NCBI RefSeq assembly: GCF_000332095.2
Contig: NZ_KI913949.1
Span: forward strand, 2,208,752 to 2,272,751
DNA: 64,000 nt
Source: Leptolyngbya sp. PCC 6406
GTDB taxonomy: Bacteria > Cyanobacteriota > Cyanobacteriia > Phormidesmidales > Phormidesmidaceae
Direction of reading: 5' to 3'
Part shown: positions 1-64,000 of the stretch, one piece after another
How positions within the stretch are numbered: position 1 is the stretch's first letter
Layout of the letters: every line of letters begins with the position of its first letter
Translations under genes and position numbers: made by a program
The notes under the pieces: model-generated
What the model was told of the DNA's origin: nothing
What the model saw: only the letters and a program-made list of their open reading frames with translations
The model's database searches: none

Positions 1-421
1 GCAGGCCAGTGTGAGCCATAGGCCCAGGCTCACACTGGTGCCGAGCCCAAATGGGCAAAAAGATCCTTGTTGCATGGGTTTGGAGGAAATGCTACTAGCC
101 CTAACTATATGCACCTGAATAGTGGCAAAAATGTGACGGGGCTGGCGCTGCCCGCATTGTCACCTTTATTCAGCAGGTTGCTCAGGAGGTGTGAATTCTC
201 CTGTAAAGCCACCCTAGTATTGCAAGGCAGCTTCCCACTAAGGGACTCGCAAGAAAATAAGGTACCAATTGCCACCTTGCCTATTGGTGCATTGCTTCGC
301 GTGGGCGAAGCCGCGCCTTAGCGCTATGCACCCTACCAGTGCTCAACGGTTCCGGTACTTTATTTAGACGCATAGACGCACGTCCCTAACCCCGCTGGGG
401 TGAGCACATTGTCCACACGCC
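1..421. other. Gene-poor left edge
   Basis: I see no convincing gene here. A perfect 12-bp inverted repeat (CCAGTGTGAGCC at 6-17, complement at 27-38, 9-nt loop) opens the window and could be the terminator or repeat tail of a gene outside it. An 84-codon open frame at 67-321 lacks a ribosome binding site and resembles no family I know. GGCAGCTTCCCACT near 227 recurs in the large hairpin at 37157-37203. Confidence 0.6.
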
Positions 422-424
422 CTA
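408..424 (-). mobile_element. Solitary MITE terminus
   Basis: The bases ATTGTCCACACGCCCTA match the terminal inverted repeat of the 132-bp elements at 3472-3603 and 61204-61335. No second terminus was found within a few hundred bases, so this is a decayed or solo end. Its last bases (CTA) form the stop codon of the DUF4126 gene, read leftward. Confidence 0.55.
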
Positions 425-1033
425 ATCGGGATCCTGCTTGAAGCGTCGGGGCGATCGCCGCTGGGCGGGCGGCACTTGCTCTAGATACCAGCGCCGCCAC
501 ATGCTGGAAGTGCGTAGGGCCAGCCACAACAGTAACAGGGCAATCACCCCCCCCTGTCGGGGGGCATCAAAGGCAAATAGGACGAGACAAATACAGAGAA
601 AGTCTTGCAGAAAAATGATCCATAAGGGCGGGGTCCGCACACGATAGAACCAACCGAGCTGCACAAGCTGCATGACCAAGGCCAGCAGTCCCCCCAAGAT
701 TCCCACAACCCAGACGATCAGCCCCCCCTCTAGGTCCATAGTGCGGGCCAGGGCAATGCCGGTAATCGCCCCGACAAAGGGACTAAAGAGCAGTTGTACC
801 GTGGGGAAGAGCCGCCGCAGAGGACGCTCCTTCGATAACATCAACTCCATCACTGTCCAGCCCACTAATACCCCCAGTACTACTCGGGGCGATATGTGAG
901 ATAGAAGAGGGACGTTGGACCAGAGTCGATCTCCAGACAAAAGCCCAATTAACAGCAGCGGTAGGGCTAAACGAAACCCACTAGCCGCCGAGATAGACAA
1001 AATCGCCAGCAGCTCTGTGATAATCACGATCAA
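422..1033 (-). CDS. DUF4126 family membrane protein
   Basis: A 203-residue integral membrane protein. The N-terminal helix carries an SAASGFRLALPLLLIGLL pattern typical of the DUF4126 family, followed by further hydrophobic segments and a basic C-terminal tail (QRRSPRRFK). The function of DUF4126 is unknown; by composition it sits in a membrane. It is divergent from the rhomboid gene, with about 105 bp between the starts. Its stop codon overlaps a solitary MITE terminus. Family assignment is by motif recognition only. Confidence 0.7.
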   Translation of the reverse strand: MIVIITELLAILSISAASGFRLALPLLLIGLLSGDRLWSNVPLLSHISPRVVLGVLVGWTVMELMLSKERPLRRLFPTVQLLFSPFVGAITGIALARTMDLEGGLIVWVVGILGGLLALVMQLVQLGWFYRVRTPPLWIIFLQDFLCICLVLFAFDAPRQGGVIALLLLWLALRTSSMWRRWYLEQVPPAQRRSPRRFKQDPD

Positions 1034-1139
1034 ATCAGGCGGACTGTGTTGTTATGAAGAGAGCAGTTGATTCTGATTGTAGAGGGGAAAAATTCCCTTT
1101 GCTGCTGAGATGCCCTACTTCATAATTCCACCTTAGGCG

Positions 1140-1724
1140 ATGTCTTCACCCAAATCTTCCTGGCAGCAAGAACTCAAATCCCACGCTTGGATTTTAGGCA
1201 CCCTGGTAGCCCTGCTGTGGGGCATTCAGATTGTCAATGACTTGATTTTTAATGGCGGCTTGGCTCGCTATGGCATCATGCCCCGTGCGGGAATCGGGCT
1301 GCGGGGGATTGTGTTTGCCCCTTTTCTCCATGGCAATTTTGGCCATCTAATGGCCAATACCATTCCCCTCGTTACTCTGGGATGGTTGATCCTGCTGCAA
1401 GAAGTTGGGGATTTCTTGATCGTATCCCTGGTGGCCATGGGGGTGAGTGGCCTTGGCACCTGGCTGATTGGCGCTCCGGGCTCGGTCCATGTGGGGGCTA
1501 GTGGGGTGATATTTGGCTACCTGGGTTTCTTGCTAATGCGGGGCTGGTTTGAGCGCAGCATTAGCGCGATCGCACTTTCCTTGGTCGTCCTGATGTTCTA
1601 TGGCAGCTTGGTATGGGGCATCTTCCCCAACCAACCTGGCGTCTCCTGGGAAGGACACCTCTTTGGCTTTGTGGGCGGTGTTCTAGCGGCTCGACTAATC
1701 GCTAAGCGCTCCATCACTCCCTAA
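1140..1724 (+). CDS. Rhomboid family intramembrane serine protease
   Basis: A 194-residue protein with about six hydrophobic segments, the minimal rhomboid fold. Seen directly: the HGNFGHLMAN motif (residues 64-73), the nucleophile motif GASG with Ser121, and the dyad histidine in EGHLFGFVGG (His173). These are the residues expected of an active rhomboid, which cuts transmembrane helices of other membrane proteins within the bilayer. The substrate cannot be predicted. Transcribed divergently from the DUF4126 gene; a small reading frame follows 23 bp downstream and may be co-transcribed. Confidence 0.88.
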   Translation: MSSPKSSWQQELKSHAWILGTLVALLWGIQIVNDLIFNGGLARYGIMPRAGIGLRGIVFAPFLHGNFGHLMANTIPLVTLGWLILLQEVGDFLIVSLVAMGVSGLGTWLIGAPGSVHVGASGVIFGYLGFLLMRGWFERSISAIALSLVVLMFYGSLVWGIFPNQPGVSWEGHLFGFVGGVLAARLIAKRSITP

Positions 1725-1747
1725 CAGAACCTCCTGCCCAATTACCT

Positions 1748-1945
1748 GTGCTACGGATTCAAGGGCAGGTAGCCCAGGCCCAGACAGAAGAGGAACGACA
1801 AGCGCGCTTGGATGCGATCGCACCTCTGCACCAAATGGGTCTCACCCCAGAGCAGATTGCCATTGCCCTAAACCTAGCCCTCGCCGCTGTAGAGGAGCAT
1901 CAACTCAAAGCGGGACAAATCTCTTGGGGAGGAGTTAGGAGTTAG
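1748..1945 (+). CDS. Small hypothetical protein, helix-turn-helix-like
   Basis: A 65-residue frame opening with GTG, 23 bp after the rhomboid gene and on the same strand. The middle (LTPEQIAIALNLALAAVEEH) looks like two helices with a turn, as in region-4-type or transposase helix-turn-helix motifs. I do not recognise the protein. The 3' end runs into a large inverted repeat at 1930-1996, so the last residues are repeat-encoded. It could be a real small gene or a chance frame. Confidence 0.35.
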   Translation: MLRIQGQVAQAQTEEERQARLDAIAPLHQMGLTPEQIAIALNLALAAVEEHQLKAGQISWGGVRS

Positions 1946-1996
1946 GAGCCAGAATCTAGGAGATTACTGGATTCTGACTCCTGACTCCTGAATTCC
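1930..1996. repeat. Inverted heptamer-type repeat (GGAGTTA/ACTCCTG)
   Basis: Tandem GGAGTTA-type heptamers (1931-1949) followed by AGAATC are mirrored by GATTCTGACTCCTGACTCCTG (1970-1990) to form a long imperfect hairpin. Heptameric repeats of the GAGTCAG/CTCCTGA type are a known class of short tandem repeats in cyanobacteria. It could end the rhomboid transcript. Confidence 0.7.
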
Positions 1997-2141
1997 TCGG
2001 AACCAATATTGTCTCGGCTTACGTTGATACCCCTGTAGAGCACAGCCTTATCTCTGGTGAATAGACCAGGGCAGAGCCTCCCAACGGGCTTTCGTGGCGG
2101 AGTCCACGTCATCCACTGGATTAGGCTAGGCAAGATAGGCA

Positions 2142-2180
2142 AGAAAAAACCAGCTTCCTGAGACTTTCAGGAAGCTGGTT
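2142..2180 (-). terminator. Rho-independent terminator of the PEP-CTERM gene
   Basis: A perfect 14-bp stem (2148-2161 with 2167-2180, loop GACTT) is followed on the minus strand by a run of six T (2144-2149 read in reverse). It lies 35 bp past the PEP-CTERM stop codon. Confidence 0.85.
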
Positions 2181-2214
2181 GTCAGTGATTCTCTCAAGAA
2201 TCCATCTGAAACAA

Positions 2215-3108
2215 TTAGGCGATGCGTTGACGGCGGGTTGCGATCGCTAATCCTCCCAGCGCCAGCAGCCCCAGCGCCGATGCAGGCTCAGGTACGCTCT
2301 CGGGATCCTCAGGAATTTCCACACGGGGAGGAAGCTTGCCGACAAAGGCCATGCCATCGTTGATGCATTCAGCCAAGATATGGGCGATGAAGTCGCCATC
2401 AGGTAGGAGGTTACGGTCGAAGCTGAAGCCAAAGGTATGGGTACCGACAGCACCAAAACTACCAAAGTTCAGGGTAGATAGCGCCGCCGCATCCAGTAGA
2501 TTGATTCCCCCCAGGAAGTCGCCTGAGGCAATAGAGTTCACCAACGTATGCTTTTTATTAACCCCATCGCCAAAGTAAGCGTCGGTTTGACCGAGGTCAG
2601 CCATATTAGCACTCCCACCTGCCTTTATGACCGCGTTTTGATGGTGGTTCAAGTGGTCGAAGCCAGCATTTTGCCCAGCCACGTTCTTACCCGTCACGTT
2701 GCCATAGAGCCCCAACTGGGTTACGCCAGAGTCGCTGTTTTCGACAAACTTGACGGCAAAGAGATCCCCATTGGCAGCGGTGAGGTTATCCCCCGTGAAG
2801 TTGAAGAAAAAATCTCCATACTTAATCACGCCATTGCTGGCTCGACTGTCCGTAGCCCCTGAGATGGGGTTGAGGTTGGAGTTGATCGCGACAAACACGC
2901 TATCTGCCGTAGCCTGAATGGCCATAGCATAAAATTCGAAGCGGCTTTGTGCCCCCACTTTGCCATTGCTGTCATGACCATCAGTGAAGGAGTCAATGGC
3001 ATAGTCCCAACCTTCGGCGGTTTGGGCGTGACCAGGGGCGACACCTAGGCTGAGGGCTGTAAGGGTCAAGCCCGTAGCGAGTAGGGCAGTCTGGGTCAGA
3101 AATCGCAT
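2215..3108 (-). CDS. PEP-CTERM exosortase-dependent surface protein (XDD-like)
   Basis: A 297-residue secreted protein. The chosen ATG at 3108 follows AGGAG with 8-nt spacing and opens a clean signal peptide (MRFLTQTALL..., AHAQ-like cut after GHA). A frame extends 16 codons upstream but lacks a good ribosome site. The C-terminus has the PEP-CTERM sorting signal: VPEPAS, a hydrophobic helix and a basic end (RRQR), which exosortase is known to cut for surface attachment. The body (YAMAIQATADSVFVAINSNL, GDFFFNFTG) resembles the cyanobacterial XDD family of exosortase-dependent proteins. It has its own terminator and sits downstream of psbA on the same strand, separated by the psbA terminator. 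Confidence 0.85.
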   Translation of the reverse strand: MRFLTQTALLATGLTLTALSLGVAPGHAQTAEGWDYAIDSFTDGHDSNGKVGAQSRFEFYAMAIQATADSVFVAINSNLNPISGATDSRASNGVIKYGDFFFNFTGDNLTAANGDLFAVKFVENSDSGVTQLGLYGNVTGKNVAGQNAGFDHLNHHQNAVIKAGGSANMADLGQTDAYFGDGVNKKHTLVNSIASGDFLGGINLLDAAALSTLNFGSFGAVGTHTFGFSFDRNLLPDGDFIAHILAECINDGMAFVGKLPPRVEIPEDPESVPEPASALGLLALGGLAIATRRQRIA

Positions 3109-3421
3109 GGATGTTGCTCCTATGAATTGAGGCGAAAGGTAGTTACTGAGAACCACAAGAAACGTATGGGTTGACTTTGAACTGCGGGACTATGGTGCCT
3201 CGTAAGGACACCGGCATCATGGGAATGACTGCGTATACTTACGTGGGGCTACGTACTTTTTTCGCGTCTCAATGCTTGCAGTACCAAAGGAGTTGCACCT
3301 GAACCTACGTTATCAATCGTTCCCATCCATGTAAATTTCAATACCTCAGATTTCATCAAACCCTTACACATCACCGGGGTATTGTGAAGGTGTTGGGGTC
3401 CAGAAAACTCTCTCAACGAAA
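3109..3421. other. Upstream region of the PEP-CTERM gene
   Basis: No gene seen. It holds the leader of the PEP-CTERM gene. Around 3228-3252 a TACGT motif appears twice in inverted context (TTACGTGGGGCTACGTAC), a possible operator of unknown protein. The right end abuts the psbA terminator. Confidence 0.4.
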
Positions 3422-3449
3422 AAAAAGCGCCCCCGAGGGGGCGCTTTTT
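3422..3449 (-). terminator. psbA transcription terminator
   Basis: A GC-rich 8-bp core stem (GCGCCCCC at 3427-3434 with its complement at 3437-3444) is flanked by A and T runs that extend pairing to 13 bp. Read on the minus strand it ends in a T run, which fits termination of psbA. A 132-bp mobile element now lies between the psbA stop codon and this terminator. Confidence 0.85.
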
Positions 3450-3471
3450 AAGTCATGGACTGAGTCAGAGA

Positions 3472-3603
3472 CTAGGGCGTGTGGAAAATTAAGGAGGAAA
3501 TCTTTGCAGCTTAGACATGACCACGCCCGCCCTACTGAATCAAACTAGGGGCTCTAACCGGCCCATAACCAGGAATCTGGCTTCGATTGTCCACAACCCC
3601 TAG
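3472..3603. mobile_element. 132-bp MITE-like element, copy 1 (at psbA 3' end)
   Basis: The ends form an imperfect terminal inverted repeat: CTAGGGCGTGTGGAAAAT at the left, and the complement of CTAGGGGTTGTGGACAAT at the right. A second element of exactly 132 bp at 61204-61335 shares most of the interior (for example CATGACCACGCCCGCCCTAC and CCCATAACCAGGAATCT). There is no open frame. TA flanks both ends inside CTAG, consistent with a TA target duplication. Such short non-coding elements are normally moved by a transposase supplied elsewhere in the genome; none is encoded in this window. Confidence 0.8.
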
Positions 3604-4661
3604 CCGATGAGTTCAGGAGCCTGAGCCGCAGCTAGGTCCAGAGGGAAGTTGTGAGCATTGCGCTCGTGCATCACTTCCATCCCCAGGTTGGCGCGGTTGA
3701 TTACGTCAGCCCAGGTGCCAATCACACGACCCTGAGAGTCGAGGACAGACTGGTTGAAGTTGAACCCGTTCAGGTTGAACGCCATGGTGCTGATACCCAA
3801 GGAGGTGAACCAGATGCCGATGACGGGCCATGCACCTAAGAAGAAGTGCAAGGAACGGCTGTTGTTGAAGCTGGCGTATTGGAAGATCAAACGACCGAAG
3901 TAGCCATGGGCGGCAACGATGTTGTAGGTCTCTTCTTCTTGGCCAAACTTGTAGCCGTAGTTCTGAGATTCGGTTTCGGTGGTCTCACGCACTAGGCTGG
4001 AGGTCACCAAGGAACCGTGCATGGCGGAGAATAGGGAACCACCGAATACACCCGCTACACCCAACATGTGGAAGGGGTGCATCAGAATGTTGTGCTCTGC
4101 TTGGAACACCAACATGAAGTTGAAGGTGCCGGAGATACCCAGGGGCATACCGTCGGAGAAGGAGCCTTGACCCAAGGGATAGATCAGGAACACTGCGGAA
4201 GCCGCTGCTACGGGAGCAGAGTAGGCGACGCAGATCCAGGGGCGCATTCCTAGGCGGTAGCTCAGTTCCCATTCACGACCCATGTAGCAGAAGACGCCGA
4301 TGAGGAAGTGGAAGATGACGAACTGGTAGGGGCCACCGTTGTACAGCCACTCATCTAGGGAGGCAGCTTCCCAGATGGGGTAGAAGTGCAGGCCAATGGC
4401 GTTGGAGGAGGGAACAACAGCTCCGGAGATGATGTTGTTGCCATACATCAGGGACCCGGCGACGGGCTCACGGATGCCATCGATGTCTACGGGGGGAGCC
4501 GCGATGAAGGCGATGACGAAGCAGGTGGTGGCAGCGAGCAGGGTGGGGATCATCAACACGCCGAACCAGCCAATGTATAGGCGGTTTTCGGTGCTGGTCA
4601 CCCACTGACAGAACTGCTCCCACAGGGAAGCGCTCTGTTGTTGTTGCAGGGTTGTGGTCAT
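3600..4661 (-). CDS. psbA: Photosystem II D1 protein
   Basis: A 353-residue D1, the thylakoid reaction-centre subunit that binds P680, pheophytin, QB and the Mn4CaO5 cluster. All key residues fall at standard numbering: Tyr161, Asp170, Glu189, His190, His198, His215, Ser264, His272, His332, Glu333, His337, Asp342 and the processing-site Ala344. Glu130 marks the high-light type rather than the Gln130 type. The tail after Ala344 is nine residues (AAQAPELIG), seven fewer than in most cyanobacteria. The TAG stop lies at the edge of a 132-bp mobile element, whose first base supplies the G. A near-consensus promoter lies upstream and a strong hairpin downstream. Confidence 0.98.
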
Positions 4662-4741
4662 GATTAAAAAAGTAGTGCGGTTACTTGAACTAACGGTTGC
4701 CTGACCCCAAGGGGCTGGGCGGATGGGTTATGTATGTCTAA

Positions 4742-4770
4742 ATATTAACTAAACTGTTGCGGATTGTAAA
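4742..4770 (-). promoter_or_regulatory. psbA promoter
   Basis: Read on the minus strand: TTTACA (4765-4770), a 17-bp spacer, then TAATAT (4742-4747). This is close to the sigma-70 consensus and predicts a start near 4735, giving a leader of about 70 nt before the psbA ATG at 4661. Confidence 0.75.
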
Positions 4771-4947
4771 GCATTGTTCACATTTTCCTGATCCTTCCCC
4801 CCGCTCTGGCCTGCCGCTTATACACATCATCTCTGCGCAGTCAGATTCGGGCGAATCCCCCGCTATACCCCAGTCTTAATCGATCGCACTGCTGCTACCC
4901 TGCGTCGGAATGGAATACCGCCGCTCATGGCGACCGTCCTCTTGGGT

Positions 4948-6039
4948 CTACACGTTGAAACGGAAGAGCATCACATCCCCTTCTTGGACAACGTACTCCT
5001 TGCCCTCACTGCGTACCAGCCCCTTTTCCTTGGCAGCCCCCATGGAGCCGAAGGTGACGAGATCTGAGTAGGCGATGGTTTCGGCGCGGATGAAGCCGCG
5101 CTCGAAGTCGGTGTGGATGACTCCGGCAGCTTGGGGGGCGACCATGCCAGCCGTGATGGTCCAGGCGCGGGTTTCCTTGGGGCCGGTGGTGAAGTAGGTG
5201 CGTAGTCCCAGGAGCTCATAGGTGGCGCGGATGAGGGACTGGAGGCCCCCTTCTTCGACGCCCAGGGACTCTAGGAAGTCAGTACGCTCCTCCTGGGAGA
5301 GGTCCACCAATTCGGCCTCGACTTGGGCGGAGACAATGACGACTTGGGCCTGTTCAGTGGCTGCGATCGCACGCACCTTTTCCACCCAAGCGTTGCCTGT
5401 GGCGAGGTCATCTTCGCTGACGTTGGCGGCGTAGATGACAGGCTTGCGGGTGAGGAGCCCCAGGGGTTTGATCAGCAGTTCCTCCTCTAGGGTGAGGGAA
5501 ATTTGGCGGGCGGATTGGCCTTCGTTCAAAGCGGGTAGTAGTTTTTCAATCGCCTCCACCTCTGCCTGGATCTCCTTATCCTTCTTGGCTTGCTTGCGGG
5601 CACGATCGAGGCGCTTTTCCAACTGAGCCAGATCCGACAGGGCCAGTTCTAGATTGATGATTTCCGCATCCCGCGCCGGGTCGATAGAACCTGCCACATG
5701 GATAATGTCTTCATTCTCGAAGCAGCGCACCACATGGACAATGGCGTCCACTTCCCGAATATTAGCGAGGAACTGGTTGCCCAATCCTTCTCCCTGACTG
5801 GCACCCTGCACCAGTCCAGCAATGTCTACAAACTCGACGCGGGCCGGGACGATCTCACTGGAGTCGGAAATCTGGGCCAAGACCCCTAGGCGCGGATCAG
5901 GAACCGCCACTATCCCCACGTTGGGCTCAATGGTACAGAAGGGAAAATTTGCTGCCTGGGCTTTGGCATTGGCCACCACGGCGTTGAAGAGGGTGGATTT
6001 TCCGACGTTAGGTAGCCCAACAATTCCGGCTCTGAGCAT
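4948..6039 (-). CDS. ychF: Redox-regulated ATPase YchF (Obg/OLA1 family)
   Basis: A 363-residue universally conserved P-loop NTPase that associates with ribosomes and hydrolyses ATP in preference to GTP. Seen: P-loop GLPNVGKST (8-16) at the extreme N-terminus, a [11 protein letters not shown]3-type motif, a central coiled coil (about 125-170), a degenerate specificity motif (YAANVSEDD) in place of NKxD, and a C-terminal TGS domain (from about 280, ending [11 protein letters not shown]). Length is that of the family. The ATG at 6039 is at the expected site because [15 protein letters not shown] is the usual start. Upstream of psbA on the same strand but separately transcribed. Confidence 0.96.
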
Positions 6040-6167
6040 AGCGATCGCACGGGTAAAAAATTTGAGGATAAACCTGGCCTAGACCTTTTCCAGCATAGGA
6101 GAGCTGTGGAGTAAACGGTAGTCGGAGTCCGGTGCTATCCTTTGGTGTCAGTTCTCAAGGATGGGGC

Positions 6168-6788
6168 ATGAATAGGATGGGCAAGGTCGGCACAATTGGG
6201 CTATTGATGGCAGTGACGGTGGGCCTGTCGGGTTGTAATGGCTTGCTTCAAGCCCTCGGACTGCGCCCTGGCAATTCCCAGGCAGAAAATAGCGAGCGCA
6301 TCGGCACCCAGTCCCTCAATACCACCGATGACGGCAACATTTTGGTGAATGAGACGGCGGGGATTCAGATCACCCTTCCTGCCTCTTGGCAAGAAGATGA
6401 GCGTCTGCACAATTCGGCAGAGCTTCAGGCTTCAGACCCAACTAACAACCTCTATATCATTGTGTTGGCAGAAGATGAGCGTGCGCTTCAGCGCTTTGGC
6501 CTGAGGGAGAATGCCGAAACCTACCGCAATATTCTGATCCGTAACCTGCAAGCCTTTGAGGGGGGAGATGCCACTGATGTGGCCTTTGTGGGGGACAATT
6601 TCGCCACCCAGCATGAGATCCGGGGCCAGGTTCAGGCGGGGACGCAGGTCGTCTATCTTCACACGACGGTGCTGACGGAGAATCGCTATTACCAGATTGT
6701 GGCCTGGTCTACGCCGGACCAGTACAGTTTTTCCAGGACGGAACTGCAAACCATTACCGAAAGTTTTCGGGAAACCTCAGGCAGTTAA
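6168..6788 (+). CDS. Lipoprotein with PsbP/DUF1795-like domain
   Basis: A 206-residue lipoprotein. The ATG at 6168 follows AAGGA with 6-nt spacing and opens a signal peptide ending in the lipobox LSGC. After a Ser/Asn-rich linker, the mature part (GIQITLPASWQEDERL, then alternating beta and alpha segments) fits the PsbP/Mog1-like fold shared by DUF1795 and PsbP-related proteins: a short domain that starts with an ITLP-x-SW strand. The role is unknown; membrane-anchored and periplasm- or lumen-facing by its signal. A 30-bp tandem duplication follows directly after the stop. Confidence 0.65.
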   Translation: MNRMGKVGTIGLLMAVTVGLSGCNGLLQALGLRPGNSQAENSERIGTQSLNTTDDGNILVNETAGIQITLPASWQEDERLHNSAELQASDPTNNLYIIVLAEDERALQRFGLRENAETYRNILIRNLQAFEGGDATDVAFVGDNFATQHEIRGQVQAGTQVVYLHTTVLTENRYYQIVAWSTPDQYSFSRTELQTITESFRETSGS

Positions 6789-6795
6789 TCGCCAG

Positions 6796-6855
6796 GTGGA
6801 TGAATTTTTGGGCGGGATCTTGATCGTGGATGAATTTTTGGGCGGGATCTTGATC
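6796..6855 (+). repeat. Exact 30-bp tandem duplication
   Basis: Two perfect head-to-tail copies (6796-6825 and 6826-6855) starting GTGGATGAATTTTTGGGCGG and ending TCTTGATC. They lie 7 bp past the lipoprotein stop. Perfect identity points to a recent duplication or an assembly artefact. Confidence 0.85.
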
Positions 6856-6858
6856 AAC

Positions 6859-6879
6859 GGTGGGCGATGCCCACCCTAC
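6859..6879 (-). repeat. Dispersed 21-bp palindromic repeat (GGTGGGC family)
   Basis: GGTGGGCGATGCCCACC followed by CTAC. Read on the minus strand it is the same element as the three copies inside priA (8749-8865): GTAGGGTGGGC, two variable bases, GCCCACC. Confidence 0.8.
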
Positions 6880-7002
6880 GCTTAAGCTTTCATTGGCAAC
6901 ACTGCTTTTTTCGTTCCCTCGTTAACCGCCAAGAGCATCGTCGGGGTACAGGTGTGACGTAATGTGGCCTAATAGAGTAGAAACCCCCTGCAATCCTTGG
7001 AG

Positions 7003-7575
7003 ATGATGAAACAACTGCGTTGGCGGCATTGGTTGGGATGGGCCGCGATCGCCCTGATCCTTTGCATCGGCTGGCTGGGCCTCGGCAGTCCAGCCCTAGC
7101 AGGGCTGGAGGACGATCACTACGATGGCAACATTTTCGCCCTCTATGCGGGCAATGGCTCCCTGGTACCGCCCCGGATTGCCCTGTCCCAATCCATACGG
7201 GAGGGGAGGCCAACGCTGCTGGTGTTTTATGTGGACGATAGCGCCGACTGCAAGCGATTTTCCTCGGTGATTTCCCAGCTCCAGGCTCCCTATGGCCGGG
7301 TTGTGAACTTTATTCCCCTGATGGCGGATGCGATTCCGGTGCAGAAAGACTATGAGCCCACGGAGGCGGGCTATTACTTCCAGGGTGTTGTACCCCAAAC
7401 GGTGGTGCTAGACGGGGACGGTACTGTGCGCTTGAATGAGGCGGGTCAGGTCAGCTATGAGGCGATTGACGATGTCATGCGGGAGATCTTTGATCTGTTA
7501 CCGCGATCGCAGTCGGAAGAACTCCGCCGCCGCCCCATCAACGAAGTCAATAGCGAACTGGTGGAAATGCGCTGA
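7003..7575 (+). CDS. Thioredoxin-fold thylakoid photosystem I accumulation factor
   Basis: A 190-residue protein with an N-terminal hydrophobic anchor (about 10-32) and an ALAG signal-cut-like site, followed by a thioredoxin-like domain. The segment YDGNIFALYAGNGSLVPPR and GVVPQTVVLDGDG are those of the cyanobacterial Slr1796-like family annotated as thylakoid membrane photosystem I accumulation factor. The CxxC site is reduced to one cysteine (SADC in DDSADCKRF), as in that family, so it is unlikely to act as a dithiol oxidoreductase. A GGAG lies just before the paired ATGs at 7003 and 7006, and either could be used. Convergent with priA, 32 bp apart. Confidence 0.8.
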   Translation: MMKQLRWRHWLGWAAIALILCIGWLGLGSPALAGLEDDHYDGNIFALYAGNGSLVPPRIALSQSIREGRPTLLVFYVDDSADCKRFSSVISQLQAPYGRVVNFIPLMADAIPVQKDYEPTEAGYYFQGVVPQTVVLDGDGTVRLNEAGQVSYEAIDDVMREIFDLLPRSQSEELRRRPINEVNSELVEMR

Positions 7576-7607
7576 TTCTGCGGATTGCCTCCCGGTCAGG
7601 GCTACCC

Positions 7608-10334
7608 CTACCCCAAGTTGAGGGGATCGATATCTATCGTGAGACTGACGCTGGTGGGACAATGCTGGCCCAAACCCGTCAAGTCTGGTAGGGGAGCTGC
7701 GATGGTCATTGACGTAGCCGCCCCCAAGGGGCTAGACCGGCCCTTTGGGGCCATTGCACCTTTGAGCAATAGGTGCCAGCGGTAGCGCCGCGCCACCCGT
7801 AAAATCGGAGCCGGGGCCGGACCCAAAAGGGACCATTCTGGTGACAGTTGGGGTCGAAGCAGCGCCGCCAACTGATCCGCAGTTTTTTCCACCAGGACCG
7901 GATCGGGACTCGTGATCCGCAATAGCACCAACCGTCCCAGGGGAGGATAGGAGAGCGCCCGCCGCTGGGCCAACTCCGTTTCAATGAACGCCGTCACCGA
8001 CTGACGCTGCACCGCCCCAATTACCGGATGCTCTGGAGTATAGGTCTGCAAAATCACCTGCCCCGGTTGCTCCCCCCGCCCCGCCCGCCCCGCCACCTGG
8101 GTCAAGACTTGGAAGGCCCGCTCACTGGCCCGATAGTCTGCCATGTAAAGCAACCCATCAGCGGCGACAATACCCACCAACGTTACCTGGGGCAGGTCAA
8201 TACCCTTGGTGAGCATTTGCGTCCCCACTAGCAGATCTGCCTCCCCCTGGGCAAAGCGGGTCAGCAGCGCCCGGTGAGATCCCTTCGTCCGCGTCGTGTC
8301 GCTGTCAAACCGCAGAGGCCGCAGCCCCGGAAACTCTGCCTGCAACGCCTGCTCCACCCGCTGGGTACCGCTGCCAAAATGCTTCAGATAGGGGGAACCA
8401 CAGGCAGGGCATAGGGGCGGCTGGCTCTGCCCATAGCCGCAGTAGTGGCAGCGCAGGGTAGAGGTGCCGTCCGCATAGGGCAAATGGTGAGACAGGGATA
8501 CATCGCAGTGAGGACACATCATCACATGGCCACAGGCCCGACAAGAGACAAAGCTACTGTGGCCCCGCCGATGAATGAACAGAATGCCCTGCTCTCCCGA
8601 GCCTTCTAGGGTTTCCAGAGCCCTGCGCAGGGTGCGACTAAAGATAGACCGATTTCCCGCCTGGAGTTCCTGACGCATATCCACCACCGTAATCGGGGGC
8701 ATAGGGCGAGCGTGGATCCGTTCAGGCAAACAGAGATAGTGGAGATCCGTAGGGTGGGCCGTGCCCACCATTTCCATGCCCTTTTCCCCACCCGTAGGGT
8801 GGGCACCGCCCACCGTGCCCTTCTCCCCACCCATAGCAGGAATCGTAGGGTGGGCACTGCCCACCCATTCTGGTGCAGTCCCACGGTGAACATCGTCCTC
8901 CCTGCCCTTATTCTCCCCCCTCGGCATCCCCATCTCCGATGGCTGAACCGCCACCCAACTTTCCAAAGAAGGGGTAGCGGAGCCCAAAACCAGGGGACAG
9001 GCGTCCAATTTTGCCCGCCAGTAGGCCACGGTGCGGGCGTGATAACAGGGGGCAGGCTGATCCTGCTTAAAGCTGGAATCGTGCTCTTCATCCAAAATCA
9101 CCATGCCTAGGCAGGGCAGGGGGGCAAACACCGCCGATCGCGTCCCAATCACCACCTGGGGATCGCCACTAAGCATCTGTCGCCAAGCGTCATAGCGCTC
9201 CCCCTCCGACAGGCCGCTATGGTACACACACACCCGTTCCCCAAACCGTTGACGAAAGCGATCGGTGAGTTGCGGCGTCAGGCCAATCTCCGGCACTAGC
9301 ACCAAGGCGGATTGCCCCGCTACCAATCGAGGTGCGATCGCTTGCAAATACACCTCAGTTTTCCCTGAGCCTGTCACCCCATGGAGCAGGGCCACCTCAC
9401 CGCCCCCCAACTGGCTGAGTCCTGCCAGGGCCGTTTGCTGATGCTTCGTGAGAGCTTTGGGCCGATCACTAGCTAAGTCCGGTTGCTGGGGCTGGCGCAG
9501 TACCTCCCGTTCTTCTAAATTCAGGTAGCCCTTGGCCGCCAGCGATCGCAATGTAGCACTGGTGGTACGGCAATATTGCAGTGCCTCTTGCAACCAAAAA
9601 TCCCCACCCCGCCGCTGGAGCAATCGCAGCACTTCTTGCTGGCGCGGAGTTAGGTCTTCAATCCCCGACATTCCCGCCACCACGGTCACGGCCTGACGCC
9701 GTTTAGGCCGGGGCGGTTGGGGTAGGGCTAGATAACTCTCCACCCAACCCCGCTGGGTCAGGTGGTGAATGCCTCGGGCGGCACCGGGGATCTGCTGACA
9801 CAGGTATTGCCAGGTGTAATCGCCACTGGGGGATCGCTGGAGCTGCGTCAGCACCGCTAGGGCTGCTGGGGGCAGGTTCTCCCTAGCCTCAGCCAGGGGA
9901 TTCTCTAGATCGGCAACGGAAACAGTGCCGGTCAAGCGGACACGCCGCTGCGATCGCGCTAGCAGTCCCGGTGGCAGTGCCGTGCGAATCACCTGCATCA
10001 GGGGTGTTTGATAATAGTCCGCAACAGTTTCCAGTAACTGCCAATAGGTGGGAGAAAATACGCCGGGGCTGATCACCGCCCCCACCGCCTTTACCTCACG
10101 GTGGGCTAGATCGGCAGACACCTCCGCTACTGTCCGAATTGCGATCGCGCCCACCTGCTGATGTCCAAAGGGCACACTGAGAATATCCCCCGCCGCAATG
10201 GACAGATCCGGTGGAACGCCATAGGTATAGAGCCCCTGCACCCCAGGACAGTCCACTAGGACTTCAATCCAGCGAGGGGCCGTCTCCGTCGTGATGGTGG
10301 TCTCCGCAGTCGTGATTTTCCTTCCCCCGTACAC
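7608..10334 (-). CDS. priA: Primosomal replication restart helicase PriA
   Basis: A 908-residue PriA, the 3'-5' helicase that reloads the replisome at stalled forks. Seen: N-terminal 3'BD (WIEVLVDCPGVQGLYTYGVP), Walker A GVTGSGKTE (319-327), DEEH box (415-418), GSATPSLESW (451-460), eight zinc-binding cysteines in four pairs (CRAC, CPHC, CHYC, CPAC), and the helicase end ...IDIDPLNLG. The only supported start is GTG at 10334, since the conserved N-terminal strand begins at residue 21. Two oddities: about 64 residues at 465-528 are encoded by three dispersed palindromic repeats and their spacers, and a basic insertion (MAPKGRSSPLGAATSM) lies just before the C-terminus. Divergent from fur. Confidence 0.95.
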   Translation of the reverse strand: MYGGRKITTAETTITTETAPRWIEVLVDCPGVQGLYTYGVPPDLSIAAGDILSVPFGHQQVGAIAIRTVAEVSADLAHREVKAVGAVISPGVFSPTYWQLLETVADYYQTPLMQVIRTALPPGLLARSQRRVRLTGTVSVADLENPLAEARENLPPAALAVLTQLQRSPSGDYTWQYLCQQIPGAARGIHHLTQRGWVESYLALPQPPRPKRRQAVTVVAGMSGIEDLTPRQQEVLRLLQRRGGDFWLQEALQYCRTTSATLRSLAAKGYLNLEEREVLRQPQQPDLASDRPKALTKHQQTALAGLSQLGGGEVALLHGVTGSGKTEVYLQAIAPRLVAGQSALVLVPEIGLTPQLTDRFRQRFGERVCVYHSGLSEGERYDAWRQMLSGDPQVVIGTRSAVFAPLPCLGMVILDEEHDSSFKQDQPAPCYHARTVAYWRAKLDACPLVLGSATPSLESWVAVQPSEMGMPRGENKGREDDVHRGTAPEWVGSAHPTIPAMGGEKGTVGGAHPTGGEKGMEMVGTAHPTDLHYLCLPERIHARPMPPITVVDMRQELQAGNRSIFSRTLRRALETLEGSGEQGILFIHRRGHSSFVSCRACGHVMMCPHCDVSLSHHLPYADGTSTLRCHYCGYGQSQPPLCPACGSPYLKHFGSGTQRVEQALQAEFPGLRPLRFDSDTTRTKGSHRALLTRFAQGEADLLVGTQMLTKGIDLPQVTLVGIVAADGLLYMADYRASERAFQVLTQVAGRAGRGEQPGQVILQTYTPEHPVIGAVQRQSVTAFIETELAQRRALSYPPLGRLVLLRITSPDPVLVEKTADQLAALLRPQLSPEWSLLGPAPAPILRVARRYRWHLLLKGAMAPKGRSSPLGAATSMTIAAPLPDLTGLGQHCPTSVSLTIDIDPLNLG
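8749..8865 (+). repeat. Three palindromic repeats inside priA
   Basis: Three 21-bp copies at 8749-8769, 8794-8814 and 8845-8865, each GTAGGGTGGGC, two variable bases, then GCCCACC. They are separated by related CCTTTTCCCCACC-type spacers. On the priA strand they encode VGSAHPT, VGGAHPT and VGTAHPT. The same element occurs in intergenic DNA at 6859-6879. Confidence 0.9.
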
Positions 10335-10517
10335 ACAAAACCGCCCCTTAGTTTAACGAGCCCACCCACTCCCCACCCACTTCCTGACCCTGGACCAGTC
10401 CTATCAGTAATAGTTCTCTTTAATTCTTGAGCCCTAAATGACGATAACCTTAGGCTTGCTAGTTGACTTATGGCCCCAGCTAAATGAAAATGTATCCCAA
10501 CTAAGAAAAAATTTCCC

Positions 10518-10973
10518 ATGGCCTCGTATCCCAATGCTGACTTGAGGGCCGAACTCAACGCCCATGGCTATCGCCTCACGCCGCAGCGCCAAAAGATTCT
10601 AGATATTTTTTGCACTTTGCCCCAGGGTCGCCACCTGAGTGCAGAGGATCTCCATTCAGCCCTAACCCAAACCGGGGAGCGCATTGGCCTCTCCACCGTC
10701 TACCGCACCATTCACCTCATGGTGTACATGGGCATGTTGAGGGAGTTGGAACTGGCGGAAGGGCACAAGCACTACGAACTCAATCGCCCCCTGCGCGACC
10801 ATCACCACCATCTGGTCTGTGTCTACTGCAACCAGACCCTAGAATTTTCGGAAGACCAAGTGGATCAGGTAGGGGAGAAGCAGGCCAAGTCTGTCGGGTA
10901 CTACATCCTGGACTGCCAACTCACCCTTTATGGCATCTGCCCCAACTGCGATGTTCAAAAACCAGTCCTTTAG
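10518..10973 (+). CDS. fur: Ferric uptake regulator, FurA type
   Basis: A 151-residue Fur-family repressor. The N-terminal winged helix (GYRLTPQRQKILDIF at 17-31; STVYRTIHLM at 59-68) is followed by the metal-binding dimerisation domain with HKHYELNR, the histidine cluster HHHH (95-98), CVYC (Cys101/104) and CPNC (Cys141/144). The pattern HKHYEhNxP...HHHHHLhCVxCN matches cyanobacterial FurA better than Zur or PerR. FurA represses iron-uptake and iron-stress genes with Fe2+. The next genes, flavodoxin and an isiC-like hydrolase, are classic Fur targets, which supports the call. The 183-bp divergent spacer from priA holds a TTGACT box near 10463 but no clear -10. Confidence 0.92.
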   Translation: MASYPNADLRAELNAHGYRLTPQRQKILDIFCTLPQGRHLSAEDLHSALTQTGERIGLSTVYRTIHLMVYMGMLRELELAEGHKHYELNRPLRDHHHHLVCVYCNQTLEFSEDQVDQVGEKQAKSVGYYILDCQLTLYGICPNCDVQKPVL

Positions 10974-11360
10974 AGGACATCGCACCCAGCGCTCGATGTG
11001 ATGTGCCATCCAGCGAACTTACCCAGAGCGCACCAGATCCATCCTGCTTTCAGATCTGATCCCAAACCTCGGTCATAGACCTCCAATTTGTGGTGCATGG
11101 GGACGTGGTGCCCGCAAACGGAATACGCCCAGAAAGTGCTGTAACCCTTTAGTTGCAAGCCTATTCCAAAAATATGAGATTTTATTCCCTGATTCTTAAT
11201 GGGAATTTATTGCATTAAGCTCAAGGCCGGATATACTGAACCCAAGGCTTGTTGAATCTTCTTCTCAATTAGCAAGGGGGGTATTGCCGACTGGGTAACC
11301 CTCCGTCCCCTGAACGCTGGTTAACCCCAGCCCTGTACCTCTCAATTTCAAGGAAACGTT
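10974..11360 (+). promoter_or_regulatory. fur-isiB spacer with candidate operator
   Basis: 387 bp without a gene. An AT-rich stretch at 11170-11220 contains a perfect 7-bp inverted repeat, CTTAATG (11195-11201) and CATTAAG (11213-11219), separated by 11 bp. Its AT-rich composition and place before isiB make it a candidate Fur-controlled promoter region, but it is not a textbook Fur box. A GGAAACGTT just before the isiB ATG serves as ribosome site. Confidence 0.4.
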
Positions 11361-11873
11361 ATGGCTAAAATCGGCTTATTTTACGGCTCCACATCTAGCA
11401 AGACCGCAGATGTAGCCGAGCAAATTCAATCAGCCCTGGGTGGTGAAGCTGTTGTGGACCTCTACGATATTGCCGACGTAGAGGTCCAGCAGCTCGCCGA
11501 GTACGACTACCTGCTTATCGGCTGCCCTACCTGGAACATTGGTGATCTCCAGAGTGACTGGGAAGGCGTTTTTGATGATCTAGATGAGGTGGGCTTTGAG
11601 GGTAAAACCGTGGCCTACTTTGGCACAGGCGATCAGGTTGGTTATGCCGACAACTTTATGGACGCCATTGGTCTCCTAGAAGAGAAAATCTCCAGCCTCG
11701 GAGCTAAAACCATAGGCTACTGGCCCCTAACAGGCTACGACTTTAATGAGTCTCGCGCAGTCCGAGATGGCAAGTTCTGCGGCCTTGCCCTTGATGAAGA
11801 CAACGAGCCTGAGAAGACCTCAGAACGTATACAGACCTGGGTAGCCCAAGTCAAACCTGCCCTCGGGCTTTAG
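11361..11873 (+). CDS. isiB: Flavodoxin
   Basis: A 170-residue long-chain flavodoxin. FMN-binding loops are visible: phosphate loop YGSTSSKTADVA (9-20), first isoalloxazine loop PTWNIGDLQSDW (about 55-66) and second loop GTGDQVGYADNF (about 90-101). Flavodoxin replaces ferredoxin as photosystem I electron acceptor when iron is scarce. The position after fur and before an isiC-like hydrolase fits the isi iron-stress arrangement, but isiA (CP43') is absent here. A 387-bp AT-rich spacer upstream probably carries its regulation. Confidence 0.96.
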   Translation: MAKIGLFYGSTSSKTADVAEQIQSALGGEAVVDLYDIADVEVQQLAEYDYLLIGCPTWNIGDLQSDWEGVFDDLDEVGFEGKTVAYFGTGDQVGYADNFMDAIGLLEEKISSLGAKTIGYWPLTGYDFNESRAVRDGKFCGLALDEDNEPEKTSERIQTWVAQVKPALGL

Positions 11874-12027
11874 GGTCTACCACAACAGATTTTCCGGCCC
11901 GCGAACGGGAAACCAAATGATGCAGTGTGTCTATGAATCGCGGGCTTTCCTCTTCCATCCACAAACTCAATTCAAAATTTATATCGCTCTCTTCTCTCTA
12001 CCATTCCCTCCATTCACCCCAAACCCC

Positions 12028-12789
12028 ATGCTCAATGCCCTTTGGCTCTCCGTGAGCCCCAGCTTGGATCGCTTTGACCAACGCCTGATTCGTCATCTCA
12101 CCCGTCAAGGTAGTCTGCACCATTGGGAATACCATCAAACCCCAGACGAACCTTGCTGCCTGGAAACAGCGATAGTGCTCCTCCATGATTTTCTGAAACA
12201 GCATCATCGCCCAGTCCATCTCCTCGGGCATGGCATTAGCGGCGTAGTAGGACTGCTCTACGCCCAAAAACACCCCGAAAGAGTGCGATCGCTCACCCTC
12301 CTTTCTGTAGGGGCCAACCCCGCCATCAGTTGGCACACCCACTACTACGCCCTAAGAAATCTGCTGCCCTGCTCCCGAGACATGATCTTGGCCCAGATGA
12401 TCCAGACTCTCTTTGGCCCCCAAGGTAACGCCATGACCACGGCACTGGTAGCCTTGCTTCAACAGGATTTGGACTATAGCCTCACTCCTCATTCTCTGGT
12501 CAGCCATACCTTACTGACAGTCGAAGCCATTGTCCCCCCTCTGCTGATCTGCCATGGAGGCCGGGATACGGTCCTAGACCCCAATGCCCAACTGCAATGG
12601 CAATATCTACTGAAGCCCCGCGATCACCATTGGACTTGCCTCGAAGGTAGACATTTCTTTCACTACGAATATCCTCAGCAGGTGGCAGAAACGATCCACG
12701 CCTACTGGCGGAGCCTAGAGTCCCCACCACTATCCAGTCCCATCCGGCCCACGGTTATTTCAGCTACCTCAAGGCCAAGGGAATTTTGA
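12028..12789 (+). CDS. isiC: Alpha/beta hydrolase-fold protein, IsiC-like, nucleophile altered
   Basis: A 253-residue alpha/beta hydrolase from ATG 12028 (MLNALWLSVSPSLDRFD). An open frame reaches back to 11917 but its extra 37 residues look untranslated. Seen: strand-turn-helix VHLLGHGISGVVGLLYA, then HPERVRSLTLLSV, a late acidic-loop GGRDTVLDP and histidine in EGRHFFHYE. The nucleophile elbow reads GHGIS where GHSxG is expected, so Ser is replaced by Gly (GGC against AGC would be a one-base change). In several cyanobacteria isiC, an alpha/beta hydrolase of unclear function, follows isiB; this gene has that position. It may be non-catalytic. Symbol by position, not certain. Confidence 0.7.
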   Translation: MLNALWLSVSPSLDRFDQRLIRHLTRQGSLHHWEYHQTPDEPCCLETAIVLLHDFLKQHHRPVHLLGHGISGVVGLLYAQKHPERVRSLTLLSVGANPAISWHTHYYALRNLLPCSRDMILAQMIQTLFGPQGNAMTTALVALLQQDLDYSLTPHSLVSHTLLTVEAIVPPLLICHGGRDTVLDPNAQLQWQYLLKPRDHHWTCLEGRHFFHYEYPQQVAETIHAYWRSLESPPLSSPIRPTVISATSRPREF

Positions 12790-13251
12790 ACCCCCATCCC
12801 GAATTTCCCAATATCAGCACCCGTCCACCAGGCAACCACCCTACGGCGGCATTCTGCATTGGGCGCGGAAACCGCGCCCCTACCGCACCCTCACATCCCA
12901 TCACGGGTCACTCGGCAACAAGAGCAACCACCCTACGGCTAGTTGCTCCTCCGGAGCCGCTACGCGAACAGGGCAAGCAAGGGATTGCCCCTACGGAAAA
13001 TTTAATTCAAAATTCAAAACTCAAAATTCCTGCCACCCCATCACCCCAAAACCTATCACCCGGCAACAACAGGGCGGGTTTTGAGCCTCCCATCCTGAAT
13101 TACCCGCTACAACAGGGCGGGTTTTGAGCCTCCCATTTGGGATTTCCCCGTAGACACGAGCTAAACCCGCCCCTACGGGATTTACCCCATCACCCCATCA
13201 CCCCAATACCCCATCACCCCATCACCCCAATACCCCATCACCCCACCCACC
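12790..13251. repeat. Repeat-rich spacer
   Basis: Composite of dispersed repeats. TGCATTGGGCGCGGAAACCG followed by CGCCCC lies at 12855-12880, also found inverted twice at 49375-49501. AATTCAAAATTCAAAACTC-type runs lie at 13003-13028. Two exact 27-bp direct copies (13067-13093, 13110-13136) start CAACAGGGCGGGTTTTGAGC. CCCCATCA/CCCCAATA tandem units run from about 13186 to 13249. Open frames across this stretch are repeat translations, not genes. Confidence 0.8.
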
Positions 13252-13845
13252 ATGACCCCTATCCTCCACCCCAGCCTAGAAACCCCCACAATCTCCCCGG
13301 CATTGTATAGGTTCCAACGCCATCAACCCCTGTCTTCTCGAAAAACTACGCTCTGGAAAATTCACCAGGGTCTCGTCCGTACCGTTACTTGGAATGACGA
13401 AGGGAGCATCATTACCCTGGGTTTTTGGGGACCGGGGAGTTGGGTTGGCTGGGCCATTGATCAGGTTAGCCCCTATGAAATTCAGCCTCTGACCACCATT
13501 ACCGCCACCACTGTCACCACCCATCAAGTCATTCCTAGCCGCAACCTGTTAGACCACCAGCAGCAGACCAATATCATGCTGGGTATCTTGCACTGCCACC
13601 GCATGGAAACTCGGTTGCTCAAATTGTTGATCTGGCTGGCACAACGGTTTGGCCAGCGTCGGAGCCACGGTATCCAGATGCAATTACCTTTGACCCACCA
13701 AGAGATCGCAGAAACCCTGGGGACGACACGGGTTACCGTTACCCGGCTGATTAATCAATTGGAGCAAAGTGACCAGATCCAATGGTCACGCCGCCATCAG
13801 TTTATTCCTAGTCACACACTGGCGATTGAGGCTGGGAATTTTTAA
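13252..13845 (+). CDS. Crp/Fnr family transcriptional regulator
   Basis: A 197-residue regulator. The N-terminal half is a shortened cyclic-nucleotide-binding-like beta barrel (GFWGPGSWVGWAIDQVSPYEIQPLTT). The C-terminal half has the Crp-type helix-turn-helix (LPLTHQEIAETLGTTRVTVTRLINQLEQ, written here in part: THQEIAETLGTTRVTVTRL) and a wing (RRHQFIP). It lacks the Fnr cysteines and a clear cAMP phosphate-binding arginine, so the effector is unknown. ATG 13252 comes straight after tandem CCCCATCA repeats, leaving no proper ribosome site; expression may be affected. A hairpin follows the stop. Confidence 0.82.
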   Translation: MTPILHPSLETPTISPALYRFQRHQPLSSRKTTLWKIHQGLVRTVTWNDEGSIITLGFWGPGSWVGWAIDQVSPYEIQPLTTITATTVTTHQVIPSRNLLDHQQQTNIMLGILHCHRMETRLLKLLIWLAQRFGQRRSHGIQMQLPLTHQEIAETLGTTRVTVTRLINQLEQSDQIQWSRRHQFIPSHTLAIEAGNF

Positions 13846-13865
13846 AGAATCCCTGGGCAAAAACA

Positions 13866-13901
13866 AAGCGCTGCGCTTTCTATCGGTGAAAGCCAGCGCT
13901 T
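13866..13901 (+). terminator. Hairpin downstream of the Crp-type gene
   Basis: AAGCGCTG and GCTTTC (13866-13880) pair with GAAAGC and CAGCGCTT (13888-13901), with one bulged base and a 7-nt loop; a T-rich stretch (CGTTATTTAT) follows. It lies 20 bp after the stop at 13845. Confidence 0.65.
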
Positions 13902-14065
13902 CGTTATTTATAGGGGGTTTGACAATTGGGATCTATAAAAAAGCGCGATCCCTTATGATTTCCCCCTATTATTGCCTGGGTTTTAACTGTAAAGGCGTGC
14001 ACATAATAATGTCTTTATGTTTCGCCATTGTCACGAAATATGAGGAGTTATCAAGTTTTGCCGTT

Positions 14066-14590
14066 CTATGGTAGAGACTTGAGGGAGACCCCCAAACGGT
14101 GAGAAATCCACACCTCCAGCGATCGCACGAGGGGTTTCCCAGGTAAACCGCTTACGGAACCGGCCATAGGCTCCACTAAAATCGTAAACATCCCTAGGCG
14201 GTTCCCCGCTAACACATCAGTGAACAGCCGATCCCCCACCATAGCGATCCGCTCCAAGGGCAAGTTCATGGCTTCAGCGGCACGACGCAGCTTGCGCCGA
14301 GAGGGCTTGCCGGCCCCGGTTATGTAGGGTAAATCTAACCCTTCGGCAATGCGGCGAATGCGGGCCTCATTCAGATTGTTGCTCACCAGCCACAGGGAAA
14401 CGAGGGGCTTGAGTTGGGCACACCAAGCATGAACCTCTGGGGAGGTTTGTCCTTCCCGTAGGGGTACTAGGGTCTCATCCACATCCAGCACCAACCCTTG
14501 GAGCTGGTGCTGGGCGATGAGTTCAGGGGTGAGGCCCAGTATGGGCTCGCCTAAGATCAAGTCTGGCTGGAGCAGCTTCACCCAGTTCAT
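14066..14590 (-). CDS. yqeG: YqeG family HAD IIIA-type phosphatase
   Basis: A 174-residue HAD-superfamily protein. Motif I is DVDETLVP (Asp nucleophile and general acid, about 36-43), motif II is the SNN in LWLVSNNLNEARI, the Lys lies in GAGKPSRRKLRRA and motif III is MVGDRLFTDVLAGNRLG. This is the YqeG family, known from Bacillus and cyanobacteria, with unassigned substrate. It is last in a minus-strand series ruvX-DUF3727-mltG-yqeG, although 149 bp with a GCAGGCG-AAA-CGCCTGC palindrome (14668-14684) separates it from mltG. Confidence 0.9.
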   Translation of the reverse strand: MNWVKLLQPDLILGEPILGLTPELIAQHQLQGLVLDVDETLVPLREGQTSPEVHAWCAQLKPLVSLWLVSNNLNEARIRRIAEGLDLPYITGAGKPSRRKLRRAAEAMNLPLERIAMVGDRLFTDVLAGNRLGMFTILVEPMAGSVSGLPGKPLVRSLEVWISHRLGVSLKSLP

Positions 14591-14739
14591 TGGTGGTTAT
14601 CCATTATTACTGTCGCCATATAGCAATCCAAATTGATTCTTGAGGTAGGAGAGGTATCTTGCCCATGCAGGCGAAACGCCTGCACTACGAGTTTTTACAA
14701 CTCGCGGAGGAGCGCTATAGCTCTTACCCTGGGCCTCCC

Positions 14740-15825
14740 CTATTCTCCATCGATGGCATCACGAATTTGGGCTTGGGCGGCCTCATGCTCTGCCAGGGTG
14801 CGGCTAAAGACGTGGGTGCCGTCATAGCGGGCTACGAAAAAGAGATATTCCGTCTCGGGGGGATCAAGACTGGCCTCTAGGCTGGCAATACCGGGGCTAG
14901 CAATGGGAGTCGGGGGTAGACCCACATTGATATAGGTGTTGTAGGGAGAGGGGGTTTCTACCTGGGCAAAGGTCAGCGGTTGCTCAGGGGTCTGGGTAAT
15001 CCCGAGGCCATATTCCACCGTGGGATCGGCCCCCAACGGAATCCCCTCTTTTAGACGGCGGTTAAACACGGCAGCAATCTGCGATCGCTCCTCCGCCACT
15101 ACCGCCTCCCGCTCCACAATGCTGGATAGGGTCACCCACTCCACCAGGGAAAACGTGGAATTCGCCGCTTCATAGGCGGGCAAAGCCACGGTCTCAAAGC
15201 GCTCCAGCATCAGATCCACCACCGCTTCCGGGGTAATGGCCTCCGCTGGAAGCTGGTAGGTGTCGGGATAGAGAAACCCCTCTAGATGGGGCAAGTTCCC
15301 CGGTAGCCAAGGATAGCGGTCAGTGGGAATTTGTTGGGTGGCTTGCAAAAAATCATCGGCAGAGAAGAACCCGCGTTCCTCAAAAGCCGCCGCCATTTCT
15401 GCTCTTGTCCAGCCCTCCGGCACCGTAAAGCTATTGGTTACCACCTCCCCACTCCAAATCTGGTGAGCAATCTCCACCAAGGATTGGTTGGGAACGAGGA
15501 TATAGGTACCCGCTTGGTACCCACCCTCCGGTTCTCGAAAGGCTCGCCAACGACTCCAGATATTCCAGGCAAGGCGAGAGCGGATCAGCCCCGCCACCTC
15601 CAAGTCTCGTCCGATCTGTTGCCCCGCTGTCCCTGTGGGAATCTGGATTTGGACTGGAGCCACGGCCTCATCGGCGGCGGCTCGTCCCAGAACGGGGGCT
15701 GTCGCCCAGCTCCACCAAACCCAGCCCTGCCATCCAGCAAGACCCAGGGTGATGGGCACCACCGCCAGAAAGAATATGGTTTTGGGAATCCGGGAGGTCA
15801 TGGGTACAGCGTCGGCAGTAGCCAC
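14740..15825 (-). CDS. mltG: Endolytic transglycosylase MltG
   Basis: A 361-residue membrane-anchored murein transglycosylase that cuts nascent glycan strands. Seen: one N-terminal transmembrane helix (IFFLAVVPITLGLAGWQGW), a LysM-like segment (IQIPTGTAGQQIGRDLEVAG), and the YceG catalytic region: FLYPDTYQL, then SSIVEREAVVAEERSQIAAV with the conserved Glu, GADPTVEYGLG, and PYNTYINVGLPPTPIASPG. The GTG at 15825 touches the end of DUF3727; an internal ATG at 15801 is an alternative with no better ribosome site. Operon with DUF3727 and ruvX. Confidence 0.93.
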   Translation of the reverse strand: MATADAVPMTSRIPKTIFFLAVVPITLGLAGWQGWVWWSWATAPVLGRAAADEAVAPVQIQIPTGTAGQQIGRDLEVAGLIRSRLAWNIWSRWRAFREPEGGYQAGTYILVPNQSLVEIAHQIWSGEVVTNSFTVPEGWTRAEMAAAFEERGFFSADDFLQATQQIPTDRYPWLPGNLPHLEGFLYPDTYQLPAEAITPEAVVDLMLERFETVALPAYEAANSTFSLVEWVTLSSIVEREAVVAEERSQIAAVFNRRLKEGIPLGADPTVEYGLGITQTPEQPLTFAQVETPSPYNTYINVGLPPTPIASPGIASLEASLDPPETEYLFFVARYDGTHVFSRTLAEHEAAQAQIRDAIDGE

Positions 15826-15826
15826 A

Positions 15827-16402
15827 CTACTCTAAGAGATCAAACAAGGTGGCTTCCAACTCTGGTTGGAGGCGCTCAAATTCCTCGGGGGGAACTACCT
15901 CGGCATCCCCAGTGGGGGTCATGTAGGCAAAGATTAGTAGGGGATCTACAGGGGTGCAGATGGTATATTCCACATCCTGTTGAAAAAAGGTTGCCAGGAT
16001 TTGAAAGTCTTCACTGGCGTCTTCATCCTCTTCATCCTCCAAATCCTCCCCCACATCTAGTGTGAAGCAGTTTTCTTCCTCGGCGTCGGGCAAATCCCCT
16101 GCCACCGTCAGGGTAATGGCGCTGCGCTGAAGATGAAGATTTTGCTCAGCTAGCACTGCCTTAGCTGTGGCGAAGAGACTATCGATGTCTTCATCTTCCA
16201 CGTCCACCATCACCTCTTCCTCTCCGTCTTCATCTGTTGCCCAGGCAAAGATCTCAACGGGGGTATCAATGGGAAACAGCAGGGCATAGGGCTTGCCACC
16301 CAAATCAAAGGTTTGTTCGACTTGACAGGGCAGCGACCGCCCTGCTTCGTCGCGCAGGGTAACGGTGGAGCCTTCTTGGGCAAATTCGCTCGGTGGGGTC
16401 AT
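15827..16402 (-). CDS. DUF3727 domain protein
   Basis: A 191-residue acidic soluble protein with two related halves, each a small beta domain (VTLRDEAGRSLPCQVEQTF...YALLFPID and FQILATFFQQDVEYTICTPVDPLLIFAY). This is the DUF3727/DUF1292-like arrangement seen in cyanobacteria and plants. A Glu/Asp-rich linker (DLEDEEDEDASED) joins them. Function is not established. Its ATG overlaps the ruvX stop by 4 bp, indicating translational coupling, and the stop nearly touches mltG. Confidence 0.85.
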   Translation of the reverse strand: MTPPSEFAQEGSTVTLRDEAGRSLPCQVEQTFDLGGKPYALLFPIDTPVEIFAWATDEDGEEEVMVDVEDEDIDSLFATAKAVLAEQNLHLQRSAITLTVAGDLPDAEEENCFTLDVGEDLEDEEDEDASEDFQILATFFQQDVEYTICTPVDPLLIFAYMTPTGDAEVVPPEEFERLQPELEATLFDLLE

Positions 16403-16869
16403 GCAGAATCTCCTACGGATGGGGGCAGTGGGGTTCGGGCAGGGGCAGCAGCCCGGTGGTCAAGCCACTGCTGTAAAATCAGAGCCGCCGCCTTGCGATC
16501 GATTAGAGCCTTATGGCGGGCTGGGGATTTGCCCTCAGCCACCATCATTTGCTCGGCATGAAACGAGGTTAGACGCTCATCAACATACTCTACAGGTAGG
16601 TCTAGGGCACGGGAAAGACGCTGAGCAAAAGATTGCACCTTACGGGCCTGATTGCCCACCTGTCCATCTAGGGTGTAGGGCATGCCCACCACTAAAATTT
16701 GGACTTCGCGATCGCGGATTAATTCCCGCAACTTGACCACCAGTTCGGGGAAGGCCAGTCCTTCTAGGGTGGTCAACCCCGTCGCTAGGAGTCCTAAGCG
16801 ATCGCACCCCGCCACGCCAATCCGTTTACGGCCAAGATCTAAACCCAGGGCTGAAATGGTTTCTTCCAT
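16399..16869 (-). CDS. ruvX: Holliday junction resolvase-like RuvX (YqgF)
   Basis: A 156-residue RNase H-fold protein of the YqgF/RuvX family, implicated in rRNA maturation and possibly DNA junction resolution. Seen: GLDLGRKRIGVAGCD (first catalytic Asp at the end of strand 1), VVGMPYTLDGQVGNQA, and YVDERLTSFHAEQ with the conserved DER(L/F)TS motif. Length is typical. First gene of the ruvX-DUF3727-mltG set. A 14-bp tandem duplication (ACAATATCAGCAAC, 16918-16945) lies upstream. Confidence 0.93.
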   Translation of the reverse strand: MEETISALGLDLGRKRIGVAGCDRLGLLATGLTTLEGLAFPELVVKLRELIRDREVQILVVGMPYTLDGQVGNQARKVQSFAQRLSRALDLPVEYVDERLTSFHAEQMMVAEGKSPARHKALIDRKAAALILQQWLDHRAAAPARTPLPPSVGDSA

Positions 16870-16962
16870 CGGGCCGTTTGATTCAAGAATTCCAGGGAAA
16901 GGCTACAGTCCATCAAGACAATATCAGCAACACAATATCAGCAACGGCCAGCCATGCCCAAT

Positions 16963-18243
16963 CTAGCGATCTCCCGGAGGGGAATCAGGGGGCGCATCCA
17001 CAGGACCAGAGGGTGGCCCCGAACGGGAAGAGGGTCCACCCAAGCCCCATTTTGACCACCGCGATCGCCCCTGCCAGGATCCGGGCCAAGCATCAGACCA
17101 GGATTCAGAATGCCAGGACATCCGCCCCGGCATGGGCTTACCCAGGGGTTGCAAACCGGGCAGCACATCGGACAATTGCAATCCCTCTAGGGCAGCGGGT
17201 TTAGTTTCCCGGACCTTGTGCCACACCGAGCGGGCCATCATCAATGTGCGTTCTACCGGATCCGCCTGGATTTGGGTGAGGTAATCTTCCCGCTCTGGCT
17301 GATAGTCGTGGGAGGTAATGCGTAGAGAAACCGTGGGATAGCTCTGAAGGACACGGGCCATGTGGCTAATCAGTTCTGGATAAAGCCAGGTATAGGCAGG
17401 ATGAACCGTTAGCTCCGCTGTGTGGGGGCGGCGACCATCGCAGCTCACCGTCAGTTCAAAACGCCCAATGGCCGCTTTGCGCTGGGGCTCAAACACATAG
17501 CCCCGGAGGCAATCGATGCGCTGCATTCGCTGCACCAAATTGGTCGTCATCCCCGCTAGGGGCTCGACCTTGAAGTCTTGGATCTGCTGATCAAACACTT
17601 GCCGTACCAAAGGAGGCATGGCGGCGGTGTCGAGTTGGTACAGAAGTTGGGCATCGGCATTGCTCACGGGCATTAAATTGGGCAAGTCCGGTTCCCGCTG
17701 GGCCTGCTCCAGCAGAATTTCTGAAGAAATTTCCCAGTAGGTGACCTGGGCTAGGGGTTGAAAGCCGTTTTGGCGGTATAGCGCTAGGGCCGAGGTGTGG
17801 TTGACGGTCACTTCCGCCAGCCACATACGGGCCTGCCAGATATTCTCAAAGCAATGGCGCAGGAGTTGGGAGCCAATGCGATCTAGGGGGCCTTCGCCGC
17901 TGGTGGGCACCACTAGGGGATTCACCACCACCCGATCCACGCGCCAAGTGCTACGGGTGCGGTTAAAGGGGGAGACCTCGATCAGGCCACAGGGGGTTTC
18001 GCCCATTTCCGCCACAAAGCCGGACCAGTTCTGATGATGGGGTAGGGCGATTTGGCCCAAATGATTCCACCAAGCCAGCCAAGGGCGCAGAGAAGGGGCC
18101 AATTGGGAATGGGTGGATTCCAGGGGATCCTCAATGCTGAGACTGGCATCTCCCCAGGCTGTGGGCCGCTCTAAATCCCGAGGGTAAAGTGGGCGAATCC
18201 GTAGGTTGGGGTCTTGGGCGTCGGAGGTGTCCGGGCGGGCCAT
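16963..18243 (-). CDS. GNAT family N-acetyltransferase
   Basis: A 426-residue protein with an N-terminal GNAT acetyltransferase domain (about 15-175): VDRVVVNPLVVPT..., the acetyl-CoA region and the typical ending TSALALYRQNGFQPLAQVTYWEI. A second, diverged domain (about 195-365) includes AELTVHPAYTWLYPELISHMARVLQ, reminiscent of a second acetyltransferase-like fold. The last 55 residues are low-complexity Trp/Ser/Gly/Pro (MSWHSESWSDAWPGSWQG...). Substrate unknown. It is 44 bp downstream of the F420-ligase-like gene and probably co-transcribed with it. Confidence 0.8.
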   Translation of the reverse strand: MARPDTSDAQDPNLRIRPLYPRDLERPTAWGDASLSIEDPLESTHSQLAPSLRPWLAWWNHLGQIALPHHQNWSGFVAEMGETPCGLIEVSPFNRTRSTWRVDRVVVNPLVVPTSGEGPLDRIGSQLLRHCFENIWQARMWLAEVTVNHTSALALYRQNGFQPLAQVTYWEISSEILLEQAQREPDLPNLMPVSNADAQLLYQLDTAAMPPLVRQVFDQQIQDFKVEPLAGMTTNLVQRMQRIDCLRGYVFEPQRKAAIGRFELTVSCDGRRPHTAELTVHPAYTWLYPELISHMARVLQSYPTVSLRITSHDYQPEREDYLTQIQADPVERTLMMARSVWHKVRETKPAALEGLQLSDVLPGLQPLGKPMPGRMSWHSESWSDAWPGSWQGRSRWSKWGLGGPSSRSGPPSGPVDAPPDSPPGDR

Positions 18244-18287
18244 AGGAGTTGCGGAGATCGGGTGGCAGGAAATTGCGGGGAATGACG

Positions 18288-19529
18288 TTAAGGCTCTTGT
18301 CCGGCGGTATTCCCAGGGGTGTTTTCAGGGCTGTTTCCGGGGGAACCCGGACGCACAAGCACGAGGGGAGTTTGCTCATCGGCATTGCCCGCAGGGTTAT
18401 CAATTAGCGCCTGGGTTAGCACTTGGGGATTGACACCGGAGGTAGCTGATAATATCTTAACCGCTCTCAAGTCGTTGACATCGACGATGGCGGCTTCTAT
18501 GCCGGTGGCCCGTTTGATCTCCTCTACCACTCCTTGGCTATCCCGAGGGCCGAGGACGATGAACTGGTCGTAGGGGGGCAGGGTGCCGGTGACATCATCA
18601 ATCAGGCGGGCCTGTTCTCCCGCCAATTGGTAAAAGCCGCCGCCCCGGCGCAGAAATACCTTCATCAGAGCACCGCCAAGAAAGGCCAGCAGCACCCGCA
18701 TGGGGCCAACCACGTCCACCAGGGTTTGTAGACCCCCGGCGGTGGCGAGGCTGGAGGTGGGCAGGAAGTAGTAGCAGAGGCGACGCGCCAACCAACCGGG
18801 CTGGACATCGGCGGGGTGCCGCCAGCGCCCCTGCATGATGGCCACTGGGGTTTCCCCCAGGGTGATGATATCTCCGGGTTGGGCATGAGGCACCACGTAC
18901 CGTTGGACCACTTCTACCGGGGTATCCAGGTGGGTGAGCAGGTGGGTGGGCACTGGTAGCACCTTAGCGCCAGGGGTTTCTCGCCAGGGCCGCTCGTCCT
19001 CGGGATTGGGAAATTGCAGGGGCACGACTACGTGCCCGGTTTTGGGGACGCGACCTCCAGGTCCGTAGGTGATGTAGTGAACCCGGACCCAAAGGACTTT
19101 GAGCGATCGCAGATCTGGTCCGGTAATATCGACTTGAATTTTCAGGCTGGTACGCTTTCGCAGCTTGACAATGTAGGCGAACCAGTAGCCATCGCTGCGG
19201 GCTTCGGCGTCTGGGTGTTGGGGGGTAAGGGTGGTGGTCACTTGGATCCCTGCTAGGGATGCCTTCGACAACAGGGTGGTTTCCGTTGTGAGTTCCGGCA
19301 CCATGATTTCCAGGGATTGGGTCTGGTTGATCAGTTCCGGCTCCCCCACAATCCGGTAGTGATTGGGTTCGTAGGTCTCTAGGTTCCAGTTCCCGGCAGC
19401 AAAGGCGAGGCGGTTGCCGGGGCGACGGCGATATTGGCGCTCAATCCAAAATGCGATCGCGGCCCCGAGGACCAGAATTCCTGCCAGTAGAAAAATTAAC
19501 GGAGTGACTCCCACCGGATGCGTCCACAC
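18288..19529 (-). CDS. F420-0:gamma-glutamyl ligase-like protein (CofE-related)
   Basis: About 413 residues from GTG 19529, which has GGAGG 13 nt upstream; an ATG at 19583 adds 18 residues. An N-terminal transmembrane helix (FLLAGILVLGAAIAFWI) precedes a beta domain and a CofE-like domain: RYVVPHAQPGDIITLGETPVAIMQG (shown in part: PGDIITLGETPVAIMQG), RLCYYFLPTSSLA, LIDDVTGTLPPYDQFIVLG and VDVNDLRAVKILSATSGV. CofE adds glutamates to coenzyme F420 in actinobacteria and archaea; cyanobacterial members are membrane-anchored relatives of unproven substrate. The C-terminus is a short Gly/Pro/Asn repeat (PGNSPENTPGNTAG). Paired with the GNAT gene. Confidence 0.75.
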   Translation of the reverse strand: MWTHPVGVTPLIFLLAGILVLGAAIAFWIERQYRRRPGNRLAFAAGNWNLETYEPNHYRIVGEPELINQTQSLEIMVPELTTETTLLSKASLAGIQVTTTLTPQHPDAEARSDGYWFAYIVKLRKRTSLKIQVDITGPDLRSLKVLWVRVHYITYGPGGRVPKTGHVVVPLQFPNPEDERPWRETPGAKVLPVPTHLLTHLDTPVEVVQRYVVPHAQPGDIITLGETPVAIMQGRWRHPADVQPGWLARRLCYYFLPTSSLATAGGLQTLVDVVGPMRVLLAFLGGALMKVFLRRGGGFYQLAGEQARLIDDVTGTLPPYDQFIVLGPRDSQGVVEEIKRATGIEAAIVDVNDLRAVKILSATSGVNPQVLTQALIDNPAGNADEQTPLVLVRPGSPGNSPENTPGNTAGQEP

Positions 19530-19707
19530 AATAACGGCACTGCCTCCTGAGATTCCGCGTCGTGGGCACCCCGAGTTGGCCATGCCCTCTCGGGGTGTAG
19601 ACCTTAGATGGGGAATCTCAGGGTTCTGTAACCAGCAGTTTATAAAATTTTGGGCTCAAACTATTGCCATTGGTCTGGCATTCCCCTGCTATTCTCCTTC
19701 CAGTTTA

Positions 19708-19736
19708 TTGACAGGGAACCGGGAGTGGGTGATACA
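19708..19736 (+). promoter_or_regulatory. Candidate promoter of the peptide-binding protein gene
   Basis: TTGACA (19708-19713), a 17-bp spacer, then GATACA (19731-19736): a perfect -35 and a weak -10. It lies 52 bp before the chosen ATG at 19789. Confidence 0.5.
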
Positions 19737-19788
19737 ACTACTGCACTTAGGCGCGATGGTCTTCGACATCCAGAATAAAGAGGTGGCT

Positions 19789-21504
19789 ATGGTTGGGTTC
19801 AACAGGTTACGTCAAGGTTGGAGGTGGTTCTGGGGTTTAGGACTGAGATGGTCAAAGATTGGCCCGTTAAGGCCAGCGCGATCGCCCCTAAGCTTTGCCG
19901 TTCTGTTTAGCCTCTGTCTAGCCCTAGTGGTGGCCTGTGGCGGCGGTCCCGATTCCGCTTCGGATCCAGCGGCAGGAGAAGCAGGCGGCACAGAGGGAGG
20001 ACGCATCGCCATAGGCACCACCCTCTCGGCCCGGACCCTGGACCCCGCCGACGCCTACGAAATTTTCCCCGGCATTTTGCTCCACAACCTGGGAGATCAA
20101 CTCTACACCTACGTACCGGGGACTACAGACCTAGCCCCCCAACTGGCGACAGACTTGCCCACCATCAGCAACGATGGCCTCATCTACACCATTCCCCTGC
20201 GGGAGGATGTCACTTTCCATGACGGCTCCGCTTTTAATGCCGAGGTGATGGCCTTTTCGATCCAGCGGTTCATGGAAAATGGGGGCCGCCCTGCCTTTCT
20301 ACTGGCGGAAAAAATTGACACCGTCGAGGCCACCGAAGACTACGAATTGACGATTATCCTCAAGTCTCCCTTTGCCGCCTTCACCGCTCTACTGACCTTT
20401 TGGGGCGTCACCCCCATCCCCCCAGATCAATACACCATTGGCGAAGGCCAGTTCATTCCCGATAGTTTTATTGGCACTGGCCCCTACAAGCTAGCCTCCT
20501 TTGGTAGTGACGCTATCAAGCTGGATGTCAACGAAGACTACTGGGGTGAAAAACCCGCCAATGAGGGCATCGATATTCAAATCTTTACCAGCCCAGCCAA
20601 CCTTTACAACACCTTCACCACTGGGGGCCTTGATGTGGCCTACCAGACCCTTGACCCTGACCAGATTGTCAGTCTAGAAGAGGGGGCAGATCAGGGTGGA
20701 TGGCAGGTAATCGAGGCGGGAACCACCGTCGTTAACTACATGAGCTTGAACCAGAAGATCGAACCCCTCAATGATGTGCGGGTCCGACAGGCGATCGCGG
20801 CCATGATTGACCGCAACTTGGTCAATGAGCGCGTTTTCAAGGGACAGGCAGAGCCCCTCTATAGCTTGATACCCACCAGCTTTGAGGTCTATGAGCCGGT
20901 AATGAAGGAAGCCTATGGCGATGGCAACTTTGATCAAGCGCGGGAACTGCTGACGGAGGCGGGCTTTTCCGAGACCAACCCTTTCACCTTTGAAATTTGG
21001 TATCCCTCTGCCTCTACCCCTCGTGCCATCGTGGCCAATACGCTGAAGGAATCCTTTGAGGCGGGTTTGCCGGGACTAGTGCAGGTGGAGGTACAAACGG
21101 CGGAAGGGGCGACCCTTTGGGGCAATATCGATAAGGGTATCTACCCCTCGGTGCTAGCCAACTGGTACCCCGATTACTACGACGTGGATACCTTTGTGCA
21201 GCCCTTCTTGAGCTGCGATCAGGGCTCTGAAGCTACCCTTTGTGACTCCGGGGCTAGCCAGAGCAATGGCTCGTTCTACTACAGCCAGAAGGCCAATGAC
21301 CTGATTGCAGCCCAACGAGCGGAGCAGGATCCGGCGGTGCGGGAAGACCTGTTTCGACAGATTCAAGATCTGCTAGCGGCGGATGTACCCTATATCCCCC
21401 TCTGGCAAAACAAGGACTATGTCTTCTCTCAAGCGGGGGTGGCGGGGGTGGCGATCCAGCCCACTCAGCAGTTTCTGTTCTGGCAAATCAGTAAAGGCAG
21501 CTAG
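19789..21504 (+). CDS. ABC transporter peptide/nickel-type substrate-binding lipoprotein
   Basis: About 571 residues. ATG 19789 follows AGAGG with 6-nt spacing; a frame extends to 19414 but the upstream part overlaps the divergent F420-ligase gene and lacks a signal. The signal peptide ends in a lipobox (VVAC). The mature chain is a family 5 solute-binding protein (DppA/OppA/NikA type): ARTLDPADAYE, LAPQLATDLPTISNDGLIYTIPLR-like core (DGLIYTIPLREDVTFHDGS), GTGPYKLASF, and YIPLWQNKDYVFS near the end. It would deliver oligopeptides or similar ligands to a permease, but no permease or ATPase gene is nearby, so it works with a distant transporter. Confidence 0.92.
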   Translation: MVGFNRLRQGWRWFWGLGLRWSKIGPLRPARSPLSFAVLFSLCLALVVACGGGPDSASDPAAGEAGGTEGGRIAIGTTLSARTLDPADAYEIFPGILLHNLGDQLYTYVPGTTDLAPQLATDLPTISNDGLIYTIPLREDVTFHDGSAFNAEVMAFSIQRFMENGGRPAFLLAEKIDTVEATEDYELTIILKSPFAAFTALLTFWGVTPIPPDQYTIGEGQFIPDSFIGTGPYKLASFGSDAIKLDVNEDYWGEKPANEGIDIQIFTSPANLYNTFTTGGLDVAYQTLDPDQIVSLEEGADQGGWQVIEAGTTVVNYMSLNQKIEPLNDVRVRQAIAAMIDRNLVNERVFKGQAEPLYSLIPTSFEVYEPVMKEAYGDGNFDQARELLTEAGFSETNPFTFEIWYPSASTPRAIVANTLKESFEAGLPGLVQVEVQTAEGATLWGNIDKGIYPSVLANWYPDYYDVDTFVQPFLSCDQGSEATLCDSGASQSNGSFYYSQKANDLIAAQRAEQDPAVREDLFRQIQDLLAADVPYIPLWQNKDYVFSQAGVAGVAIQPTQQFLFWQISKGS

Positions 21505-21661
21505 TTCTGTTTGGCGGCAATAAGTATCCCTGCCATCGTCTTCTACACAAGTAGGGGAGAAAGCTGGCACATTGAGGGTTTCCGGGAGTAAGTTGGGGAA
21601 TGAATCCTGGCCTAGGGTCAAAATCCAGAACTGCCCACACGCAACAAGGTTTACAGGTGTT

Positions 21662-22111
21662 ATGAAGCGTTTGCACTCCGTCCGTACCGCTCTGTTGATG
21701 CCCCTTGCCTTGGCGGGGACGGTGGCTCTGTCGCCCATGAGAGTTGCGGCCCAGGATTTATATACCCCCATTCCTCTGCCCCTGAATGGCGAAATCACGG
21801 ATCGCCTCTCCCCGGAGGATATTCCCACGGGCTTAGGGGGCCACGCCCGCGACTACCGCGTCTATCTAGAGGCTGGAGATCAGGTCGCTATCGATGTGAT
21901 CTCCGATGAGTTCGATACCATCGTCTCGTTGATTGATGAGGAGGGGAATACCATTGGTGAGAATGATGATGGTCCCGATGGCACCACCAATTCGCTCCTG
22001 TTTGCACGCATTACTGAGACGGGTAATTACATCGTGCGGGTGCGGGCCTTTGGTGGCAGGGGTTCGGGTCAGTTCTTTCTGAAGGTGGCCCGTCTACGCC
22101 CGGTGAACTAG
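21662..22111 (+). CDS. Secreted PPC-domain protein
   Basis: A 149-residue secreted protein from ATG 21662 (signal peptide MKRLHSVRTALLMPLALAG..., cut near VAAQ). The mature part is a single pre-peptidase C-terminal (PPC) domain: a beta sandwich with YRVYLEAGDQVAIDVISDEFDT, IVSLIDEEGNTIGENDDG and TGNYIVRVRAFGG. PPC domains usually accompany secreted proteases; here it stands alone, so a binding or structural role is more likely than catalysis. Conditions of expression are not evident. Confidence 0.85.
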   Translation: MKRLHSVRTALLMPLALAGTVALSPMRVAAQDLYTPIPLPLNGEITDRLSPEDIPTGLGGHARDYRVYLEAGDQVAIDVISDEFDTIVSLIDEEGNTIGENDDGPDGTTNSLLFARITETGNYIVRVRAFGGRGSGQFFLKVARLRPVN

Positions 22112-22113
22112 CT

Positions 22114-22207
22114 GATTCCCACAGTGGGAATCCATCTCTCGCACCCAGGCTCTGCCGCAAATTCGAGGCGGAGCCTCGGGAAGAGTTCCCAGCCGGAGAC
22201 TGGGAAC
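22114..22207. repeat. Pair of REP-like hairpins
   Basis: GATTCCC/GGGAATC (22114-22132) and GTTCCCAG/CTGGGAAC (22185-22207), with GAGGCGGAGCCTC between them, form short hairpins after the PPC gene. These resemble dispersed palindromes common in cyanobacterial spacers and may also end transcription. Confidence 0.6.
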
Positions 22208-22282
22208 GAGGGGGAGAGGGTTGTGGTTGCAGTGCGATCGCGGATTCTGTTATCGTAGCTGGGCACTTAGATGTGCTCCCAG

Positions 22283-22355
<73 letters not shown>

Positions 22356-22395
22356 TCTTTTCAGGTGAAATACCCTCGCTGGAGGATTGTCCTTG

Positions 22396-22659
22396 ATGCA
22401 ACAGGTGTTAAACGTCACCGTTACCGTCAAACTGTTTGCCGCCTACCAGGATGCCTTTGGAGTACCGGAGTTGACACTGGAGTTACCCCCCGGTACCCCA
22501 GTGGCGGCGGTGGGCGATCGGCTCATCGGTGATCGTCCCGAACTCGCCCGTTGGCAAGCCCTGACCCGATTCGGCGTCAATCTCCAATTCGTGCCCCCCG
22601 ACACCGTGCTGCAATCGGGGGATGAGGTGGTGTTGATTCCCCCGGTGAGCGGCGGGTGA
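22396..22659 (+). CDS. MoaD/ThiS-family sulfur carrier protein
   Basis: An 87-residue beta-grasp protein (VTVTVKLFAAYQDAFG ... GDEVVLIPPVSGG) ending in the Gly-Gly needed for adenylation and thiocarboxylation. GGAGG lies 10 nt before ATG 22396. It is the type of the small subunit of molybdopterin synthase (MoaD), which donates sulfur in molybdenum-cofactor synthesis. No moaE or other cofactor gene is adjacent. It starts 41 bp after tRNA-Phe and is convergent with a sugar permease gene. Confidence 0.85.
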   Translation: MQQVLNVTVTVKLFAAYQDAFGVPELTLELPPGTPVAAVGDRLIGDRPELARWQALTRFGVNLQFVPPDTVLQSGDEVVLIPPVSGG

Positions 22660-22662
22660 GGG

Positions 22663-23529
22663 TTAGCCCTTGAGGCCACTGCCGGACTCAGTGGGGACAA
22701 TGTAGCGCTGCATCACCACGAAGAACACCAGCACCGGCAGGATGGAAATTACGGAACCTGCCGCTATCAGCCGCCAGTCCAGGGAAAAACTCCCCGCCAG
22801 TTTTGCCACCCCCAAGGGTAGGGTGTAGTATTCAGGCCGATCGAGCAAAATCAACGGCCAGAGAAAATCACTCCAGGAGCCAATAAAGACAAAAATCGCC
22901 AGGGTGACCAGGGCGGGACGGGTGGAGGCTATCATCACGTGCCACCAGATCCCGAGTTCCGAGCAGCCATCCATGCGGGCGGCTTCTTCCAGTTCCTTCG
23001 GTACCCCGAGAAAGGCTTGGCGCATCAGAAAAATGCCAAAGGCGGAGGCGATAAAGGGAAAAATAATGCCCAGGTAAGAATTCCTTAGCCCCAACTGCAC
23101 CGCGAGGACATAGAGGGGGATCATCACGATCTGAAAGGGAATCAGGATTGTCGCCACAATCAGGGCAAACAGGGCCTCTCGGCCCACAAACCGCAGTCGG
23201 GCCAAGGGGTAGGCTGCGAGGGAGCAAAACAGTAGGTTAAGGGCCACCGTGAGCACCGCGACTAGGATGCTGTTGAAAAAGTATTGGCCGAAGGGGTTTT
23301 GCTGCCAGACGGTGATGAAGTTATTGAGGGTGGGTTCGGCGGGCAGAAACCGAGGGGGAAATTCAAAGATATTTTCGTTGCCAGACTTGAAGGCGGTGCT
23401 GACCAACCACAGCAGGGGCAGCAGCATGGTAGCTGCGATCGCACTTAAGATTCCATAGGTTCCCAGACTGCCCCAGGGGAGACGTTTCCAGGGGGGCAGG
23501 GGGGTATTATCACGGCGCTCCAGGGTCAT
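22663..23529 (-). CDS. Carbohydrate ABC transporter permease (MalG type)
   Basis: A 288-residue inner-membrane permease with six predicted helices. The EAA loop that contacts the ATPase reads EEAARMDGCSELGIWWHVMI-like (EEAARMDGCSELG), placing it with MalG/GgtD-type sugar permeases. Such permeases act with a MalF-type partner, an ATPase and a binding protein; none is adjacent. Its ATG lies 3 bp after the Tab2 gene stop, so the two are probably translated together. GgtD (glucosylglycerol, trehalose, sucrose uptake) is a possible identity but cannot be shown here. Confidence 0.88.
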   Translation of the reverse strand: MTLERRDNTPLPPWKRLPWGSLGTYGILSAIAATMLLPLLWLVSTAFKSGNENIFEFPPRFLPAEPTLNNFITVWQQNPFGQYFFNSILVAVLTVALNLLFCSLAAYPLARLRFVGREALFALIVATILIPFQIVMIPLYVLAVQLGLRNSYLGIIFPFIASAFGIFLMRQAFLGVPKELEEAARMDGCSELGIWWHVMIASTRPALVTLAIFVFIGSWSDFLWPLILLDRPEYYTLPLGVAKLAGSFSLDWRLIAAGSVISILPVLVFFVVMQRYIVPTESGSGLKG

Positions 23530-23532
23530 ATC

Positions 23533-24396
23533 TCACCCTAACTGGCGTCCCTGCATCAGCCAGAAGCCCGCGAAGGCTTCTGTTGCAGGATTTTCCTGAA
23601 GGGCCAGGAAATGGACTTGGTTAGCCGCCACCTTAGCGGCCTCAAAATTTTTCGCTTCGGTTTGCAAGGTGCTGTCCCCCAGGGGAGAGAGAATCCAGCT
23701 ATCGGCGGCCCCCGTCTCTAAAATCAGTCGGGGGGACTTGCTGGTCTCTACCCGCAACTCACTGAGTTCTAGCCCCGACATCCACCCAGCCATGGCAACG
23801 GCACGGGGGGAAAAGATGATAATGCCGGGGATGGGGGTATCGTCTCCGATGCCTGCCAGTGACAGGGGAAAGCCTTCGCCAAAGTCCATAGGCCAGTCGG
23901 GCATGTCGGCAAAGTCGCGGGCGGGCAGGGTGACAAAGGCCCAGCGCTGCCCCACGAGGGCATCGGGCAGGCGACGGGGAGAGGGTGGTGGAGCCCCGAC
24001 GGTGGGGGCCGGTTTGTCGGTGTAGCCCGGATCCTGGGGGTACACTTCCCGCTGGCGATAGTCAATCCAGTCCTGAAGGGCCAGGGTCCGGCGGCTGGGG
24101 GTGGCGGCCAGTCCCAGATCTTCGCAGGCGCGGGTGATCATGGTTTGCATCGAAAAGCGAAAGAACCGTACCCGACTGGGGGGCTCGGGGGCCTGCGCGA
24201 TCGCAGTTTCAATCACTTCCTTAAGTTTCAGGGAATTGACATCGGTATTGGCCAAAAACTGACTGAAGCGAAACAGGTTCTCCGGATCGGCATCGACCCT
24301 TTGCAGTCCTTCGCTAATTAAGACCTCCCAGCGGCGCTTATTGCGCTCATCCAAGATTGGGCGCGAGTAAAAGTCCAATTCCCAAATGGTGCCCAT
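23533..24396 (-). CDS. Tab2/Atab2 family RNA-binding protein (DUF1092)
   Basis: A 287-residue protein of the Tab2 family. Its N-terminus WELDFYSRPILDERNKRRWE is the family signature, and the ends VRFFRFSMQTMI, ALQDWIDYRQREVYPQ and FAGFWLMQGRQLG also fit. In Chlamydomonas and Arabidopsis, Tab2/Atab2 bind mRNA and are needed for translation of photosystem I subunit PsaB; cyanobacterial members are presumed to act in photosystem biogenesis. A Pro-rich linker (PAPTVGAPPPSPRRLP) joins the halves. It leads a two-gene unit with a sugar permease, an unexpected pairing. Confidence 0.88.
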   Translation of the reverse strand: MGTIWELDFYSRPILDERNKRRWEVLISEGLQRVDADPENLFRFSQFLANTDVNSLKLKEVIETAIAQAPEPPSRVRFFRFSMQTMITRACEDLGLAATPSRRTLALQDWIDYRQREVYPQDPGYTDKPAPTVGAPPPSPRRLPDALVGQRWAFVTLPARDFADMPDWPMDFGEGFPLSLAGIGDDTPIPGIIIFSPRAVAMAGWMSGLELSELRVETSKSPRLILETGAADSWILSPLGDSTLQTEAKNFEAAKVAANQVHFLALQENPATEAFAGFWLMQGRQLG

Positions 24397-24451
24397 GGGT
24401 CAATCTTGGTGTGGTGGGGTCAGTGAAACTGAGAATAGATGGCGCTTTAAG

Positions 24452-25327
24452 TTACGCATCACTCTCTGAAAGCATCTTCTCAACATTCTGGCTGCGGTCT
24501 TCCGCCTCGGCAAACAGAACGTCGGGCTCTTTTATCATCTCACCGGGGTACTTTTCTAGCACCTTGGTGGAGAGGGAGATGCGGTTACGCTCAGCATCCA
24601 GAGCCACGACGATAGCCTTCAAGGGTTGATCGAGTTTCAGGACATTGGGCAAAGAGTCCACATAGTTTTTGCTGATTTGATTGACGTGCAGCAGTCCGGT
24701 GACGCCCTCAAATTCCACAAAGGCTCCGTAGGGCTTGAGACTGACAACCGTACCTGTCACCAGTTGCCCCACCTCTAGCTGTCCCATGGCCTGGGAGCGG
24801 GCGGCAATTTTGGCCGACAGCACCAGTTTGTTGCGCTCTGGGTCCACTTCTAGAAAACCCACGGTCAGGGTGGTGCCCACTAGGGCCTCTAGATCTTCGG
24901 GATGGCTAAGGTGCGATCGCGGCACAAAGCCCCGCAGCCCCTCCACATCCACAATCACGCCCCCCTTATTGATCCCCGTCACCCGCGTGGAGATGAGAAT
25001 ACCGTCACTCTGCTGCTGAGTCAGCTTCTCCCAAAGTTGCTGCACCAACAGCCGCCGGATAGACAGCAGCACCCGCCCCTCGTTATCCTGCTCTCGAATA
25101 ATCATGAACTCCCACTCACTCTGGAGCGGTAGAAGTTCCTCTAAGGCTTCAGCCTTACCGAGGGAGGCTTCCTTAAGGGGCACAAAGGCATCAGATTTGC
25201 CGCCAATCTCCACATAGGCCCCCTCACTACCGTGGCCAATGACTGTCCCTTTAACAACGCTACCCGCCTGAAAGTTGTAATCGTGGGCGGCGAGGGCACG
25301 GGCAAAGTCGTCTGTCGAAAAGGTCAA
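24452..25327 (-). CDS. S1 RNA-binding domain protein, ribosomal protein S1 type
   Basis: A 291-residue protein with three S1 OB-fold domains: GSVVKGTVIGHGSEGAYVEI (about 22-93), ISTRVTGINKGGVIVDVEG (about 110-175) and GQLVTGTVVSLKPYGAFVEF (about 190-260), each followed by an LS-x-R/K end. Three domains and a short acidic C-terminus are typical of cyanobacterial and chloroplast S1 rather than the six-domain E. coli protein. Cyanobacteria often carry two such genes (Rps1a and Rps1b); which one this is cannot be told. It helps bring mRNA to the 30S subunit. Confidence 0.88.
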   Translation of the reverse strand: MTFSTDDFARALAAHDYNFQAGSVVKGTVIGHGSEGAYVEIGGKSDAFVPLKEASLGKAEALEELLPLQSEWEFMIIREQDNEGRVLLSIRRLLVQQLWEKLTQQQSDGILISTRVTGINKGGVIVDVEGLRGFVPRSHLSHPEDLEALVGTTLTVGFLEVDPERNKLVLSAKIAARSQAMGQLEVGQLVTGTVVSLKPYGAFVEFEGVTGLLHVNQISKNYVDSLPNVLKLDQPLKAIVVALDAERNRISLSTKVLEKYPGEMIKEPDVLFAEAEDRSQNVEKMLSESDA

Positions 25328-25582
25328 AACCGGGTCTCTCCCTGTTTACTGTAGCTACTGTGTCTTCTAACTATACGGCACCGAGTTGGCATCGGTGGAT
25401 CAGTAGGAAAACCTCACCATATAGTTGGGATGTATTATCCATGGTAACGTGATGTGCAACTAACCCCAATTACTCTATCAGGAGGCAATCAAATCCTCGA
25501 ATTGCAGCCAGGGTTTGCTTTTGCCATGCCCTGAGCTACGATTTCTTTTGCAACCTGTTCGAGACTTCCGATTCATTCTTCA
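25328..25582. other. Spacer with possible gene remnant
   Basis: No intact gene. On the minus strand just beyond the frameshifted HEPN gene, one frame reads IGSLEQVAKEIVAQGMAKAN between two stops. It looks like a fragment of a coding sequence of unknown family, so the toxin locus may have had a third gene or be decaying. Confidence 0.35.
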
Positions 25583-25985
25583 TCATTGTGAGCCCTCCTC
25601 TGGTGGCATTGCAGACAATACGGCTATCTTGACCTGTTGGGCTAAGTCAAGAGCTTCAGATGCAGTTTCCTGAATCCGGAAAAAACTCCAGGTCGTAACG
25701 AGATTCCACCGCGTAAGGCATTAATTTAGCCAGACTATCGACATTCACTTGCCAACTATCAGCTATACCTTCACAGAGCTGGTTGAGTTCCAGCAGGTCA
25801 TGGATACGGGGAATCGCAATACCCTTGAATGCAAGAAATCCTTTCAAGTATGTCTCGGCAGCTTGTTGGGCATGGTAGCAAGCTGTGTCATACGGCCCAT
25901 CTGATGCCAACATAAGTTGAGCTGTAGTCAGGTCACTGTTGGCCTTGCGAAACCAGCCTGTGGCTAAATCACGCTGGTTTTTCAT
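25583..25985 (-). pseudogene. HEPN-domain toxin gene with C-terminal frameshift
   Basis: The intact frame stops at 25656 after 109 residues: a HEPN four-helix protein (ATGWFRKANSDLTTAQLML, YDTACYHAQQAAETYLKGFL, RIHDLLELNQL, AVESRYDLEFFPD). HEPN partners of MNT nucleotidyltransferases are RNase-type toxins with an Rx4-6H motif; that motif is not obvious here. Dropping one base from the six-T run (25680-25685) continues the protein as RIQETASEALDLAQQVKIAV and on to a stop at 25583, the usual length and C-terminal helix of the family. The shift is therefore real decay, slippage or a sequencing error. It overlaps the MNT gene by 17 bp. Confidence 0.75.
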
Positions 25986-26310
25986 ACAAGACTTTCCCCT
26001 CTCGTAGTGCGGTAGTTACGAACGCATTTGGTACCGCTGACCAGTCTTGAATTTCAGCCGGTGTCCAGACAGTAATATCCTTGGCTGGAAAAACTCCTGC
26101 CAGGGCTTTGTAGTAGCGAGGAGAGCGCTTATAGCGGGGTACGTCCGACTCTTCCACAACCAACAGGTCTAAGTCGCTCTCAGAGTGAGTATCTCCCCTG
26201 GCTTGAGAGCCAAACAGCACCACTTTGAGAGGCTCTCCCACTGACCGAATGTGGTCTACCACTTCTCTTAGCAAGGCTTGATCGACAGAAGGATAATCTA
26301 GTTCGGCCAT
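25969..26310 (-). CDS. MNT-type nucleotidyltransferase (antitoxin of HEPN/MNT pair)
   Basis: A 113-residue minimal nucleotidyltransferase. The signature VVLFGSQARGDTHSESDLDLLVVEE has GSxARGD and the SDxDLLV metal-binding aspartates. MNT antitoxins of the MntA/HepT class neutralise their HEPN partner, in known cases by adding AMP to it. It precedes the HEPN gene with a 17-bp overlap, the standard arrangement. The motif is intact, so the antitoxin should be active even if the toxin is not. Confidence 0.9.
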   Translation of the reverse strand: MAELDYPSVDQALLREVVDHIRSVGEPLKVVLFGSQARGDTHSESDLDLLVVEESDVPRYKRSPRYYKALAGVFPAKDITVWTPAEIQDWSAVPNAFVTTALREGKVLYEKPA

Positions 26311-26448
26311 AGGTATAGCGATCTTGCATGAGCTTTGAGTAAACCTCTTCGTGGGTGAAGCGAAGCGTAACCCACGCTACGACGGTCTTCAGAAATCAAA
26401 TGGGAGGGATTGCCCCTACAGATGGGACTTTGCTTTTGCGTACCTTCC

Positions 26449-27420
26449 TTAGCGCTGTCGCAGGCGATCGAGTTCGGCCTGGAGGTCGGCGAGTTCCTGT
26501 CGCAGTTGGTCTACAGTGCCATTAGCGGCAGCAGCATTGGCGGCGTCCACATTCACCGCGCTCTCCCTAGGGCCACGGCGGCGATAGTTGCCTGAGCGAA
26601 TCTGAGCGTATTCCTCAGAGGCGGCCCAGGTCTTGAGGTAATGGAGGCGATCCACCGGGAAGGGGTGGGTCATCATTGGACCTTGGCCCCCGTTGTATAG
26701 CAGGAATTTGTAGACTTGGCTCAGGCCGTCTTCGTCTAGATTTTGATAGGTATCGGCCTGTCGCTCAAAGGCTTCGAGGCTGACTTCATGGGCAAACCGA
26801 TGGCTGCCCCCTGCCCCTCGCATCATGGTTTGACTGACAAGGCGACAATTGTCCGTCACCAATAGAGCGGCGCGATCGCAGGACAATTCTGCCATCCGTC
26901 GCCATTCATAGAAGGCATAGATGAGGCCGCTGCCAATCATATTGCCCAGACCGAAGGTGAGTTCACCTACCACTGTGGCCGTGCTCATGGCCCACAGGGC
27001 CATTTGGGTCAGGGTGGTGTGGCCACATTTGATGTGACCCAGTTCGTGGGCTAGCACCGTATGGATTTCTTCGTCGCTGAGGAGGTCCAGTAGCCCCGTA
27101 TTCACCACCACACAGGGATGGTCTTCCCCCAGGGAGTAGCTGTTGACGGTGGGATTTTGGGCCACAAATAGGGTGGGTTCTGGATGCACATCTAGGGCTT
27201 GGACCGCATCTCGAAACAGGTGGTACAGCGTGGCATACTGCTGCGGGCCTACCTGGATGGCATTCCCCATCAGGGAGACAAACTGGGGTCGCTCGTAGAT
27301 AAACTCCACAAATTTGCGGGTGACGATGTCAAAGCCTGGGACGCTGCGGAGGGCTTCTTCGGCCTGTTGGTCCAGGGGATGACGAAAGGCGTCGCGGGAA
27401 ATTCCGGGGTAGTCGGGCAT
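26449..27420 (-). CDS. M48 family zinc metallopeptidase
   Basis: A 323-residue peptidase with zinc motif HELGH (125-129) and a downstream Glu ligand in WRRMAELSCDRAALL, the HtpX/M48 pattern. It has two moderately hydrophobic segments around 135-165 rather than the four membrane helices of HtpX, and the C-terminus is a coiled coil (VDQLRQELADLQAELDRLRQR). The ATG at 27420 is preferred over a TTG two codons upstream. Likely a membrane-associated quality-control protease. A perfect 11-bp inverted repeat (27489-27524) lies upstream and could bind a regulator. Confidence 0.88.
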   Translation of the reverse strand: MPDYPGISRDAFRHPLDQQAEEALRSVPGFDIVTRKFVEFIYERPQFVSLMGNAIQVGPQQYATLYHLFRDAVQALDVHPEPTLFVAQNPTVNSYSLGEDHPCVVVNTGLLDLLSDEEIHTVLAHELGHIKCGHTTLTQMALWAMSTATVVGELTFGLGNMIGSGLIYAFYEWRRMAELSCDRAALLVTDNCRLVSQTMMRGAGGSHRFAHEVSLEAFERQADTYQNLDEDGLSQVYKFLLYNGGQGPMMTHPFPVDRLHYLKTWAASEEYAQIRSGNYRRRGPRESAVNVDAANAAAANGTVDQLRQELADLQAELDRLRQR

Positions 27421-27488
27421 AGTCAATACTCGGGGGCGGCAAGGAACGGGGCTAGGGTTCTAGGGACGGGAGAGGATCCCACCCAAAA

Positions 27489-27524
27489 CCAATTCCCGCC
27501 TCTAGTGTAGAAAGCGGGAATTGG
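27489..27524. repeat. Perfect 11-bp inverted repeat upstream of M48 gene
   Basis: CCAATTCCCGC (27489-27499) and GCGGGAATTGG (27514-27524) with a 14-nt loop, 69 bp upstream of the M48 start. No T run follows on the minus strand, so an operator or leader hairpin is as likely as a terminator. Confidence 0.6.
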
Positions 27525-27596
27525 TACCGTCATCCCCAAGGCATGGGTAAAGACCCTACAAAGCCATCAAAACTGTGTACCCACCGTTTCGATGGA

Positions 27597-27615
27597 CTAG
27601 GGCGTGTGGACAATC
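27597..27615 (+). mobile_element. Solitary MITE terminus
   Basis: CTAGGGCGTGTGGACAATC matches the terminal inverted repeat of the 132-bp elements. No opposite end is found within the next few hundred bases, so it is a remnant or solo end. Confidence 0.6.
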
Positions 27616-27690
27616 AAGCCAGTAAAATGAGGAATGCTTCAACTGTACTACTCTCCAGTTAAGCTATGTTGCCCAGTTTTACTCTCCAGA

Positions 27691-28105
27691 TCAGGAGGGT
27701 GTCGATGGGGGAGGGATGAGTTTGGTGGCAGATGCAGCCAGCTTCAGGGCGATCGCCTTCTGGTCTTCTTTGGTGGTCGGCCATCCTTCAATATCGGCGT
27801 GGTTCGGGTTATCAGGAAAAGGTTGGGCCGTGACTCGCAGGGAACTCTACCAGACAATCCCTGGTTAGAATGTCTGACCGACCGTAGAAGGTACGCTGCT
27901 GTTGAGTCGCTACATTAACCCCAGCCTGCCAAATTTCCGCTTCCGTCGCACCTCGATGGCGGGTGACCGACAACTCTTGGTAAGGATGGGGGATAAACAG
28001 GTTGGGCTTTACGGAATGATCGCCTCGAAAATGACTGCTCTGCATAGCGTAGCGGGCGAGTAACTCCGTTTCTTCAACCGGAGGGATATTTTCTGGCTCA
28101 AGCAT
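27691..28105 (-). pseudogene. Frameshifted third gene of the TIGR04255 cassette
   Basis: The first frame (27812-28105) gives 97 residues: HPYQELSVTRHRGATEAEIW and TQQQRTFYGRSDIL, after which it ends in FPASHGPTFS. The +1 frame then continues LRVTAQPFPDNPNHADIEGW, then PTTKEDQKAIALKLAASATK and a proline-rich end, stopping at 27691. Removing one base from the CCC (minus strand) at 27840-27842 joins them into one protein of about 137 residues, the form I recall for this small cyanobacterial family. Function unknown. It is the last of three genes after the TIGR04255 gene, 6 bp after the second. Either a recent mutation or a base-calling error. Confidence 0.72.
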
Positions 28106-28111
28106 GAACCC

Positions 28112-28576
28112 TTAATTCTTAACTAGAGCAACTTCTTGAATCAGGTTGAGCAGCCGTTTTGGAACTTCCCCTAGAAACGGCTCTGAGCCCCGTGGATCGC
28201 TATTACCCAAAAGAGCCGCGTAATAGAGAATCCCTTCAGGGCTGATGCTAACTGAAATTGTCCAGTGGGGATCTCGATACCACTCAAGCGTTAAATGACC
28301 ATCGGGTTCTGCCCCTACAGAGGGCAAGGGAAAGCCCAAAGGCAGTGCTTGAATCACAGCATAGGCATAGTTCAGCGTTTCTTCTTTTGCCGGGAACGCA
28401 TCATAGCCATCCCAGTTGGGGAGTTTACACCCGGCCCAGGTGGTGACTAGCTCGTCGATGGCGGGCTGCTTGCTCAAAGCGGCAGTGTGGGCGAAGTACT
28501 GCTGATTGTCGCGGCTGACCTGGTCGATGTAGGTAGCGGTAGAGCTAACACCTCGGGGCAAAATGGCTGCGGTCAT
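28112..28576 (-). CDS. Conserved hypothetical protein, second gene of TIGR04255 cassette
   Basis: A 154-residue soluble protein I do not recognise by fold. The segment CKLPNWDGYDAFPAKEETL and the later LEWYRDPHWTISVSISPEGILYYAALLG (shown in part: EWYRDPHWTISVSISPEG) look like a conserved beta-rich domain. Its ATG overlaps the stop of the TIGR04255 gene by 4 bp, and the third gene begins 6 bp after its stop. The tight packing shows one transcript and suggests the three products act together. Confidence 0.75.
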   Translation of the reverse strand: MTAAILPRGVSSTATYIDQVSRDNQQYFAHTAALSKQPAIDELVTTWAGCKLPNWDGYDAFPAKEETLNYAYAVIQALPLGFPLPSVGAEPDGHLTLEWYRDPHWTISVSISPEGILYYAALLGNSDPRGSEPFLGEVPKRLLNLIQEVALVKN

Positions 28577-29361
28577 GGTGTGGCTCCAAAGCGTTCGAGG
28601 GCATGGGGGGTCATGCAGTTAAAGAAAACTTTATTTTTAAGCCAGCGCATTTCCTGGAGTCTTTGGGCTAGGGTGTCTTGGTCTAATTGAAGCAACTCAT
28701 GGGTGAAAACGTCGATATCCACAATTAAGGCTCGACCATCGGCGGGGTCTGCACCAGTAGGTTGGATGGTTCTGACCCAGTTGATGGAGTAGGGGTAGCC
28801 GGGGACTGGGTAGGTGTCTTGGTGGAAGAATGACTCGGTGGCGAGGTCTAAGCCCGGTGGTGGGGTGGGGACGGTGCTGAGATACTTGGAGGGTTGCTCA
28901 CCAACAGCCAGGGGAATGCGGTTGATATAGCGTACACCCAGACGCTGAATGATGGTCGGCGCGGCCAACTCTAAGAAAATATTCCAAAACCGCAGAGCCT
29001 CGGTTTGAAAGGTGGCCCACTCTTCGTAGGGTTCCAACCGGCTGAAGGTAACGCCGTTGAGGGTGAACTGGGCCACGTGGCGATTTTGCTCATCCTGAAG
29101 GCGAAAACCGCTCCACTGTGCCCGATGGAAGATTTCGGAAGACCCATCAGGTGCCCCAGTAGCACCAATTTGAACGTCATGCTGAGTCTGGAGGTTGGGA
29201 TAGTCGGGTAGCCGCTGGATTAACTCTGCTTTGAGGGCTTCGGGTTCTAGCTTTTTGCCAGCATGGGTCTGCCAATGAATCACCGCCTCTATGCTGGGGG
29301 GGGCTTGCAGGCTGGGAAACTCCTCGCTGAAATCGATACTGAACTTGGGCAGCGGGCTCAT
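28573..29361 (-). CDS. TIGR04255 family protein
   Basis: A 262-residue protein of the sporadically distributed TIGR04255 family. Signature parts are the early PSIEAVIHWQTHAG strand, GFRLQDEQNRHVAQF, RLEPYEEWATFQTEALRFW and LGVRYINRIPL. No enzyme motif is visible and the function is not known. Families with such patchy distribution are often linked to defence or mobile islands, but that is inference. It leads the three-gene cassette, with a 4-bp overlap to the second gene. Confidence 0.82.
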   Translation of the reverse strand: MSPLPKFSIDFSEEFPSLQAPPSIEAVIHWQTHAGKKLEPEALKAELIQRLPDYPNLQTQHDVQIGATGAPDGSSEIFHRAQWSGFRLQDEQNRHVAQFTLNGVTFSRLEPYEEWATFQTEALRFWNIFLELAAPTIIQRLGVRYINRIPLAVGEQPSKYLSTVPTPPPGLDLATESFFHQDTYPVPGYPYSINWVRTIQPTGADPADGRALIVDIDVFTHELLQLDQDTLAQRLQEMRWLKNKVFFNCMTPHALERFGATP

Positions 29362-29443
29362 GGCAGTGGGCTAGGGTTCTGAGTATCGACAGAATGAGGG
29401 TTCCAACTACTGGAACAGGCGCTGAAACCCTTGGTTTCTCATT

Positions 29444-30922
29444 CTAAATCTGGCGGAGTTGTTGCAGGGTACGGCGATAGGGTTCAGCCTGTCCTGTCTC
29501 TAGGTAGCGATTGGCGGCTTGTTCTAGATCCTGCCGTGCTCCAAAGCGGTCCCCTAGGCGCAGCCGTGACATGCCCCGCTGGTAGAACACATCTGGGCTC
29601 ACTGCTCCTTCTTCTACCGCAATCACCAGGGATAGATCATCATAGGCCCGTTGGCTGTCGCCCACTTGGGCGTAGACCATGCCCCGAGCGCTATAGGCCG
29701 CTGTGTAGTCTGGCCTCAGGAAGATGGCCTGGTTGTAGTCTGCCAGTGCTCCGGGTATGTCACCTCGGGCAAAGCGAACTTTGCCGCGCAGAGTGTAAAG
29801 CTCGGGGTTGTTGGGGTCTAGCGCTAAGGCTTGACTATAGTCCAGTAGGGCTTCTCGCTCATTGCCTCGGGCCAACTGGGCATCGCCTCGATAGCGATAG
29901 GCTAGGGCGGAATCACCATTCAATTCCAGGGCACGACTGAGGTCCGCGATCGCAGATCCATGATTCCCCATACTGCTGTGGAGGATGCCCCGGTTCAGAT
30001 AGCCGGCAAAGAAGCTGGTATCCCGGTTGATGGCTTCGTCTAAGTCTCGAATGGCTCTCTGGGGACGACCCTGGGCGGCGTAGACAAAGCTGCGGTTGTA
30101 GTAGGGTTCGACTGCGCCGGGGGTGTAGCGAACAGCGGTGTTGAGGTCGCGCTCGGCGTCGGTGAGGTTGCCTAGGTGATAATGGGCTACGCCGCGCCCA
30201 ACGTGGGCGATGCCGCTGGCACGGGTATTTTCAATGACGTAGGTGAAATCTGCGATCGCGGATCGATAGTCACCGGCCCGGTCGTAGGCAAAGCCCCGCA
30301 GAATGTAGGCGTTGAGGTTCTGGGGATTGATGCGAATCGCCTCGCTCAGGTTGGCGATGGCCGATTCAATGTTCCCAATCTGAGTATCTACCAGCCCCTG
30401 GTAGAGGTAGGCGCTGACCAGTTCCGGGTCATGGATCAACGCTTCCTGCACATCTACTAGGGCTTGGGTAATATTTCCCAACTCGTAGTAAGCGGTGCCC
30501 CGCAGTAGGTAGGCACGGGCCAGGGTCGGGTCTAGGCGAATGGCTTGGCTCAAGCTGCCAATAGCCTCATCAGCCCTGCCTAACTGGCTCAAGGCCGCAC
30601 CCCGATACATAAAGGCTGCGGCATAGTCGGGCTGCTGAACGATGGCGGCGTCAAAATCCGCGATCGCATTTACATATTCTCCCCGGTTGAAGTAATCCAC
30701 CCCCCGGTTGTACAGCTCCACCGGGCTGGGGGGCACCTCCTCTGGGGTCGTTTCCGCAGGCAGGTCTGAGGGCACGGCGGTGGGATCCGCATCCCCTGAA
30801 ACTTGGGACACTCGGGTTGGTTCCCCGGTGGTATGCGCCAATGTCGGGGTCGCAACAGCCCCACAGACTGTTAGGCAGCTCCACAGCGCGATCGCGGTTT
30901 TCAATGTTGTTAGCGTGGTCAT
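29444..30922 (-). CDS. Secreted tetratricopeptide-repeat protein (12 TPRs)
   Basis: About 492 residues from ATG 30922, which opens a signal peptide (MTTLTTLKTAIALWSCLTVC, cut near TLAH). An upstream start at 30964 adds 14 hydrophilic residues. After a Pro/Thr-rich linker, twelve consecutive 34-residue TPRs run from about residue 70 to the end, each with the R/Q-G-x-x-x-x-x-x-G and A-x-x-D/S-x-x-x-A-I positions. TPR solenoids bind peptides or partner proteins; this one would act outside the cytoplasm. The HIP1 site GCGATCGC appears in the repeats. No partner is indicated by neighbours. Confidence 0.9.
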   Translation of the reverse strand: MTTLTTLKTAIALWSCLTVCGAVATPTLAHTTGEPTRVSQVSGDADPTAVPSDLPAETTPEEVPPSPVELYNRGVDYFNRGEYVNAIADFDAAIVQQPDYAAAFMYRGAALSQLGRADEAIGSLSQAIRLDPTLARAYLLRGTAYYELGNITQALVDVQEALIHDPELVSAYLYQGLVDTQIGNIESAIANLSEAIRINPQNLNAYILRGFAYDRAGDYRSAIADFTYVIENTRASGIAHVGRGVAHYHLGNLTDAERDLNTAVRYTPGAVEPYYNRSFVYAAQGRPQRAIRDLDEAINRDTSFFAGYLNRGILHSSMGNHGSAIADLSRALELNGDSALAYRYRGDAQLARGNEREALLDYSQALALDPNNPELYTLRGKVRFARGDIPGALADYNQAIFLRPDYTAAYSARGMVYAQVGDSQRAYDDLSLVIAVEEGAVSPDVFYQRGMSRLRLGDRFGARQDLEQAANRYLETGQAEPYRRTLQQLRQI

Positions 30923-31070
30923 AGTCCTTAAATCCCTCCCTTCCCAGTGGCCAACCGAAGCCATGGCGCAATGATAGGTCAGCTTTTGTCAGATGCGCCG
31001 CCTAATTATGACGGGCAGTAGTGGGGCTAGGGTGCCCTGGAGAGGGTGGTTTGCGTGCAGGGGTGTGGAA

Positions 31071-31181
31071 GTGATGGGGTGTATAGCCGCAGCCCTTTCT
31101 GGAATGCCGTTCGGCCATACACCCCATCACCCCCATCCGGGATACAGTAAAAATCACCGTATTTGTAATCACCGTATTTGT
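31071..31181. promoter_or_regulatory. Inverted and tandem repeats upstream of the Amt fusion gene
   Basis: A perfect 14-bp inverted repeat (GTGATGGGGTGTAT at 31071-31084, complement at 31117-31130, 32-nt spacing) is followed by two exact 15-bp tandem copies of AATCACCGTATTTGT (31152-31166, 31167-31181). They lie 36-146 bp before the Amt-phosphatase start and may be regulatory. I looked for an NtcA site (GTA-N8-TAC) and did not find one. Confidence 0.5.
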
Positions 31182-31216
31182 ACTTATCCCTTCCTGGTGG
31201 GCCTGAAATCATCATT

Positions 31217-33673
31217 ATGGTTGCGCTGATCCTGAAATCGTCGGTTCTCCTGAAGTCCGCAGACCCGCTCTCGACCAATGTGACCGATACACTGTGGATT
31301 GTGGTCTGTGCTGGGCTTGTATTTTTGATGCAGCCCGGTTTTATGTGTCTAGAGTCGGGGCTCACCCGCTCTAAAAACAGCATTAACGTAGCCGTCAAAA
31401 ACCTGGCGGATTTTGGTCTCTCCCTACTCCTATTCTGGCTTTGGGGCTATGGGCTGATGTTTGGGCCAACGGTGGGGGGCTGGTTCGGCTGGGGCAACTT
31501 TGCCATTGATGGCGGTCATTACCCTGATCTGATTGCCTTCCTTGTCTTTCAAGCCATGTTTTGCAGCACCGCCACCACCATTCTGTCGGGGGCGGTGGCA
31601 GAGCGTCTGCGGTTTGGGGCCTATCTTGCGATCGCGGTTTGGGCCTCCGGGCTGATCTACCCCCTCTTTGGCAGTTGGGCCTGGAACGGCCTGGAACTAG
31701 GACAGGCTTCCGGCTGGCTGGGGAAGCTCGGATTCATCGACTTTGCCGGGGCCAGCGTTGTCCACAGCACCGGGGCTTGGATCAGTCTGGCCATCCTGCT
31801 ACACATTGGCCCCCGTTTAGGCCGATTCCCGGCCCAAGGTCCGCCCCAAAAAATCCAAGGATCGAACCTGCCCATGGCCATGTTGGGGGTAATGCTGCTG
31901 TGGTTTGGCTGGATTGGCTTTAACGGCGGCAGCACCCTAATCTTTACCAATCAAGTGGCAGGTATCATCCTCAATACCTTGATTGCCGGAGCCGCAGGCA
32001 TGATCACCGCAGGTCTCTTGAGCCTGCTGCGCTACCGCCACCTCGAAGTAGAACTGCTGTTAAACGGTTCCTTGGCAGGTCTAGTGGCCATCACCGCCAG
32101 TTGCCATGCCGTCACCACCCCTATGGCCTTTGTGATTGGGGCAGTGGGCAGTGGCATCATGATCCTGGTGATTCAGGCTCTGGAACACTGGCGCATCGAT
32201 GATGCGGTAGATGCCGTCGCGGTTCACGGCGGGGCGGGTCTCTGGGGCACGATGGCGGTGGGAATCTTTGGCCAGCTCGATGTACTGGGGACCAACCTCA
32301 GCCGAGGCCACCTCATTGCTATCCAGTTTATTGGGGTACTCACCTGCTTTTTCTGGGCCTTTGGCCTGACTTGGCTAGTGCTGAAGGGGATCGATCGCTG
32401 GCTACCGCTGCGAGTCTCCGCAGCGGAGGAGGAAATTGGCCTAAATGTGTCGGAGCACCGGGCCAAGACCGAACTCTATGACCTCTTGGAGGTGATGGAA
32501 TCCCAAACTAAAACCCAGGACCTCAGCCTGCGGGTACCCGCCAACCCCTTCACGGAGGTAGGTTACATTGCCACTCGCTACAACCAAGTCATCGCCACCC
32601 TAGAGCGCAAAACCCAAGAAACCCTAGCCTACCTGCAACAGGTCACCTTGGTCACAGCAGCGGCAACAGCGGTGGAAAATGACACCTTTCAACCCCTTCA
32701 GCTCAATCCCGTGGCCCAGCGCGCCGATGAACTGGGGCGACTGGCGCGGGTCTTTCAGCAGATGTTTGAACGGGTCAAAATTCGGGAGCGCAGCCTTCAG
32801 GAAGCCCGGAACCAACTGGCCCAGACCAATGCCCAACTGGAGGAGCGAGTGGTAGAACGCACTGCTGATCTAGCCCAGGCCAATGCCAAAATCCTTAGTT
32901 TGAACGAGCAACTCCAAGCAGAAAACCTGCGCATGGGGGCCGAGTTAGCGGTGACCCGCCGACTGCAAGAGATGATTCTGCCCACGGAGACGGAGCTGAA
33001 GGCAATTACAGGGGTAGACATCGCGGGTTTTATGGAACCGGCTGCCGAGGTGGGGGGCGACTACTATGACGTGCTGCAACAAGGCGATCGCATTCGCATA
33101 GGCATCGGCGATGTCACTGGCCACGGCCTAGAGAGCGGCATGGTGATGCTCATGGCCCAAACCGCCGTGCGGACCCTGATCGCTAATGGGGAAACGGACC
33201 CCGTCAAGTTGCTCACCGTAGTCAACCGCACGCTGTATGAGAACACACGGCGGATGCAGTCCCAAAAAAATATGACCATTACCCTGCTGGACTACGAAGC
33301 AGGTCTGTTACGCCTCAGTGGTCAGCATGAGGAATTGATCGTGGTGCGCCAAGCAGGAACGATTGAATCCATTGACACCATCGATCTCGGGTTTCCCCTG
33401 GGCCTAGAGCAGGACATTTCCCCTTTTCTAGCGGAAACCAATGTGCAGCTATATGCCGGTGATGTAGCCGTACTCTACACCGATGGCATCACCGAAGCCA
33501 TGAATGCTCAACGGCAGCAGTATGGCCTAGAGCAGTTCTACAAGGTTTTAATCCAATCCCGCGACAAAACCGCCCAGGAGATTCACCAAGCAGTGGTGGA
33601 GGATGTGCGCCGCCACATCGACGGGGAAGCCGTTGCCGATGATTTAACCCTGCTGATCCTGAAGCAACCCTGA
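31217..33673 (+). CDS. Ammonium transporter fused to SpoIIE/PP2C phosphatase
   Basis: An 818-residue fusion from ATG 31217. Residues about 15-400 form an Amt/Mep/Rh channel with eleven hydrophobic helices. Both pore histidines are present (ASVVHSTGAWIS and DAVAVHGGAGLWG), as is the FCSTATTILSGAVAER segment. Residues about 405-575 form a HAMP-like and coiled-coil linker (LRVPANPFTEVGYIATRYNQV; QTNAQLEERVVERTADLAQ). Residues about 590-815 form a SpoIIE/RsbU PP2C phosphatase with EVGGDYYDV, GDVTGHGLESG, YTDGITEAMN and ADDLTLLIL metal sites. Inference: a membrane ammonium sensor that dephosphorylates a target such as an anti-sigma-factor antagonist. No such target gene is adjacent. Confidence 0.95.
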   Translation: MVALILKSSVLLKSADPLSTNVTDTLWIVVCAGLVFLMQPGFMCLESGLTRSKNSINVAVKNLADFGLSLLLFWLWGYGLMFGPTVGGWFGWGNFAIDGGHYPDLIAFLVFQAMFCSTATTILSGAVAERLRFGAYLAIAVWASGLIYPLFGSWAWNGLELGQASGWLGKLGFIDFAGASVVHSTGAWISLAILLHIGPRLGRFPAQGPPQKIQGSNLPMAMLGVMLLWFGWIGFNGGSTLIFTNQVAGIILNTLIAGAAGMITAGLLSLLRYRHLEVELLLNGSLAGLVAITASCHAVTTPMAFVIGAVGSGIMILVIQALEHWRIDDAVDAVAVHGGAGLWGTMAVGIFGQLDVLGTNLSRGHLIAIQFIGVLTCFFWAFGLTWLVLKGIDRWLPLRVSAAEEEIGLNVSEHRAKTELYDLLEVMESQTKTQDLSLRVPANPFTEVGYIATRYNQVIATLERKTQETLAYLQQVTLVTAAATAVENDTFQPLQLNPVAQRADELGRLARVFQQMFERVKIRERSLQEARNQLAQTNAQLEERVVERTADLAQANAKILSLNEQLQAENLRMGAELAVTRRLQEMILPTETELKAITGVDIAGFMEPAAEVGGDYYDVLQQGDRIRIGIGDVTGHGLESGMVMLMAQTAVRTLIANGETDPVKLLTVVNRTLYENTRRMQSQKNMTITLLDYEAGLLRLSGQHEELIVVRQAGTIESIDTIDLGFPLGLEQDISPFLAETNVQLYAGDVAVLYTDGITEAMNAQRQQYGLEQFYKVLIQSRDKTAQEIHQAVVEDVRRHIDGEAVADDLTLLILKQP

Positions 33674-33787
33674 CCTTTATTTCGGCTCCGGTGTTGCTAA
33701 ACCCGAGCATGAATACCCTCATGGGTGAAGTTGGAATGGGTCCGGGCGATCCGCTAGCCTATGCGTGGAGAGCAGGACCCTTTTGCC

Positions 33788-35266
33788 ATGATGATTCAGA
33801 CCCCGGACTGGGTAAAACATGCTGTGTTTTACCAGATTTTCCCGGATCGCTTTGCCCGCACCCAAAGCCCCCGTCATCGGCCTGAGATGGCGGTGCCGCT
33901 GGAACCCTGGACAGCCCGCCCCACCCCTCAGGGTTACAAGGGTGGAGAACTCTGGGGGGTGGCGGAGCAGTTGGACTATCTCCAGGATCTGGGGGTGACG
34001 GCCCTCTACTTCACCCCCATTTTCCAATCCGCTAGCAACCACCGTTACCACACCCACGACTACTACCAAGTGGATCCCCTATTGGGAGGTAATGATGCCT
34101 TTCAGGATCTCCTGACGGCGGCCCACCAGCGTCAGATGCGGGTGGTACTAGATGGGGTGTTTAACCATGCCAGTCGGGGCTTTTTTTACTTCAACGACAT
34201 TTTGGAAAACGGCCCTGCTTCCCCTTGGCTGGACTGGTTTCAGGTGGAAGCTTGGCCCCTCTCTGCCTACGATGGCGACTATCCCGCCAACTATCGCAGT
34301 TGGGTCAACAACCGCGCCCTGCCCCAGTTCAACCATGCCAACCCGGCGGCGAGAGAGTACCTGATGCGGGTAGGGGAACATTGGGTACGTCAGGGTATTG
34401 ATGGCTGGCGATTGGATGTGCCTTTCGAGGTCAAGGCCGAGGGCTTTTGGCAAGAATTTCGTCAGCGGATCAAGGCGATTAACCCGGAGGCTTACATCGT
34501 GGGGGAGGTGTGGCGCAATGCCCAGGAATGGCTGGACGGTAGCCAGTTTGACGGGGTAATGAACTACCTGTTTACGGGACCAACCCTGGCCTTTACAGGG
34601 GGCGATCGTGTGCGCATGGATTATGCGGAAGAACCGGATTACTATCCCTATCCGGCTTTGGATGCTGCGGGCTATGGGCAAAAGATTAAGGCGCTTTTGG
34701 ATCTCTATCCCTGGGAAATTCAACTAGCCCAGCTCAATCTGCTCTCTAGCCATGACATTGCCCGTGCCTTGTCGGTGATGGGGGACGACCAGACTAGTCT
34801 TGAACTGGCGGTACTGCTCCAGATGACCTTTCCTGGTGCGCCTAGTATCTACTACGGGGATGAGGTGGGGTTACGGGGGGGGCTGGATCCCGACTGCCGC
34901 TGGGCTTTACCCCCCCGGTCTGAGTGGAATTTGGAGCTGTGGCAACATCACCGCGACCTGATTGCCCTCAGGCACGATCAGCCTGCTCTGCGCTTGGGGG
35001 ACTATCGGATTCTGGCTACGGTGGATCATGCCTATTGTTTTGCCCGCTGTCTGACGGATAGCGCGATGGCCCCTTTGGACCGGTCCTCGACCATCGTAGT
35101 TGCGGTGAATACCGGGGACCAAGTGGCCCAACTCACGCCCCAGCAGGTTCCGCCTAGTTTAGGTGATCCCCAGGTGTTGTATGGGGCGGGATCTCTAGAT
35201 TCGGGGGCGGGACAGGGCCGTTGGACTTTGACTCTTCCCCCCCGAACGGGGATCATTCTCGGGTAG
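33788..35266 (+). CDS. Glycoside hydrolase family 13 (neopullulanase/maltogenic-amylase-like)
   Basis: About 492 residues from the double ATG at 33788; homologues begin at this IQTPDWVKHAVFYQIFPDRF. A frame opens 9 codons earlier. The GH13 motifs are visible: DGVFNHAS (I), GWRLDVPFE with the nucleophile Asp (II), VGEVW with the acid Glu (III) and LLSSHD (IV). HTHDYYQVDPLLG before motif I is typical of the neopullulanase/cyclomaltodextrinase branch. It should hydrolyse alpha-1,4 (and perhaps 1,6) glucans such as glycogen-derived dextrins in the cytoplasm, as there is no signal peptide. The 3' end overlaps the convergent antiporter gene by 14 bp. Confidence 0.92.
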   Translation: MMIQTPDWVKHAVFYQIFPDRFARTQSPRHRPEMAVPLEPWTARPTPQGYKGGELWGVAEQLDYLQDLGVTALYFTPIFQSASNHRYHTHDYYQVDPLLGGNDAFQDLLTAAHQRQMRVVLDGVFNHASRGFFYFNDILENGPASPWLDWFQVEAWPLSAYDGDYPANYRSWVNNRALPQFNHANPAAREYLMRVGEHWVRQGIDGWRLDVPFEVKAEGFWQEFRQRIKAINPEAYIVGEVWRNAQEWLDGSQFDGVMNYLFTGPTLAFTGGDRVRMDYAEEPDYYPYPALDAAGYGQKIKALLDLYPWEIQLAQLNLLSSHDIARALSVMGDDQTSLELAVLLQMTFPGAPSIYYGDEVGLRGGLDPDCRWALPPRSEWNLELWQHHRDLIALRHDQPALRLGDYRILATVDHAYCFARCLTDSAMAPLDRSSTIVVAVNTGDQVAQLTPQQVPPSLGDPQVLYGAGSLDSGAGQGRWTLTLPPRTGIILG

Positions 35267-36350
35267 ATTTACGTCGAGGGTGGGGGAAATGCTGCCACAC
35301 CAGGGTCAGGAGGGTGATCACCGTCAGGGGAATAACGAAGAGCAGCATGACGTAGTTGTAGACCCCTAACTGGCTGTGCTCTACGGTGTTCATGATCAGA
35401 TAGGCACTGTAGGCGACGTAATAGCCCACAAACAGCAGCCCCTCCCAGCGGGAAATACGGTTGCCGGTGTAAAAAATCGGAAAACATGCGATCGCAACCG
35501 CCAGCAGTACGGGTAAATCTAACCGCAGTGCCGCCGTTGATACCGGAATGCCTCCTAGCATCGAGATAGTTCCCAAAACCGTAAGAATGTTGAAAATATT
35601 GCTCCCCACTACATTCCCCACGGCAATGTCTTGCTCCCCCCGGTAGCTGGCCACCACCGAGGTCGCCAGTTCCGGCATAGAGGTGCCCGCCGCCACAATC
35701 GTCAACCCAATGATGAGCTGGCTGACCCCCATAGCTTCTGCGATCTCAACGGCCCCATAGACCAGAAAACGTCCCCCGACCACCAATAGCCCCAGTCCTA
35801 TCAACACCAGTCCCACACTCACCAGAATTTGTACGGGGGTGCGTTTGACTAACGCATCGCCAGGGGGACATAGGGCATTCTGGGCTATTAATTTCGACTC
35901 CTTGCGCCCCTGGTACACCAGAAAAACGGTGTAGAGAACGCTGCCCATCAGCAGCAACATCCCCTCCCATTGTTCAATTCGACCATCCATAGCAAACACC
36001 ACCATCAAGGCCGAGACCCCGATCATGATCGGCACATCCAGACGAATCAACTGCTGTGCCACCGTCAGCGGCACAATTACAGCAGACAGACCCAAGATCA
36101 TCAACACATTGAAAATATTGCTACCAATCACATTGCCTAGGGCAATATCCACCTGGCCATGGGCATAGGACTGGAGGCTCACCGCCAACTCCGGCGCACT
36201 GGTGCCATAGCTGACAACGGTGAGACCAATCACTAGGGGGGAAAGCCCGACAAGGGTGGCGAGGCTAGAGGCTCCCCGTACCAACAGGTCTGCCCCAATG
36301 ACTAACAACAGAAAGCCACCTATCAAGGACAGAATCGTGAGAATGCTCAT
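35253..36350 (-). CDS. Calcium/sodium antiporter (CaCA family)
   Basis: A 365-residue membrane protein with about ten helices in two inverted halves, each bearing the CaCA alpha-repeat: VSYGTSAPELAVSLQSYAHG with LGNVIGSNIFNVL, and AAGTSMPELATSVVASYRGE with VGNVVGSNIFNIL. The GTSxPEhxxS and GNxxGSNhFN motifs carry the ion-binding Glu and Asn. It exchanges Ca2+ or K+ for Na+ (or H+) across the membrane, as in YrbG and cyanobacterial relatives. Convergent with the GH13 gene, overlapping by 14 bp at the 3' ends. Confidence 0.94.
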   Translation of the reverse strand: MSILTILSLIGGFLLLVIGADLLVRGASSLATLVGLSPLVIGLTVVSYGTSAPELAVSLQSYAHGQVDIALGNVIGSNIFNVLMILGLSAVIVPLTVAQQLIRLDVPIMIGVSALMVVFAMDGRIEQWEGMLLLMGSVLYTVFLVYQGRKESKLIAQNALCPPGDALVKRTPVQILVSVGLVLIGLGLLVVGGRFLVYGAVEIAEAMGVSQLIIGLTIVAAGTSMPELATSVVASYRGEQDIAVGNVVGSNIFNILTVLGTISMLGGIPVSTAALRLDLPVLLAVAIACFPIFYTGNRISRWEGLLFVGYYVAYSAYLIMNTVEHSQLGVYNYVMLLFVIPLTVITLLTLVWQHFPHPRRKSTRE

Positions 36351-36520
36351 AGCGGTTGGACAAGGGAGAAGGGGCTAGCGCAGGAAGCTGTCTGAGCAGG
36401 TTTAAGCTTGGGCAATCCATGCTGACATTCTTTCACTGTAACGGTAGACGCGATGGATCGATTCCCCCAGTTCCTTAGGATAGGGAGAGGTTCCCCATCG
36501 TTGCCCTGAGTTCTTAATCT

Positions 36521-37150
36521 ATGACCCTAGCACCCTGGCGATCGCCCTTAGCCCGTGCCCTGCATCGCAATCGCAGCCGTCCCTATAGCCGCTATTTGCA
36601 ACTGGCGACCCTGCGGGCCGATGGTCGCCCCGCTAACCGTACCGTGGTATTTCGGGGCTTTCTACCCGAGAGCGATCGCCTGATATTTGTCACCGATACC
36701 CGTAGTAACAAGGTTGTGTCCCTTGGGGATGCCCCCGCCGCTGAAGCCTGCTGGTATTTCACCCAAACCCGAGAACAGTTTCGCCTGGGGGGCACCCTGA
36801 CCCTGGTAACGGCAGCAACGGTAGAGGAAACGCTCCAAGTTGCCCGCCATCACGCTTGGCAAGCCCTCTCCGACAACGCCCGCCAGCAGTTCACCTGGCC
36901 CCATCCCGGCCAGCCCCATATTGCGGATGGCTTCGACACCCCCCATCCTGACCCCACCGCACCTCTGGACGGTTTTGCCTTGCTACTGCTGAACCCAGAC
37001 CAAGTGGATCACCTAGAACTGCGAGGTTCGCCCCAAAATCGCTGGATTTACCTGCGGCAGGAGAATAGTTTGGTGGATGTGATGGTCAGGGACCAGCCCA
37101 AAGGGGTTATCGCGGCGCCCTCTTGGCGAGCTATCGTCGTCAATCCCTAA
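36521..37150 (+). CDS. FMN-dependent PPOX-type flavoprotein (Npun_F5749-like)
   Basis: A 209-residue pyridoxamine-5'-phosphate-oxidase-like split-barrel protein. RPYSRYLQLATLRADGRPAN and RTVVFRGF form the first strands, RSNKVVSL binds FMN phosphate, and EACWYFTQTREQFRLGGTL is a conserved core. The C-terminus (NRWIYLRQENSLVDVMVRDQ, then W) resembles the Alr4036/Npun_F5749 family. True PdxH is longer at the C-terminus with a different R-x-P motif, so this is a flavin reductase or oxidase of unknown substrate. A perfect 22-bp-stem hairpin follows the stop. Confidence 0.85.
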   Translation: MTLAPWRSPLARALHRNRSRPYSRYLQLATLRADGRPANRTVVFRGFLPESDRLIFVTDTRSNKVVSLGDAPAAEACWYFTQTREQFRLGGTLTLVTAATVEETLQVARHHAWQALSDNARQQFTWPHPGQPHIADGFDTPHPDPTAPLDGFALLLLNPDQVDHLELRGSPQNRWIYLRQENSLVDVMVRDQPKGVIAAPSWRAIVVNP

Positions 37151-37156
37151 TAGAGA

Positions 37157-37203
37157 AAGGCAGCTTCCCACTCACCCCAACGGGGTGAGTGGGAAGCTGC
37201 CTT
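37157..37203. terminator. Large bidirectional hairpin terminator
   Basis: A perfect 22-bp stem (37157-37178 with 37182-37203) around AAC, starting AAGGCAGCTTCCCACTCACC. It stands between the convergent PPOX (+) and XRE (-) genes. The GGCAGCTTCCCACT part also occurs near position 227, so it is partly a dispersed repeat. Confidence 0.8.
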
Positions 37204-37225
37204 CTGCCTTGCGGTACTGGCAATC

Positions 37226-37519
37226 CTAGTGAGATGGGGTTGTGACAGAAACCCGAACCTGGCAACCAACTTTACACAGTAGTTGAATGAGCTGCTCGGT
37301 CGTGAAGCGGCTTAGTTCCCCATTCATTAAATTCTGCATCTGGGGTGAAGTCTGTCTCAGGGCTATGGCGGCTTCCACTGGCGTCCAGCCACGATTCTGA
37401 ATACAGTGCTGGAGTTCTAACATCAGGTCGGTGCGGATTTTGAGACTAGCGGCTTCAGCCATCGCTAGGTCAAGGATATCTTGGTCCCAATCTAGGGCCG
37501 GAGGCTCAAGTACAGTCAT
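37226..37519 (-). CDS. XRE-like helix-turn-helix protein (HigA-like)
   Basis: A 97-residue DNA-binding protein. The helix-turn-helix spans WTPVEAAIALRQTSPQMQNL and is followed by MNGELSRFTTEQLIQLL and a beta end (GCQVRVSVTT), the layout of short HigA/XRE antitoxins associated with HigB-type toxins. No toxin gene precedes it: only 112 bp separate it from the divergent asparaginase gene. It may therefore be an orphan regulator or antitoxin. Confidence 0.8.
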   Translation of the reverse strand: MTVLEPPALDWDQDILDLAMAEAASLKIRTDLMLELQHCIQNRGWTPVEAAIALRQTSPQMQNLMNGELSRFTTEQLIQLLCKVGCQVRVSVTTPSH

Positions 37520-37631
37520 GGTGAATTTCTTCCTTTGCTCAAAATAAACCGCATCGAACGCAAAACTATTTTAAGATGTGATATTTCGATGATCTGCTTC
37601 TTGCATCTTTCCTTAACGCAACGCCGAACAC

Positions 37632-38561
37632 ATGGATAAGCCTTTTTCCCTCATGATCCATGGGGGCTCGGGAACCCTAGAACATATCAAACGAGAAGGA
37701 AGCGAAGCAGACTTTACCCGCAGCCTCCACGACATCCTAGAGGCAGGTCGAAAAATTTTAGCGGCGGGGGGGGGTGCCCTTGACGCCGTTGAGCATTGTG
37801 CCATCTGTCTCGAAAATGACCCCCTTTACAACGCGGGGCGGGGCTCTGTCCTGAATGAGTACGGGGAAGTGGAAATGGACGCTGCCATTATGGATGGTCG
37901 GGATTTGGATGCAGGGTCCGTTGCGGGGATCACCTACATCAAAAACCCGATTGCCTTAGCCCGCTGCGTGCTCGATAAAAGTGAACATGTGATGCTGATC
38001 GGTAAAGGAGCTATGGAGTTTGCCAAGCTCCACAGCATCACGCGGATGGAGGATGACTACTTTGTCGTAGAGTCTCGCATTCGTCAGTGGCGGGAAGCCC
38101 AGCAGTCAGGTCGGATGATGCTGGACCACGAAGATGCGGAACCTCAATATAAGCTGGGCACTATTGGCGCTGTCGCCCGTGATCAGGCAGGTAACCTAGC
38201 TGCCGCCACCTCCACTGGAGGCATTGTCAACAAGCGCTGGGGCCGGGTGGGGGACAGTCCCATCATTGGGGCGGGCGTCTTTGCCGACAATGAAACCTGT
38301 GCCGTATCCGCCACAGGCTACGGAGAGCAGTTTCAGCGCACGGTGCTGAGTAAGACTATTTCCGATCTGATCTATTTCAAGGGTCTTTCTGGACCGGAGG
38401 CGGCGAAGGCAGGAATCCAATACCTGGTGGATAAGGTAAACGGTCTCGGGGGGGTGATTGTGATCGACCAAATGGGGCGGTGCGCCGTGGGTCACTCCAC
38501 CTCGGGCATGATCTACGGCTGGATTGAGCATGGGGGCGATACCTATTGCAAGCTGTCCTGA
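37632..38561 (+). CDS. iaaA: Isoaspartyl peptidase / plant-type L-asparaginase
   Basis: A 309-residue Ntn hydrolase. IHGGSGT at the N-terminus, the NAGRGSVLN substrate loop and the autocleavage site LGTIGAVA are visible; cleavage before Thr177 would free the nucleophile and produce alpha and beta subunits of about 176 and 133 residues. GDSPIIGAGVFADN and SATGYGEQFQRT complete the active site. It removes isoaspartyl residues from damaged peptides and hydrolyses asparagine. The annotation usually given is isoaspartyl aminopeptidase; a cyanophycin-dipeptide role is known for relatives in cyanobacteria. Confidence 0.95.
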   Translation: MDKPFSLMIHGGSGTLEHIKREGSEADFTRSLHDILEAGRKILAAGGGALDAVEHCAICLENDPLYNAGRGSVLNEYGEVEMDAAIMDGRDLDAGSVAGITYIKNPIALARCVLDKSEHVMLIGKGAMEFAKLHSITRMEDDYFVVESRIRQWREAQQSGRMMLDHEDAEPQYKLGTIGAVARDQAGNLAAATSTGGIVNKRWGRVGDSPIIGAGVFADNETCAVSATGYGEQFQRTVLSKTISDLIYFKGLSGPEAAKAGIQYLVDKVNGLGGVIVIDQMGRCAVGHSTSGMIYGWIEHGGDTYCKLS

Positions 38562-38603
38562 GGAAGCAAACTCGCTCTCAGAAACAGGCCCTTAGAAACA
38601 GGT

Positions 38604-38640
38604 AAGTATCGGGACAGCCCTATGCTCCATCCCGATACTT
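38604..38640. terminator. Hairpin between convergent genes
   Basis: A perfect 11-bp stem, AAGTATCGGGA (38604-38614) with TCCCGATACTT (38630-38640), loop 15 nt. It separates the convergent iaaA and Ig-like genes and may end both transcripts. Confidence 0.6.
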
Positions 38641-38668
38641 AGACTTGCCGATATTGATAATTGCCTGC

Positions 38669-39712
38669 CTATTGGTGGGTGAGGTTCATTTGGCTGCTAG
38701 CCCGCTCCCCGTCTTGGCTAGCGGTGGCTGACACCGTGTAACGGGTACCGCGTCCGCTCAAGAGCCCCAGAGACACATTAATTTGGAACACGCCATTGGC
38801 GTCAGCGGTGACTTGGCTTTCTAAGAGGGTTTGTCCCACACTGGCGAGGCCAAAGATGGAGGTGCTACCCGTTACCTGAATATCCACTGTTGCCCCAGGC
38901 CGGGTCTGCCCGACCAGGGTAAAGCTGCCACCCCCTACAGTACTGTTATTGGTGGGGCTAGTGAAGACGGGGGCTAGGGGCACTGCGGTATTGGGCTTAC
39001 CGGGCTGTTCTACCACGGTGCTGGGGCCAGTTGTCGCCGTGGCGGTGGCGGTAAATACTGCTGGCTGGGGTGCGATCGCATAGCTGGTCTGGCCTTCCCG
39101 GCGCAGACGCCCCACCACCACGCCCTCTGCTAGGCGAGTATTGGGGGTAACGGTCAAGGTGGCGACATAGACCCCGGCAGAAACCTCCTGAACTGGGAGG
39201 GTCTGGACAGTTTGACCGTCGCGCACCAGCAGTACAGATCCCTGAGATCCGGGGGTGCCGTTAATCGTGACTAAAAAGGTAGTGTTTGGCCCCAGCGGAC
39301 TAGAGGCAGCGTTATGGGTAATGGAGGCGATCTCTACCGCCGGACGGGGGGCTTGCACCTGAAACTGCCAGGAGGATGTGCGCTTGAATCCGTCGCCGCC
39401 AATGTATTCCACCTGTACATTGACTGGCCCTGTGGGGAAGGGGGTACTGGGACGATAGGTAAAGAGGTTGGGGGTAATGGTGCTGGTACTGGTAACGTTC
39501 TGGCCGTTTACCAAGATCACGACTGACCCAGCTTGTACGGTACCGCTACTGGTGTCAAATTGCCCTGAGATCGCGGCATCCGGGGAAATATTCTGGGCGT
39601 TGACTGTAGGGCTGACGTTAACTACCCGTTGGGCCATTGCTGGTGCGATCGCACCAGGAGTCAACAACAGGGCACTGGTCAAGGCCAATAGAGACTTACG
39701 CATGGCTACCAC
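38669..39712 (-). CDS. Secreted Ig-like beta-sandwich protein
   Basis: A 347-residue secreted protein: signal peptide MVAMRKSLLALTSALLLTPG... cut near AMAQ, then about three beta-sandwich units. Unit 1 (VVNVSPTVNAQNISPDAAIS, GSVVILVNGQNVT) resembles bacterial Ig-like folds; unit 2 (VEIASITHNAASSPLGPNTT) is similar; unit 3 (PVFTSPTNNSTVGGGSFTLV, GQTRPGATVDIQV) is a clear Ig-like domain of the kind used in surface and wall proteins. A Thr/Ala-rich linker (TATATATTGPSTV) precedes unit 3. There is no catalytic motif or anchor; likely a periplasmic or extracellular structural protein. Confidence 0.75.
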   Translation of the reverse strand: MVAMRKSLLALTSALLLTPGAIAPAMAQRVVNVSPTVNAQNISPDAAISGQFDTSSGTVQAGSVVILVNGQNVTSTSTITPNLFTYRPSTPFPTGPVNVQVEYIGGDGFKRTSSWQFQVQAPRPAVEIASITHNAASSPLGPNTTFLVTINGTPGSQGSVLLVRDGQTVQTLPVQEVSAGVYVATLTVTPNTRLAEGVVVGRLRREGQTSYAIAPQPAVFTATATATTGPSTVVEQPGKPNTAVPLAPVFTSPTNNSTVGGGSFTLVGQTRPGATVDIQVTGSTSIFGLASVGQTLLESQVTADANGVFQINVSLGLLSGRGTRYTVSATASQDGERASSQMNLTHQ

Positions 39713-40701
39713 TTAATCACTTCTCCGTTTGATAACTTCTTCGCCCCAGGGGTTACGGGCGTTCTTCGGTTGGGCCAGAAAGACATCGATCAGACAGAGT
39801 GTTTCTGACCGATAGTTCCAGAATAAGTTCCCAAAACCGCAAAAATCCGGCAATAAGTCTAAAAATCTTACCTAAGCATTTTTTCCAACTCCCATCACCG
39901 CTGTCGTCCTCAACTGCCCTGGGTAGAAGCAATCCGGGCCATCCGAGGACAGGAATCAGAACCCCATACTGCTCCTGCTGGCTCCAAACCTATCTCAGAC
40001 ACCTCAGCCCTCCCGCTTCGCAGGCTTGGCTAGGTCGTCTTCCCCCAACCCTAGATATGCCCGAGCAGATCTTGACCGGATCGCAAAACGGTATAATGCT
40101 GGGGTGTATGATAAGTTCTCCAGTTTTGAGTAGTGACTACATATTGATTTTCATCGGACTTCTAGATCATTCTCTTTAGCAAATTTCCTAGTTTGTCTTC
40201 TACAGATTCCTATAGATATTCAACCTTATAGGCTTTCCAGAAGCGCTAATTTTTCGCTAGAGTTTAGGCTCACGATCCTATTTATAGGCTCCTCTGCGCT
40301 CTCCGAATGTGTACTGGAAATCTGGCAACCTTTGAGGGTTGATATTCGTCTATACTGTCTTGGCGAATTTGTTTTGGGAAAAGATTCTCCCAAATTCAGG
40401 AGACTATATTTGGGTGCATCCTAATTATCCCAATGCCTCCCTTGTTACCTTTGAGGAGGCATCAAATGGGTGGGCACCGAACCTAAGACGGAAGCAGAGA
40501 TCAAGAAGGTCATAATACGACTTTGATTTCTGAAGATCTTCGTAGTGCGGGTCGAACCGCGTTTGCGCAGTGTCTCCGCCAGGAGAAAACCCACGAAGAG
40601 GCTTACTCAAAGTTCATGCAGAATCGCTATGTTGGCTGGATTGTGTTTGAAGTTCTGTGTCTGAAAGTTCTCTGTATATCTCTAGCGTTTAACGAATCCC
40701 T
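39713..40701. other. Long spacer before the NYN/CIS block
   Basis: Nearly 1 kb without a convincing gene, and AT-richer from about 40130 to 40430 than its neighbours. A TATAAT box (40092-40097) with TTGACC 14 bp upstream precedes a 23-codon frame at 40108-40179 (MISSPVLSSDYILIFIGLLD, then HSL), hydrophobic and unproven. A small hairpin TTGGGA/TCCCAA lies near 40374-40393. Other open frames (39799-40179, 40425-40610, 40523-40717) look like chance. Confidence 0.5.
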
Positions 40702-41229
40702 ATGCCTCAACCTATGAACCGCCTTTCCATCTTCGTGGATGGCAACAATATGTTTTACGCCCAGCAAAAAAACGGCTGGTTTTTTGACCCTAAACGGGTA
40801 CTAGAGTTTTTTCTCGCTCTTGATGGTGGTCTGTCTCTGGTGAATGCCTTTTGGTATACCGGCCTCAAAGATCCCCAAGATCAGCGAGGATTTCGAGATG
40901 CCCTGATTAGTCTGGGCTACACTGTGCGCACAAAAATCTTGAAGGAATATTACGACGATAATTCCGGTCGATATTCCCAGAAGGCCAATCTAGATATTGA
41001 AATTGTGGTAGACATGTTTAATACCGTGGATCAATACGATCGCGTGGTGTTATTCAGCGGTGATGGGGACTTTGAGCGAGCGATCGAACTGCTGCGGTCC
41101 AAAAGTACCCACATTACCGTCGTCTCTACGGAGGGTATGATTGCCCGAGAACTCCGTAATGCCACTGACCGCTACCTAGATCTTAATGATATCCGTAGCC
41201 ATATCGAGAAGGTGGATAATTATCACTAA
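40702..41229 (+). CDS. LabA-like NYN domain protein
   Basis: A 175-residue NYN/PIN-fold protein of the LabA/DUF88 family. Acidic residues of the presumed nuclease site are visible: IFVDGNNMFY, KANLDIEIVVDMF and VLFSGDGDFERAIELL. Cyanobacterial LabA takes part in clock output and other NYN proteins are RNases; which applies here is open. A second ATG at 40714 is possible. It stands alone between a long spacer and the injection-system genes, with 40 bp to the convergent PAAR gene. Confidence 0.88.
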   Translation: MPQPMNRLSIFVDGNNMFYAQQKNGWFFDPKRVLEFFLALDGGLSLVNAFWYTGLKDPQDQRGFRDALISLGYTVRTKILKEYYDDNSGRYSQKANLDIEIVVDMFNTVDQYDRVVLFSGDGDFERAIELLRSKSTHITVVSTEGMIARELRNATDRYLDLNDIRSHIEKVDNYH

Positions 41230-41269
41230 TCATCTCACTAACAATTCATCTCACTAACAATTATCACTC

Positions 41270-41584
41270 CTAGGCAATCAGAACAGTAGGACAACAGGGG
41301 GAGAGCACTGCGGTGGTTAGTTTGACGCCAGTGACGGCGTTAACGCCTTCTACTGTGGAGCCTAGACGGGCGGCGGGGCGGCCCGAAATCAGCACTGTGG
41401 GAGAACCGACGGTAATGGCTCCGACACAGACGGCTCCACTGACCAAATCTCCGATGACGGCGGCGGGCAAGCCCCCAATTAACACATTGGGAATGCCGGG
41501 TCCGGTGATCGGATCTGCGGTGACGGTGAGGTCAGTCAGTCTGGCGGCGGGGGTACCCATAGTTGTGGTGGGTCTAGTGACCAT
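41270..41584 (-). CDS. PAAR spike-tip protein of the contractile injection system
   Basis: About 104 residues from ATG 41584 (MVTRPTTTMGTPAARLTDLT); the open frame reaches a GTG at 41764 but those residues overlap the divergent gp25 gene. The repeated PAAR pattern is seen three times: IPNVLIGGLPAAVIGD, SPTVLISGRPAARLGS and the final CPTVLIA. PAAR proteins cap the spike of phage-like injection systems and sharpen the tip. It is divergent from the baseplate genes, whereas PAAR usually lies in line with them. Mid-protein CVGAITVG retains one of the usual cysteines. Confidence 0.8.
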   Translation of the reverse strand: MVTRPTTTMGTPAARLTDLTVTADPITGPGIPNVLIGGLPAAVIGDLVSGAVCVGAITVGSPTVLISGRPAARLGSTVEGVNAVTGVKLTTAVLSPCCPTVLIA

Positions 41585-41732
41585 CAATGAGGATGCCTCA
41601 ACGGTAGCATTAGCCCCCTGGATGGCCAAAGATGGCAAGGCATCGGTGGGACGGAGAGGGTCAGAAAACTCGACTTTTGGGGAGTTTACAGGGGACCACG
41701 AGCTGCGTAAGGTTGGGGCGGTATGCTGAGGG

Positions 41733-42161
41733 ATGCCTGTGGTACAAGCTGGTGGCGATCGCACCCCTAATCCTCTAGGGCAGGGCTTGGCCTTTCCTCT
41801 ACGGGTGAGTGTTCAGGGGGGGCTTCAGCTCAGTGCCCGAGAGCGGAATCTAGAGGACAGTATTCGCATCATTTTGGGCACCAGCGTCGGGGAGCGGATC
41901 TATCGCTCTGACTTTGGCTGTCGGCTGTCGGAGTTGGTGTTTGCCCCCTTAAATACCCAAACCCTGCTGCTGATTCGTCTATATGTTCAGGAGGCGCTGG
42001 TGAAGTGGGAACCTCGGATTGAGCTTCAGGAGGTGCGGACGGTGCCGGATCCGGTGCGGGGCCGGGTTGATATTTCGATTCTCTATCGCCCAAAGTCCGG
42101 TCACGATAGCCGTAGTCTGGTGTATCCCTTTTATCTGTTGCCCCCTGGGGAGGTGTCCTAG
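41733..42161 (+). CDS. Baseplate wedge protein, GPW/gp25 family
   Basis: A 142-residue gp25-like protein: GLAFPLRVSVQGGLQLSARE, then SIRIILGTSVGERIYRSDFG with the family's GER(x)xRpxFG core, and LYVQEALVKWEPRIELQEV. In T4-like and eCIS particles gp25 forms the ring that connects baseplate to sheath and helps trigger contraction. ATG 41733 is the chosen start; the N-terminal 20 residues are extra. It heads a plus-strand run of five genes, 2 bp before baseplate J. Confidence 0.92.
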   Translation: MPVVQAGGDRTPNPLGQGLAFPLRVSVQGGLQLSARERNLEDSIRIILGTSVGERIYRSDFGCRLSELVFAPLNTQTLLLIRLYVQEALVKWEPRIELQEVRTVPDPVRGRVDISILYRPKSGHDSRSLVYPFYLLPPGEVS

Positions 42162-42163
42162 CT

Positions 42164-44359
42164 ATGGACTTTTCCTTTTTGCCGAATCTGCCCAAGTCGG
42201 ATCTTGACGATCGCACCTTTCAGGAACTGGTGGAGGAATGTATTCTTCGTATTCCTCGCTATTGCCCGGAATGGACGAATTACAATCCCTCCGACCCCGG
42301 CATTACCCTGGTGGAGCTATTTGCCTGGTTGACGGACCAGATGCTGCTGCGCTTCAACCAAGTGCCTCGGCGTAACTACGTTACCTTTTTGGAAATCTTG
42401 GGTATTCGTCTGCGGCCTCCGGTTCCGGCCCAGACTGCGGTTACTTTCTATCTCTCGGCGGCCCTGGAGGACCCCTACACCATTCCCGGTGGGACGGAGG
42501 TGGCTACGGAGCGCACGGAGACGGACGAGGCGGTGGTATTCAGTACCGATCGCCTGCTTACCCTGGGGACGCCGAGGATTCGCCACTTTTTGACCGCTGA
42601 TGTTACCGAGACTCGGCCCCAGGTGCTGCGCGATCGCTTTTCTAATCTATGGACCCAGGACGCTCGGGGAGCCTGGACGGGGCGGGAGCAGCCCCTATTC
42701 CAGGAACAACCTGCGGTTAATAATTGTTTCTACTTGGTCTTTGAGCCGGAGGCCGCTCTAGATGGCAATGTTATTGCTGTCACCCTCCAGGGGGAGTCGG
42801 CGGGCTCTACCGGGATCAATCCTGACTATCCCCCTCGCCGTTGGGAAGCCTGGGATGGTCGGGTTTGGCAGCCTATTCTGCGCCAAGAGCAAGATGACGG
42901 GACGCGGGGTTTTAGTTTTGAAGACCCGACCCAAGTGGATGAAGGGGTGGGGCAGCGAGAGGCGGATGTAGTGTTGCATCTGCCTCTGGACTGGCCTGTG
43001 GATTATTTTGCGTCCTACCAGGGGCGCTGGCTGCGCTGTGTCTATACCAGCCCGGAGGATGAGCAGGCTACCTATCGGCGATCGCCCTTTCTCTCGGGGC
43101 TGGCGGCCCGCACCATTGGCGGCACGACTATGGTGAGCCAATGTACTGTGATTCGCGATGAACTACTGGGGGAGAGTGATGGCACTCCTGGCCAGCAGTT
43201 CCAACTCCAGGCTACAAATATCCTGCCCCGGCGAGAGGGGGAACATCTGGTGGTGATGCCGCCGATGGAGTTACCCCAGGTGTGGCAGGAGGTGCATGAT
43301 TTTGCCGACTCGGGGCCGGAGGATCTGCATTACACTCTGGATTCGCTGACGGGGGAAATCCAGTTTGGGCCGTTAATTCGCGAGTCTGTTCACCTGCGTG
43401 AACAGACTCGGTTGCGCCAACAACAGCAGGTAGCGGGGCGGACTCCCACGGCGATGGAGCTGGCTGCGGCTGAATCTCAGCAGCGTCAGTATGGCAAGAT
43501 ACCCGCCCGAGGGGCGCGGCTGCACATGGCGGCCTATCGCACCGGGGGCGGACAGTTGGGAAATGTCCAGGCTGGCGCTATTGAGATTATTAAATCGGCG
43601 GTGCCCTATGTGACTGCTGTGCGGAATCACGGGGGGGCACTGGGGGGGGCTGATGGGGAGTCCCTGGAGGAGGCGGTGATTCGGGTGCCGCGTCTGCTGC
43701 GAACCCGCGATCGCGCTGTCACTCCAGAAGACTTTGAGACCCTGACGCTTCAGGCCAGTCGGGGGGTGGCTCGGGCCTACTGCCCCCGTGACCCCACCTA
43801 TCAGGGAGAGGCGGGCAGTGTGCACCTGCGGGTGGTGCCTGCGGTAGATACGACACCTATTACCCGTGGGGAGGGGCTCCATCCCCGTAGCTTTGAGCTG
43901 TCTGATGGCCTGCGCCAACAGGTCATGGCCTTTTTAGACGAGCGGCGGTTGTTGGGCATTCAAGTTCAACTCCATGCACCCACCTATGTGGGGGTGTCGG
44001 TGCAGGCGGAGGTGGGGGTGGAGCCTGCTTACCGCAATTCTCAGGCCCAGCAGACCCTAGTAGAGACGTTGCAAACCCAGCTCTACCGCTTTTTGAATCC
44101 TGTGACCGGGGGTATGGATGGCCAGGGCTGGCCCTTTGGGGTGCCTTTGTACAAGTCCGACCTGATTGCCCTATTTCAACAGACGGTAGGGGTCCGATAT
44201 CTGGGCACAATGCTCCTGTTTGAGCTGCGACTCCAGAACCGGACCTGGGTACGGACCTTGGCTACCAATGACACGATTGAGGTGGGTCCGGTGGGGTTGG
44301 TGTGCTCTTGGCGTGATCGCTTTTTGCGGTCGGGTCATACCATCAGTGTGATTAATTAA
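42164..44359 (+). CDS. Baseplate assembly protein J-like (eCIS)
   Basis: A 731-residue baseplate J-like protein. The N-terminus (IPRYCPEWTNYNPSDPGITL, then VELFAWLTDQMLLRFNQVPR) and later parts (YTIPGGTEVATERTETDE; RTRDRAVTPEDFETLTLQAS) match the long form of gpJ found in extracellular contractile injection systems rather than the 300-residue phage form. It builds the wedge arms of the baseplate. It starts 2 bp after gp25. DNA is of the same composition as the flanking core genes, so there is no sign of recent transfer. Confidence 0.92.
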   Translation: MDFSFLPNLPKSDLDDRTFQELVEECILRIPRYCPEWTNYNPSDPGITLVELFAWLTDQMLLRFNQVPRRNYVTFLEILGIRLRPPVPAQTAVTFYLSAALEDPYTIPGGTEVATERTETDEAVVFSTDRLLTLGTPRIRHFLTADVTETRPQVLRDRFSNLWTQDARGAWTGREQPLFQEQPAVNNCFYLVFEPEAALDGNVIAVTLQGESAGSTGINPDYPPRRWEAWDGRVWQPILRQEQDDGTRGFSFEDPTQVDEGVGQREADVVLHLPLDWPVDYFASYQGRWLRCVYTSPEDEQATYRRSPFLSGLAARTIGGTTMVSQCTVIRDELLGESDGTPGQQFQLQATNILPRREGEHLVVMPPMELPQVWQEVHDFADSGPEDLHYTLDSLTGEIQFGPLIRESVHLREQTRLRQQQQVAGRTPTAMELAAAESQQRQYGKIPARGARLHMAAYRTGGGQLGNVQAGAIEIIKSAVPYVTAVRNHGGALGGADGESLEEAVIRVPRLLRTRDRAVTPEDFETLTLQASRGVARAYCPRDPTYQGEAGSVHLRVVPAVDTTPITRGEGLHPRSFELSDGLRQQVMAFLDERRLLGIQVQLHAPTYVGVSVQAEVGVEPAYRNSQAQQTLVETLQTQLYRFLNPVTGGMDGQGWPFGVPLYKSDLIALFQQTVGVRYLGTMLLFELRLQNRTWVRTLATNDTIEVGPVGLVCSWRDRFLRSGHTISVIN

Positions 44360-44448
44360 CTCAACTCCGACCCGCGCCCTGGGCTGGGATACCCACTGAG
44401 TCCTGCACTGAATTCTGTCCTGCGACTAATGTTGCCCTGAGACCGCCT

Positions 44449-45483
44449 ATGCTCTCCGTGACCCTCACCCCCATGCAGTTGCCCCCCGCTCTGGAAACAG
44501 CGGGGGGTACAGCTCTGGGTACCCCCTTGGACAGTACCCCCAGTGCCTGTCGGCTGCGGCTCTCGCCGGGGGAACCCAGCGAACTGGTGGTCCAGGTCCG
44601 CAACGATGAGAATCAACCCCTAGCGGTGCAGTTGCGGGTGGGTGGGGACTTTCCGAACCAGTGGTGTCAGGTGGGCCAGGAGGGGAACTCCCTACCTGCG
44701 GGTCGCCAGATGGATGCGGTGGTGCAGTTTGCCATTCCTGCCGACTATTTGGAGCAGCAGCCCCTAGGGCCGGGGGAGACCTTGAAGTTGACCTACAGCG
44801 GCCAAGTCGTCTTGGAGGGACGACCCCAGGAGGGCGGAAATGCCCTGTGGCAGTCTACTACTCCCTTTACCCTGGTGGTGCAGCCCCACAGCCTTTATCC
44901 TCGATTTTTGCCCGCCCTTTATCGTGAGGTGGACTTTATTGGTCGCCTACTAGCCATCTTTGAGCAGACCTTTGAGCCCGCTGTCCAAACAATGGACACC
45001 CTGTGGGCACACTTGGATCCCCTCACTGCTCCTACCACCCTGTTGCCCTTTTTGGCCCATTGGGTGGGGTGGCAAGCATTGCCCCAGTGGCCCTTGGCGG
45101 ACCAACGGCGACTAATCCGTCAGGCCATGGAAATCTATCGCTTTCGCGGTACTCGCCGGGGTCTGTGTCTCTATCTGCACCTGTACACAGGTTTGCCCCT
45201 ACCCTCCGCCGATACGCCGTCAGCGCAACAGGCGATCGCAATTGAGGAGGTCTTTAGCCGAGGCTTTATCCTCGGGGAGACGGCTTTGGGCCAAGATGCG
45301 GTACTCGGAGGTGGGCGGCCTTTTCACTTTCGGGTGCGGCTGCGTCCTCTCCTGGGCCATGCCATTGACGAAACCCTAGTTCGAACCATTATTGAGCAAG
45401 AAAAACCGGCCTTTTGCACCTATGATCTGACCGTTGAGCCCCAAGTTGTTCAACAATCTTCTGTATCTGCGATCGCAGGATAA
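44449..45483 (+). CDS. Phage tail protein I-like baseplate component (eCIS)
   Basis: A 344-residue protein with two parts. Residues about 20-150 form an Ig-like domain (CRLRLSPGEPSELVVQVRND; GPGETLKLTYSGQVVLEG). Residues about 155-330 form the tail-protein-I domain known in eCIS loci: YPRFLPALYREVDFIGRLLA, DPLTAPTTLLPFLAHWVGWQ, and MEIYRFRGTRRGLCLYLHLY. In injection systems it joins the baseplate wedge next to gpJ. A gap of 89 bp precedes it. The N-terminal Ig-like domain is shared with the downstream membrane protein (46970), suggesting related attachment. Confidence 0.88.
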   Translation: MLSVTLTPMQLPPALETAGGTALGTPLDSTPSACRLRLSPGEPSELVVQVRNDENQPLAVQLRVGGDFPNQWCQVGQEGNSLPAGRQMDAVVQFAIPADYLEQQPLGPGETLKLTYSGQVVLEGRPQEGGNALWQSTTPFTLVVQPHSLYPRFLPALYREVDFIGRLLAIFEQTFEPAVQTMDTLWAHLDPLTAPTTLLPFLAHWVGWQALPQWPLADQRRLIRQAMEIYRFRGTRRGLCLYLHLYTGLPLPSADTPSAQQAIAIEEVFSRGFILGETALGQDAVLGGGRPFHFRVRLRPLLGHAIDETLVRTIIEQEKPAFCTYDLTVEPQVVQQSSVSAIAG

Positions 45484-45542
45484 AACCATCTGTGGTTGAC
45501 CCCATCAACACCCCACTCCCCCACTCCCCAACTTCCCGCCCG

Positions 45543-46973
45543 ATGACCGACTTCCCCTTCCGACCCGCCCCCATCCCTTTCAATCGCCTCCAGATTAGCG
45601 ATGGTCTATTGATGACGGCTGATCTGTGGGAGCAGGCCCATGACTACCATCGCCAGCGCCAAAATTTTTACTACCAAGCGCTATTTCAACCAGGGATTAT
45701 CTGGGGTTTAGGGGTGGCGGTATCAACGGCCCCGGAGGCGGTAGAAGCCCGCTATCGTGATCAGCGCTGGGTGCGGGTGCAACCCGGTGTTGCTATTGAT
45801 GCCTTGGGCAACCCCATCGTGGTGTCGGAGGTGGTGGACTTTCGCTTGCAATCTGCCCCCCCCCGAGGGGAGGTGCATACCATTTTTCTGGTGCTGCGGT
45901 ATTCTGACCCCCGCGATCGTGTTGCCAACGGTGCCTTGAGCAGCAGCCCAGAGACCTTTTCCCTGGTGGAAACCACAGCTCCTGAAGCAGCGGATGTGGA
46001 ACTGTGTCGTCTCCTACTGACGGGGGGGAGTACTGCACTGGTCTCCACCGCAGATGTTCTAGCCCCTAACCCCCAAGAATTGGATCTCCGCTATCGCCAG
46101 TGGGCGCAGTCCCGCCCCCAGGGTACGGTGCAACTGGTGGAAATCCAGGAGGTGGGCAAAGACCTCCTGGAGCAAGAAACTGGGGGCATCGCGGTCTGGG
46201 ACCAGGGACAAGTGGCCCCCTTAGCCCAAGCGGTGCCAGGACTCTATCCGGCCCTTGCCCCTTTACCCCCCCTGAGGCTAGATGCTACGGCCTTGGCCAC
46301 GGCGGACCCTACCCCTTGGGACTGGCTTTACCTACCTGCCACCCTGGCCCGCTCTCTCCCCGTTTCTGCCCAAGCCACGCTCCAGCGTCACCTCGCCCAG
46401 GGTGGCGCACTGGTGGTGCCCGTTGCCATTGACGGTACGGCATTGACCAGCCTCTATCCTCTGGCGGCGGAATTCCAAACTGCGATCGCAGCCGCTGAGC
46501 GGGACGACACTACCGTTGACCTACGGGCGGATCTGCATCAGGAATTCCAAGCGGTGCAAAGCAATATTGCCAGCCAAGTGGACACCATATTACAGACCCT
46601 GGCCTCCTTCGCCGCTGCCGTGGGTTGCCCGCTCCAGGGCAGCGGTGCGATTGGGCCAGACCATTTGCTGCGGCAGCGCCCCTTTGTATTTGCAGGGTGG
46701 CCTAGCGCGGCAGGGTATCCCCTCCAGGTACGGGCTTGGGGGGGGCTCATAGTGGTCGTGGGTGCCCTCGCCGAGAGTTGGCGTCCCAATGTCGCCCTGT
46801 CTACCCCCCGAGAACAGCTTCGCAGCAGTCAGGAATTTGGGGTAAACCTGCTGTACTACGGCTGGTATCGGCGCTACCTCAGTCGCCTACAAGGGCTCCC
46901 CAACGCCGTTCGTTCCGGCCCCAGTGCCACTGATAGCCTGCGTGCCCGCCGCCCCGGAGACCCCCTGGCATGA
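45543..46973 (+). CDS. eCIS-associated protein with DUF4159-like segment
   Basis: About 476 residues from ATG 45543. The N-terminal third (FNRLQISDGLLMTADLWEQA, HDYHRQRQNFYYQALFQPGI, WGLGVAV) is a conserved beginning for proteins found within cyanobacterial injection-system loci; the middle (WDWLYLPATLARSLPVSAQATL...GGALVVPVA) resembles the DUF4159 fold. The rest (LRADLHQEFQAVQSNIASQV; FGVNLLYYGWYRRYLSRLQG) is helical. The function is not known; from position it is part of, or assembles, the baseplate. The downstream gene's ATG overlaps its stop by 4 bp, so the two are coupled. Confidence 0.7.
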   Translation: MTDFPFRPAPIPFNRLQISDGLLMTADLWEQAHDYHRQRQNFYYQALFQPGIIWGLGVAVSTAPEAVEARYRDQRWVRVQPGVAIDALGNPIVVSEVVDFRLQSAPPRGEVHTIFLVLRYSDPRDRVANGALSSSPETFSLVETTAPEAADVELCRLLLTGGSTALVSTADVLAPNPQELDLRYRQWAQSRPQGTVQLVEIQEVGKDLLEQETGGIAVWDQGQVAPLAQAVPGLYPALAPLPPLRLDATALATADPTPWDWLYLPATLARSLPVSAQATLQRHLAQGGALVVPVAIDGTALTSLYPLAAEFQTAIAAAERDDTTVDLRADLHQEFQAVQSNIASQVDTILQTLASFAAAVGCPLQGSGAIGPDHLLRQRPFVFAGWPSAAGYPLQVRAWGGLIVVVGALAESWRPNVALSTPREQLRSSQEFGVNLLYYGWYRRYLSRLQGLPNAVRSGPSATDSLRARRPGDPLA

Positions 46974-49324
46974 TTACGGAAACCCTCACCACTGAGCTTT
47001 CGACAGAGGTTCTAACCTTTCATCCCGATGGGCCACCGGCCCAGTTTGAGGTGTTGGTGCACAACACCAGCGCAAGTTTTGCCAGTTTTCAGCTTGACCT
47101 CTCCGCCGCTGGAGCCGATACCCAAACGGCTCATACCTGGTACCGAGTAGCCCCAGCGGTGTCTTCCAAAATCCCCAGTGGAGCCCGCACCCGCTTTCAG
47201 ATCGAGTTGTTGGCCATGCCCCCAGTGCCCGTGGGCTTTAGCGGCACCATGAACCTGACGGTGCGGGTGTCTTCCCTGGAGCTACGGGACGAGGATCGCC
47301 AAATTCTACGCCTTGTGGTGGAGGGGAATAGCCGTATTCCCCCCCGCTTGGTGCTGCCCGTGAGCAGTTTCCAGGTCTACCCGGAAAAAAACCTGGAAAT
47401 TCCGGTCCAGGTGCACAACCTCAATCGTCAAGCGGTGGATATTCACCTAGCACTAGCGGGTTTGCCCCGTCTCTGGCTACCGGAGGGGGATGAAAAGCCC
47501 CTCCACCTCCAGTCGGGGCAGACGCTAGATGTGCGATTCTTCTGCCAATTGCCTGCCCCCACCGCCGCCCCCAGTCGTCGCTATCCCCTCACAGTAACCG
47601 CGACCCAGGCCAATACCCTACCCGTGATCGCACAGGCGAGTCTGGAGGTACTGCCCCAGGGCTATTTAATCATGGCGTGTGAGCCCCAGCAGCAGCGTTT
47701 GCCCCAGCGGCGAGGGTGGTTTTACAATTCACCCTTGGCCCAGACTACCTTTGCGGTGCAGTTCACCAATGAAGGCAATGTGGCCCAGTCGGTAGAGGCC
47801 AGCGCCCACTACACCCTGCCCCAACTCCAGCGGCGCTTTGGCGGTACAGCGATCGATCCGGTAGCAACGGAATCCAACGGTGCGATGCCCCCTTTGGGCC
47901 AGTCCTCGACCATCGCACTTGAAGAGCAGGCTCCAGAAACTAGACGAGATCTCCAACCCCTGCCATCCCCTCCCCTAGACGTGGCAATAGACGCCCCAGT
48001 GGAGGATTGGGATCATTCCCCCCGTCGCCGCCCCTACCTGCAAATCACACCACCGGAACGCTTGGTGGAGGTGGGCGAGACCGCCACATTGGATCTTGAA
48101 GTGGTCCATCCCCTGCCCTGGTTAGGCTGGCCTCGCCGCCGCCAGCTCAAGGTGGAGGGATATACCTCTGGCAGCGATCTCCACCTCCGGCAAGAACAGG
48201 AGTTTCTCGACATCCAAGTCTTGCCGGTGATTCCCTTTTGGCTCCAGTTGGCGGCAGCGGGCATGGGGATTTTGTTGACCCTGTGGCTATGGTGGGCCTT
48301 TCTTCACCGAGGCCATCGAGGTGTGGTGAATGCGGTACAGTTCAGTGGCCAAGGTCATGAACTCATCAGTGCTGGCGATGATCAAGCCCTACTGCGCTGG
48401 GGTATTTTCGGCAGGGTTGAGTGGCGTTCCCGAACTTGGAGAAGGGATAAGGCCCTGCGGGTAGCGGCCTATCGCCCCAATAACAACAACCAGATCTGGG
48501 TCGGCTTTGAAAATGGTCAGATCGAGGGCTGGGATCTTTTGTCCAAGCGGGTGTATACCCTCAACTATGCCCAAGATGATCGCGTGTTTGATCTGGCGTT
48601 ACCCGCTGCGGGGCAAACGCTCTTCAGCGCCCACGGCAGTGGTCTGGTGTTGGAATGGAACATTACGCCAGGTCAAATTCCCCTGAGTCAAACCCAACCC
48701 CAACGAGGGTTTGAGACCGGGTTTGCGGTCCAAGCCCTAGCTATGGCGGGGGCGGCAGAGCAGCATCTGGTGGCGGCGGGGCGCTTTAATCGTTTGGTGC
48801 TGCTGGATTTGGAAACGGAAACCTTTCAACCTCTCGACTATCCACCGGGGGATGGGAACCAGTACATCTGGGATGTGGCTACGGCGGCGGAGAAACCGAC
48901 GCTACTGGCGGTGGCTGACAGCCAGGGCCGTCTTAGTCTTTGGGATTTAGCCCCCTGTTTGCCGGGGAATTTCCCCGGTGGGGGAAATCAGCCCTGTCGG
49001 CTCCTAGACGACTGGGGAACCGGCCATGAAGGGCTACCCGTGCGGAGTATCGCCCTTTCTGCCGATGGGTGTTATCTCGTCAGTGGGGGTGAGGATGGTC
49101 ATGTGGTCATGTGGCCCCTCAATAGCGAAGGGCGACGCCGCCCCGGCGCTCAGGAGGGGGTACGCTGGCACCGGGGGCGAGGGGCAGCCACCTCTGTGGA
49201 TATCCAACAACAAGCCCGTCGCTTGCTGGTGGCCTATGGCACCGAAAGTGGCGCGGTGAATTTAGAGGCCCGTCCTATTCCCGCTAGTACTTTACCTCCG
49301 GGGGAATGTGCGGTTGGCCGGTGA
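46970..49324 (+). CDS. Ig-like / transmembrane / WD40 protein, candidate CIS membrane anchor
   Basis: A 784-residue protein in three regions. Residues about 1-415 hold three Ig-like or beta-sandwich domains (FEVLVHNTSASFASFQLDLS; LEIPVQVHNLNRQAVDIHLA; TFAVQFTNEGNVAQSVEASA). A single hydrophobic helix follows at about 420-445 (FWLQLAAAGMGILLTLWLWW). Residues about 450-784 form WD40 repeats (GVVNAVQFSGQGHELISAGD; SIALSADGCYLVSGGEDGHV) with blade ends DQALLRW and HVVMWPL. The last gene of the baseplate run, coupled to the previous by a 4-bp overlap. Inference: it ties the injection system to a membrane, as needed for the thylakoid-anchored systems known in cyanobacteria. No catalytic site is seen. 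Confidence 0.8.
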   Translation: MITETLTTELSTEVLTFHPDGPPAQFEVLVHNTSASFASFQLDLSAAGADTQTAHTWYRVAPAVSSKIPSGARTRFQIELLAMPPVPVGFSGTMNLTVRVSSLELRDEDRQILRLVVEGNSRIPPRLVLPVSSFQVYPEKNLEIPVQVHNLNRQAVDIHLALAGLPRLWLPEGDEKPLHLQSGQTLDVRFFCQLPAPTAAPSRRYPLTVTATQANTLPVIAQASLEVLPQGYLIMACEPQQQRLPQRRGWFYNSPLAQTTFAVQFTNEGNVAQSVEASAHYTLPQLQRRFGGTAIDPVATESNGAMPPLGQSSTIALEEQAPETRRDLQPLPSPPLDVAIDAPVEDWDHSPRRRPYLQITPPERLVEVGETATLDLEVVHPLPWLGWPRRRQLKVEGYTSGSDLHLRQEQEFLDIQVLPVIPFWLQLAAAGMGILLTLWLWWAFLHRGHRGVVNAVQFSGQGHELISAGDDQALLRWGIFGRVEWRSRTWRRDKALRVAAYRPNNNNQIWVGFENGQIEGWDLLSKRVYTLNYAQDDRVFDLALPAAGQTLFSAHGSGLVLEWNITPGQIPLSQTQPQRGFETGFAVQALAMAGAAEQHLVAAGRFNRLVLLDLETETFQPLDYPPGDGNQYIWDVATAAEKPTLLAVADSQGRLSLWDLAPCLPGNFPGGGNQPCRLLDDWGTGHEGLPVRSIALSADGCYLVSGGEDGHVVMWPLNSEGRRRPGAQEGVRWHRGRGAATSVDIQQQARRLLVAYGTESGAVNLEARPIPASTLPPGECAVGR

Positions 49325-49805
49325 TGGGGTGGGTGGTAGGAATTTTGAATTTTGAATTTTGAATTTAATATCCCGTAGGGGCGCGGTTTCCGCGCCCAAT
49401 GCAGGGTGTTGCCGTAGGGGCAATCCCTTGTGGTTGTCCTTGTTGCCGGGTGACCGATATTGGGGTGGTGGGGTAGGGGCGCGGTTTCCGCGCCCAATGC
49501 AGAGAGTGACAGATATAGCGGTTCCCTAAGGGATGAGGTATAGCTCAACTTGATGGCAATTCGGGGAACAAGGGGCTTAAGCCCCTTGCCTGTACTTAAC
49601 CCGAGTGAGAAGCGCTATAGATCCCGTAGGGGCAATCCCTTGCCTGTCCTGAGCCAAATTGAAGCGCCCTTGTCACCCGTTAAGAATCACGGGTTAAAGC
49701 TGTTCGTTTATCAAACAGGGGCGAACCTCCCCTAGAACCCCATTCCCATTAACACCACCCTTGGGTTGATACCCTTGGGTCCACTAGGCAGCTCCAGATC
49801 GCGCT
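49325..49805. repeat. Repeat-filled spacer after the CIS block
   Basis: No gene. It holds AATTTTGAATTTTGAATTTT tandem runs (49341-49366) and two copies of GTAGGGGCGCGGTTTCCGCG followed by CCCAATGC (49375-49402, 49473-49500). These are the same elements as at 12855-12880 in inverted orientation. CGTAGGGGCAATCCCTTG-type repeats occur at 49413 and 49623. Confidence 0.8.
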
Positions 49806-51311
49806 TTAGGCAGATGGAGACAGGGATGAGGGCAACCGAATATCTGGCCCCACCAGATCCGACAACTTTTCCACATCGTAAAGGAGCATGGCGATCCGCT
49901 CTAGGCCCAGGCCCCAGGCCACGGTGGACTTGTCGCCGCAGCCTAGGGGGGTCAGCATTTCCTGACGGAAGAGGCCCGAGTTACCTACCTCCAAATACTG
50001 CTGGCTGGGGGGATGGTAGGCGTAGACTTCCAGGGAAGGCTCCGTATAGGGGTTGTAGGTAGGTTTGAGCTTGAGGTTTTTGAACCCCAGCCGTTCGTAG
50101 AAATAAATCAGATAGCCCATTAAGGTGCGGACACTCAGCAGTTCCCCCACCACCACCCCTTCAATCTGGTGGAACTCCGCCAGATGGGTGCGATCCACCG
50201 TTTCATTGCGAAAGACCTTATCGATGGAAAAATACTTGCCGTCCCGGCCCTGGATCTGGTGCAGGCGACGGGCAGTGGAGGTGGTGGTATGGGCACGGAG
50301 GATGGCGCGGCTGGCCTCCGCCTCGGTCCATTGACCGCCGTAGTTGGCCTCGTGAACCTGGCGCACCTGTTCGACTAGATCGCGGTCCTCCGGCAGGGGC
50401 ACCGTTTGGGGATTGGCTAGATAAAAGGTGTCTTGCACCTCCCGAGCGGGGTGATCTTGGGGGGTAAACAGAGCGTCGAAGTTCCAGAAGGCAGACTCCA
50501 CGATGCAGCCGGCCATCTCATCGAAGCCCATATTCAGGAAAATATCGCGGATGCGCTCGATGCACTGGGTCAGGAGCGTAGGGCGACCGTAGGGCACATC
50601 GGGGACGGGAGCCTGAATGTCGTATGCCTTGAGGACAATATTCTGCCACTGGCCAGACAAAATCAGATCGCTGGTGAGGGCGGTCACGACGGGCTGGAGA
50701 TTGAGGTCTCGCAGGGGCTCCAACACGGTCAGCCGATAGTCGCTTTGCCCTTGGCGAGCCACATAGCCCTGTTGCTGGAGCCAGTCCAGGGCTTCAGCGG
50801 CATCGGGGCCGGGAACCTGCCCGGATTTCAGTGCCTCGTAGGTGGCCTGGTACTGGGGATAGGGCACCAGGGCGTCCGGTTGCACCAGGGCGATGGTTTT
50901 GATGGTATTGCCTGGATCACCGATCGGCCCTTGATCATGGCGCAGATCCACAATATGTCCCTTTCGCAGCGCCCCGTAGTGGAGGCTAAAGGCTTCCCCC
51001 AATACAGTTAGGAGAGTGGACACATCGGTCACACCCTGGAGCAACTGCGCCGCTAGGGCCGCCCCTGGAATGCCCTCTTGTAATCCCTGTCCTTTGGCGG
51101 TCAAGCCCCAGGTTTCATGGGTCTGCTCCTGCCACTCCACTGCCCCCGCTAGGGCACCGCTGAGCAAAAAGCCCTTGATGAAATTGAAGTCGAAGCCGTG
51201 CTGGGTGCAGTGCGATCGCAAACTGTCCACCCGCTGCACCTGCTGGAGCTGTTGGACAAACTGACGCTGTTTTCCGGTGAATTGAGCAGGGTCCAGCACC
51301 GCACATCTCAT
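49806..51311 (-). CDS. pheS: Phenylalanyl-tRNA synthetase alpha, archaeal/eukaryotic type
   Basis: A 501-residue PheRS alpha chain. Residues 1-160 carry a winged-helix-like N-terminal part (ETWGLTAKGQGLQEG), absent from the bacterial alpha chain of about 340 residues. The catalytic domain (about 250-495) has SAFWNFDALFTPQDHPAREV, HTTTSTARRLHQ, YFSIDKVFRNETVDRTHLAE, FHQIEGVVV, LKPTYNPYTEPSLEVYAY, EVGNSGLFRQEMLTPLG and WGLGLERIAMLLY. These follow the human cytosolic and archaeal enzyme almost motif for motif. Its partner PheT is not in the window. It lies 3 bp after DUF760 and is probably co-transcribed. Replacement or extra copy cannot be decided here. Confidence 0.9.
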   Translation of the reverse strand: MRCAVLDPAQFTGKQRQFVQQLQQVQRVDSLRSHCTQHGFDFNFIKGFLLSGALAGAVEWQEQTHETWGLTAKGQGLQEGIPGAALAAQLLQGVTDVSTLLTVLGEAFSLHYGALRKGHIVDLRHDQGPIGDPGNTIKTIALVQPDALVPYPQYQATYEALKSGQVPGPDAAEALDWLQQQGYVARQGQSDYRLTVLEPLRDLNLQPVVTALTSDLILSGQWQNIVLKAYDIQAPVPDVPYGRPTLLTQCIERIRDIFLNMGFDEMAGCIVESAFWNFDALFTPQDHPAREVQDTFYLANPQTVPLPEDRDLVEQVRQVHEANYGGQWTEAEASRAILRAHTTTSTARRLHQIQGRDGKYFSIDKVFRNETVDRTHLAEFHQIEGVVVGELLSVRTLMGYLIYFYERLGFKNLKLKPTYNPYTEPSLEVYAYHPPSQQYLEVGNSGLFRQEMLTPLGCGDKSTVAWGLGLERIAMLLYDVEKLSDLVGPDIRLPSSLSPSA

Positions 51312-51314
51312 CGG

Positions 51315-51662
51315 CTAATCGTCGTCGTGATTGAGGGGGAGGGAACCCATGAGAGACACCTCCATTTCCATCCGCTGCTCCATCTGCCGCAGGAAATAGC
51401 CCGTCATCATGGCGGAGGCCAGTAGTCCTGCAAGATTATCCCGATCGGTGGTGACCTGGACGGTAAAACCCTCGGAAGGCAGCGCCCCAATCAATCCCTG
51501 GACGTTGTGGGAAATAATTTGCTTGATTTCTGAGCTGACGGACTGGGCGACCCGACTCAGCACCTCAGGGGGCTGATGTTGAAGATATTGAAGCAACTGA
51601 TTGGCAGCGTCACTATCAATATGGAGGCTCGCGAAATCTGCGTGCTCAGGATTAAACGTCAT
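51315..51662 (-). CDS. DUF760 family protein
   Basis: A 115-residue soluble protein. The stretch LLQYLQHQPPEVLSRVAQSV and the end NLAGLLASAMMTGYFLRQME are those of the DUF760 family, restricted to cyanobacteria and plastid-bearing eukaryotes; function unknown. It leads the DUF760-pheS pair with 3 bp between them. It is separated from the olefin synthase by about 110 bp. Confidence 0.88.
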   Translation of the reverse strand: MTFNPEHADFASLHIDSDAANQLLQYLQHQPPEVLSRVAQSVSSEIKQIISHNVQGLIGALPSEGFTVQVTTDRDNLAGLLASAMMTGYFLRQMEQRMEMEVSLMGSLPLNHDDD

Positions 51663-51770
51663 AGAAACTTTGGTTACCTTGTGTCCTTACCCTACTACAT
51701 CAGTAGGAATCATCAAATTGCGGCTCGAAATTTTGACTCTACTGTAACAGATGGAACCCAATGGGGCCGT

Positions 51771-54700
51771 TTAGGGCTGACGAAGAGCCTGTAAAATCGC
51801 CCGCACCACCTCCGCCGAGGATTCCAAGGGCAGGTGATGCCCCCCCGCTACGGTCTTCACCTGGGCATGGGGCAGATGCTGCCGCTGAAAGGCCAGATCC
51901 TCCGGGCGGTTGAAGGTACTCTGGGCTCCAAAGATGAGGGTGATGGGTCGGCGAATGTGGCGCAGAATTTGGGCATAGCGATCGCGGGTAAAGGTACCGC
52001 CGCTGAGGCCAAACCGCGTCCGCACCTGGAGCCGAGGATCCCAGCGCCACTGCACCCCCCCTTCCACCGTTTCCAGCACCCGTGCCGCCAGCGCCTTGGC
52101 CCAATCGGGGGCAATACCGGGGATAGACTGACGGAACCGGGTCACCGCATCCGCCAGTCGGGGATAGACCGTGTGGATGGGGGGCTTGGCCAGATAATTC
52201 AGGTGGGCCATGAGCTGGTCGCTGGTATCTCCTTCCGTCTCCTTGCCGGGGACAATCGCCTCCAGTAGGGTCAGGGACTTCATCCAGTCGGGGCGGGCGG
52301 TGCTGAGGGTGGCGGCAATCACCGCTCCCATGGAGTGGCCAATCAGGTGAAACTGGGCCAATCCCAAACTGCGCACCAGGGCATCCATATCCCCCAGGTG
52401 GTCTAGGAGCTGGTAATTGCCCTCGGGGCCAATGTGGGCGGACTTGCCATGGCCCCGCAGATCCGGCGCAATGACGCGATAGCCCTGCTCCGCCAGAGCC
52501 GGGGCGATGGGTCCCCAGACGGCCCCCTGGTCCAGCACCCCATGGAGACAGAGAATGGGGGTGCCGTCCTCTGGTCCCCAGGTGCAGAGGCACAGGTCTA
52601 ACCCCCGCACGGTGATGGTCTGTTCCGCCATGGTGGCCAGGGGCACAGGTTCCATCTCTGGGATGACCCCGGTGCTGTTCTGGGGCAGTGGGACAGCGGT
52701 TCCTACCGGATTGCTGGCGGGGGGCACAGCGGTCGCCGCGAATTCCCTGGGAAATTCTCCAGAAAACTCTCCAGAGAGTGTCCCCGTTTTTTCCCCTGCC
52801 CCTGCTCCTTGGGCCAAGGAATAGCTGAATTGCTGGGCCAAGGCTTGACTCGCGGGGGTCAAGGGCTGGGGTAGGGTGACCTTGCGCCAAGCTTCCGCCA
52901 GGGTAGGGTCAATGGCCCGACGACGATGGAAGTTGGGGTCATCAATGGCCCGAGACTGCGATCGCACCCCATCGGTCATCCGTTGTTCCTTCTGACCATA
53001 GGGATCTACCACCGCTGGGTGGAAGGGAATTTCCAGGAAGGTGCAGAGGGCGGTCATGGCGGCTTCCGGCTCCGTGACCAGATCCTCATAGCGGAGAAAA
53101 TGGTGCTGGGCGGGATCCACATCGGCGAGGAACTGCACCATGTTTTGGTTGCTCACGGCCCAGACCTGCTCCGCGAGGGCATAGGGAGCCTGGTTGGGCA
53201 GGGCAAAGATCTTGTCCATGCGGTTTTGGACAAAGGAGTCTATCACGGCGTAGGGATGGCGCACCAGATGGATGAACTTGGCGGCGGTAAAGACCTGGGT
53301 TGCCCGTTCCAGGGTGCTGCGACTGAAGCCATAGGTGGGGGATTTATCCACCAGGGTCCGTTGCCCCGCCAACTGTTGTAGCTTGCCGTAGGCGTCGGCC
53401 ATGGTCATGCCCTGGGTGGTCCAGTCCGCCAGCAGGGCTTGACTGGCGGCGGCATCCAGCCCCATGAGTTCCATCAGGGCGCGCTGGAGTCCTTCTCCCA
53501 GGTAGCTCTCCGCCAGAGCCTCCTGACGCTCCGCCAGGGTATCGAAGGGCAGCAGGTGTAATTCCGGGGGGCAGAACAGATCGGGATGCCCCGCCAACAT
53601 CACCCGCAGCAGGGTGGAACCGGAGCGGGGGCTACTGAGCAAAAACACCATGGGAGGATTTTTGTCCTCAGGAGCCGTGAAGGGGCGATTGCGGCCCCAG
53701 AGGGGAATAGCCAGTTCCGCCAGAGGTTCGGCCCCCGCCGCCGCTGGTTCAGTCCCTCGATCTAGTTCCGCCGCGAGGTAGCGGCTCAGGGCATCTAGGG
53801 TGGGATGCTCAAAGACTTCGCGGGGGTAGAGGGTCAGGCCCAGGTCCCGTTTGCATGCCCCCAGCAGGTCCATCACCATGAGGGAGTCGAGGCCCACCTC
53901 TAGGAGATTATCTGCGATCGCAACTTGAGTCCCCCCCATCGCCAAGGCCACCTGGGTTTGCAGGTATTGGGCCAGGGGAGCCGTCCGGCTTTCCCTCGGT
54001 AGGGCCAGCAGGTCCGCCCGGATATTGCCTGGGGATGGGGCCGGGGACTTCGCCGGAGAATTTGCCGGAGAACTTTCCTTCCCTGCCCCTGAAGTCGTCT
54101 GGGGGGACATGGTACCTACCGCGAGGGTCTGGGACTGGGCCATCGCGGCGATTCGGTGCCAAAAGGCAGGACGGGGCTGACCGGGAATCTGGGGCAATAA
54201 CGTCCCCCAATCCACCTGCATCACCCCCACTTGGGGCGGCAGGGTGGACCCGGCCTCCCGTAGCCGGTCCCACACCCGCAGGCCAACGGCGGGAACCCAG
54301 CTTTGGATGCCTCGGGTCTGCAAGCGCTGCACCGTGGCAGCCTGTTGCCGCGCCAACCCTGCGCCCTGCCATGGTCCCCAGTTCAGGGTTTGGGCCGGGA
54401 GTCCCTGGCGACGGCGGTGGTGGGCCAGGGTATCCAAAAAGGCATTGGCCGCGCCGTAGTTGCCCTGCCCCGGTGAGCCCACCAGGGAGGCCATAGAGGA
54501 AAACAGCACAAAGAAGTCAAGATCCTCCGACTGGGTGGCCTGGTGTAAATGCCATGCCCCCTGGACCTTGGGGGCCATGACCGCCTGAAATTGTCCCCAG
54601 GTTTGTCCCAACAGCACCCCATCCGCCAGGGTTCCGGCGGCGTGGATGACCCCCCGCAGGGGGGGGAGGGTGGCCCGCAGGTCGGTGACAAGGGCGGTGA

Positions 54701-57700
54701 CCGCTGCCCCATCGGCGACATCCACCGCCGCCACCCGCACCGTGGCCTGGGTCCGCAGTGTCGCTAGTGCGGCTTGGGATGCCGGAGACTCGCCGCGACG
54801 GCTGACGAGCACCAGGGTTTTGGCCCCCTGGGCCACGAGATGCTGGGCCATCTGGAGGCCCAGGGCTCCCAGCCCCCCGGTAATCAAATAGGTGCCCTCC
54901 GGTCGTAGGGTCTGGACAGGGGCGGGAACGGCGGGGAGGGCTAGGGGCTGGAGCCGTGCCCCCCAGCGCTGGCCCTGTCGCCAAGCGGCCCGATCTTCCC
55001 CTTCCTGGGCGGTGAAGTGGGCGATGAGGTCGGTGGCCAGATTTTGGCCTGGATTTCCCGCCGGATTTCCGTCCCCATTCCCGTCTAGGGTTCTCGCTGG
55101 ATTTTCATCTGAACCCGCTAAATTCGCAGCCCAAGCCCCTGACCCATCCACCAAACCACCCCAGAGGTCGGGGTGTTCCAGTGCGATCGCACTGCCCAAG
55201 CCCCAGAGGGGTGCCGCCATGGGGGATGGGGCGGAATCGGTATCCGTGACCGCCTGGGTATTTTGGGTCACTGCCCACAGGCGCGGGGGGACCGCATCCC
55301 AGTTTCGAGCCAGACTTTGGACGAGATGCAGAAGCCCCGCTGTCGGTGCTGCTATGCCCGCTAGGTCATCGGGATCTTGATCCAGTCCCCACAGGTACAC
55401 CACCTGATGCCATGGGGCCGTCCCTCGACTTACGTTGAGACCCGAACTGGGTCCAAGGGCCGAAGGCTGATCTGGGGTCACTGCGGCTTGCATGGAGGCG
55501 GGATCCAGAGGATTGGCGGTGCGCTTCCGGTCCGGGTTCAAATTCAGCTTTTGCCCCCCCCCCGAAACCGGGTCTCGGTCCAGCATGGGGTTTGGATCTG
55601 GATCCATAGCCTCTGGTGCCCCGACCGCTGCCCTCTCAATCTGGGGGGAAACCGTGACCACGTTGCCCCCCAGATCACGGATTGCCTCTGCCAGGGCCGT
55701 TCCCAGCCCACGACGATCCATAAAGATCAGCCAGGACTGTCCCGCGAGGGTGGCGGGCGGTGGGGGCAGAGGCGCGGGCTCCCACGCCACCTGGTACAGG
55801 CAGTCCTGGGGGATTTCTAGGCCCGAGGGCCGACCCAGGGCAGTGGAGGCCGCAGAGAGGGTGGCGGGTGGATCAAACCAGTAGCGCTGGCGCTGGAAGG
55901 GGTAGGGGGGTAGGCCGGATTGGCGCTGGTAGCCGTAGGGCCGATCAAAGGCGGCCCAATCCACCGTGCCCCCCCGCTGGTAGAACTGAGCCAGACTGTG
56001 GAGCAGGACCGAGTCGTCGGGCTGATCGCGGTGCAGGCTGGGCAGCCACAGCAGGTCTGGATCCGACAGCACCCGCCGACCCAGGGTGGAGAGGATGGGG
56101 TGTGGCCCCATTTCCGCAAAGCAGCGGTATCCAGCTTGGTATAGGGCGGTGAGGCCATCGACAAAACGCACCGTCTGGCGGGCGTGGCGACGCCAATAGG
56201 CTCCATCTAGGGTTTTCCCCGGTGGCAGGAGGGTGCCTGTTACGTTTAGGGCTAGGGGAATCTGGGCGGGATGGTAGGTGACTTGGCGGGCCAGGTGCTC
56301 AAAGACGGGCAGCACCGGGTCCATTAGGGCGGTATGGAAGGCGTGGGAGACCTGCAAGGGCTGAGTGCGAATATCGCGATCGCTAAAAACTGCGATCGCA
56401 CTCACCAATCCCGACTCCGGCCCCGCAATGACCGTATTTTCAGGACTGTTGAGGGTGGCAATCTCCAGGGTGGCATCCCCCATTTTGGCCAAGACTTGGG
56501 CCACGGTAGCGCCATCGGCAAACACCGCCACCATGCCGCCCCCCTCGGGGAGAGACTGCATCAACTTGGCCCGCTGGGCCACCAGCCGCAGTCCGGCCTC
56601 CAGATCCATCACCCCCGCCACACAGGCCGCCACATATTCCCCCACACTGTGGCCGATGACCGCCCCTGGCCGAATTCCCCAGGACTGCCAAAGCTCCGCC
56701 AGGGCATATTCCAAAGCAAACAGGGCGGGCTGGGTGGCGACGGTTTGGTGCAGGCGATCGTCCCCATCGACGGCGAAGATCAGCTCCAGTAACGGCGTGG
56801 TCAGGTAGGGAGCCAGGATCTCGGCGCAGCGATCCAGACAGTCGCGAAACACGGGCTCGGTCTTGTAGAGGCTGCGACCCATACCGGGGTATTGGGAGCC
56901 TTGCCCGGTGAACAGGAAGGCAACCTCAGGGTCAGTCCCCGCCGCGATCGCGGTAGGGGTCACGGAAGCAGACGGCGGGTGGGTCGCCAAGTGCTCTGCC
57001 CCCACCTCCAGCGCCCGCACCATTGCCGCTGGGGTCTCCCCCACCACGGCGAGGCGCTGGGGAAAATGGCTGCGTCCAGTGTTGAAACTGTGGCAAATCG
57101 TTCCCAAATCTAGAGTCGCATCCCCAGACAAATCCCCAGACGAATCCGAGATACCATGAGCCCCCAACCAAGCCGCCACCTGACGGGCCTGGGCCTGAAG
57201 GGCAGCGGGGGTTTTGGCGCTGAGGGTGAGCAGGTGTCGGGGCCGGGTCACCGTCCGTTCTAGGGGGGGGAATAGGGGAGCCGCCTGGAGGACGGCGTGG
57301 GCATTGGTGCCGCCAAAGGCAAAGGCGCTGACGGCAGCAATGGGCCGATGATCCAAGGGCACGGGCCAGGGTTCGCACCGCTGCTGTACCCGCAGGGGCA
57401 GTTGGTCAAAGGGGATATGGGGATTGGGCCGCTGGCAATGGAGGCTGGGCACCAGGGTGCGGTGGTGGAGACAGAGGGCGGTTTTAATTAGGCTGGCGAT
57501 ACCCGCCGCCGCTTCTGTATGGCCGATATTGCTTTTCACCGAGCCCATGGGGATGGGGTTCCCTGGGTCGCGAGAGCGCAGTACATTCCCCAGAGCCTTG
57601 GCCTCAATGGGATCCCCCAGGAGGGTGCCGGTGCCGTGGGCTTCGATGTAGTCCACCTGCTGGGGCTCTAACCCCGCCTGGGTAAAGGCAGTATGGATCA

Positions 57701-58643
57701 CCTGTTCCTGGGCTTCCCGGTTGGGGGCGGTGAGGCCATTGGAGCGGCCATCCTGGTTCACGGCGCTCCCCCGGATCACGGCGTAGAGGGGGTCACCGTC
57801 TCGAATGGCCTGGGAGAGGGGCTTCAAAACTACAGCTCCGGCTCCCTCCGAGCGCACAAAGCCATTGGCCTCGGCGGCAAACGCCTTGCAACGGTTCTCG
57901 GGGGAAAGGGCAGTGAGTTTACTAAAGCCGATGGTGAGTTCGGGCCGCAGGATCAGATTGACTCCCCCCGCGATCGCCAGGGTAGATTCCCCTTGCCGCA
58001 GGCTCTGACAGGCCAAATGCACCGCCACTAGGGAAGAGGAGCAGGCGGTATCCAGGGCCAGACTCGGCCCCCGCAAATTCAGTAAATAGGAGAGGCGATT
58101 GGCCGCCATGGTCGAGGCCAATCCAGTGGTGGTATAGGTACCCACCGCCTCCGGCCCCGCCAGCAGCCACTGGCCGTAGTCATTGGTGGACAACCCGACA
58201 AAGACGCCGGTAGAGGAACCGCTGAGCTGCTTGGGGGGAATGCCCGCATCCTCTAGGGCAGCCCAGACCACCTCCAGGAAAACCCGCTGCTGGGGGTCCA
58301 TGTATTTGGCCTCCCGAGGGGCAATGCCAAAGAAGGCCGGATCGAATTGATCCACATCCGCCAAAAAGCCGCCCTCCCGGCAGTAGGTCTTGCCCACAGC
58401 GGTGGCGTCGGCGTCGTAGAGGGCGTCCACATTCCAGCGATCGCGGGGGATGGGCGTAATGGCATCCCCCCCCGCCTGCAACAAGCGCCAGAATGCCTCC
58501 CGGTCTGGCGCACCGGGAAACCGACAGCCGATGCCCACAATGGCAATGGGCTCCGGCAGTCCTTTTTTCTTGTGCAGTTGCAGTTCCAACAGTGCCCGTT
58601 GCTGGGGCGACAGCTTCGCAATCCGCCGTGCGAGATCATCCAC
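51771..58643 (-). CDS. ols: Olefin synthase PKS: KS-AT-KR-ACP-ST-TE
   Basis: A 2290-residue modular type I polyketide synthase. Order: docking helix 1-30; ketosynthase with DTACSSS (Cys201) and EAHGTGT; acyltransferase with GHSVG (Ser about 666) and HAFH, which marks malonyl-CoA; ketoreductase with TGGLGALG (about 1255) and GNYGAANAF (Tyr about 1396); acyl carrier with GLDSL (Ser about 1586); sulfotransferase with SSPRSGST (about 1673); thioesterase with GHSMG (about 2103), Glu in LLEAIVPG and His in GGHH (about 2267). This is the CurM/Ols architecture: extend by two carbons, reduce to beta-hydroxy, sulfonate, then hydrolyse with loss of CO2 and sulfate to a terminal alkene. Interdomain linkers contain 12-bp-period repeats. 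Starts 17 bp after the FAAL gene. Confidence 0.96.
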   Translation of the reverse strand: MDDLARRIAKLSPQQRALLELQLHKKKGLPEPIAIVGIGCRFPGAPDREAFWRLLQAGGDAITPIPRDRWNVDALYDADATAVGKTYCREGGFLADVDQFDPAFFGIAPREAKYMDPQQRVFLEVVWAALEDAGIPPKQLSGSSTGVFVGLSTNDYGQWLLAGPEAVGTYTTTGLASTMAANRLSYLLNLRGPSLALDTACSSSLVAVHLACQSLRQGESTLAIAGGVNLILRPELTIGFSKLTALSPENRCKAFAAEANGFVRSEGAGAVVLKPLSQAIRDGDPLYAVIRGSAVNQDGRSNGLTAPNREAQEQVIHTAFTQAGLEPQQVDYIEAHGTGTLLGDPIEAKALGNVLRSRDPGNPIPMGSVKSNIGHTEAAAGIASLIKTALCLHHRTLVPSLHCQRPNPHIPFDQLPLRVQQRCEPWPVPLDHRPIAAVSAFAFGGTNAHAVLQAAPLFPPLERTVTRPRHLLTLSAKTPAALQAQARQVAAWLGAHGISDSSGDLSGDATLDLGTICHSFNTGRSHFPQRLAVVGETPAAMVRALEVGAEHLATHPPSASVTPTAIAAGTDPEVAFLFTGQGSQYPGMGRSLYKTEPVFRDCLDRCAEILAPYLTTPLLELIFAVDGDDRLHQTVATQPALFALEYALAELWQSWGIRPGAVIGHSVGEYVAACVAGVMDLEAGLRLVAQRAKLMQSLPEGGGMVAVFADGATVAQVLAKMGDATLEIATLNSPENTVIAGPESGLVSAIAVFSDRDIRTQPLQVSHAFHTALMDPVLPVFEHLARQVTYHPAQIPLALNVTGTLLPPGKTLDGAYWRRHARQTVRFVDGLTALYQAGYRCFAEMGPHPILSTLGRRVLSDPDLLWLPSLHRDQPDDSVLLHSLAQFYQRGGTVDWAAFDRPYGYQRQSGLPPYPFQRQRYWFDPPATLSAASTALGRPSGLEIPQDCLYQVAWEPAPLPPPPATLAGQSWLIFMDRRGLGTALAEAIRDLGGNVVTVSPQIERAAVGAPEAMDPDPNPMLDRDPVSGGGQKLNLNPDRKRTANPLDPASMQAAVTPDQPSALGPSSGLNVSRGTAPWHQVVYLWGLDQDPDDLAGIAAPTAGLLHLVQSLARNWDAVPPRLWAVTQNTQAVTDTDSAPSPMAAPLWGLGSAIALEHPDLWGGLVDGSGAWAANLAGSDENPARTLDGNGDGNPAGNPGQNLATDLIAHFTAQEGEDRAAWRQGQRWGARLQPLALPAVPAPVQTLRPEGTYLITGGLGALGLQMAQHLVAQGAKTLVLVSRRGESPASQAALATLRTQATVRVAAVDVADGAAVTALVTDLRATLPPLRGVIHAAGTLADGVLLGQTWGQFQAVMAPKVQGAWHLHQATQSEDLDFFVLFSSMASLVGSPGQGNYGAANAFLDTLAHHRRRQGLPAQTLNWGPWQGAGLARQQAATVQRLQTRGIQSWVPAVGLRVWDRLREAGSTLPPQVGVMQVDWGTLLPQIPGQPRPAFWHRIAAMAQSQTLAVGTMSPQTTSGAGKESSPANSPAKSPAPSPGNIRADLLALPRESRTAPLAQYLQTQVALAMGGTQVAIADNLLEVGLDSLMVMDLLGACKRDLGLTLYPREVFEHPTLDALSRYLAAELDRGTEPAAAGAEPLAELAIPLWGRNRPFTAPEDKNPPMVFLLSSPRSGSTLLRVMLAGHPDLFCPPELHLLPFDTLAERQEALAESYLGEGLQRALMELMGLDAAASQALLADWTTQGMTMADAYGKLQQLAGQRTLVDKSPTYGFSRSTLERATQVFTAAKFIHLVRHPYAVIDSFVQNRMDKIFALPNQAPYALAEQVWAVSNQNMVQFLADVDPAQHHFLRYEDLVTEPEAAMTALCTFLEIPFHPAVVDPYGQKEQRMTDGVRSQSRAIDDPNFHRRRAIDPTLAEAWRKVTLPQPLTPASQALAQQFSYSLAQGAGAGEKTGTLSGEFSGEFPREFAATAVPPASNPVGTAVPLPQNSTGVIPEMEPVPLATMAEQTITVRGLDLCLCTWGPEDGTPILCLHGVLDQGAVWGPIAPALAEQGYRVIAPDLRGHGKSAHIGPEGNYQLLDHLGDMDALVRSLGLAQFHLIGHSMGAVIAATLSTARPDWMKSLTLLEAIVPGKETEGDTSDQLMAHLNYLAKPPIHTVYPRLADAVTRFRQSIPGIAPDWAKALAARVLETVEGGVQWRWDPRLQVRTRFGLSGGTFTRDRYAQILRHIRRPITLIFGAQSTFNRPEDLAFQRQHLPHAQVKTVAGGHHLPLESSAEVVRAILQALRQP

Positions 58644-58660
58644 AGGTCAACCCTTACCGT

Positions 58661-60937
58661 TTAGCGTCCTTGCTGCCCCAGTAGAGCCTGGAGTTCAGCT
58701 TCCGAGAGCTGCTCTAGCTCACTGACGAGATCCGTGAGATCGAGATCAAGATCTCCCCCATCGGCACTGGCCCTTGGCCCTGAGCCCTTGAGGGCAATCG
58801 TTCTGTATTCTCCCCCATTGTCATCCCCCAACTGCTGGGCCAAATAGGTCGCCACCGCCTCAATGGTGGGGTATTCGTAGGCCAGGGTAGGGGATAGGGG
58901 ATAGTCCAGTGTGGTTTGTAGCACCGCCGTCAGTTCCACCGCCGCCACCGAATCGAGGCCATATTCCGCAAAGGGGCGGCTGGTATCAATGGCGCTGGGG
59001 GCCATCTGGAGCGCTTGGGCCAGCCAATCTACCAGCCATCGCTGCAATTGGGCTGGGGAGGGCTGAGGCGGCAGATCGGTAGACGGTGGGGACGCGGGGA
59101 CAGGGGGGACGCGGGGCGCAGCGGTAGCGGCGGCCCAGTCGCTCTGCCAATCTGCGCTCCATTCATCCGTCGCCAACCGTTCCGGTGTCGCCAGTTGCCA
59201 GGTGTGCAGGGGGTCGAGGTGATGGTCCAGGTATCCGGCTCGACAGAGATAGCGTTGAATTTTACCGCTGGAGGTTTTGGGCACACTGCCGGTTTTTAGC
59301 AACTGAAGGCCGTAGAGTTGCAGATCATGGTGTTCGGCCACCGCCCGCCGCACCGCTGCCACGACGGCCTCTGCATCCAGCGATCGCAGATATTGCCGCT
59401 CCACCTCCTGCACCACCACCAGCCGTTCCTGACCGCCAATGGTGATGGCAAAGGCGGCTCCGGCTCCAGGGCGCAGCGCCTCGTGGGCCAGTTCCACCGT
59501 GGTCTCGATGTCCTTAGGATAGTAATTGCGGCCTCGAATAATGATCAGCTCCTTCAGCCGCCCGGTGACAAACAGTTCCCCCTGCTGGAGGAATCCCAGA
59601 TCTCCGGTGCGGAGGAAGGGACCGTTGCCCGTCGCCATCGTCGCCTGGAAGGCGGCGGCGGTTTTCTCCGGCTGTCGCCAGTAGCCCTGGGCCAAGCTGG
59701 GGGAATGGGCGACCCAAATTTCTCCCACGGTGCCGTCGTCGCAGGGCAGGTGACTGTGGGGATCCACGATCTGCACGGGCTGGTCTGCCGGGGCATGGCC
59801 GCAGCCTACCAGCAGGCGGGTGTCTTCAGCGGTGGTTTCTGTCGCTGCGATCGCGCGGTTATCTTGCAACGCCCGGTCTTGGATACTCTGGGTCTGGGGC
59901 GGTCGCCCGCGATCGCCGCCGGTCACCATCAGCGTCGCCTCCGCCATGCCGTAACAGGGGTAGAAGGCGGTGGCCTGGAAGCCACAGCCCCCAAAGGCGG
60001 TGGTAAATCGTTCCAGGGTCTCGACCCGCACGGGCTCCGCACCACTGAAGGCCAGCCGCCAGGAACTCAGGTCCAGGGCCGCCCGCTGCTCCGGCGTCGT
60101 CTTTTGCACACAGAGATCGTAGGCAAAGTTGGGACCGCCGCTGGTGGTGGCTCCGTAGCGCGAGATGGCCTGGAGCCAGCGGTAGGGCTTTTGCAAAAAG
60201 GCCACGGGGGGCATCAGGGCCATGGGAGCCCCCACGTAGAGGGGCTGGAGAATGCCCCCCACCAAGCCCATGTCGTGGTAGGGGGGCAGCCAAGATACGC
60301 CGCGACTGGCGGGGGTGTCGCCGAAAAATTCATTAATCCGGGCGGAGTTGTGGATCAAATTCCCGTGGCTAATCATCACCCCCTTGGGGGTTCCGGTGGA
60401 CCCGGAGGTGTATTGCAGCAGGGCAAGGCTGTCGGCCTCTAGGGCGGGAGGCTGCCAGGACTCCGCCAGTGCCGTTTCTACGTCGTCCGTCGCTAGCCAG
60501 TGGAGTTGTTGCAGCCGACTGTATTCGCTGAAGCGTTTCTCTAGGCCGCTGAGTACCGTGCCATGGGTCAGGGCCACTCGTGCCCCGGCATCCTGGATCA
60601 TCACCTGGAGGCGATCTAGGGAACGGTTGGGGCGGGGGGGATAGGCGGGAACTGCGATCGCGCCTGCGTACAAGCAACCAAAAAAAGCGGCGATATAGTC
60701 CAAACCAGGGGGATAGAGCAGCAGCACCGGCTGACCCTGGCAGTTCAAACTCGTGAGTAAGGTGGCAATGGCCCGCGCCAGAGTATCGAGTCCTTGGTAA
60801 GTAAGGGCAGCGGTGACGGTTTCTCCCTCCGCGAGAAACTCATAGGCCACACGATCGCCTTGGTGAATCGCGCGCTGCCGTAACAAATCCACCAGCGTCA
60901 CCACCGCACCCATTTTCCCAAAAGAACCGTTACCCAT
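58661..60937 (-). CDS. Fatty acyl-AMP ligase with acyl carrier domain (olefin synthase loading module)
   Basis: A 758-residue two-domain protein. Residues about 10-590 form a fatty acyl-AMP ligase (FAAL): YTSGSTGTPKG (176-186), SWLPPYHDMGLVGG, ATAFYPCYGMAEATL, FLRTGDLG and the short lysine region TSSGKIQRY. Residues about 630-705 form an ACP with YGLDSVAAVE (Ser about 663). The acidic C-terminal helix (LVSELEQLSEAELQALLG) is a docking partner for the N-terminus of the next protein. It activates a fatty acid as acyl-AMP and loads it on its ACP. In Synechococcus 7002 these domains are fused to the PKS; here they are split. Start may be 60937 or the second ATG at 60913. Confidence 0.95.
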   Translation of the reverse strand: MGNGSFGKMGAVVTLVDLLRQRAIHQGDRVAYEFLAEGETVTAALTYQGLDTLARAIATLLTSLNCQGQPVLLLYPPGLDYIAAFFGCLYAGAIAVPAYPPRPNRSLDRLQVMIQDAGARVALTHGTVLSGLEKRFSEYSRLQQLHWLATDDVETALAESWQPPALEADSLALLQYTSGSTGTPKGVMISHGNLIHNSARINEFFGDTPASRGVSWLPPYHDMGLVGGILQPLYVGAPMALMPPVAFLQKPYRWLQAISRYGATTSGGPNFAYDLCVQKTTPEQRAALDLSSWRLAFSGAEPVRVETLERFTTAFGGCGFQATAFYPCYGMAEATLMVTGGDRGRPPQTQSIQDRALQDNRAIAATETTAEDTRLLVGCGHAPADQPVQIVDPHSHLPCDDGTVGEIWVAHSPSLAQGYWRQPEKTAAAFQATMATGNGPFLRTGDLGFLQQGELFVTGRLKELIIIRGRNYYPKDIETTVELAHEALRPGAGAAFAITIGGQERLVVVQEVERQYLRSLDAEAVVAAVRRAVAEHHDLQLYGLQLLKTGSVPKTSSGKIQRYLCRAGYLDHHLDPLHTWQLATPERLATDEWSADWQSDWAAATAAPRVPPVPASPPSTDLPPQPSPAQLQRWLVDWLAQALQMAPSAIDTSRPFAEYGLDSVAAVELTAVLQTTLDYPLSPTLAYEYPTIEAVATYLAQQLGDDNGGEYRTIALKGSGPRASADGGDLDLDLTDLVSELEQLSEAELQALLGQQGR

Positions 60938-61659
60938 GAATTCTGTCCACTGTTTGATACTATTCCTGGGGGTTGGCCCCCAATACTGCTGGCCGCTGTT
61001 AGGAAAACCGCCGTCAAGCCGCTGTTAAACGGCTGTTAAACCGGAGAGAACGCCGTTAGAGGCCAACCCCTACCAGACAACTTGCCCGAATTGGGTATTT
61101 TCTAGCCAAAACATCGCCTTACCCGCCCTATGCTTTGCTAGATATTACCCCTCCGCCGGGATGGTCGCAGACTCCCCCAGGACCGTCCCCCTTCCCAGCC
61201 TTACTAGGGCCTGCGGACAATTAACAGGGAAACCCTTGCGGGCTAAGCATGACCACGCCCGCCCTACGGCATCAGGCTAGGGGCTGTAACCGCCCCATAA
61301 CCAGGAATCTAGCTTTGATTGTCCACAACCCCTAGATGGCGTCACCAAGCTGGGGCGATCATCCCCAGGCCACCGTGATCATCCCCAGTGCCACCGCTAT
61401 AGCTAGAGACGAACAGGAACTAGAGATAGCCCCCCAAACCCCATCACTGTGCAGATCCAGTCCTGATGATTCCCTGAAAATGACAGGCTCTTAAAAATAC
61501 TATACAAATTCCCTGCTACCCACAGCACCGTCCCCTTGGCCCCCTGCCCCCTTGGCCCCGAGACACAAACCGCTATGCTTATTTCCATAGGATTGCCACC
61601 CCATCGCCTCCCTCCCTGTCGCCTCCCTCCCTGTCGCCTCCCCTATTGCTCGATACGCC
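60938..61659. other. Divergent spacer between olefin synthase and accA
   Basis: About 720 bp without a gene. It holds a complete 132-bp MITE (61204-61335), a run of GCCGCTGTTAAACGGC-type inverted repeats near 61010-61045, and 15-bp tandem units CGCCTCCCTCCCTGT (61605-61634 plus a partial copy), 25 bp before accA. Promoters for both directions must lie here; none is clear by eye. Confidence 0.6.
61204..61335. mobile_element. 132-bp MITE-like element, copy 2
   Basis: Same length and ends as 3472-3603: CTAGGGCCTGCGGACAAT at the left and ATTGTCCACAACCCCTAG at the right. The interior differs by scattered substitutions but shares CATGACCACGCCCGCCCTAC and CCCATAACCAGGAATCTAGC. No open frame. It lies between the divergent olefin synthase and accA genes. 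Confidence 0.8.
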
Positions 61660-62646
61660 ATGCCTCCTACTGAACGTCGCCCCATCCTCTTAGATTTCGA
61701 GAAACCCCTCGTCGAGCTAGAGGAGCGCATCAACCAAATCCGTGAGTTGGCGGAGGAGAACGATGTGGATGTTTCGACACAAATTCACCAGCTAGAATCT
61801 CGGGCCGACCAACTCCGTCAGGAAATTTTCACCAGCCTCACCCCAGCGCAGCGGCTCCAGGTGGCCCGCCATCCCCGTCGCCCTAGCACCCTGGACTACA
61901 TTCAGGCCATCGGTGACGAATGGATTGAACTCCACGGCGATCGCGGTTCCGGCAAGGATGACTTGGCCCTAGTGGGAGGGATTGCCCGGTTTGAGGGTCG
62001 CCCGGTGATGATGCTGGGGCATCAAAAGGGGCGAGACACGAAGGATAATGTCGCCCGCAATTTTGGCATGGCTTCCCCCGGTGGCTATCGCAAGGCCATG
62101 CGATTGATGGAGCACGCCAATCATTTCGGGATGCCCATCTTCACCTTCATTGATACCCCCGGAGCCTTCCCCGGCTTTGAGGCAGAGGAGCAGGGACAGG
62201 GGGAAGCGATCGCCTACAATCTGCGGCAAATGTTCTCCCTGGATGTCCCCATTATTTGCACTGTGATTGGCGAAGGGGGTTCCGGTGGAGCCTTGGGCAT
62301 CGGCGTCGGCGATCGGCTGATGATGTTCGAACATTCCGTCTACTACGTCGCCAGCCCCGAAGCCTGCGCCGCTATTCTCTGGCGCGATGCGGGCCGCGCC
62401 GCCCAAGCCTCAGAAGCCCTGAAGATTACGGCCCTGGATTTGAAGGGGTTGGGGATTTTGGATGTGATGCTGCCGGAACCTATCGGCGGTGCCCATGCCA
62501 ATCCCGTCAAGGCGACGGAAATTCTGAAGGTGGGTCTGCGGGAAAATCTAGACACACTGTTAGCGCTGGCTCCCGATCAGCGTCGCCAACTCCGCTACGA
62601 AAAATTTCGCCGCATTGGCATTTTCTCTGAGGAACCTGTTGCCTAG
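61660..62646 (+). CDS. accA: Acetyl-CoA carboxylase carboxyltransferase subunit alpha
   Basis: A 328-residue carboxyltransferase alpha subunit. The N-terminal coiled coil ([20 protein letters not shown]) is followed by the crotonase-like domain: [60 protein letters not shown] and [15 protein letters not shown] oxyanion loops. With AccB, AccC and AccD it makes malonyl-CoA for fatty acid synthesis. That is also the extender unit of the olefin synthase encoded divergently 722 bp away, so the neighbourhood is metabolically coherent. ATG 61660 is the usual start. Confidence 0.97.
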
Positions 62647-62787
62647 GGATTGTTGCCGGGGTGGTCGATTGCGATCGCAGATCTATGGCCCCTAGTTTTC
62701 TAAAACTCCGGTCAATACCCCCATACCCCCTTGCCCTAAACCCTCCTGCTTCGCTAAGGTAGTAGACTGGGCGTTAGATGGAAAATT

Positions 62788-63246
62788 ATGGCGAAGCGGA
62801 TTCAAGTCGTTCTGCAAGAAGATATTCGGAAACTGGGCCAGTCCGGTGACCTCGTCGAGGTTGCCCCCGGCTATGCCCGCAACTACCTGCTGCCTCGGGG
62901 CATCGCAGTCCGCACCACCCCCGGCGTACTGAAGCAGGTAGAACGGCGGCGAGAAGCGGAGCGGCAACGCTTACTCGCCATCAAAGCAGAGGCGGAGTCC
63001 ATGAAGACCGCCCTGGAAACCATCGGCATGTTCGTGATCAAGAAGCCCGTAGGCGAAAACGAGGCCATCTTTGGCACGGTGACAGCAGCGGATGTGGCAG
63101 AAGTCATCCAAGCCAACACCAACAAAGAGGTGGATCGCCGGGAAATCACCGTACCCGACATCAACAAGCTGGGTGAGTACAAAGCCACCTTGAAGCTCCA
63201 CGCAGAAGTGACCGCCACCGTGAACCTGCGGGTCTCGGCGGAATAG
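62788..63246 (+). CDS. rplI: 50S ribosomal protein L9
   Basis: A 152-residue L9. The N-terminal rRNA-binding domain ([36 protein letters not shown]) is joined by the long exposed helix (about 45-80) to a C-terminal domain ([20 protein letters not shown]). The linker helix is a hallmark of L9 and the length is normal. The rplI-dnaB order is common in bacteria and is kept here, although about 300 bp and a terminator lie between. Confidence 0.97.
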
Positions 63247-63276
63247 AGCCCCGGCGTTGACGCCCGGAATCGGATC

Positions 63277-63308
63277 AAACAGGTTAGAGCAACTGCTCTA
63301 ACCTGTTT
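63277..63308 (+). terminator. rplI terminator
   Basis: A perfect 14-bp stem (AAACAGGTTAGAGC at 63277-63290 with its complement at 63295-63308, loop AACT) begins 31 bp after the rplI stop; TTTCCTTGTGTT follows the stem. Confidence 0.8.
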
Positions 63309-63478
63309 CCTTGTGTTCAAGAGCCTGCCTGCTGTACTATGCTCTGTCAAGCCTCCATTTGTAGGTTGGGTGCAGCGCTAGCGGAACCCAACATGGCCCA
63401 CCGCTGTTGGGTTCCACTTCGTTTTACCCAACCTACGCAGACTGTTTCCTTGTGTTCAAGGATCTGCCTGCTGTACTA
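63303..63478 (+). repeat. 37-bp direct repeats flanking a palindromic element
   Basis: Near-identical copies starting CTGTTTCCTTGTGTTCAAG at 63303-63339 and 63442-63478 flank an element of dispersed type, GTAGGTTGGGTGC (from 63361) to ACCCAACCTAC (to 63435). The layout suggests that the element arrived in, or was copied with, a duplication of the terminator tail. Confidence 0.7.
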
Positions 63479-63545
63479 GTCCTTCGTCTCCACCGTTTTA
63501 GTCAGCCATCCGCTACGGTAAGAACTATTTCCCGCGCCGGATCCC

Positions 63546-64000
63546 ATGGTTCAAAATCTTGACTTTCAACCGATGGGCGATCGCCTGCCTCCCCAGAACG
63601 TGGAGGCAGAGGAAGCGATTCTAGGGGGGATTTTGCTCGATCCAGAGGCCATCGGACGGGTCATGGAGGTACTCAACCCCGATGCCTTCTACGTCAGCGC
63701 CCACAAGACCATTTACCGGGCAGCGGTAGACCTGAATGGCAAGGGTCGCCCCACCGACCTGATGAGCGTCACCGCATGGCTCAAGGATCAAGACTTGCTG
63801 GAGCGGGTGGGCGGCCAGAGCCGTCTCGCCCAACTGGTAGACCGCACCCTCAGCGCCACCAACATCGACCAGTACGCCGCCCTGGTGATGGAAAAATTTA
63901 TGCGGCGGCGGCTAATCCGCATTGGCGGGGAAATCACCCAACTCGGCTTTGAAACCGGGGAACCCCTAGAACAAAGTCTGGATCAGGCGGAGCAAAAGCT
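63546..64000 (+). CDS. dnaB: Replicative DNA helicase DnaB (partial, runs off the window)
   Basis: The first 151 codons of DnaB, cut by the window end. ATG 63546 opens MVQNLDFQPMGDRLPPQNVE, followed by AEEAILGGILLDPEAIGRVM, HKTIYRAAVDLNGKGRPTDL and MSVTAWLKDQDLLERVGGQS, the N-terminal helical domain that binds DnaG and forms the hexamer collar. The RecA-like ATPase domain would follow outside the window. Cyanobacterial dnaB genes often carry inteins; whether this one does cannot be seen. Located after rplI, a common arrangement. Confidence 0.95.
   Translation, partial: MVQNLDFQPMGDRLPPQNVEAEEAILGGILLDPEAIGRVMEVLNPDAFYVSAHKTIYRAAVDLNGKGRPTDLMSVTAWLKDQDLLERVGGQSRLAQLVDRTLSATNIDQYAALVMEKFMRRRLIRIGGEITQLGFETGEPLEQSLDQAEQK

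Follow-up and report, generated by a model that had tools for sequence, protein, structure and literature searches.

The stretch of DNA analysed here (the window; 64,000 nucleotides from Leptolyngbya sp. PCC 6406) carries a gene in which an ammonium transporter (Amt) family domain is fused to a SpoIIE/PP2C phosphatase. The reading frame runs from an ATG start at 31217 to a TGA stop at 33673, encoding 818 aa in one frame. The domain order given by Pfam together with AlphaFold2 (AF2) starts with the Amt and continues through two HAMP-like helix pairs and a coiled coil to the phosphatase. The features are as follows.

31217..33673, + strand: Amt-PP2C fusion gene, 818 aa, a single intact open reading frame (open reading frame list, Pfam, orthologues, purifying selection)
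31292..32467, + strand: Amt (ammonium transporter family) domain, predicted sensor, residues 26–417 (Pfam PF00909, 376.6 bits; Foldseek)
31331..31588, + strand: region with the predicted receptor-type ammonium site Q39, E46, N62, D65, T121 and S124 (alignment to Ks-Amt5)
32471..32611, + strand: first HAMP-like helix-connector-helix, residues 419–465, boundary approximate (AF2 helices 419–433 and 447–487; conserved columns)
32612..32785, + strand: second HAMP-like unit, residues 466–523 (weak Pfam HAMP match, orthologue HAMP match, AF2 helices)
32840..32977, + strand: coiled-coil linker helix before the phosphatase, residues 542–587 (AF2)
33017..33664, + strand: SpoIIE/PP2C phosphatase domain, residues 601–816 (Pfam SpoIIE 623–816, 131 bits; Foldseek SiaA-PP2C)
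33053..33127, + strand: phosphatase metal motifs GGDYYD (613–618) and GDVTGHG (631–637) (alignment with relatives)
33476..33643, + strand: phosphatase metal motifs YTDG (from 754) and DD (808–809, in ADD) (alignment with relatives)

Integrity and architecture of the fusion gene

A preliminary description of this DNA had proposed an ammonium channel fused to a PP2C phosphatase, and the fusion proved to be real, with both parts of the single 818-aa frame recognised by Pfam (Amt 377 bits, SpoIIE/PP2C 131 bits). The ATG start is supported by orthologues, which open with MLALI where the window protein opens with MVALI. The same architecture is encoded in one frame, at 72% identity, in LEGE 07170 (G215), which belongs to another cyanobacterial family, and a MAG of the same genus (G051) holds both halves at 77–78% identity, parted solely by contig ends. 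The full-length orthologue, together with the one split at a contig gap, excludes a frameshift artefact joining two genes, the possibility that the preliminary description had itself raised against the fusion. Orthologue comparison gave a dN/dS of ~0.1 in each of the Amt, linker and PP2C regions (dN 0.15–0.24 and dS 1.1–2.4 across the three, with dS close to saturation). A case for an assembly or frameshift artefact, or for gene decay, could be made from the presence of the exact subtype in only three cyanobacterial genomes and from a relative in Arthrospira sp. PCC 9108, an Amt-PAS-PP2C frame (L221:6001-8551) whose PAS region contains a frameshift; the single-frame orthologue, the low dN/dS and the integrity of every motif refute this reading.

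The full-length AF2 model, which drew on 31 homologous sequences, has a mean pLDDT of 87.5, with a pTM of 0.60 that makes the relative placement of the domains unreliable. The Amt bundle is seen in the model, and helix-connector-helix pairs are predicted at residues 419–433/447–487 and up to 505–523, followed by a long helix at 542–587 and the phosphatase fold from 601, in agreement with the HAMP-like and coiled-coil linker described earlier. The first HAMP-like unit is common to Amt fusions with other outputs, as judged from conserved columns. The second gave a Pfam HAMP (PF00672) match at residues 498–520 (E = 0.0025, 18.5 bits) and at residues 502–548 of the orthologue (E = 4e-4, 21.1 bits), both under the gathering score of 25, and the label is therefore kept at HAMP-like, though AF2 predicts a helix-connector-helix.

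The gene is flanked by a TPR gene upstream on the opposite strand and a glycosidase-like gene downstream; both were dropped as candidate partners, as both orthologues have different neighbours. No NtcA palindrome (GTAN8TAC) was found upstream of or near the gene, and the palindrome's occurrence count is at chance level. Two repeats also lie upstream of the gene, at window positions 31066-31135 and 31152-31181: an inverted one of 24 nt (88%) and a 15-nt one in perfect tandem, AATCACCGTATTTGT. They are possibly a terminator or an operator.

The Amt domain and its relatives

Pfam Ammonium_transp matches residues 26–417 (E = 1.6e-112), and the best Amt structures in Foldseek are the Sd-Amt1 receptor (8qj4/8qj3, TMt 0.95) and Ks-Amt5 (6eu6, 0.93). 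The pore residues F115, W156, H183, F235, S239 and H337 are intact in the alignment (the Phe gate, the S1 Trp/Ser and the twin His), in line with the earlier observation on the pore histidines (H183 and H337). In Ks-Amt5, the best-studied Amt receptor, two ammonium ions are bound within the membrane via Q24, E31, N47, D50, T51, T109 and T112 (PMC5764959). These positions align with Q39, E46, N62, D65, F66, T121 and S124 of the window protein, with the four main residues and T121 identical, S124 conservative and F66 replacing T51. The Q-E-N-D combination is present in 57/57 long fusion-type Amts examined by alignment, as well as in Ks-Amt5 and 8qj3, while the plain Amts from the same order (21/21) carry N-E-N-V, the Q and D positions being replaced. 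A scan of the genome collection added 70 further fusion-type relatives with the region readable, including spirochaetes, planctomycetes and proteobacteria, all with Q-E-N-D, a sample biased towards the receptor type because the scan was seeded with the window protein. Q39 and D65 provide a testable sequence mark: in all the Amts examined they told ammonium receptors apart from transporters.

Judged by these alignments, the Amt domain is of the sensor type, with a predicted site bearing the receptor-Amt ammonium-binding signature, so that 'channel' is probably a misnomer; the Amt fold and intact pore of the original reading stand, while its channel label probably falls to the receptor-type Q39, E46, N62 and D65. 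Among the pore-blocking residues of Ks-Amt5 (F27, Y30 and F34), the first is kept as F42, and L45 and L49 replace Y30 and F34; with leucine at two of the three and the pore intact, loss of transport is not implied and transport may persist. A single branch separates the sensor Amts from the rest of the Amt tree (SH-aLRT 88, below the starred level), on which the SpoIIE label requires 4 changes by parsimony, with only 1 forced by well-supported branches.

The window genome encodes three other Amts, two of them plain and one fused to PAS and kinase parts (L002). The Amt-PP2C fusion is not confined to this genome; it recurs in nine further cyanobacterial genomes and in four MAGs of Leptospiraceae. 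The Leptospiraceae fusions (L230, L238, L242 and L243) carry a different PP2C subfamily (E ~1e-12) and have no adjoining slr1658/slr1659 genes (described below), which points to an apparently separate origin. An Amt-PAS-GGDEF fusion from a cyanobacterium of the same family (L107:5220-7451) has an Amt that branches with Sd-Amt1, outside the other cyanobacterial fusions. There is, in addition, a receptor-type Amt-HAMP clade without catalytic output (support 99), in which an upstream potassium-channel gene (Ion_trans_2 + TrkA_N + TrkA_C, filter FGVGYGE) adjoins in 15/18 loci, with two of the three loci that lack it lying at contig ends.

L023, L024, L026, L052-L058, L062, L063, L072-L074 (also L091-L095): Amt-HAMP/potassium-channel loci

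Such a pair may form a K+ or NH4+ channel module gated by ammonium. The window genome encodes a 49% identical relative of the channel (L284; G000:C1:3415793-3416827), near none of its four Amt genes.

The pairing of these output-less relatives with an RCK potassium channel fits an ionic or electrical theme and, as Amt transport is electrogenic and the pore here intact, the Amt-HAMP part could sense transport flux, membrane potential or pH instead of ammonium, with the same slr1658/slr1659 switch as output. The residues of the Ks-Amt5 ammonium-receptor site are, however, kept in every fusion examined, and we consider this alternative decidedly unlikely.

The phosphatase and its candidate partners

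The Pfam SpoIIE match (PF07228) spans residues 623–816 (E = 5.6e-38, 131 bits against a cut-off of 25), and GGDYYD, GDVTGHG, YTDG and ADD are all intact on alignment, which upholds the earlier claim of complete metal sites and finds none of the loss of essential residues that it had named as a refutation. With an AF2 model of the isolated PP2C (pLDDT 92), Foldseek placed SiaA-PP2C first (6k4e_B, E = 1.6e-16, TMq 0.74) and PphA lower in the list. Identity to SiaA itself is ~21%, and the NCBIfam SiaA equivalog score of 64.4 bits is below the cut-off of 700; no other SiaA-like PP2C was found in this genome. The window protein is 28–29% identical to three of the genome's other SpoIIE-type PP2Cs (four other matches were found, the fourth being a partial 22-bit match that was left out of the alignment).

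In most loci of PP2C relatives with 46–68% identity, whose N-terminal parts are dCache, receiver or other regions, the phosphatase gene is followed downstream by a ~200-aa and then a ~115-aa gene, assigned by NCBIfam to the slr1658 and slr1659 superfamilies, respectively. The first, a SiaB-like kinase, has a weak SiaB match below the NCBIfam SiaB cut-off and a conserved NEL[LI]EN motif, which we read as a GHKL-type N-box. The second, a SiaC-like STAS protein, has weak STAS/SiaC matches below the Pfam SiaC cut-off, and its LNSSG aligns with the SiaC phosphopeptide YLNTSSI (T68). None of the NCBIfam SiaA, SiaB and SiaC cut-offs was reached, and PDB sequence searches with slr1658 and slr1659 returned nothing convincing. 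Amt-PP2C fusions themselves head a [PP2C]-[slr1658]-[slr1659] operon in four genomes (G085, G230, G080 and G345). The slr1658/slr1659 operons of the PP2C relatives often have a GGDEF or MscS-like gene as a neighbour; the MscS-like mechanosensitive channel genes adjoin several of them (L131:4558-6189 by Pfam; L136, L139 and L147 by resemblance).

Modelling and these gene neighbourhoods suggest that the phosphatase output resembles SiaA, not RsbU, and belongs to the slr1658/slr1659-linked group. In the earlier term 'SpoIIE/RsbU phosphatase' the family assignment holds, whereas the RsbU likeness gives way to SiaA and the slr1658/slr1659-linked cyanobacterial PP2Cs. With these as the nearest phosphatases, a SiaB/SiaC-like pair and second-messenger enzymes are the likely partners.

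Of slr1658 and slr1659 genes scoring above cut-offs, the window genome contains exactly one each. The two are neighbours at C1:1778387-1779361; a GGDEF gene immediately precedes them, and no PP2C gene adjoins. The Amt-PP2C gene lies ~460 kb from this pair, with no operon within the window, so the matching of phosphatase and pair here rests on counting and on relatives. The nearest operonic PP2C in the tree (68% identity) is in a PP2C-GGDEF-slr1658-slr1659 cluster (L198). The slr1658 and slr1659 of this cluster branch together with their window-genome counterparts (support 100/99 and 97/95, respectively). The match between trees is imperfect: this group also takes in the kinases and substrates from G023 and G038, while the G023 PP2C is placed elsewhere. 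An slr1658 gene is present in 9/9 adequately complete genomes with a verified Amt-PP2C compared with 137/390 in the class sample, the nine spanning eight genera and the counts not being phylogenetically independent; none was seen in G051, which is 61% complete.

The preliminary description had expected ammonium to feed a partner-switching pathway and suggested a genome search for STAS antagonists and anti-sigma kinases. In a classical pathway of the RsbU type the phosphatase would act on an RsbV-like single-STAS protein, free the anti-sigma kinase's partner and change transcription under ammonium. STAS proteins are common substrates of SpoIIE-family PP2Cs, and the search did find four small RsbV-like STAS proteins with a D-S-[SA]-G-L phosphosite and four RsbW-like HATPase_c_2 proteins. 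They are not favoured as partners: the PP2C is closer to the operonic slr1658/slr1659 phosphatases (50–68%) than to the genome's other SpoIIE PP2Cs (28–29%), two of which already have a gene neighbour of their own, STAS in one case (L008/L013) and a kinase in the other (L009/L077). No sigma-factor or RsbV/RsbW genes were found beside the Amt-PP2C gene in the window or in L089, L101, L102, L103, L189, L190 and L195. We consider the RsbU-type switch unlikely; the link to partner switching survives through the operon evidence, with SiaB/SiaC-like partners likelier than anti-sigma and sigma factors.

A different substrate, PII, is conceivable if the protein is mainly a transporter, with the attached phosphatase dephosphorylating PII (Ser49-P) at the membrane in place of PphA. 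The intact pore would suit this, and the PP2C PphA controls cyanobacterial PII, which interacts with Amt (general background; PMC6603209). SiaA is, however, the closest PP2C structure, with PphA further down; the receptor signature of the window Amt is absent from the genome's plain Amts; and the operon partners are slr1658/slr1659. We therefore regard dephosphorylation of PII as very improbable.

Proposed signalling route and known systems

With moderate confidence we favour an ammonium receptor with a SiaA-like phosphatase, in which ammonium tunes the dephosphorylation of an slr1659-type protein that acts on a GGDEF enzyme and a PAS-cyclase. Computation provides the intact fusion, the receptor-type site, the SiaA-like fold, the operon linkage in relatives and the single pair in the genome; from these we infer ammonium control of the phosphatase and its sign, the substrate in this organism and the effectors. 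External ammonium would enter the Amt vestibule and be held at the intramembrane site Q39, E46, N62 and D65, as in Ks-Amt5, and the resulting change would pass via the two HAMP-like helix pairs and the coiled coil to the PP2C, altering its activity. The phosphatase would strip phosphate from a Ser in the LNSSG of the slr1659-type STAS protein, which the slr1658-type kinase would re-phosphorylate.

The candidate effectors share a stalk repeat. The GGDEF protein beside the pair in the window genome has two such repeats, DLELALLTTAEHGDIIE and DLEIIVQTIMEHGDILD, and a second protein of this genome with stalk repeats is a PAS-PAS-nucleotide cyclase (stalk 51% identical). The same kind of repeat occurs in other enzymes beside slr1659, namely PAS-cyclases in G215 and G080 and a kinase in G168. 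Paired motifs of the form DLE...T..EHGD were observed on GGDEF enzymes, nucleotide cyclases and a histidine kinase near slr1658/slr1659 (L187:6850-7749, L200:10-1836, L188:4148-6154, L193:5149-6438 and L198). The repeat is a candidate docking site for the slr1659 STAS protein. Unphosphorylated slr1659 would bind the paired motifs of the neighbouring GGDEF enzyme and probably also the stalk of the PAS-PAS-nucleotide cyclase, and ammonium would thereby set c-di-GMP and possibly cAMP.

Tentatively, and with less confidence than in this route, we extend it to a general scheme in which ammonium, through a transporter-derived receptor, sets one slr1659-type STAS hub, the hub uses the shared stalk docking motif to activate different enzymes (a diguanylate cyclase and a nucleotide cyclase) and so serves more than one second messenger, and a trimeric receptor drives dimeric phosphatase units. 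The last element is a problem for the model, since Amt proteins are trimers (PMC5764959) and PP2C and HAMP units act as dimers, linker-driven dimerisation being the activation step in RsbU (PMC12143880). The receptor module, with outputs that include kinases, cyclases, GGDEF enzymes and phosphatases, is a natural set in which to study how a trimeric transporter fold drives dimeric enzymes. If true, the proposed route would lead directly from outside ammonium to second-messenger signalling in cyanobacteria, beside the internal PII/NtcA route, and it proposes a function for slr1658 and slr1659, families that NCBIfam describes merely as regulators.

Amt receptors that sense ammonium and signal through a kinase (Ks-Amt5) are known, as is the SiaABCD switch; their combination appears to be undescribed. 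A literature search found no paper on an Amt-PP2C/SpoIIE protein, most subscription journals lying outside its coverage, so that an earlier description is possible. Among solved Amt structures, Sd-Amt1 of Shewanella denitrificans (8qj3/8qj4/8qpf) comes closest (TMt 0.95, 44% identity) and shares Q/E/N/D; its PDB titles name a receptor with ON and OFF states, and the search found no paper on it. Ks-Amt5 of Candidatus Kuenenia stuttgartiensis, an Amt-histidine kinase (6eu6; PMC5764959), like the window protein, combines an Amt receptor domain and the intramembrane Q/E/N/D site with a C-terminal signalling output. That output is a kinase and not a PP2C phosphatase, however, and Ks-Amt5 lacks the two HAMP-like units and the coiled coil; T51 is F in the window protein, and two pore-blocking residues differ. 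RsbU, RsbP and SpoIIE share the PP2C-SpoIIE domain, which RsbU and RsbP reach via a helical linker that controls dimerisation (PMC12143880), whereas the window subfamily has no attached RsbV, RsbW or sigma genes. SiaA of Pseudomonas aeruginosa SiaABCD (6k4e; PMC7647112, PMC8457831) differs in its sensor, which in the window protein is a whole Amt, and in sequence (PP2C identity ~21%), and the presumed partners slr1658/slr1659 are under the SiaB/SiaC cut-offs and unlinked from the window gene. SiaA nevertheless has the closest solved PP2C fold and the same plan of membrane sensor, HAMP and PP2C, its SiaB/SiaC pair resembles slr1658/slr1659, and the effector of SiaABCD is a stalked diguanylate cyclase.
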